20,777 nucleotides of DNA, taken from IMG/VR virus record IMGVR_UViG_3300047550_001068, positions 1 to 20,777 of that record. One strand, 5' to 3'. The notes beneath the pieces were generated by a model that saw only the letters and a program-made list of their open reading frames with translations, searched no databases and was not told where the DNA came from. Below, piece after piece: positions 1-20,777 of the stretch (position 1 is its first letter; each line of letters opens with the position of its first letter). Source of the DNA: a virus. Made by a program: the position numbers and the translations under genes.

Positions 1-1458
1 TGCTAAATCTTCATAATGTTTTTTAGCAACCGAAACGGTATCAGTTCTTATTCCTACCGCTTTTAATTCCTGTTGAATATCAAAGGATTGCCAACGGTCA
101 AATGTAACCATACCAATATTAAAACCTTCTCTACGAAGATTTATAATCCACTTTTTTACCTCAGAAAGATCTACTGGACCTTCCACTTTTGGCTCCCACC
201 AAGCAACGGCATCAACAACAACAATAGGTGCAACCTGTTCGTAATCTTTTATTACTTGTATGTTCACCCATCGTTCAACATGTGCAATTGCTACTGCACA
301 TTTGTCATGCTTTTGTGCAAGGTCTGCATGGATATAATATATCTTATCAGGATCTGGCTTAAAAGACAAGTCAAATCTCCTGTGAGAATCTATAGGGTTT
401 CTAAGTGTCATACATTTTTCAAGTTTTTCTTTTTGTTTAAAGAATGCATCAGATGAATAGGTTGGTGTGCAAAGGAAACGCATCATAGCATCTCCTAAAT
501 CTGTTAAAAATGCAATCTTAAAATCATCAATCTTTCTAGTAGGATTTACTTCCCATGTAGGTCTTTTAAGGGCAAACATTCTAGGATATTTATAAGACAA
601 AATATGATCTTCTTCCCAGACTATTTCAAATTCATTGTCTGGTCCTTCTGGTAATTCTTCATTAATAATAAACTTATGTCGTCTTTCTATTACTTCTTTT
701 TCCATAATAACTTCTTCATACCGTTTTGAAATGAAATCGCCATTGTAGCGTGGAAATGAAAGAAGCACGACCTTTCCAAGATCTGGAAAACGAGAATCTA
801 CTGTTCCTCTAAATGCTTTATATATATTGTCAGCAGTCTTACCTTGATCGTTTCCTGTTCCTACTTCTGTAGCAAAACCAGAAATCTCATCAAGTACCGC
901 CATAAATAAGTTAAGACCCTCATGTGATTCACGCTCAGAGTGACCAGAATAAACAGTAATAGACTTATTAAAACCAATAGAGTTTACCTTTGCCTCATAC
1001 TTTCCGCCAAACCAAGGAGACTTTTCAATCTTGGTTTTAAATCCTTTGAAGAAAACATTCTTGGCCTGCTCTGCGTTAATAGCAACGTTAATAATATCAA
1101 TGGCGTCTCCACTAGGTTTGCCGTAGTATCGTGCTGGATCTTTCAAGCAAAGAAGCTTGTAAACAACATATGCACAAGCAACAGTAGAAACAAAGTCTTT
1201 CCCGCTACCCTTTCCCAATTGCAAAATAATTTCATTTTTAGTGTATTTAGAAAAATGTCTATCGCCAGCCTCTGTGCCCATTAAAACCTGTAGGTCTTCT
1301 CTACGATAGATTTGGCTCATTGCTTCAACAATGTCATACTGAATCTGGGACAGCTGTGGCTGACCTAAATAGTCTGGAGATTCAACAAATGTTTTAACAT
1401 CTACTGGATTCTCTTCAAATGGATTATCCTGAAGTGCTTCAAGAAAATCATTGAACAT
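1..1458 (-). CDS. terL: Terminase large subunit (partial, C-terminus beyond window)
   Basis: Motor and nuclease that cuts concatemeric phage DNA and pumps it into the prohead. The 486 visible codons are open to the window edge. An ATPase P-loop-like motif GKGSGKD lies at residues 82-88. A Walker B stretch LFMAVLDE follows at 184-191, with D190-E191 as likely metal and catalytic acids. An RNase H-like nuclease domain begins near residue 373 with IHADLAQKHD (D379), and VVVDAVAWWEP (D416) follows. The C-terminal end of the nuclease domain is missing. The start is the ATG at 1458, which overlaps the small-subunit candidate by 11 bases, as expected for a coupled terS-terL pair. The P-loop is a variant of the classical form, which is usual in large terminases. 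Assignment is from motifs; the headful or cos type cannot be told from this window. Confidence 0.93.
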   Translation of the reverse strand, partial: MFNDFLEALQDNPFEENPVDVKTFVESPDYLGQPQLSQIQYDIVEAMSQIYRREDLQVLMGTEAGDRHFSKYTKNEIILQLGKGSGKDFVSTVACAYVVYKLLCLKDPARYYGKPSGDAIDIINVAINAEQAKNVFFKGFKTKIEKSPWFGGKYEAKVNSIGFNKSITVYSGHSERESHEGLNLFMAVLDEISGFATEVGTGNDQGKTADNIYKAFRGTVDSRFPDLGKVVLLSFPRYNGDFISKRYEEVIMEKEVIERRHKFIINEELPEGPDNEFEIVWEEDHILSYKYPRMFALKRPTWEVNPTRKIDDFKIAFLTDLGDAMMRFLCTPTYSSDAFFKQKEKLEKCMTLRNPIDSHRRFDLSFKPDPDKIYYIHADLAQKHDKCAVAIAHVERWVNIQVIKDYEQVAPIVVVDAVAWWEPKVEGPVDLSEVKKWIINLRREGFNIGMVTFDRWQSFDIQQELKAVGIRTDTVSVAKKHYEDLA

Positions 1459-1987
1459 TGTGGACAACTGTTATTACCTCTCCCTCTTTTGCAATTGTAG
1501 ATAGGCGCTGCATAATAAGATCACGAACTTCTGGATGGGTAGAAGCAATATCACGAAGTATTCCAACAAGAACTTCTTGCCTACGTTCAATTTCAACCAT
1601 CTCTTCTGCTAATTCTTTATTCTCTAACAAACCAGCTTTTTGTAGCATATCAATACGACGTGCTTCAATATCCATAACTAGTTTAATTGCTGCAGTCTTA
1701 GCATTAAGATTTGCTGTAGTTGTTGCATCATCAATAACTTCGTATGCCTGCTGAATTAGTTTTGTATAGTGTGCATCAGCACCAACTAAAGCATCTTTAG
1801 CACGAGCACGAATAGCATCATTTGCAGATGCCATAGCTTTCCACTCGTTTAGGTGTGCTACTACACGGGTACGTGGTAAATCTAGTGTCTTAGAAATCTT
1901 AGTTGGATCATTACCTTTAAGATATTCTTCAACAACCTTATTTACCTCATCAAGGTGTTTTACGATTTCTATTTCTGCGTTTGTCAT
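1448..1987 (-). CDS. terS: Probable terminase small subunit
   Basis: A 179-residue, largely helical, charged protein directly upstream of terL. Residues about 25-55 form a helix-turn-helix of the phage small-terminase kind: a PTKISKTLDLPRTRVVAHL stretch with a putative recognition helix, followed by long helices (about 60-165) suited to ring oligomerisation. Small terminase subunits recognise the packaging site and regulate the large subunit. No close family signature beyond the HTH is visible, so the call rests on architecture and on its place before terL. The ATG at 1987 has a clear AGAAGG Shine-Dalgarno five bases upstream, which supports this start even though the gene overlaps the DUF3310 gene by 38 bases. 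A less likely alternative is a helix-turn-helix regulator. Confidence 0.72.
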   Translation of the reverse strand: MTNAEIEIVKHLDEVNKVVEEYLKGNDPTKISKTLDLPRTRVVAHLNEWKAMASANDAIRARAKDALVGADAHYTKLIQQAYEVIDDATTTANLNAKTAAIKLVMDIEARRIDMLQKAGLLENKELAEEMVEIERRQEVLVGILRDIASTHPEVRDLIMQRLSTIAKEGEVITVVHNVQ

Positions 1988-2225
1988 ATTTGCCTTCTAG
2001 TCTATTGATTTCATCTTGTATATAAAAGATAGCCTTCTTCAAATCTTCAATATGTTTAGATTCATCTTTAATACCAGCTCTCCAGAGATACTTTATTGCA
2101 TTACCAATATTAAAGTTTCTGTGTCTAGTAATTTCAATTGCCTCTACCCCGCTTGGATCAGTAGTGTAGTGGTATGGATGGTTGACCTGATCAACCTTAA
2201 TAATAAATTTTTCTTTGTCGCTCAT
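1950..2225 (-). CDS. DUF3310 family protein
   Basis: A 91-residue protein matching the DUF3310 pattern found in many phages: an N-terminal NHPYHYTTDPSGVEAIEI block (about residues 15-32), then GNAIKYLWRAGIKD (41-54) and EDLKKAIFYIQDEINRL (60-76). Members include proteins related to T7 gp1.7, which is linked to nucleotide metabolism. Whether this one binds or phosphorylates nucleotides cannot be read from the sequence. The lysine- and arginine-rich tail (KYDKRRNRNRK) is encoded in the 38-base overlap with the small-terminase candidate and may therefore be constrained by the other frame. The start overlaps the stop of the small HTH gene in an ATGA junction, so the two are probably translationally coupled. 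Confidence 0.82.
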   Translation of the reverse strand: MSDKEKFIIKVDQVNHPYHYTTDPSGVEAIEITRHRNFNIGNAIKYLWRAGIKDESKHIEDLKKAIFYIQDEINRLEGKYDKRRNRNRKTP

Positions 2226-2377
2226 CGCTTTGATTTCCTTAATCCAAATTTAGCAAGATATACATAGATAGTCTCCACGCTTACCCCACATTCTTTAGCT
2301 ATATCTTCTGGACTTTTTTTATCCATATGATATCTCTTCTTAAGCCATAATTCGTTTGTATATAGTTTACCAGCCAT
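2222..2377 (-). CDS. Small helix-turn-helix protein, 51 residues
   Basis: A short gene that a 60-residue length cutoff would miss. It reads MAGKLYTNELWLKKRYHMD and continues to SPEDIAKECGVSVETIYVYL (about 22-41), a classic helix-turn-helix of the sigma-70 region 4 or resolvase kind, ending in a basic tail (GLRKSKR). Its ATG at 2377 is preceded by AAGGAG and a five-base gap, the best Shine-Dalgarno in this area. It begins two bases after the ruvC-like stop and ends in an ATGA overlap with the DUF3310 gene. The tight spacing on both sides and the coherent domain make it a real gene. It probably binds DNA; whether it is a regulator or a packaging accessory is unknown. Confidence 0.8.
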   Translation of the reverse strand: MAGKLYTNELWLKKRYHMDKKSPEDIAKECGVSVETIYVYLAKFGLRKSKR

Positions 2378-2379
2378 AG

Positions 2380-2958
2380 CTACTCCTTGTCAAATTTCAC
2401 AGCCTTTTCCCAATTATTTATTGCCCAATGCCCAATGCCTGCTGCATCTGCCACATCATAATCTTCTATTTTTTTATCATAGACTATTTCTAGTAATTTA
2501 ATTGTTCTTTTCTTTCTAAAATCACGCTCATATGATTTATACCAAGATAAAGATTTTCCAGGATTTGCTGTCCTTATCTGTAGTTGCTCTTCTTTGGATA
2601 GTTTCTTATTACCTAAATAGTTTTGCCATGTTATTGGCGATACCCTGCCAATTACAGAAATGTTTGATAGCCCAGCACCACCCAAAATACCACCCTGAAC
2701 CAGAGCAAGATCTGCTGCAGTTTTTGGGGAATTCATAAAAACAGTATGCTCAATAACAATAGCATTAATCATATTATAATGATCAAATAACGCTTTTGTT
2801 TTAGCAGTAGCATCTTGAACCTTTTCATAAATATTAGAGCCATTAAAGTTTATTTTTCCATATCCAGTTAATTGTTTATATGTATAAAAAGCAAACGCAA
2901 GGCTATTAGTGCTAGCATCTATTGCACATATGTGGCTAGGCTGATCAATCTTGCTCAT
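2380..2958 (-). CDS. RuvC-like Holliday junction resolvase
   Basis: RNase H-fold nuclease expected to cleave four-way junctions during recombination and before packaging. Counted from the ATG at 2958 (192 residues), the acidic catalytic set is visible: D14 in CAIDASTNSLAFA, E70 in AIVIEHTVF, and D168 and D171 in DYDVADAAGIGHWA near the C-terminus. This matches the D-E-D-D layout of RuvC. The length is near the RuvC norm of about 170-190. An in-frame TTG at 2964 is an alternative start two codons upstream, and the AAGGA Shine-Dalgarno is placed ambiguously between the two. The gene overlaps the upstream zinc-finger gene by 14 bases. It is one of three nucleases in the RecA-to-terminase block that could act on branched DNA. 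Confidence 0.85.
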   Translation of the reverse strand: MSKIDQPSHICAIDASTNSLAFAFYTYKQLTGYGKINFNGSNIYEKVQDATAKTKALFDHYNMINAIVIEHTVFMNSPKTAADLALVQGGILGGAGLSNISVIGRVSPITWQNYLGNKKLSKEEQLQIRTANPGKSLSWYKSYERDFRKKRTIKLLEIVYDKKIEDYDVADAAGIGHWAINNWEKAVKFDKE

Positions 2959-3235
2959 AGTCAAAATATCCTTTTATTTGTTTTAACATTTTATCTACTG
3001 ACTTTTTACTTACATTACAGTTAGAGCAAAATCCATCATCATTATAGATAGATAATGTTTGACCACATCCACCAAGGCATTTTCTAATTTTACCTTTTCG
3101 TTTTTGTCGTCTTGTTATTTTGTAGCGCTCAGCAATTTTTTCTCGTGTAGCCTCATCTCTACACTTTTCGCTACAATAGATCTGATATGTTACTTTTGGA
3201 GAAAAGCGACTATCACACCTTTCACACTGTTTCAC
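2945..3235 (-). CDS. Small double zinc-finger protein
   Basis: A 96-residue basic protein with two CxxC-type metal sites. The first uses C4, C7, C21 and C25 (CERC ... CSEKC). The second uses C53, C57, C70 and C73 (CLGGC ... CSNC). A very basic linker lies between them at about 31-52 (ITRRQKRKGKIRK). Such proteins usually bind nucleic acid; no specific family is recognised. The start is GTG at 3235, supported by a strong GGAGGG Shine-Dalgarno five bases upstream, so ATG-only gene callers may misplace it. It overlaps the Cas4-like gene by 14 bases and the ruvC-like gene by 14 bases. That placement suggests a role in the same recombination or repair step, but this is inference. Confidence 0.75.
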   Translation of the reverse strand: MKQCERCDSRFSPKVTYQIYCSEKCRDEATREKIAERYKITRRQKRKGKIRKCLGGCGQTLSIYNDDGFCSNCNVSKKSVDKMLKQIKGYFDYEQD

Positions 3236-4055
3236 TAAATCCCTCCAGAGAATTTATTTTAACCACCCCTGGTTCTGCCAATGCACAAGCTGCTTTAACT
3301 GGACACTCTTTACAGATCTTAGAGTTTGTTCTATAGTTTTTCTGTGGAAGCTGTTTATCTTTCCAAGATTTATAAACTACACGCATCCAATCAAAAGCAG
3401 TATTTACCCAATTCTTATATTGCTCTGTTACTTCTATTGGAAACACAAGAAGGTCATGATTATTTTTATTTTCATAAATCAATACACCCTTTGCCTTTCC
3501 TAATACCTTCATATAGATAATTAATTGTTTGACATGATAATCTGCTGGCTCACCTTTATTTTTGTAATACTCAAAAGATTCAGACTTCATTGTTTTGATT
3601 TCGCCAATCACTTCTTCATTGTCTATTAGAAGCATAGCATCTCCCCAACCAAAAATTGGGGGATCTGAATTAACAACCTTGAACTCTGTTGTATCTTTTT
3701 CTTTGCCAGTTTCTTCAAAATGCTTTTCATCCAAAAATCTTTTTGCTATGCCAGAGTCTAACATTGCCTGCTGAATTCTGTCATGGGACAGTGTTCCAGC
3801 ATTCATATTAGCAACATCATATGCATCATTATAGCTTTCAAAGATATTTCCTTCAAAAGCAAGATACCAATATCTTGGGCATTCTCCATGTCCAAAGACT
3901 AAACCTGATGGAGCAAAAGTCTTTTTCTTTGTATGTTTAGGTTTTTGGTTTACTATATACCCACTATTAATTTTTTCTATAATAGCAGCAGAGTCAAGTA
4001 TATGAGATTTATCATCTACTTTCTTCATCATTTGCTTTATCAAGTTTTTAGTCAT
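3222..4055 (-). CDS. Cas4-like PD-(D/E)XK nuclease with iron-sulfur cysteines
   Basis: A 277-residue nuclease of the Cas4/AddB-type superfamily. The cysteine set typical of a 4Fe-4S clamp is present: C59 in GHGECPRYW, then C248, C251 and C257 in CKECPVKAAC. Between these lies the nuclease core: H91 in GTLSHDRI, D139 in GWGDAML, E152-x-K154 in GEIKTMKS, and the Q177 motif (HVKQLIIYM). Phage Cas4-like proteins are typically ssDNA or DNA-end exonucleases tied to recombination. No CRISPR array or other cas gene lies in this window, so a spacer-acquisition role is not supported. The ATG at 4055 has AAAGGA five bases upstream. A 27-base spacer with a TATAAT-like sequence precedes it. Confidence 0.87.
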   Translation of the reverse strand: MTKNLIKQMMKKVDDKSHILDSAAIIEKINSGYIVNQKPKHTKKKTFAPSGLVFGHGECPRYWYLAFEGNIFESYNDAYDVANMNAGTLSHDRIQQAMLDSGIAKRFLDEKHFEETGKEKDTTEFKVVNSDPPIFGWGDAMLLIDNEEVIGEIKTMKSESFEYYKNKGEPADYHVKQLIIYMKVLGKAKGVLIYENKNNHDLLVFPIEVTEQYKNWVNTAFDWMRVVYKSWKDKQLPQKNYRTNSKICKECPVKAACALAEPGVVKINSLEGFSETV

Positions 4056-4082
4056 TATAATCCTTTTAGTCTATTATATCAG

Positions 4083-4397
4083 TTAGCGCATTATATATTT
4101 AAGCGCTGATACCAAATCATTAATTGCTTCTGCTGCTGTGTAATAAATGTTCTTTTTTGACCTGTCAGATTTATCAACATTGGTCAACCAAGTTGCTCTA
4201 AATGACATTTTTGCTGCTATTGCTTGTAGACGAACTATCTCTAAACTTGCCACCTGTGGTGGAATATCTGGCTTAATTATAAGTTTTGCAATCATAGTTA
4301 AGGCAGTAGTCAGATCCTCATCGTTCATAAACTCTGCTATTTCAGATAGTCCATTAACCATCTCAAGAGTTGTCTTATTTGGCTGTGCCTGTTCCAT
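4083..4397 (-). CDS. Hypothetical helical protein
   Basis: A 104-residue protein that I do not recognise. It looks all-helical: an amphipathic stretch at about 10-43 (LEMVNGLSEIAEF, then DLTTALTMIAKLII), a short proline-containing break (PDIPPQ), a second helix with IVRLQAIAAKMSFRATWL (about 54-71), and a third near the C-terminus (TAAEAINDLVSALKYI). There are no cysteines, signal peptide or membrane segment. A strong Shine-Dalgarno (GGGAGG, six-base gap) fixes the ATG at 4397, and the gene overlaps the Hjc-like nuclease gene by 23 bases. Its place between two nuclease genes suggests a small structural or accessory factor in DNA metabolism, but no function can be read directly. Confidence 0.7.
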   Translation of the reverse strand: MEQAQPNKTTLEMVNGLSEIAEFMNDEDLTTALTMIAKLIIKPDIPPQVASLEIVRLQAIAAKMSFRATWLTNVDKSDRSKKNIYYTAAEAINDLVSALKYIMR

Positions 4398-4689
4398 TTT
4401 CTACCTCCCACGTTAATTGATCTAATAAATCAAATTCTATTATAGCAAGACGAGTTTTCTTATTTCCCTCTCCTAGTATTACTACTATTGCTGGAGATTT
4501 ATCAGTGCCTGCTTTTATTGAGTCTGTGACTGCTTTAGCCCAAACGTCTTTATTAATTGTAAAAGACTTAGAAGATTCTTTAAAATCAACAACAAAGTTT
4601 CTCCAAGTAGCATCACCCTTCTGGGTATTTCTACCAGAATTTTTATGCTGCTTAGCACCTATTCTTTTACTTTCGTTCTTTTCGCTCAT
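4375..4689 (-). CDS. Hjc-like PD-(D/E)XK endonuclease candidate
   Basis: A 104-residue protein from the ATG at 4689. It follows the layout of small archaeal/phage Hjc-type Holliday junction nucleases: a basic N-terminus with IGAKQHKNSGRN, then KGDATWRNFVVDFKES carrying D26 and the D35-F-K37 pair (D-x-K in place of the usual E-x-K), then SFTINKDVWAKAVTDSIKAG (where the family has a conserved W and helix) and a PAIVVILG strand. The core spacing fits, but the acidic residue of the x-K pair is Asp rather than Glu. A longer reading from GTG 4734 exists, but it lacks a Shine-Dalgarno and would overlap the upstream gene further. The alternative is a related nuclease of unknown substrate. It is notable beside a separate RuvC-like gene. 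Confidence 0.62.
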   Translation of the reverse strand: MSEKNESKRIGAKQHKNSGRNTQKGDATWRNFVVDFKESSKSFTINKDVWAKAVTDSIKAGTDKSPAIVVILGEGNKKTRLAIIEFDLLDQLTWEVENGTGTAK

Positions 4690-4858
4690 AGTCCTTTTTC
4701 TTTTTATACCCCACCTGAAAAACTTCAGCTTCACTTAAATGTTTTTTAGAACATAGCCAAGTTCCTCTTCCAGTACTTGAATATATCCTAATACTCTTTA
4801 CTTCTTCTTTACAAGTTTTACATATAAACTTGCCAGAATAGGTGTTAAAATCAGACAT
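4667..4858 (-). CDS. Small zinc-ribbon protein
   Basis: A 63-residue protein with a C13-x2-C16 pair (CKTC) and a second pair at about C36 and H40 (LCSKKH), together a plausible single zinc site. The C-terminus is strongly basic (GYKKKKDYERKERK). The fold may be a small beta zinc ribbon binding nucleic acid. The gene overlaps recA by 8 bases at its start and the Hjc-like nuclease gene by 23 bases at its end, so it is embedded in the recombination block. The Shine-Dalgarno is weak, which suggests translational coupling to recA. No known family is recognised. Confidence 0.68.
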   Translation of the reverse strand: MSDFNTYSGKFICKTCKEEVKSIRIYSSTGRGTWLCSKKHLSEAEVFQVGYKKKKDYERKERK

Positions 4859-5867
4859 TGGATAATTTGGCTCTCAGATCTTCTTGCAAGTCCAAGTCCT
4901 CTCTTACTCTATTTACCAATCCATCACGACCTTGTACTTTTGTTCCATCTTCTAATTGATACCATGCACCAGTTCTAGAAACCAAACCAGCAAGCTCAGC
5001 GGTATCAACAAGATCGCCAATAGCATCAATGCCAAGACTATCACCTCTAAAATAGAAATCATACTCACCACTTTGGAAGGCAGGCGAAGTTTTAGAGAAC
5101 TGTAATTCCCAACGAACTTTGCGACCAATCTTTTCTTCAATGAGTTTGTCTCCAACATGTATTTTTCCTTTTATTGCCTGATTATCTGATTCAGATGAAA
5201 ATAGTTTAATAACAGTAGAAGAATAAAACTTTGTAGCCTGACCACCAGTAGGTTGTTGGCTAGTATACATAGCATTGATGTTATTACGAGACTGTGATAT
5301 TAATACTAGAAGTGTTGGTTTTACCTTATTGTTAGCATAGTTTAACATCTTCCATGCATTACTAAAATCACGTGACTCTGCACCAATCTGCTTTGTGTTT
5401 TCTAGTTGCTTTAACTCTGTCGAATCTTTTTCAAAATAAATAGCAGGAAGCAATGATGTGATAGAGTCAACTACAATTAAATCAACCCCAGCCTCCATAA
5501 GATTTACTCCAACATCAACCATTTCATTAATTGTTCTTGCCTGAGAAACAATAAGTTTTGATGTATCTACTCCAAGCTTTTCAGCCCAATCTTTATCATA
5601 TGACATTTCTGCATCAATCCAAGCACAGATCTTTCCTTCTTTTTGAGCTAGCCCGATCATCTGTAAACATAAAGAAGATTTTGCAGACGACTTAGATCCC
5701 CAGATAAGAACCTGACGACCATATGGAAGTCCACCATTTAGTGCACGATTTAATCCAAAACTTGGTGTTGCAGCATATTCTGTTTTTGGAACTTCATCAC
5801 CAACAAGTATATTTTTTCTTAGCTTAGGATTTAATTGTGATAATACTTCTTCAACCGTTATTGTCAT
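4851..5867 (-). CDS. recA: RecA-like recombinase
   Basis: A 338-residue strand-exchange ATPase that forms filaments on ssDNA. The fold markers appear in order: a P-loop GSKSSAKSS at 57-65, the catalytic glutamate in CAWIDAE (E87, counterpart of E96 in E. coli), Walker B LIVVDS (130-135), the LISQSRNNINAM segment with the nucleotide-sensing glutamine (Q192), and the TGGQATKFYSS loop-2-like motif (207-217). The P-loop has alanine (A62) where most RecA proteins have the glycine before lysine. T4 UvsX likewise lacks this glycine, so activity is still expected. The start is the ATG at 5867, which overlaps the mazG-like stop by one base (TAATG). It probably supports recombination-dependent replication and repair of the phage genome. 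Confidence 0.94.
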   Translation of the reverse strand: MTITVEEVLSQLNPKLRKNILVGDEVPKTEYAATPSFGLNRALNGGLPYGRQVLIWGSKSSAKSSLCLQMIGLAQKEGKICAWIDAEMSYDKDWAEKLGVDTSKLIVSQARTINEMVDVGVNLMEAGVDLIVVDSITSLLPAIYFEKDSTELKQLENTKQIGAESRDFSNAWKMLNYANNKVKPTLLVLISQSRNNINAMYTSQQPTGGQATKFYSSTVIKLFSSESDNQAIKGKIHVGDKLIEEKIGRKVRWELQFSKTSPAFQSGEYDFYFRGDSLGIDAIGDLVDTAELAGLVSRTGAWYQLEDGTKVQGRDGLVNRVREDLDLQEDLRAKLSNV

Positions 5868-6184
5868 TAGAATCTTACCCCGTGTTTCTTTGGTCTGTGC
5901 GTATTACGTTCCATCTTTTCTTTAATTGCATAGTCTAATGATTTTGTTACATATCCTGCCTCTACCATGCCTGCATAAAGATCAAGTGTACGAATAATGA
6001 TATCTGCAAACTCATCTGATATTTGTTCTGGATCCATTTCTTTACGAACAGCTTCCATAGCTTCTGATACCTCAGAAACAATCATCATCATTTGTTTTGC
6101 TAAGAATATAGGGTCTGCGGTTCTATCCCAAAATCCTTTGTCTACTGCATTTTTATGTATTTCTTCTGCTAATTCATCAAACAT
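5867..6184 (-). CDS. MazG-like NTP pyrophosphohydrolase
   Basis: A 105-residue all-alpha protein of the MazG/dUTPase superfamily, which hydrolyses nucleoside triphosphates to monophosphates. The two metal-binding helices are visible. MIVSEVSEAMEAVRK (about 34-48) carries the ExxEA-type acidic pair. EFADIIIRTLDL (about 58-69) carries the ExxD pattern (E58, D61). A single MazG unit of this length is typical of phages. The ATG at 6184 overlaps the polymerase gene's end by 8 bases and has GGAGG nine bases upstream. Phage members are proposed to tune nucleotide or ppGpp pools in the infected cell; the substrate here is not known from sequence. Confidence 0.85.
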   Translation of the reverse strand: MFDELAEEIHKNAVDKGFWDRTADPIFLAKQMMMIVSEVSEAMEAVRKEMDPEQISDEFADIIIRTLDLYAGMVEAGYVTKSLDYAIKEKMERNTHRPKKHGVRF

Positions 6185-9100
6185 TTACTACATCCTCCAT
6201 TATTACTGTGCCGTCCTTTGTTTTGCCAAACTTAAACTTATAGACACTTCCTGCTTCAACATTCATGTAAGCCTTTGGGAATGCTGTAGGAAATACTGTT
6301 ACTGCATGTAGCTCTCTACCAGCATCTGCTAAAGTCAACGATGCCATTTTCTTGCCAGCCTTTGTCATGCGTGGTTTGAAAGAAACAACAAACATCTCAT
6401 CATCTTTATATGGCAACATCTTGTAATTTAAAAATTTTACAAGAGGATCTTTAGAGTCCTTTATTTCATCAGCAGGTACTGCAGATACAACCCTATTATC
6501 GTTTGCAAGAATAATATAAGTACGACCAGCCTCAATGGTGGTATTTTCTTCATCAAATATTCCAACACTACCAGTTTTATCTAGCAACTCTACCCTTGAC
6601 CATCCTTTTGATCTCTTAATTGATTTTACCATACCCATTAAAATAAATGCGCCTTTTTCTTCATATTCCTCAATATCATTTATATACGCATAATAATGTT
6701 GTGGAACTGGCATATTAAATTCAGGAAGATTAAGGTACTCATAAAGATTTTCCTTAACCTTCTCTGGATCGGCTGGGTTGTCTGGAAATGTAAGAGCTCC
6801 AATTGAATTCATTGCTTGTAAAGCACGACTATTAACGCCATTGCCTTTTGTAAAAGTAAACTCTTCTACCTGTTTGAAAGAAGTAAATGGTCTAGCAGCA
6901 ATGTAACGATCAGCAATAGTATCAGAAATAAACTTAATAGCGGAGAGTCCAAATCTAATACCCTTACCCTCAATTTTAAAATCTTTATCCGAATCATTAA
7001 TATGAGGCAACTTAACTGGAATGCCCATTCTTTTCGCTTCAATTAGATACTCCGTCCTTGTATCTTTGTCTTTCTCATTTTTAAGAAGGGCAAACATAAA
7101 TTCTAGCGGATAATGATATTTTAGCCACGCCGTCCAATACGAGAGAGTACTGTAAGCAACGGCATGTGATTTGTTAAACGAATATCCCGCATGTGCTTCA
7201 AAGTCATGCCACAAATCCAAAGCATCATTAGGAGCAATAAACTTAGAAGCCCCCTTGATAAACTGGTCTTTGAAAACATCAAACTCTCTTGCATCCTTCT
7301 TTTTACCAATGATCTTGCGGACCTTATCAGCTTCAGCCATTGTCATGCCACCAAGCTGAACGCAGGCCTGCATAACCTGTTCCTGGTATAGGATACACCC
7401 ATATGTTTCTTCTGTAAATGGCTTTAAAATTTGATGTAGATAGTTGATATTTTGACGACCATGTTTACGAGCAATATAGTCTTTTCCAATAGTATTCATA
7501 GCACCTGGACGAACCAAGGCGTTAGAAGCAGCAAGTTCGGCAAGATTTTTTACACCCATCTTTATAAGTAGATTTGTGTATGGAGTTGCTTCACATTGAA
7601 AGATACCTTTTGTATAACCGTCAGAAAGCATCTGATAAACATTTTTATCATCCATATCAATATTAAGAAGATCTATCTTTTTATCATATCTTTCTTCAAT
7701 AATATCAAGTGTATCCTTTAGAACACTAAGTGTTTTTAATCCAAGAGCATCAATCTTAATTAGACCAATACGCTCTGCTTCTTCCATATCTACCGCCACA
7801 ACTGGCATACGATCATCTGATCCAGTTACACTACGAGTTTCCAATGGAGCATATTTAAAGATTGGCTCTTTACTTGTAACAACACCCGCAGCATGTATTC
7901 CTGTTCCACGAATACGACCACGAAGTTGGTCTCCAAGAGCAACAACCTCTGGATACTTATCACGGAACCATTCTGCATTTCTTGACGTACAGAAATCGTC
8001 CCATGTATCTACAGTTTTAAGAACTTTATTAACATCTGGCAAAGGAATATTAAGTGCACGAGCAACATCTCTTACAACACCTTTATCTTTGAATTCTAAG
8101 AATGTAGCAATAGAAGCAACATGGCGATACTGTCTAACTAGATAATCTTTTACTTCATCACGACGTGAGTCTTGAATATCTGAATCAATATCAGGAAAGT
8201 CATTACGCTCAGGATTAATAAATCGGAAGAACAAGAGTCCGTGTTTGATTGGATCAATATCTGTGATTCCAATTGCGTAGCAAAGCAAAGAACCAGCAGA
8301 GGATCCACGACCTGGACCAACCATGATGCCTTCCTTCTTTGCCCAGTTAAGCATGTTACGAACAACTAGAAAGTATGGCTCAAAATTCTTTTCTCCAATA
8401 ATCTTTAATTCTTCATCAAGACGATTTAAATATTCTTCATTGCTATCTAGTCCACGCTCTTTCAAACCTTCTAAAGCAAGTTTCTTTAGCTCATCTCCTG
8501 GATTTCTGTATTGAACTGGCAGCAAATTAAGACCAGACTTGATATCGTAGTCTTCCACCTTATTCATAATCTCATTAGTGCTATTAAACATTTCTTCATT
8601 TTCTATACCCTGCTTTGCCATACAAACCTTCATCTCTTCATATGAAAGCAGGTGAATATCAAAAGAACGGAAAGACATTTGACGATCTGCGCCATACAAA
8701 TAATCAAGCCTATCCATCATATCTTTATGCTTCTTAGACTTTTCGTATGTAACATCTTTTTGCAATTTTGCATGGGTATTTAGGATGAGCATCAATTCTT
8801 GTATTTCTTTTTGGCTGGTATCTGAATGATGACAGTCTGGTGTAACTACAATCTTTACGCCCATTGACTTTGCTAAATCAATTAACCCCTTGTTTACTCT
8901 TTCAGGGTTGTGTGGCATTACTTCAATATAATAATCATCGCCAAATGTTTCTTTAAACCATGCTACATGCTTCTTTGCAATAGCAAGTTCATCTAACTCT
9001 ACTGCCTTGGCAATCCAGCCACTGAGACAAGCAGAGGTTACAACGATACCTTCTTTATATTTTGCAAGTGTCTCAAAATCAAATCTTGGCTTACTAAAAA

Positions 9101-9452
9101 ATCCATCAGTCCAAGCAATTTCATTAATTTTATTTAGGTTTTCTAAACCTTGTTGGTTCTTGGCTAGAAGAACTATATGATGATAATTTTGATCAAGTGG
9201 GTCAGTGCGGTCTGCCTTTGCCCTCTTGTCAGCCATATCTGTTGTCATATAGCCTTCTATGCCAAGAATTGGTTTAATACCAGCTTCTTTCGCAGCACGA
9301 TACATTTCACGGTGTCCAGACAAAGTTCCGTGATCTGTTATAGCAATTGCTTGCATACCAAGTTCAACTGCTCTGTTTACATATTCCTGCGGAGTTGCCA
9401 CACCATCCATTAAAGAATAATGGGTGTGGACATGAAGCCCAACGTAATTCAT
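6177..9452 (-). CDS. dnaE: DNA polymerase III alpha-type (C-family) replicative polymerase
   Basis: A 1091-residue C-family polymerase. The N-terminal PHP domain (1-260) carries HVHTHYS (H7, H9), ITDHGT (D40, H41), GIEGY (E66), H92, SACLSG (C142) and PDCHH (D206, H208), so all usual metal ligands seem kept. The palm follows with GPGRGSSAGSL (379-389), the catalytic pair in FPDIDSD (D421, D423) and the third acid in IKIDALGLKTL (D568). The helix-hairpin-helix and fingers region continues to about 900. An OB-fold-like segment, FILMGMVKSIKRSKGW, begins near 950. The protein is slightly shorter than E. coli DnaE (1160) and lacks its long tau-binding end. The start is the ATG at 9452, three bases after the ssDNA-binding protein gene. 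No separate DnaQ-type exonuclease lies in the window. Confidence 0.95.
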   Translation of the reverse strand: MNYVGLHVHTHYSLMDGVATPQEYVNRAVELGMQAIAITDHGTLSGHREMYRAAKEAGIKPILGIEGYMTTDMADKRAKADRTDPLDQNYHHIVLLAKNQQGLENLNKINEIAWTDGFFSKPRFDFETLAKYKEGIVVTSACLSGWIAKAVELDELAIAKKHVAWFKETFGDDYYIEVMPHNPERVNKGLIDLAKSMGVKIVVTPDCHHSDTSQKEIQELMLILNTHAKLQKDVTYEKSKKHKDMMDRLDYLYGADRQMSFRSFDIHLLSYEEMKVCMAKQGIENEEMFNSTNEIMNKVEDYDIKSGLNLLPVQYRNPGDELKKLALEGLKERGLDSNEEYLNRLDEELKIIGEKNFEPYFLVVRNMLNWAKKEGIMVGPGRGSSAGSLLCYAIGITDIDPIKHGLLFFRFINPERNDFPDIDSDIQDSRRDEVKDYLVRQYRHVASIATFLEFKDKGVVRDVARALNIPLPDVNKVLKTVDTWDDFCTSRNAEWFRDKYPEVVALGDQLRGRIRGTGIHAAGVVTSKEPIFKYAPLETRSVTGSDDRMPVVAVDMEEAERIGLIKIDALGLKTLSVLKDTLDIIEERYDKKIDLLNIDMDDKNVYQMLSDGYTKGIFQCEATPYTNLLIKMGVKNLAELAASNALVRPGAMNTIGKDYIARKHGRQNINYLHQILKPFTEETYGCILYQEQVMQACVQLGGMTMAEADKVRKIIGKKKDAREFDVFKDQFIKGASKFIAPNDALDLWHDFEAHAGYSFNKSHAVAYSTLSYWTAWLKYHYPLEFMFALLKNEKDKDTRTEYLIEAKRMGIPVKLPHINDSDKDFKIEGKGIRFGLSAIKFISDTIADRYIAARPFTSFKQVEEFTFTKGNGVNSRALQAMNSIGALTFPDNPADPEKVKENLYEYLNLPEFNMPVPQHYYAYINDIEEYEEKGAFILMGMVKSIKRSKGWSRVELLDKTGSVGIFDEENTTIEAGRTYIILANDNRVVSAVPADEIKDSKDPLVKFLNYKMLPYKDDEMFVVSFKPRMTKAGKKMASLTLADAGRELHAVTVFPTAFPKAYMNVEAGSVYKFKFGKTKDGTVIMEDVVNV

Positions 9453-9455
9453 CTA

Positions 9456-10109
9456 TTACCAATCAATGTTGGTAGCAGTTGTTGATGGAGTGTCAAATCC
9501 AAAGTAAAATGCTTCTTGCTCTGGATATGGAACTTCACGAACTACCTTTTCTAGATTAAAATACTCTTTACCTTCCCACTTATATGGTTCAGTATCTGGA
9601 GTAGATGGAATTAGTGTGTAATTGGTTTCAGTACCCTGACCATTACGCTTTAGCTTCCATGTAAGATTTGAGATGCTTCCTGTTTCAAGTGCATACTCAC
9701 GAATTGTATTAAATGCTGACTGCTTGCTGATACCCTGTGACCAAACTGCAATGTATGGATCTTCAGTACCATCGTCAACTAGGACATTGGTGTAGAAACG
9801 AAGACGTGCTCTCCAGCCACTCTTGGGTTCTTTACGTGCCATCTCGCAACCAAAGCAACGACCTTCAGATTCCTGAGTACATGCTGCCTTGCGCTTATAG
9901 TCTTTTGGATTTGTATGTTCTGAAACAACAACTGCAAGACCACGATCTTCGTTATAGTTTGCTGAGTCAGAATCAAGTTCGTTAACAAAACGAATCTTTG
10001 CTGCTTGTCCATCCGCTAGTTTAACCCAACGAACTTTTGTTCCTGCGCTTTCATATTTTGGCTTTTCAACTAATGCGTTGATGTTCTTAAGCCCTTTAAC
10101 TATTGCCAT
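9456..10109 (-). CDS. ssb: Phage ssDNA-binding protein (gp32-like)
   Basis: A 217-residue protein resembling phage single-stranded DNA-binding proteins of the gp32 type. An N-terminal basic segment (about 1-30) leads into an OB-fold-like region (VRWVKLADGQAAKIRFVNEL). A probable zinc-knuckle insertion uses H65, C77, C85 and C88 (SEHTN ... AACTQ ... RCFGCEMAR), matching the His-Cys-Cys-Cys zinc site of T4 gp32. Further beta strands follow (RARLRFYTNVLVDD, DPYIAVWSQG). The C-terminus ends in NIDW rather than a long acidic tail. A good AGGAG Shine-Dalgarno precedes the ATG at 10109. It lies between primase and polymerase, which is the expected place for a fork component. Family assignment is by motif and context. 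Confidence 0.8.
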   Translation of the reverse strand: MAIVKGLKNINALVEKPKYESAGTKVRWVKLADGQAAKIRFVNELDSDSANYNEDRGLAVVVSEHTNPKDYKRKAACTQESEGRCFGCEMARKEPKSGWRARLRFYTNVLVDDGTEDPYIAVWSQGISKQSAFNTIREYALETGSISNLTWKLKRNGQGTETNYTLIPSTPDTEPYKWEGKEYFNLEKVVREVPYPEQEAFYFGFDTPSTTATNIDW

Positions 10110-10120
10110 TATTTTCTCCT

Positions 10121-10150
10121 TATATAAGTTTTTCTATTTTAGCATAGCAA
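10121..10150 (-). promoter_or_regulatory. Promoter-like sequence before the ssDNA-binding protein gene
   Basis: Minus strand TTGCTA (10150-10145), an 18-base spacer and TATATA (10126-10121), immediately followed by AGGAG. The predicted start (about 10114) would leave a leader of only about five bases, so this would be a nearly leaderless message or not a promoter at all. A separate promoter for the ssDNA-binding protein, needed in large amounts, would make biological sense. Confidence 0.22.
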
Positions 10151-11066
10151 TGATAGAGTTGTCAAATGAGTATTCTAGTTGTTTAATAGCATCATCATTC
10201 ATATCGCCTATATCTTTATATTGTTTATCTAATTTAACTACTGTAACTAGTGACCCTAATTTCTCAATTAGGCGGTCAGCCATAATTGAGCCTGCTTCAT
10301 CATTGTCTGCCACAAGCACAACATTTGTGAAGTACTTTTCTAATAACTTCATCTGGCTTGATGAAACATTAGCCCCCAGCGTGGCAACTGCGGGTAAACC
10401 TACCTGATCTAATCTGATTGCATCAAAAGAAGACTCTACTACATATACTGTACTAGAAGACTTTACCCTGTGCAAATTAAATAATATTTTACTCTTTGGT
10501 AATCCTGGTGTGTTCTTGAATTCTTTTCCTTCTACCGTTCTTGCAACAAATCCAATACACATACCATCTGGAGAATGCATGGGTACAGTTACGGAATCTT
10601 GTTTTTCAGAATAACCAAGATCAAACTTAATCATTGAGTCTACTGTTATTCTTCTTCCTGAAAAATATGATGTTGCTCTTGGACTATCTACCGCCTGCTT
10701 TGCTAGTCTCTTGATAAGAAGCTCATCATATTGTACAAAATCTGGGGCAGCATAAAGAGTTTTATTAACAACATCTTCTAAATTAGTCTCAATTTCTTTA
10801 CTCTTAATATATCTGATAGATTCAAAATAAGATCTACCAGTCATATGCATAATTAATTCAATAAGATTTTTAGTTGTTTGACAACCAAAGCAAAAGAATA
10901 GTCCAGACTCTTTTGATACTTCTCCAGCAGGGGTTCTGTTATTGTTATGATAAGGACAAAAAATTATATAATCAGTACCGTACTCAGCCTCTATATCTAT
11001 TCCTGCGCCTGTTAGTACTCTTTGTATTTGTTGTGATGTGTATATATCGTTATTTTTTGTCTTCAT
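10134..11066 (-). CDS. dnaG: DnaG-type DNA primase
   Basis: A 310-residue primase that makes RNA primers. Counted from the ATG at 11066: a CHC2 zinc finger with C37-P-Y-H40 and C59-F-G-C62 (FCPYHNNNRTP, LFFCFGCQ), then a TOPRIM domain with YVVESSFDAI (E211, D215), the metal-binding VADNDEAG (D254, D256), and DIGDMND (D288). A C-terminal helicase-interaction domain is not obvious. The protein is therefore about half the length of bacterial DnaG, as in many phage primases. An upstream in-frame TTG (11096) is a possible start, but the ATG is preferred because it leaves a 17-base overlap with the helicase gene. Primase and helicase are transcribed together and would act as a pair. Confidence 0.9.
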   Translation of the reverse strand: MKTKNNDIYTSQQIQRVLTGAGIDIEAEYGTDYIIFCPYHNNNRTPAGEVSKESGLFFCFGCQTTKNLIELIMHMTGRSYFESIRYIKSKEIETNLEDVVNKTLYAAPDFVQYDELLIKRLAKQAVDSPRATSYFSGRRITVDSMIKFDLGYSEKQDSVTVPMHSPDGMCIGFVARTVEGKEFKNTPGLPKSKILFNLHRVKSSSTVYVVESSFDAIRLDQVGLPAVATLGANVSSSQMKLLEKYFTNVVLVADNDEAGSIMADRLIEKLGSLVTVVKLDKQYKDIGDMNDDAIKQLEYSFDNSIIAMLK

Positions 11067-12273
11067 AATCTTTGTATCTATAATATCCTTTATCAAAATC
11101 TACCTGTATTAAAAAGTCTCCCATAAATCCGTTACGGTTTTTTCTAAACGCACATTCAATTATATCACTATTGGCTGCCCTACCAAGTGCCAAAACCCAG
11201 TCAGCATCATAAGCAATCTGGCGTGACCAAGCAGTTTGTCCTAGAGTTGGAACTGTGCTCATATTAGTAACATCATCTGGTGTTGCAGAAGAAATTGCAA
11301 TAATGGGAACCTCTTCGCTAATAGACATTAGTTTAAGTTCACGAGAAAGATTCTTCATACGTACCGTTTCATTATCAGACTTCTGGTTTGGTGCCATTAG
11401 TTGTAAATAGTCTACAATCACAAAGTCTGGACGGTACTGATCAATCTTTCCACGAATAACAGATGGAGTAATTTCTCCACCACTATCATTAGAAATAATA
11501 TGAAATGGTGGCTTCCCTTCAATTTTGTTTTCGTGCCACTTCTTCAACATATCTATTTCAATATCCCCATTTGAAATCTTGCGATGTGACCAAAGACCTT
11601 CGCCCATAATCGCAAAAACACGATTACGAACTTCTGTCTCAGACATTTCAAGACTTATGATCATTGGAGTTTTGCCCTGTTTCCATGCCTGTACGGCAAA
11701 GTAAAGAGCAAGCCAGGATTTGCCAATACCTGGATATGCCAAGAAAATCCCCAATTGACCTGGCATAATTCCTGAAGGGAGGTAATTATCAAACCCTGGC
11801 AAGCCTGTTTTAATTCCAATCTTGCCAAGTTCTTGCTGCTTCTTAACATTTTCAAAATATGTAATTGCAGACTGAATATCTGTTGCATCAATATCACGAA
11901 TAGCAGATGTATTCTTTTTTAACTCAGAGGTTTTAGTAATTAACTGTTCAAGTGCTTTTACACCTTGGCCACCCTGTACATCTGTAGCAGCATTACGGAT
12001 AATATCTTTAAGGCTATCATTTAAATATTCTGCCTGAAATTCTTCAAGATGGTGCTTTGTAGATCCTACTCCTTGTGATGGAGCAAAGTCTCTAAATTTT
12101 TCTACAACAAGAGATACTGGCGGTACAGTTCCATTACTTTCTGTATACCGTTTTATAAAATTCCATACGTCTCCATGTGTTCTAAGCATTGAGTCAATAT
12201 TGGCTTGTAAAAGAACATGTACCTGCTTATCTTCTAATACTGCTGATATTAATTTTGATTCTGAATTATTCAC
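11050..12273 (-). CDS. dnaB: DnaB-type replicative helicase
   Basis: A 407-residue RecA-fold hexameric helicase that unwinds DNA ahead of the polymerase. An N-terminal helical region (1-110) carries a short DnaB N-like segment. The ATPase core shows Walker A AYPGIGKSW (179-187; K185, S186), the catalytic glutamate in IISLEMSE (E209), Walker B FVIVDYLQL (D288), and an arginine-containing CAFRKNRNG segment (about 374-382) that matches the arginine-finger region. The length is shorter than E. coli DnaB (471) mainly in the N-terminal part. The start is GTG at 12273, preceded by AGGAAG, with an 8-base overlap with the small upstream gene. It lies directly before the primase gene, as in other phage primosomes. 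Confidence 0.94.
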   Translation of the reverse strand: MNNSESKLISAVLEDKQVHVLLQANIDSMLRTHGDVWNFIKRYTESNGTVPPVSLVVEKFRDFAPSQGVGSTKHHLEEFQAEYLNDSLKDIIRNAATDVQGGQGVKALEQLITKTSELKKNTSAIRDIDATDIQSAITYFENVKKQQELGKIGIKTGLPGFDNYLPSGIMPGQLGIFLAYPGIGKSWLALYFAVQAWKQGKTPMIISLEMSETEVRNRVFAIMGEGLWSHRKISNGDIEIDMLKKWHENKIEGKPPFHIISNDSGGEITPSVIRGKIDQYRPDFVIVDYLQLMAPNQKSDNETVRMKNLSRELKLMSISEEVPIIAISSATPDDVTNMSTVPTLGQTAWSRQIAYDADWVLALGRAANSDIIECAFRKNRNGFMGDFLIQVDFDKGYYRYKDYEDKK

Positions 12274-12574
12274 TTAGCCACTTCCTAGCCAACTCTCTAC
12301 GCTCTTGTCTTTCTAGTATATCTTTTTCTGTAGCATCTCTGCCATTTAAAATCTCTTGTGCATTATAAGCAAAAAAGCTCCATGTGGGGGTTTGTGCTAC
12401 CCCAAAATAATAATCTAGTAAATCGTAGCAAGCCTTGATGCCGTAGGATTCTACCAGCGCATCAGCAGCCCATTGCTCAACATTAAGATTGAGGTTAGAC
12501 TTTTGCTCGTATCTCTGCAAATGAAGCTTATTGTAGCGACTGAGCAAAGCCATTCGGTCTTTGCGATCAGCCAT
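12266..12574 (-). CDS. Hypothetical protein next to the helicase
   Basis: A 102-residue basic, mainly helical protein that I do not recognise. The N-terminus is polar and basic (RKDRMALLSRYNKLHLQRYEQ). A hydrophobic core follows with VEQWAADALVESYGIKACYDL (two helices) and aromatic DYYFGVAQTPTWSFFAYNAQEIL. The end is highly charged (ERQERRELARKWLSE). It overlaps dnaB by 8 bases and the ATG at 12574 has GAAGAG five bases upstream. Small proteins encoded immediately before a phage dnaB are often helicase loaders or primosome adaptors, so a loader role is a reasonable guess from position, but no family motif supports it. Confidence 0.65.
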   Translation of the reverse strand: MADRKDRMALLSRYNKLHLQRYEQKSNLNLNVEQWAADALVESYGIKACYDLLDYYFGVAQTPTWSFFAYNAQEILNGRDATEKDILERQERRELARKWLSE

Positions 12575-12576
12575 AT

Positions 12577-12789
12577 TTACTCTTCTACAATTTCAGCTTT
12601 TGCTTCTTGTACTTTTTCAACTACTTTGCTTTCAACAAAAGCATATACACGATCCATTGCATCGTTAGTAGTCTCTCCATCACGAGTATAATCTACAACT
12701 CCTAGATCTACACGCAAAGATTGGAAATTTCCCAAATTAAGAGTATATCCTAAAGTTACGGATACCTTTGTATCATTTCTTTCTTCCAC
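12577..12789 (-). CDS. Hypothetical protein
   Basis: About 70 residues, with beta-rich and acidic character: TKVSVTLGYTLNLGNFQSLRV looks like two strands, then DLGVVDYTRDGETTNDAM, then a helical, glutamate-rich tail (FVESKVVEKVQEAKAEIVEE). No family is recognised. The conventional ATG at 12804 sits immediately in front of a perfect AAGGAGG Shine-Dalgarno (12795-12801) that would be inside the coding sequence. The GTG at 12789, five bases after that site, is the more likely start and is used here; a second GTG at 12792 is possible. It lies two bases before the helicase-associated gene, so the two may share a transcript. Confidence 0.6.
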   Translation of the reverse strand: MEERNDTKVSVTLGYTLNLGNFQSLRVDLGVVDYTRDGETTNDAMDRVYAFVESKVVEKVQEAKAEIVEE

Positions 12790-12807
12790 CACTGCCTCCT
12801 TCATAGG

Positions 12808-13353
12808 CTAATTAATGCTCTCTCCCCAAACAGGAATAAACCTGCCGTCTTCTGTTCTTGTGTAAACAAGTATACCATCACCAGTTTTTCGTGTCAACTC
12901 CTGCGCTGTAGGAGTCATATTGTTTGTTATTAAATTATCTTTTCTTGGTCTTCCATGATGTATGCTTGCTAGTATATCACGAATCTCTTTTACTTGTGAC
13001 TCAGAGTAATAGGATCTTATTTGCCATCCACGCTCACCATTAATTTTTGCTCCAGTTGGTGGCGGGATAGTTCCATTCTTTATTAAAGTTGGAAAATATT
13101 TACGGTGCCTATTGACAAGTCTTGCTGTATCTGCTACAGTATACGCTCTTTGTCTATTTTTTCTAAAATCAGAACGTAGACAAGTTTCCAGTCTGTCTTT
13201 TGTAATATTGTAAACAGTAACCATTCCAGTTGATCGAGAACTGTGATGAAGTCTAACTAAGTCTCCATTTAAAAACCAAATTTTTTTATTGGCTTTTATT
13301 ACAGGCTCGTCATTGTATTCTTGACTCTGGATTTTTCCTTTTCCAGTAGCCAT
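12808..13353 (-). CDS. MerR-like helix-turn-helix protein
   Basis: A 181-residue protein from the ATG at 13353, chosen because GGAGGG sits five bases upstream; a longer frame back to 13404 lacks such support. The N-terminal third is basic and beta-rich (IWFLNGDLVRLHHSSRS, MVTVYNITKDRLE). A middle segment, YTVADTARLVNRHRKYFPTL followed by KNGTIPPPTG, has the two-helix-plus-wing layout of MerR or excisionase DNA-binding domains. The last part is helical then polar (VKEIRDILASIHHGRPRKDN) and ends in VYTRTEDGRFIPVW. It is probably a DNA-binding regulator or excisionase-type accessory factor. The 5' end overlaps the next gene by 55 bases in a different frame. Confidence 0.65.
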   Translation of the reverse strand: MATGKGKIQSQEYNDEPVIKANKKIWFLNGDLVRLHHSSRSTGMVTVYNITKDRLETCLRSDFRKNRQRAYTVADTARLVNRHRKYFPTLIKNGTIPPPTGAKINGERGWQIRSYYSESQVKEIRDILASIHHGRPRKDNLITNNMTPTAQELTRKTGDGILVYTRTEDGRFIPVWGESIN

Positions 13354-13487
13354 CTTCCCTCCAAAGACTGAGACGGTGGATGAAAAAAAGTTCTTTTTCC
13401 GCAAAGAATACAGAATGTTTCCATGTGGTCAATAGTACTATATTGACGATCTATAAATACTCTACCACCACATTTTTTACATAGCAT
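13299..13487 (-). CDS. Small zinc-ribbon protein
   Basis: A 62-residue protein with two CxxC pairs: C3-K-K-C6 near the N-terminus and C26-I-L-C29 (FCILCGKR). This is a minimal zinc-ribbon knuckle pair with a 19-residue loop between, followed by a basic C-terminal half (LEKEKSRVKNTMTSL). The ATG at 13487 has only a weak Shine-Dalgarno but overlaps the upstream stop by one base (TAATG), so translational coupling is likely. Its 3' end runs 55 bases into the MerR-like gene in another frame, which is a larger overlap than elsewhere here. The coherent metal site argues that the gene is real. It may bind nucleic acid. Confidence 0.65.
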   Translation of the reverse strand: MLCKKCGGRVFIDRQYSTIDHMETFCILCGKRTFFHPPSQSLEGRWLLEKEKSRVKNTMTSL

Positions 13488-13681
13488 TATTCTGGGTTTT
13501 CAATTCCTATTTTTGCAGCAATTTCTTCAGAGTATTTTTCTACCTCTAAATCTTTTTGCTTTTTTTCATTTATTAGTGTTGTTATTTCTGCCCTTAAAAT
13601 AGCAACTTGGGTTTCATAGTTAGATACTATTTCCCCTATGCGTTGCTGTAATGCAGTAATAACTAATTCTGCTTTTTCCAT
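13487..13681 (-). CDS. Small coiled-coil protein
   Basis: A 64-residue protein with an almost continuous helix from about residue 3 to 55 and heptad-like hydrophobic spacing (for example AELVITALQQRIGEIV, then VAILRAEITTLINEK, then LEVEKYSEEI). No cysteine, membrane segment or known motif is visible. The charge pattern suggests a dimeric or trimeric coiled coil. It follows the next coiled-coil gene after 12 bases and is coupled to the zinc-ribbon gene by a TAATG junction. An AGGATAG sequence precedes the ATG. The function is unknown; a structural or assembly accessory is possible. Confidence 0.6.
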   Translation of the reverse strand: MEKAELVITALQQRIGEIVSNYETQVAILRAEITTLINEKKQKDLEVEKYSEEIAAKIGIENPE

Positions 13682-13693
13682 TATTACTCTATC

Positions 13694-13906
13694 CTATTCT
13701 AACTTAGATATCTCTGCATCTAATACAGAAATCTTTTTACTAATTTCTTCAATTTGATTATTTAATGAAGTTAGGGTGTCCTGATTAGGATTATTTGCAG
13801 AGTTTTCTTCTAAAATTGTTATCTCTACATTATACTTACTATATTCTAGATTTCTTTTATGCTGATTAATAATAGAAATCTTATCTTCATTGGTTAATGT
13901 TGTCAT
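13694..13906 (-). CDS. Small coiled-coil protein
   Basis: A 70-residue protein with two helical segments, NEDKISIINQHKRNLEYSKY (about 6-25) and IEEISKKISVLDAEISKLE (about 52-70), separated by a polar asparagine-rich stretch (ENSANNPNQDT). Heptad-like hydrophobics suggest a helical hairpin or coiled coil. The start is supported by the best Shine-Dalgarno in this part of the window (AGGAGGG, four bases from the ATG at 13906). It lies immediately downstream of the glycosyltransferase gene with a 9-base spacer. No homologue family is recognised. It is similar in size and character to the next gene, which raises the possibility that the two proteins interact. Confidence 0.6.
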   Translation of the reverse strand: MTTLTNEDKISIINQHKRNLEYSKYNVEITILEENSANNPNQDTLTSLNNQIEEISKKISVLDAEISKLE

Positions 13907-13915
13907 TTTACCCTC

Positions 13916-14803
13916 CTAGTATATTGTACCATGCTTAAAGTTAAGACCAAGGTATCTGCCATACATCTCTAAGCTTCTTTTATTGCCCATCCATGTGCTA
14001 TATGTAGGATCTTTGTCATAATTGGATAATAGTGACTTTATTGTAGCTACAGATATTTCCTCAAGCTTAGATGTTTCTTGTGGATATGTCTCCCAGCAAG
14101 GTATCCTGCTTGAGTTTATACCATATAAATGAAATACTACGGGAATGTCTGGAGCTATTAAATTATAACCATGTGTATAAAAAGATGCAGCCCTTAAAAA
14201 CTCTTCTCCAAAATAAAATATTGAGGGATGCTGCTTAACATTATGAATCTCTCCCCTTCCAAAAATAAATCCAGCAGATACGGAGTCTGAGCAATATGAG
14301 GTATTGAAAGGAACCCCCTCTTGGCTCATTATTCTTTTTTCTTTAAATCTTTCAATTTCAAACCATTTTTTTATTTTAATTAATGTGGTTTCGGCATCTA
14401 AATCTAAAATCTCATTTCTTTCTTGGTCATACCAATATCCTGGCGGGTATCCTGTTAATATACAATCATTGCCTTCTTCTGTATATCTGTTTAAATTATT
14501 AATAATTATTTGATCCCAGTTTTTTCTAAATCTTGTATGAGAATCAATTTGTAAATAATAGTCTTCGTTATCATAAAGCTTATTGGCTAAATATCTAGCA
14601 ACACCAACACCCAGATTTTCTGGAGCCTTTGAATATTGTATTCTAACATTATCAATATTAAATTCTGTTTTATTTTCTATATAGCATTCATGTATGCCAA
14701 AGAATATTTCATTATCTCCAGAGCTTTGTTTTATGCAGTCTTGTACAGTCTTTGATAATTCATCATCGTTATATGATGCTATTTGAACAAATATGCTTGA
14801 CAT
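13916..14803 (-). CDS. GlcNAc-transferase-like glycosyltransferase (GT-A fold)
   Basis: A 295-residue protein from the ATG at 14803, resembling glycosyltransferases of the N-acetylglucosaminyltransferase family related to Skp1-hydroxyproline GlcNAc-transferases (Pfam GlcNAc). Family-like blocks are visible: SIFVQIASYNDDELSKTV at the N-terminus, then FFGIHEC (34-40), ENLGVGVARYLANKLYD (62-78), and the DxD-like YYLQIDSHTRFRKNWD (83-97, with D87-S-H89 taking the place of DxD). Later come SAGFIFGRGEI and EEFLRAASFYTHGYN. No signal peptide or transmembrane segment is seen, so it should act in the cytoplasm. It starts in a one-base TAATG overlap with the DUF6171-like gene. The acceptor is unknown; phage proteins or host surface glycans are candidates. 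Confidence 0.8.
   Translation of the reverse strand: MSSIFVQIASYNDDELSKTVQDCIKQSSGDNEIFFGIHECYIENKTEFNIDNVRIQYSKAPENLGVGVARYLANKLYDNEDYYLQIDSHTRFRKNWDQIIINNLNRYTEEGNDCILTGYPPGYWYDQERNEILDLDAETTLIKIKKWFEIERFKEKRIMSQEGVPFNTSYCSDSVSAGFIFGRGEIHNVKQHPSIFYFGEEFLRAASFYTHGYNLIAPDIPVVFHLYGINSSRIPCWETYPQETSKLEEISVATIKSLLSNYDKDPTYSTWMGNKRSLEMYGRYLGLNFKHGTIY
13923..13950 (-). promoter_or_regulatory. Promoter-like sequence before the coiled-coil gene
   Basis: Minus strand TTGGTC (13950-13945), a 16-base spacer and TACAAT (13928-13923), with TATACT directly behind it and then AGGAGGG. The -35 match is poor (3/6) and lies inside the glycosyltransferase gene. The predicted start would again fall at the Shine-Dalgarno. 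It may be only AT-rich coincidence. Confidence 0.22.
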
Positions 14804-15030
14804 TACCACTTACCAAGAGGGCACTTTGCTGATTCCAACTTAGTTTTGATATTCATAAAACATCCACATTTTTTACATTGCTTTGTTGCTTGAATAAGCT
14901 CAGGACATTTTAAACATGCGTCATATCTCATGTCAGATAAATCTGTTGGTGCCTGTTTGGTTCTTGGATTTAAAAGATCTAATGGAGTTACCCCATTTTT
15001 TTCTTTATATTTTTGCCAAGGAGATGACAT
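14803..15030 (-). CDS. DUF6171-like cysteine-rich small protein
   Basis: A 75-residue protein whose C-terminal half matches a widespread phage pattern (DUF6171): a RYDACLKCPELIQATKQCKK block with C39 and C42, then CGCFMNIKTKLESAKCPLGKW with C55, C57 and C70, together with C52. These six cysteines likely bind one or two zinc ions. The N-terminal half is polar (SPWQKYKEKNGVTPLDLLNP). The function of the family is unknown. Members typically occur next to virion or accessory genes in phages. It couples by one-base overlap with the glycosyltransferase gene and with the upstream hypothetical gene, giving a tight three-gene unit. Assignment to DUF6171 is from memory of the pattern, not a search. Confidence 0.75.
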   Translation of the reverse strand: MSSPWQKYKEKNGVTPLDLLNPRTKQAPTDLSDMRYDACLKCPELIQATKQCKKCGCFMNIKTKLESAKCPLGKW

Positions 15031-15458
15031 TAAAACTCTCCTGCTCTAGGATGAGATGGATGCCACGGCAGCAATCCAATTACATCACGGTTTGTTATAA
15101 TAAATTTTTCTCCGTCAAATTGTGCATTTGGAGAAATTACATATCTGCCGTAGGCATAATCTCCTAAATTTAATACTAACGGATTACTTAATAGGATGCT
15201 TCCAAAATACTCTGTTGTTTGCAATTCATTTACAATGTTTCCATCTTTAATAAATCTAACAGTTATCCCATCATGTTCTGGGTATTCGGAAGAAATATCT
15301 ATCACTTCATCACTATTAAAAAACATATCTTGATATTCTTGCCATACTGGAAGATCGTATAGGCATTGCCCATCAATGACCCAAACAATTGGGACACCCT
15401 TTACTCCATTAACAAAATCATTGCCTGGAACAAATTCTATGTGTTTATCTGTTAACAT
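15030..15458 (-). CDS. Hypothetical protein downstream of the fibre genes
   Basis: A 142-residue protein that I do not recognise. It is beta-rich with a short N-terminal region (MLTDKHIEFVPGNDFVNGVKG), a GVPIVWVIDGQCLYDLP block, an acidic middle (MFFNSDEVIDISSEYPEHDG), and a C-terminal part with VRFIKDGNIVNEL and YGRYVISPNAQFDGEKF. There is one cysteine and no signal or membrane segment. A very strong AGGAGG Shine-Dalgarno lies six bases before the ATG at 15458. The 35-base spacer after the adhesin-like gene is the longest spacer in the window and holds a promoter-like sequence. By position it could be a virion or virion-assembly protein, but this is inference only. Confidence 0.7.
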   Translation of the reverse strand: MLTDKHIEFVPGNDFVNGVKGVPIVWVIDGQCLYDLPVWQEYQDMFFNSDEVIDISSEYPEHDGITVRFIKDGNIVNELQTTEYFGSILLSNPLVLNLGDYAYGRYVISPNAQFDGEKFIITNRDVIGLLPWHPSHPRAGEF

Positions 15459-15474
15459 TTTCTACCTCCTTAAA

Positions 15475-15503
15475 AGTATACCACATAAGAGTATTAAGCG
15501 CAA
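15475..15503 (-). promoter_or_regulatory. Sigma70-like promoter candidate in the 35-base spacer
   Basis: On the minus strand TTGCGC (15503-15498) is followed after 17 bases by TATACT (15480-15475), a 5/6 match to the -10 consensus. The -35 hexamer overlaps the end of the adhesin-like gene. The expected transcription start (about 15468) would fall inside the AGGAGG Shine-Dalgarno at 15470-15465, which is unusually close and lowers confidence. It would drive the hypothetical, DUF6171-like and glycosyltransferase genes. Confidence 0.35.
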
Positions 15504-17851
15504 CCATCTGGATAAAAACATCTATTTACGGCATTAGCACTACATGCAGCACCGCTTGAACAGAACTGAGGTCCATTATTACATCCAGTGCTTCCGCAGC
15601 AGGCAATAGCCACATCAAATGATGTACATGTTTTAAATGATCCACCAGCTGTAGTCGTAGTGGTTGTAGTGGTAGTGGTAGTCGTAGTTGTGGTTGTAGT
15701 TGTGGTTGTTGTAGTGATAAGTGACCATCTAGCATACATTGTTATATTTTGAGATGGTGGGAACCATGTAGCTCCAGCGTTTACTGAATAAGTAAAATCT
15801 AATGATGGAGTATCTCTCCAATATAAGAATGAATATCCAGATCTTGTTGGTGTTGGTGCTACAACAGATCCTCCAGCATTAAATGTACTGGAAGTAGGAG
15901 AGACTGTTCCACCATTTGCATTCCAGGTTACTGTATATGTGATTGCAGACCATTGTGCATATAATGTTATATTTGATGTTGGAGAATAAGATCCGCCTGA
16001 AGTTCCAACATATGTTCCTCCACTAGCTGCTGTATACCAGCCATTAAAGGTAAATCCAGATCTAGAGTTTGGAGTTGGTAATGTAACTGATCCTGGATAT
16101 ACTGCTGAATTTGAAGCAGTAGGTCCAGATCCTCCATTGTAATTATAAGAAACAGTGTATGTATTACCAGTCCATATTGCAAAAAATGTTCTACTAATTT
16201 CTGTTCCAATTGATACACCATAAGTATAGTTAGTACCTGCAGTTAAAAAATATGGATCTCCGCCACTTAATGGAGATCTCCATGTACTCAAAGCATAATG
16301 AGTTCTTGTTGCAGATGGTGCAGTAAAACTAGTTCCAACTGCTCCAGTATATGTATAAGAAGATAGCCCATTTCCAGGGCCAGAAGATAGTGTACCTCCA
16401 TTAGCGTCAAATCCAATACTAATAGGAGCACTAACAGTAATTGTAGCTGTATTTGTTTTTCCACCTGGTTCTGCAGTTACAGTAATCGTATATGTTCCAC
16501 CAGTGCTGTATGTGTGTGCGACACTCGCATTTACAGTTGATGTATTTGAAGCAATTGCCCCAGAAGAATAATTTGATGTGCCATCTCCCCAGTTTATTAT
16601 ATAACTAGTAGGATAGTGACTGATATTAAATGTAAAATTATTTGATACTCCTTGATTTACTGTGGTTGGAGTTATTGTTCCAACAGCTACTGCTTGATCT
16701 AATGTATATGAGGTTGATAAAGCAGTTCCAATGCCACCATCTGTATTAGTTGCTTTAACTCTAACAAAAATATAATCTAATGCGTCAGAAACACTATATG
16801 TTTGTGTGTTTCCTGTATATCCAGTATTGCTTAAAGCTCCACTTACGTAGTCTTCTTTATACCAGTCATATGCGTATGTTGTAGTACCAGAAACATTACT
16901 CCATGTTCCTTGCGTTGCAGTTAACGTTGTACTTACTGGTAAAAATCCTCTGTTATTTAATGGGCCAATAGTTGGCGCAACAGTATTAACTGGAGAAGCA
17001 GAAATAGTATTAAAGTATTCATCATCTGATAGTTTATTAGGAGTAGCAGTAGATTTCCATCCATCATTTGCAACCACTTCTATAATTGCATAATATAGTG
17101 TTGAAGGGCTTATATTAACTGAATCTGATACAGTAGTAGTAGTTGTTCCTGGCGCTATTGATACTGTCTTTTTTATTGTACCTGTTGGGCCAGTTAACCT
17201 TATTGTTAAAGTTTGACTGTCTATAAATGTAGAATCAGCAACTCCTCCAACTGTCCAAGAAAAAGTTCCACCACGATCTGTGGGAGTTACTGTTAAAGCA
17301 CTAACAGTAAATGATATTCTAGACAAAACTCTACTGGCTGTTTGAAAATCGTAGTTGGTTGATCCTACAGTATTTGCATCGTTATTGACCCGCACTTCTC
17401 CAACTAAATAATAACCAGCTTTTGCATCTGCATCTGTCAAAGAATATGTAAGTGTGGTAGAAGATGTTGAATTAGCTCCAGTATAATTTGCTGATGCTAC
17501 AACAATCCAATTCGTATCATTTAAAGTAAGAGATGAATCTGTTCCTTTGTAAATTCTCATTCTATATGTAGTATCTGAATCTGCTGTGGTATTTGTATAT
17601 GCACCCCTAGTAAGAGTTAAGGTATCTCCACCATAAAAATTAGTTGTAGATGATACCTGATTTGTAAGTGTTGGAGATGTTGTAGCAGATGGAGCATCTA
17701 TGCTGCCAAATACTTTTGCTAATGTTCCATTAGAATTTAGCCTATAAATAGTTTTTAACTTTGCCAGAGTACCATTAGAATTAACTCTATATATTGCTTT
17801 TAGTCTTGCTAACGTACCGTTAGAATTTATCCTATACCAATTAGCTGCCAT
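15494..17851 (-). CDS. Adhesin-like virion protein with InlB-type repeats, poly-threonine and cysteine-rich end
   Basis: A 785-residue mosaic protein, probably on the virion surface. In order: three 15-residue repeats with the core YRxNSNGTLA (6-50); beta-rich, threonine-rich Ig-like regions (about 55-385); a PKD-like domain with NWGDGTS (420-426) and HTYSTGGTYTITVTA (about 390-475); three InlB B-repeats (Listeria-Bacteroides type, about 476-560, 563-636 and 638-710) with signatures FDANGGTL, GWYTAASGGTY, ITLYAQW and ITMYARW; 22 consecutive threonines (713-734); and a 51-residue end with eight cysteines (TC, ACC, GC, FC, AC, RC, GC). No signal peptide or membrane segment is seen, so it would reach the surface in the particle. 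It starts one base after the fibre gene's stop, so the two are likely made together as fibre-type proteins. Confidence 0.82.
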   Translation of the reverse strand: MAANWYRINSNGTLARLKAIYRVNSNGTLAKLKTIYRLNSNGTLAKVFGSIDAPSATTSPTLTNQVSSTTNFYGGDTLTLTRGAYTNTTADSDTTYRMRIYKGTDSSLTLNDTNWIVVASANYTGANSTSSTTLTYSLTDADAKAGYYLVGEVRVNNDANTVGSTNYDFQTASRVLSRISFTVSALTVTPTDRGGTFSWTVGGVADSTFIDSQTLTIRLTGPTGTIKKTVSIAPGTTTTTVSDSVNISPSTLYYAIIEVVANDGWKSTATPNKLSDDEYFNTISASPVNTVAPTIGPLNNRGFLPVSTTLTATQGTWSNVSGTTTYAYDWYKEDYVSGALSNTGYTGNTQTYSVSDALDYIFVRVKATNTDGGIGTALSTSYTLDQAVAVGTITPTTVNQGVSNNFTFNISHYPTSYIINWGDGTSNYSSGAIASNTSTVNASVAHTYSTGGTYTITVTAEPGGKTNTATITVSAPISIGFDANGGTLSSGPGNGLSSYTYTGAVGTSFTAPSATRTHYALSTWRSPLSGGDPYFLTAGTNYTYGVSIGTEISRTFFAIWTGNTYTVSYNYNGGSGPTASNSAVYPGSVTLPTPNSRSGFTFNGWYTAASGGTYVGTSGGSYSPTSNITLYAQWSAITYTVTWNANGGTVSPTSSTFNAGGSVVAPTPTRSGYSFLYWRDTPSLDFTYSVNAGATWFPPSQNITMYARWSLITTTTTTTTTTTTTTTTTTTTTTAGGSFKTCTSFDVAIACCGSTGCNNGPQFCSSGAACSANAVNRCFYPDGCA
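15497..15637 (-). other. Cysteine-rich C-terminal cap of the adhesin-like protein
   Basis: The last 47 residues after the AGGS linker contain eight cysteines, spaced as TC, ACC, GC, FC, AC, RC and GC, together with glycine- and asparagine-rich loops (GSTGCNNGPQFCSSGAAC). The even number would allow four disulfides once the protein is outside the reducing cytoplasm; metal binding is the alternative. It has no similarity to the preceding beta-repeat domains and looks like a separate, exposed module at the tip of the threonine linker. Confidence 0.7.
15650..15715 (-). repeat. Poly-threonine tract: 22 consecutive Thr codons
   Basis: Twenty-two uninterrupted threonine codons (residues 713-734) between the last InlB-type repeat and the cysteine-rich end. 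The codons are mixed: 8 ACT, 7 ACA, 5 ACC and 2 ACG by my count. It is therefore not a simple one-triplet microsatellite; the amino acid, not the DNA, is conserved. It probably serves as an extended linker, and a hydroxyl-rich stretch of this kind is also a possible O-glycosylation site. A glycosyltransferase gene lies three genes downstream. Confidence 0.92.
17702..17836 (-). repeat. Three tandem 45-base (15-residue) repeats at the start of the adhesin-like protein
   Basis: Residues 6-50 of the adhesin-like protein consist of three copies of a 15-residue unit with core YRxNSNGTLA(R/K)(L/V). The period is exactly 45 bases with no insertions. The DNA copies differ at many third positions (for example GGT/GGA for the glycine and ACG/ACT/ACA for the threonine) while the peptide core is kept, so the repeat is maintained at protein level. 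It is the first structure after the start codon, which is where fibres normally carry their virion-attachment segment. Confidence 0.85.
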
Positions 17852-17852
17852 A

Positions 17853-20777
17853 TCATTCTCTCACCATAATAACATCTCCAGATTTTACTGTTATTGGGCT
17901 ACCCCCTTGATAAGCAAAATTTCCCTGTTGTTTGCCAGCATGTACCCCAGTTCCCCAGCTAGTTATGCTTGCGTTAGTTGGAGTAACTCCTGCGTTATAT
18001 ATAAATCTTCTTCCTAGAGTCATTTTACCAGATGTATTAATTGTTATTGTTGGATCTCCCGCAAAGTTATTGTTATCGCTTTCTAAAGTAGAATCTCCAA
18101 AATTAGAAAATTGAATTTCTCCACCATTTAATGTAAGAGTTGTTGCAGTTCCTGACAATAGTCCACCAGCAAAACTAAAATTACCTGTTGAAGTCATTGT
18201 TGTTGCAGTAATATTTCCATTAATTACAGCACCAACAGCATTTAATATACCACCCCTTGTTATATAAAAATTAGGTGTTTGTCCATCTACACCAGCTTCA
18301 AAAATATTAACTGTTCCACTACCAGAACCAGTTAAATCTGTTCCAAATCTTACACGGTAATTAGTAGATACATCTATTACACCAGTTATAGATATTCTTT
18401 TATCTGTTGAATGTAAAATAAATTGCTCTGATCTATCTCTTATAGATGTGTCATTTACTACCCACCCACCTATTAATGCAGCCTTAGTAAAAAATGTAAT
18501 GGCTGTAGGCAATGAGCCAACTGCTGGATTGTCACCAATTGGAATGTTTCCAGAACTTATTGGTGTATTTACAATTGCAGTTAATGTATTGTTTGTTGAA
18601 CCTATAGACGCTAATCCTTTATCATTAATAATAACACTAGTGTTTGTTGGGCTTGTTCCAGTATAAAATGATCCAGACTCTACCTGGAAATTGCCAGTAA
18701 TTTTTCCAGAGGAGGCCTCTATTGCGCCTTGTAAATTTACACTAGATGCAGTAAGTTGTCCAGATGCATTAACATGAAATCCATTAGGTGCCGCTGGACC
18801 AACATCTAAAGTTCCACCAGATATTTGTGCAGAACTTGCATATAACTTTCCAGTTCTATCCACAGCAAACTGTGTGGCATCTCCTCCAGCAGATGTGCTT
18901 CCAGACCAAAATTTATAAAATCCTGTAGACGATAGTCCAGCATATTTGGTAGTTGTTGGATCTAATTTTTCTATTTTAGTAGTATGAATTACCCAATCTG
19001 CTATATTTCCATTATTTGCAGTTATGGCTCCATTGGTTGTATCAAGAGATACTTGGTTAGTACCCTTACGAATTAAAAGCCCATCTTTGTTAAAAATAAA
19101 TCCATCGCCTGTAAGATTTCCTGGACTTGTTGTAACATCACCGCTATAGATAGATGCTCCTGATGTAGTTAATGCAATATTTCCTGAGAATGATCCGCCT
19201 CTTGCGGTTATATCTCCGTCTACGGTAAACTTAGTGCCATTCCAAAGAAGATAGTTGCTTGTTGATCCGCCAACCTTTAGTCTTGCACTATCTGATGCAT
19301 TTAAGAACCAATAATTGCTATCATCAAAAAATAATCCACGCTTTGTTCCAGTTATTCCAGTTGTATTGGTTGGATCTACCCCTTGGCCAAATTGAAAATT
19401 ACCAGCAGTTATATAGTCAGTTATTGCTGGTGTACCAGATATTGCTGTGTCTGTAAAAGAGACATAGCTAGATGAGGTATTATTATATTCATCATAAGTA
19501 GCAATTGCCAATTTATATGTTGCACCAACAGCTAAACCTGCAAGCTTATATGACAATGTGCCAGTTGGTGGGTTAGTCTGATCAATAGGATAATCGACAT
19601 ATGAATAAACTGGATTTGTTGTATCTGTAGTAAATCTAATTCTATATCCACGAAGGGTAGTATCTGATACTGCTGTCCATGTTAAATTTATATACCCATT
19701 AAAACCTAAAGTTCCAGAAGTATCTATTCCGCTAGTTGGAGTATTAACAGTTGATACATCTCCAGGACCAGATATGTCTACTGTGACTGGAGAAAGTGGG
19801 ACAACAATCTGTTCTGCAGAATAATTTGAAGGATTTTCAAAATCATCATAATATCTAACAAGCAAATATGTATTTTGATATAGAGTAGAAGATATATTTG
19901 CTGGGCTTGTTCCAGAATATACTATTCCATATCCTGTTATTGATCCAGATACCTGTGCTGTAAAATTATTGTTAACTGTTATTTGATTTCCAGATACTGC
20001 CGTAATGTAGGTATTTTCTGGAATACCAGTTCCAATAACTATAAACCCAGTTAGTGGAGTTACAGAAACACCTTTATTAGAAAGAACATTTGATAATGTT
20101 ACAGTATTGGTTCCAGATGCTCCCCCAGAAGCATAGGTTCCAGTAAATGAATCGTATGGAGTTACTCCAGACCACGAAGTATATTTTTGATAAACCTCTG
20201 CATAAACAGCACCTGCTGGTAACGTATAGGATACGCTATATCCATTTACAAGAGCTGTAGTTGTAAAAGTTGGAGTAATACCTAAAAGAGGGTTAGCTCT
20301 TTGTGCAACAGTAAATGCAATACCGTTAGACTTATTATCTGCTGCATCAATACTTTTAAATACGCCAGTATATGACGAGTAGTGAGATCCAAACTGTGTA
20401 AATAGGTCTGCTTTAGTTATAGTATATGTTTGATTAAGAGATGTTCCAGATGGGAATGCATAGAAGTATCCAACAGAAGAGTTTGGTGCTGTTAATGCTA
20501 CCTGAAATCTTATTCCAGCATCTGTTGATGGCAAGGTATAGCTAACTACTATGTTATCACCTGACCATGCTGCTGAAACAGAGGAAACTTCTGATGGAGG
20601 AATAAGGTCTACTGATATTGGGTTAGTAGGGGTTACCTTTACAGCGTTTGAATAAGATCCGTATAAGCCAGATTTGCTTGTATATCTTGCTTTAACCCAA
20701 CGTGCATCTGTTGTTGGAGTAATGATATTTGCTGGCTTTATATCACTTAAATATACTTGCTGATATCCAGTTGTTGG
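17853..20777 (-). CDS. Large tail fibre or tip-attachment protein (partial, N-terminus beyond window)
   Basis: The frame is open from the stop at 17853 to the window edge: 974 visible residues. A TTG at 20534 would give an 893-residue version, but it is internal, because the frame continues upstream without a stop and encodes a fibronectin-like domain (DARWVKARYTSKSGLYGSYS, then SVSAAWSGDNIVVSYTLP). Fibronectin type III-like domains continue through the first half (for example YKLAIATYDEYNNTSS). They are followed by a tail-specific segment with LKVGGSTSNYLLWNGTKF and TVDGDITARGGSFSGNI. Then come repeated GG and NxxG turns (ISGGTLDVG, GKITGNFQVESGSF, GGILNAVGAVINGNITATT), typical of phage tail proteins with a beta-helical or host-specificity region. 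The C-terminus is GSPITVKSGDVIMVRE. It probably contacts the host. Confidence 0.85.
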   Translation of the reverse strand, partial: PTTGYQQVYLSDIKPANIITPTTDARWVKARYTSKSGLYGSYSNAVKVTPTNPISVDLIPPSEVSSVSAAWSGDNIVVSYTLPSTDAGIRFQVALTAPNSSVGYFYAFPSGTSLNQTYTITKADLFTQFGSHYSSYTGVFKSIDAADNKSNGIAFTVAQRANPLLGITPTFTTTALVNGYSVSYTLPAGAVYAEVYQKYTSWSGVTPYDSFTGTYASGGASGTNTVTLSNVLSNKGVSVTPLTGFIVIGTGIPENTYITAVSGNQITVNNNFTAQVSGSITGYGIVYSGTSPANISSTLYQNTYLLVRYYDDFENPSNYSAEQIVVPLSPVTVDISGPGDVSTVNTPTSGIDTSGTLGFNGYINLTWTAVSDTTLRGYRIRFTTDTTNPVYSYVDYPIDQTNPPTGTLSYKLAGLAVGATYKLAIATYDEYNNTSSSYVSFTDTAISGTPAITDYITAGNFQFGQGVDPTNTTGITGTKRGLFFDDSNYWFLNASDSARLKVGGSTSNYLLWNGTKFTVDGDITARGGSFSGNIALTTSGASIYSGDVTTSPGNLTGDGFIFNKDGLLIRKGTNQVSLDTTNGAITANNGNIADWVIHTTKIEKLDPTTTKYAGLSSTGFYKFWSGSTSAGGDATQFAVDRTGKLYASSAQISGGTLDVGPAAPNGFHVNASGQLTASSVNLQGAIEASSGKITGNFQVESGSFYTGTSPTNTSVIINDKGLASIGSTNNTLTAIVNTPISSGNIPIGDNPAVGSLPTAITFFTKAALIGGWVVNDTSIRDRSEQFILHSTDKRISITGVIDVSTNYRVRFGTDLTGSGSGTVNIFEAGVDGQTPNFYITRGGILNAVGAVINGNITATTMTSTGNFSFAGGLLSGTATTLTLNGGEIQFSNFGDSTLESDNNNFAGDPTITINTSGKMTLGRRFIYNAGVTPTNASITSWGTGVHAGKQQGNFAYQGGSPITVKSGDVIMVRE

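Follow-up and report, generated by a model that had tools for sequence, protein, structure and literature searches.

Glycosyltransferase genes and glycosylated structural proteins are found in mycobacteriophages, in which virion glycosylation concerns the capsid and tail-tube proteins. These phages are actinophages, as the virus examined here probably is; in contrast to them, the locus described below combines a tail-region stalk carrying a Cys-rich tip with a glycosyltransferase of family GT60 and, in relatives, an alternative hydroxylase route. The chlorella virus PBCV-1 encodes a prolyl 4-hydroxylase, and prolyl 4-hydroxylases are among the PDB matches of OxA, an oxygenase family of the related loci. 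However, PBCV-1 is a eukaryotic algal virus, and we know of no linked stalk-and-tip module in it. According to a personal note in a review, hydroxyproline was not detected in PBCV-1 particles.

GT60 enzymes transfer α-GlcNAc onto Thr of Trypanosoma cruzi mucins, as assayed with the acceptor KPPTTTTTTTTKPP (PMC3769586, PMC9472816), and onto a hydroxyproline of Skp1 that a 2OG prolyl hydroxylase generates (PMC6939170). The T. cruzi mucins, on whose Thr TcOGNT acts, have a poly-Thr or Thr/Pro stalk like the proteins described here, and the glycosyltransferase belongs to the same Pfam/CAZy family (PMC3769586, PMC9472816). However, they are GPI-anchored proteins of a eukaryote and are modified in the Golgi, whereas here the protein is of phage origin, is made in the bacterial cytoplasm, and has a terminal Cys tip, with the glycosyltransferase activity being putative. 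In the Skp1 pathway (PhyA and Gnt1, the latter of GT60), the two enzymes work in series in the cytoplasm (PMC6939170), which is mirrored by those loci in this study that have both enzymes beside (PT)n stalks. Unlike the single, regulatory Pro modified in Skp1, the stalks here consist of extended repeats within a protein presumed to be structural, and the locus on which this study centers has no 2OG gene. The two GT60 acceptors thus appear to match two situations found here, a Thr stalk with GT60 and a Pro/Thr stalk with a 2OG enzyme, in some loci together with GT60.

Collagen-like phage tail fibres also contain repetitive extended segments and have been discussed in connection with prolyl hydroxylase, and aquatic viruses encode abundant prolyl hydroxylases, whose use was described as cryptic (PMC9301287). 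The stalks listed in this study differ from such fibres in having no Gly-X-Y repeats. Our search of open-licence papers found none linking phage prolyl hydroxylases or glycosyltransferases to a stalk-and-tip module and nothing relevant on polythreonine in combination with phages.

The stalk protein and its neighbouring genes

The window, i.e., the whole stretch of DNA analysed, is a 20,777-b fragment of a virus record (Table 1). The closest relatives of its DnaE (54.6% identity) and terminase (57.3%) belong to Streptomyces phages of approximately 130 kb; therefore, the host is probably an actinobacterium. The virus is a freshwater one. Because fibre-like genes precede the stalk gene in relatives, the stalk gene is likely located in the tail region of this actinophage.

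Table 1 Features of the stalk locus in the window.
Feature	Position	Strand	Remarks
GT60-type glycosyltransferase (PF11397)	13916..14809	-	E 9e-43; 147.5 bits (curated cut-off 21)
DUF6171-like 75-aa Cys-rich protein	14803..15030	-	Adjoins the 142-aa neighbour
Conserved 142-aa neighbour	15030..15458	-	AlphaFold pLDDT 87; two beta-beta-alpha-beta repeats
785-aa stalk protein, whole ORF	15494..17851	-	Pfam Flg_new (three matches) and PKD match
Cys-rich tip (AGGS + 47 residues, 8 Cys)	15497..15649	-	
Stalk (22 Thr, all four codons)	15650..15715	-	Residues 713-734
Flg_new (Listeria-Bacteroides) repeat, best of three in the body	15953..16159	-	Pfam; residues 565-633
PKD domain in the body	16433..16672	-	Residues 394-473; 23.5 bits, equal to the curated cut-off of PF00801
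Three N-terminal repeats of ~15 residues each (YRxNSNGTLAKxK)	17715..17836	-	
Fibre-like protein encoded upstream, truncated at the record end	17853..20777	-	Weak fn3 match; structural context only

The initial annotation had described a run of 22 Thr encoded by all four codons, followed by AGGS and a 47-residue end with eight Cys. Re-reading of the sequence confirmed every part of this description: the tract uses ACT eight, ACA seven, ACC five, and ACG two times, AGGS lies at 15638–15649, and the end lies at 15497–15637 with Cys codons starting at 15626, 15599, 15596, 15581, 15560, 15542, 15518, and 15500. All Cys residues of the protein are confined to this end, with none in the remaining 734 residues. 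At the DNA level, the Thr tract is only loosely periodic (best period 15, 80% match). The protein is mucin-like in that it has a long Thr/Pro-rich tandem segment beside Cys-rich domains, and a PHROGs search gave no match for it.

The 142-aa neighbour had no match in the PDB fold search, in PHROGs, or by tblastn against 50,697 phage records. A weak sequence match to TNFSF18 (E 0.014) was judged to be due to chance. When cellular genome contigs were scanned, a single MAG contig was obtained; thus, this gene is nearly absent from cellular genomes. The 75-aa gene followed the 142-aa gene in 52 of the 52 loci with enough sequence. Its product in the window matched phrog_13558 (1e-16) and scored 23.5 bits (E 7e-5) against Pfam DUF6171, which is below the cut-off of 27, and it is therefore named only DUF6171-like. 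We propose that the 142-aa protein is a tip chaperone or tip partner, and together with the DUF6171-like protein it may help to make or mount the tip.

In the putative GT60 enzyme, an acidic, active-site-like D-x-H motif, which may be catalytic, is invariant or nearly so among the phage copies. PF11397 gave no match in 14 control genomes, and the GT60 profile gave none in the PDB.

Exchange of tips and stalks among related loci

A scan of IMG/VR with the 51 tip residues showed that the tip also ends a (PT)n protein and a (PPVV)n protein, both encoded just upstream of the same 142-aa and DUF6171-like genes as in the window, while tblastn with the tip alone against the 50,697 phage records gave no match. 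Scans anchored on the 142-aa gene provided 84 usable loci (56 after dereplication), of which 55 were readable before this gene; L107 was read by hand, and L066 was too near the contig end. In 55/55, the gene before the 142-aa gene ended in a Cys-rich tip, usually of 32–48 residues. BLAST showed that the window protein is similar over its whole length only to that of L117 (54%) and has Flg_new-type repeats in common with the proteins of L083, L085, and L088. With the proteins of all other loci, it shared the tip alone (approximately residues 739–785), with identity up to 89% in the (PT)n protein of L069; since this identity covers 44 residues and the rest of that protein is unrelated, a chance origin of the tip was dismissed. 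L117 has a T21 stalk and the GT60 closest to that of the window (64%) but a different tip (43%). The restriction of similarity to the tip in most loci indicates that tips, stalks, and bodies recombine. The tip is therefore a genuine module, passed among phage proteins that are otherwise unrelated, as had been suggested. The additional suggestion that it specifically follows poly-Thr was rejected, because the stalks of most relatives are Pro-rich or of other kinds, including the (PT)n and (PPVV)n stalks mentioned above.

Below the tip, the stalks were swapped wholesale and included T22, (PT)n, (PPVV)n, (PV)n, (TTTTAAP)n, (PPVFT)n, (PPFFP)n, and (PPVYYA)n, among others. The stalk class changed at least 16 times on the tree of the 142-aa neighbour and the DUF6171-like protein, and stalk length differed even among near-identical phages. 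Poly-Thr is one stalk type among several. Because the sequence is freely replaced and the length is variable, these observations suggest that the feature kept in the stalk is a chemistry matched to the adjoining GT60 or 2OG enzymes.

The positions of Cys were conserved among homologues of the tip, with C16 and C44 of A5 invariant. The number of Cys per tip was 4, 6, 8, or 10 in 54/55 tips, with L111 counted anew over its final 42 residues; only the truncated tip of L085 deviated. It was also even in 36/40 sequence-unrelated tips in a wider, DUF6171-anchored set, and binomial p-values for these counts are too small owing to shared ancestry among tips. Since Cys residues were lost and gained in pairs across unrelated tips, the tip probably contains disulfides, and the even counts agree with its earlier description as a disulfide-type cap. 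AlphaFold modelled the tip with medium confidence only (pLDDT 72), and a PDB fold search with this model gave no match.

Relative to L083 (L083:3028-6984), an internal deletion has removed half of the tip of L085 (L085:3175-6984). It fuses the PPVT stalk to the mid-part of the tip, where three Cys remain; either the tip is broken in a phage that is near-identical in other respects, or the repeat was assembled wrongly. At L002:5194-6135, a second, different Cys-rich island was found between two (PT)n runs, so that stalks can carry several Cys beads besides the tip.

Stalk composition and neighbouring enzymes

The enzymes of the related loci are encoded two or three genes downstream of the stalk gene. 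OxA matches PF13640 with an HxD...H motif, and in the PDB its nearest sequences are those of prolyl 4-hydroxylases (E 2e-11). OxB is assigned to the 2OG enzymes solely on the basis of an HxD...H-like (His-x-Asp...His) pattern; it had no match in Pfam or the PDB, and profile comparison found OxA and OxB not to be alike. No PF13640 oxygenase was found in the window record.

We compared stalk composition with the enzymes present within 2.6 kb in 52 dereplicated loci, using a cut-off of 30% that was set after the data had been seen; the results hold at 0.25–0.35. All loci are metagenomic fragments, in which a missing enzyme is weak evidence. Among the 18 stalks with Thr + Tyr ≥30% and Pro <30%, GT60 was found in 17 and 2OG enzymes in none. 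Conversely, 2OG enzymes were found at 21 of the 25 loci with Pro ≥30% and Thr + Tyr <30% (18 with 2OG only and 3 with both), and the other four had neither. Mixed stalks were accompanied by GT60 in four loci, by 2OG in one, and by both in two. Fisher tests associated Thr/Tyr ≥30% with GT60 ([[23,4],[2,23]], p 1e-8) and Pro ≥30% with 2OG ([[20,0],[8,24]], p 3e-8), and the association of Pro was retained when the verified P4H-like OxA family only was counted (p 5e-6). Pairs of loci sharing no branch on the tree of the neighbour and DUF6171-like proteins supported the Pro–2OG association by about 8:0 (p 0.008) and the Thr/Tyr–GT60 association by about 7.5:0.1, for which the sign test gave 0.07 as rounded by the script, while 8:0 would give 0.008. 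Bootstrap trees gave the same result. Restriction to strongly supported branches left 4–5 pairs, all or nearly all as expected and too few for significance.

At L119, the tip follows an ordinary domain without a low-complexity stalk, and neither enzyme is present. No local enzyme was found beside the Pro/Phe-rich stalks of L078, L079, L082, L110, and L122. The Thr/Ser stalk of L050 (L050:1460-3470) is accompanied by a sugar epimerase-like gene and a GT11 fucosyltransferase-like gene, both recognized by eye, and not by GT60. In L040:2993-4963 and L102:2-559, Tyr-rich stalks (PPVYYA and YHAP) with almost no Thr have GT60 alongside; a simple rule that GT60 needs Thr was therefore relaxed, and these loci hint at glycosylation of tyrosine. 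Three loci with PPFFP stalks (L106, L120, and L121) encode consecutive OxA-family oxygenases, five to seven per locus. On the contig of L070, the (PPVV)n locus L003:1334-5019 contains a radical SAM gene, three 2OG-like genes, and, as judged by eye, a gene resembling glycosyltransferase family 61.

A proposed tail appendage and alternative explanations

We consider it reasonably probable that the stalk protein forms a mucin-like appendage of the tail, with disulfides in its tip and a stalk modified by phage enzymes. A folded body of Flg_new and PKD repeats would bear an extended low-complexity stalk, at whose far end a small, disulfide-knotted tip would be exposed on the virion. The tip would be the conserved and modular part, and the stalk would be replaceable provided that it presents a side chain modifiable by the phage enzymes. 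For the T22 stalk of the window, we propose that the GT60 enzyme encoded nearby O-glycosylates Thr, with GlcNAc as the probable sugar, because the two known acceptors of GT60 seem to fit the situations found here. In relatives with Pro-rich stalks, 2OG oxygenases would hydroxylate prolines; when encoded alongside, GT60 would glycosylate the hydroxyprolines or Thr. Such modification may make the stalk stiffer, protect it, and keep the tip at a distance from the tail.

GT60 and the 2OG enzymes might instead act on host envelope glycans, DNA, or metabolites, with their genes lying in a recombination hot spot and matching the stalk only indirectly. Phage glycosyltransferases are usually explained as modifiers of DNA or the cell wall, including those of Nanopelagicales phages E7 and F5 (PMC10202952); many viral loci with GT60 have no such stalk nearby, so that this enzyme is not exclusive to the system described here; and the sugar epimerase and radical SAM genes of the cassette would fit another substrate. 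However, this explanation, which we regard as unlikely, does not account for the independent pairs in which Thr-only stalks occur without 2OG enzymes and Pro-only stalks nearly always with them, nor for the absence of both enzymes from the stalk-less L119. The variable length of the stalk among near-identical phages and its wildly varying sequence among relatives would also suit an unmodified spacer, for which any flexible low-complexity repeat would serve and whose Thr-richness here would come from slippage and drift. Against such a spacer, stalk composition is predictive of the adjacent enzymes, many of the repeats are rich in Pro, Phe, or Tyr, unlike typical Gly/Ser spacers, and all four Thr codons are mixed, which makes it distinctly improbable.

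For the tip, the initial annotation had offered metal binding as an alternative, and zinc or iron in place of disulfides would suit a Cys-rich tip that is made in a reducing cytoplasm and flanked by a Cys-rich, DUF6171-like small protein. Nevertheless, the window tip contains no His, the tips have neither fixed CxxC pairs nor a fixed set of four Cys, their Cys number varies from 4 to 10 in steps of two, and no metal-binding fold was found in the PDB with the medium-confidence model. A metal-binding tip is thus very improbable. Simple-repeat regions assemble poorly, and the Thr tract could on these grounds be an artefact of assembly or slippage. This is hardly credible, as the codons are mixed, the open frame runs into the conserved tip, and the independent relative L117 has a pure Thr tract on the same kind of body.

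Beyond the window, the reading as a modified appendage can be extended, tentatively and with somewhat less than even confidence, to many aquatic phages: these may possess a cytoplasmic mucin-like modification, consisting of prolyl hydroxylation and GT60, that is dedicated to exchangeable tail stalks, with each stalk exchanged along with its enzymes in a matched set, whereas the Cys tip, neighbour gene, and DUF6171-like gene are retained. If true, this would give a function to many abundant, unexplained phage prolyl hydroxylases and GT60 glycosyltransferases, and phages would use the same acceptor chemistries, Thr and hydroxyproline, as the eukaryotic GT60 pathways. The match between stalk and enzyme offers a specific, testable substrate, namely, the low-complexity stalk encoded two or three places upstream.

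DUF6171-anchored loci number at least 596 in IMG/VR. GT60- and DUF6171-anchored scans also yielded loci without the 142-aa gene, 65 of which had enough flank; many of them were picked by the GT60 scan, and this biased sample serves as supporting evidence only. A low-complexity stalk was encoded just upstream of the DUF6171-like gene in 44/65, mostly with Cys tips unrelated to that of the window. By eye, several of the loci scored as having no stalk contain a Cys-tipped fibre with a short stalk, together with a small protein (FAFVVDGEV...SSDPKV...GWTYDGENF) that seems to be a single-repeat relative of the 142-aa neighbour. Among the DUF6171-anchored loci without the 142-aa gene, Pro was associated with 2OG (p 3e-4), and the association of Thr/Tyr with GT60 was weak (p 0.058).

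In four stalk or fibre proteins of DUF6171 loci (L133:1254-4247, L134:793-3708, L137:2710-5229, and L244:1335-2699), a C-terminal domain that looks like a Hint/intein type (DWFFVSGILIHNK) replaces the Cys tip. In the cyanophages Synechococcus phage S-IOM18 (L124:5649-6925) and Sf-FS3 (L125:4381-7335), DUF6171-like genes adjoin thioredoxin-like and 2OG oxygenase genes, and that of S-IOM18 is also located just after fibre genes and a gene for a Cys-containing 316-aa protein. The arrangement in both cyanophages resembles the freshwater cassette.
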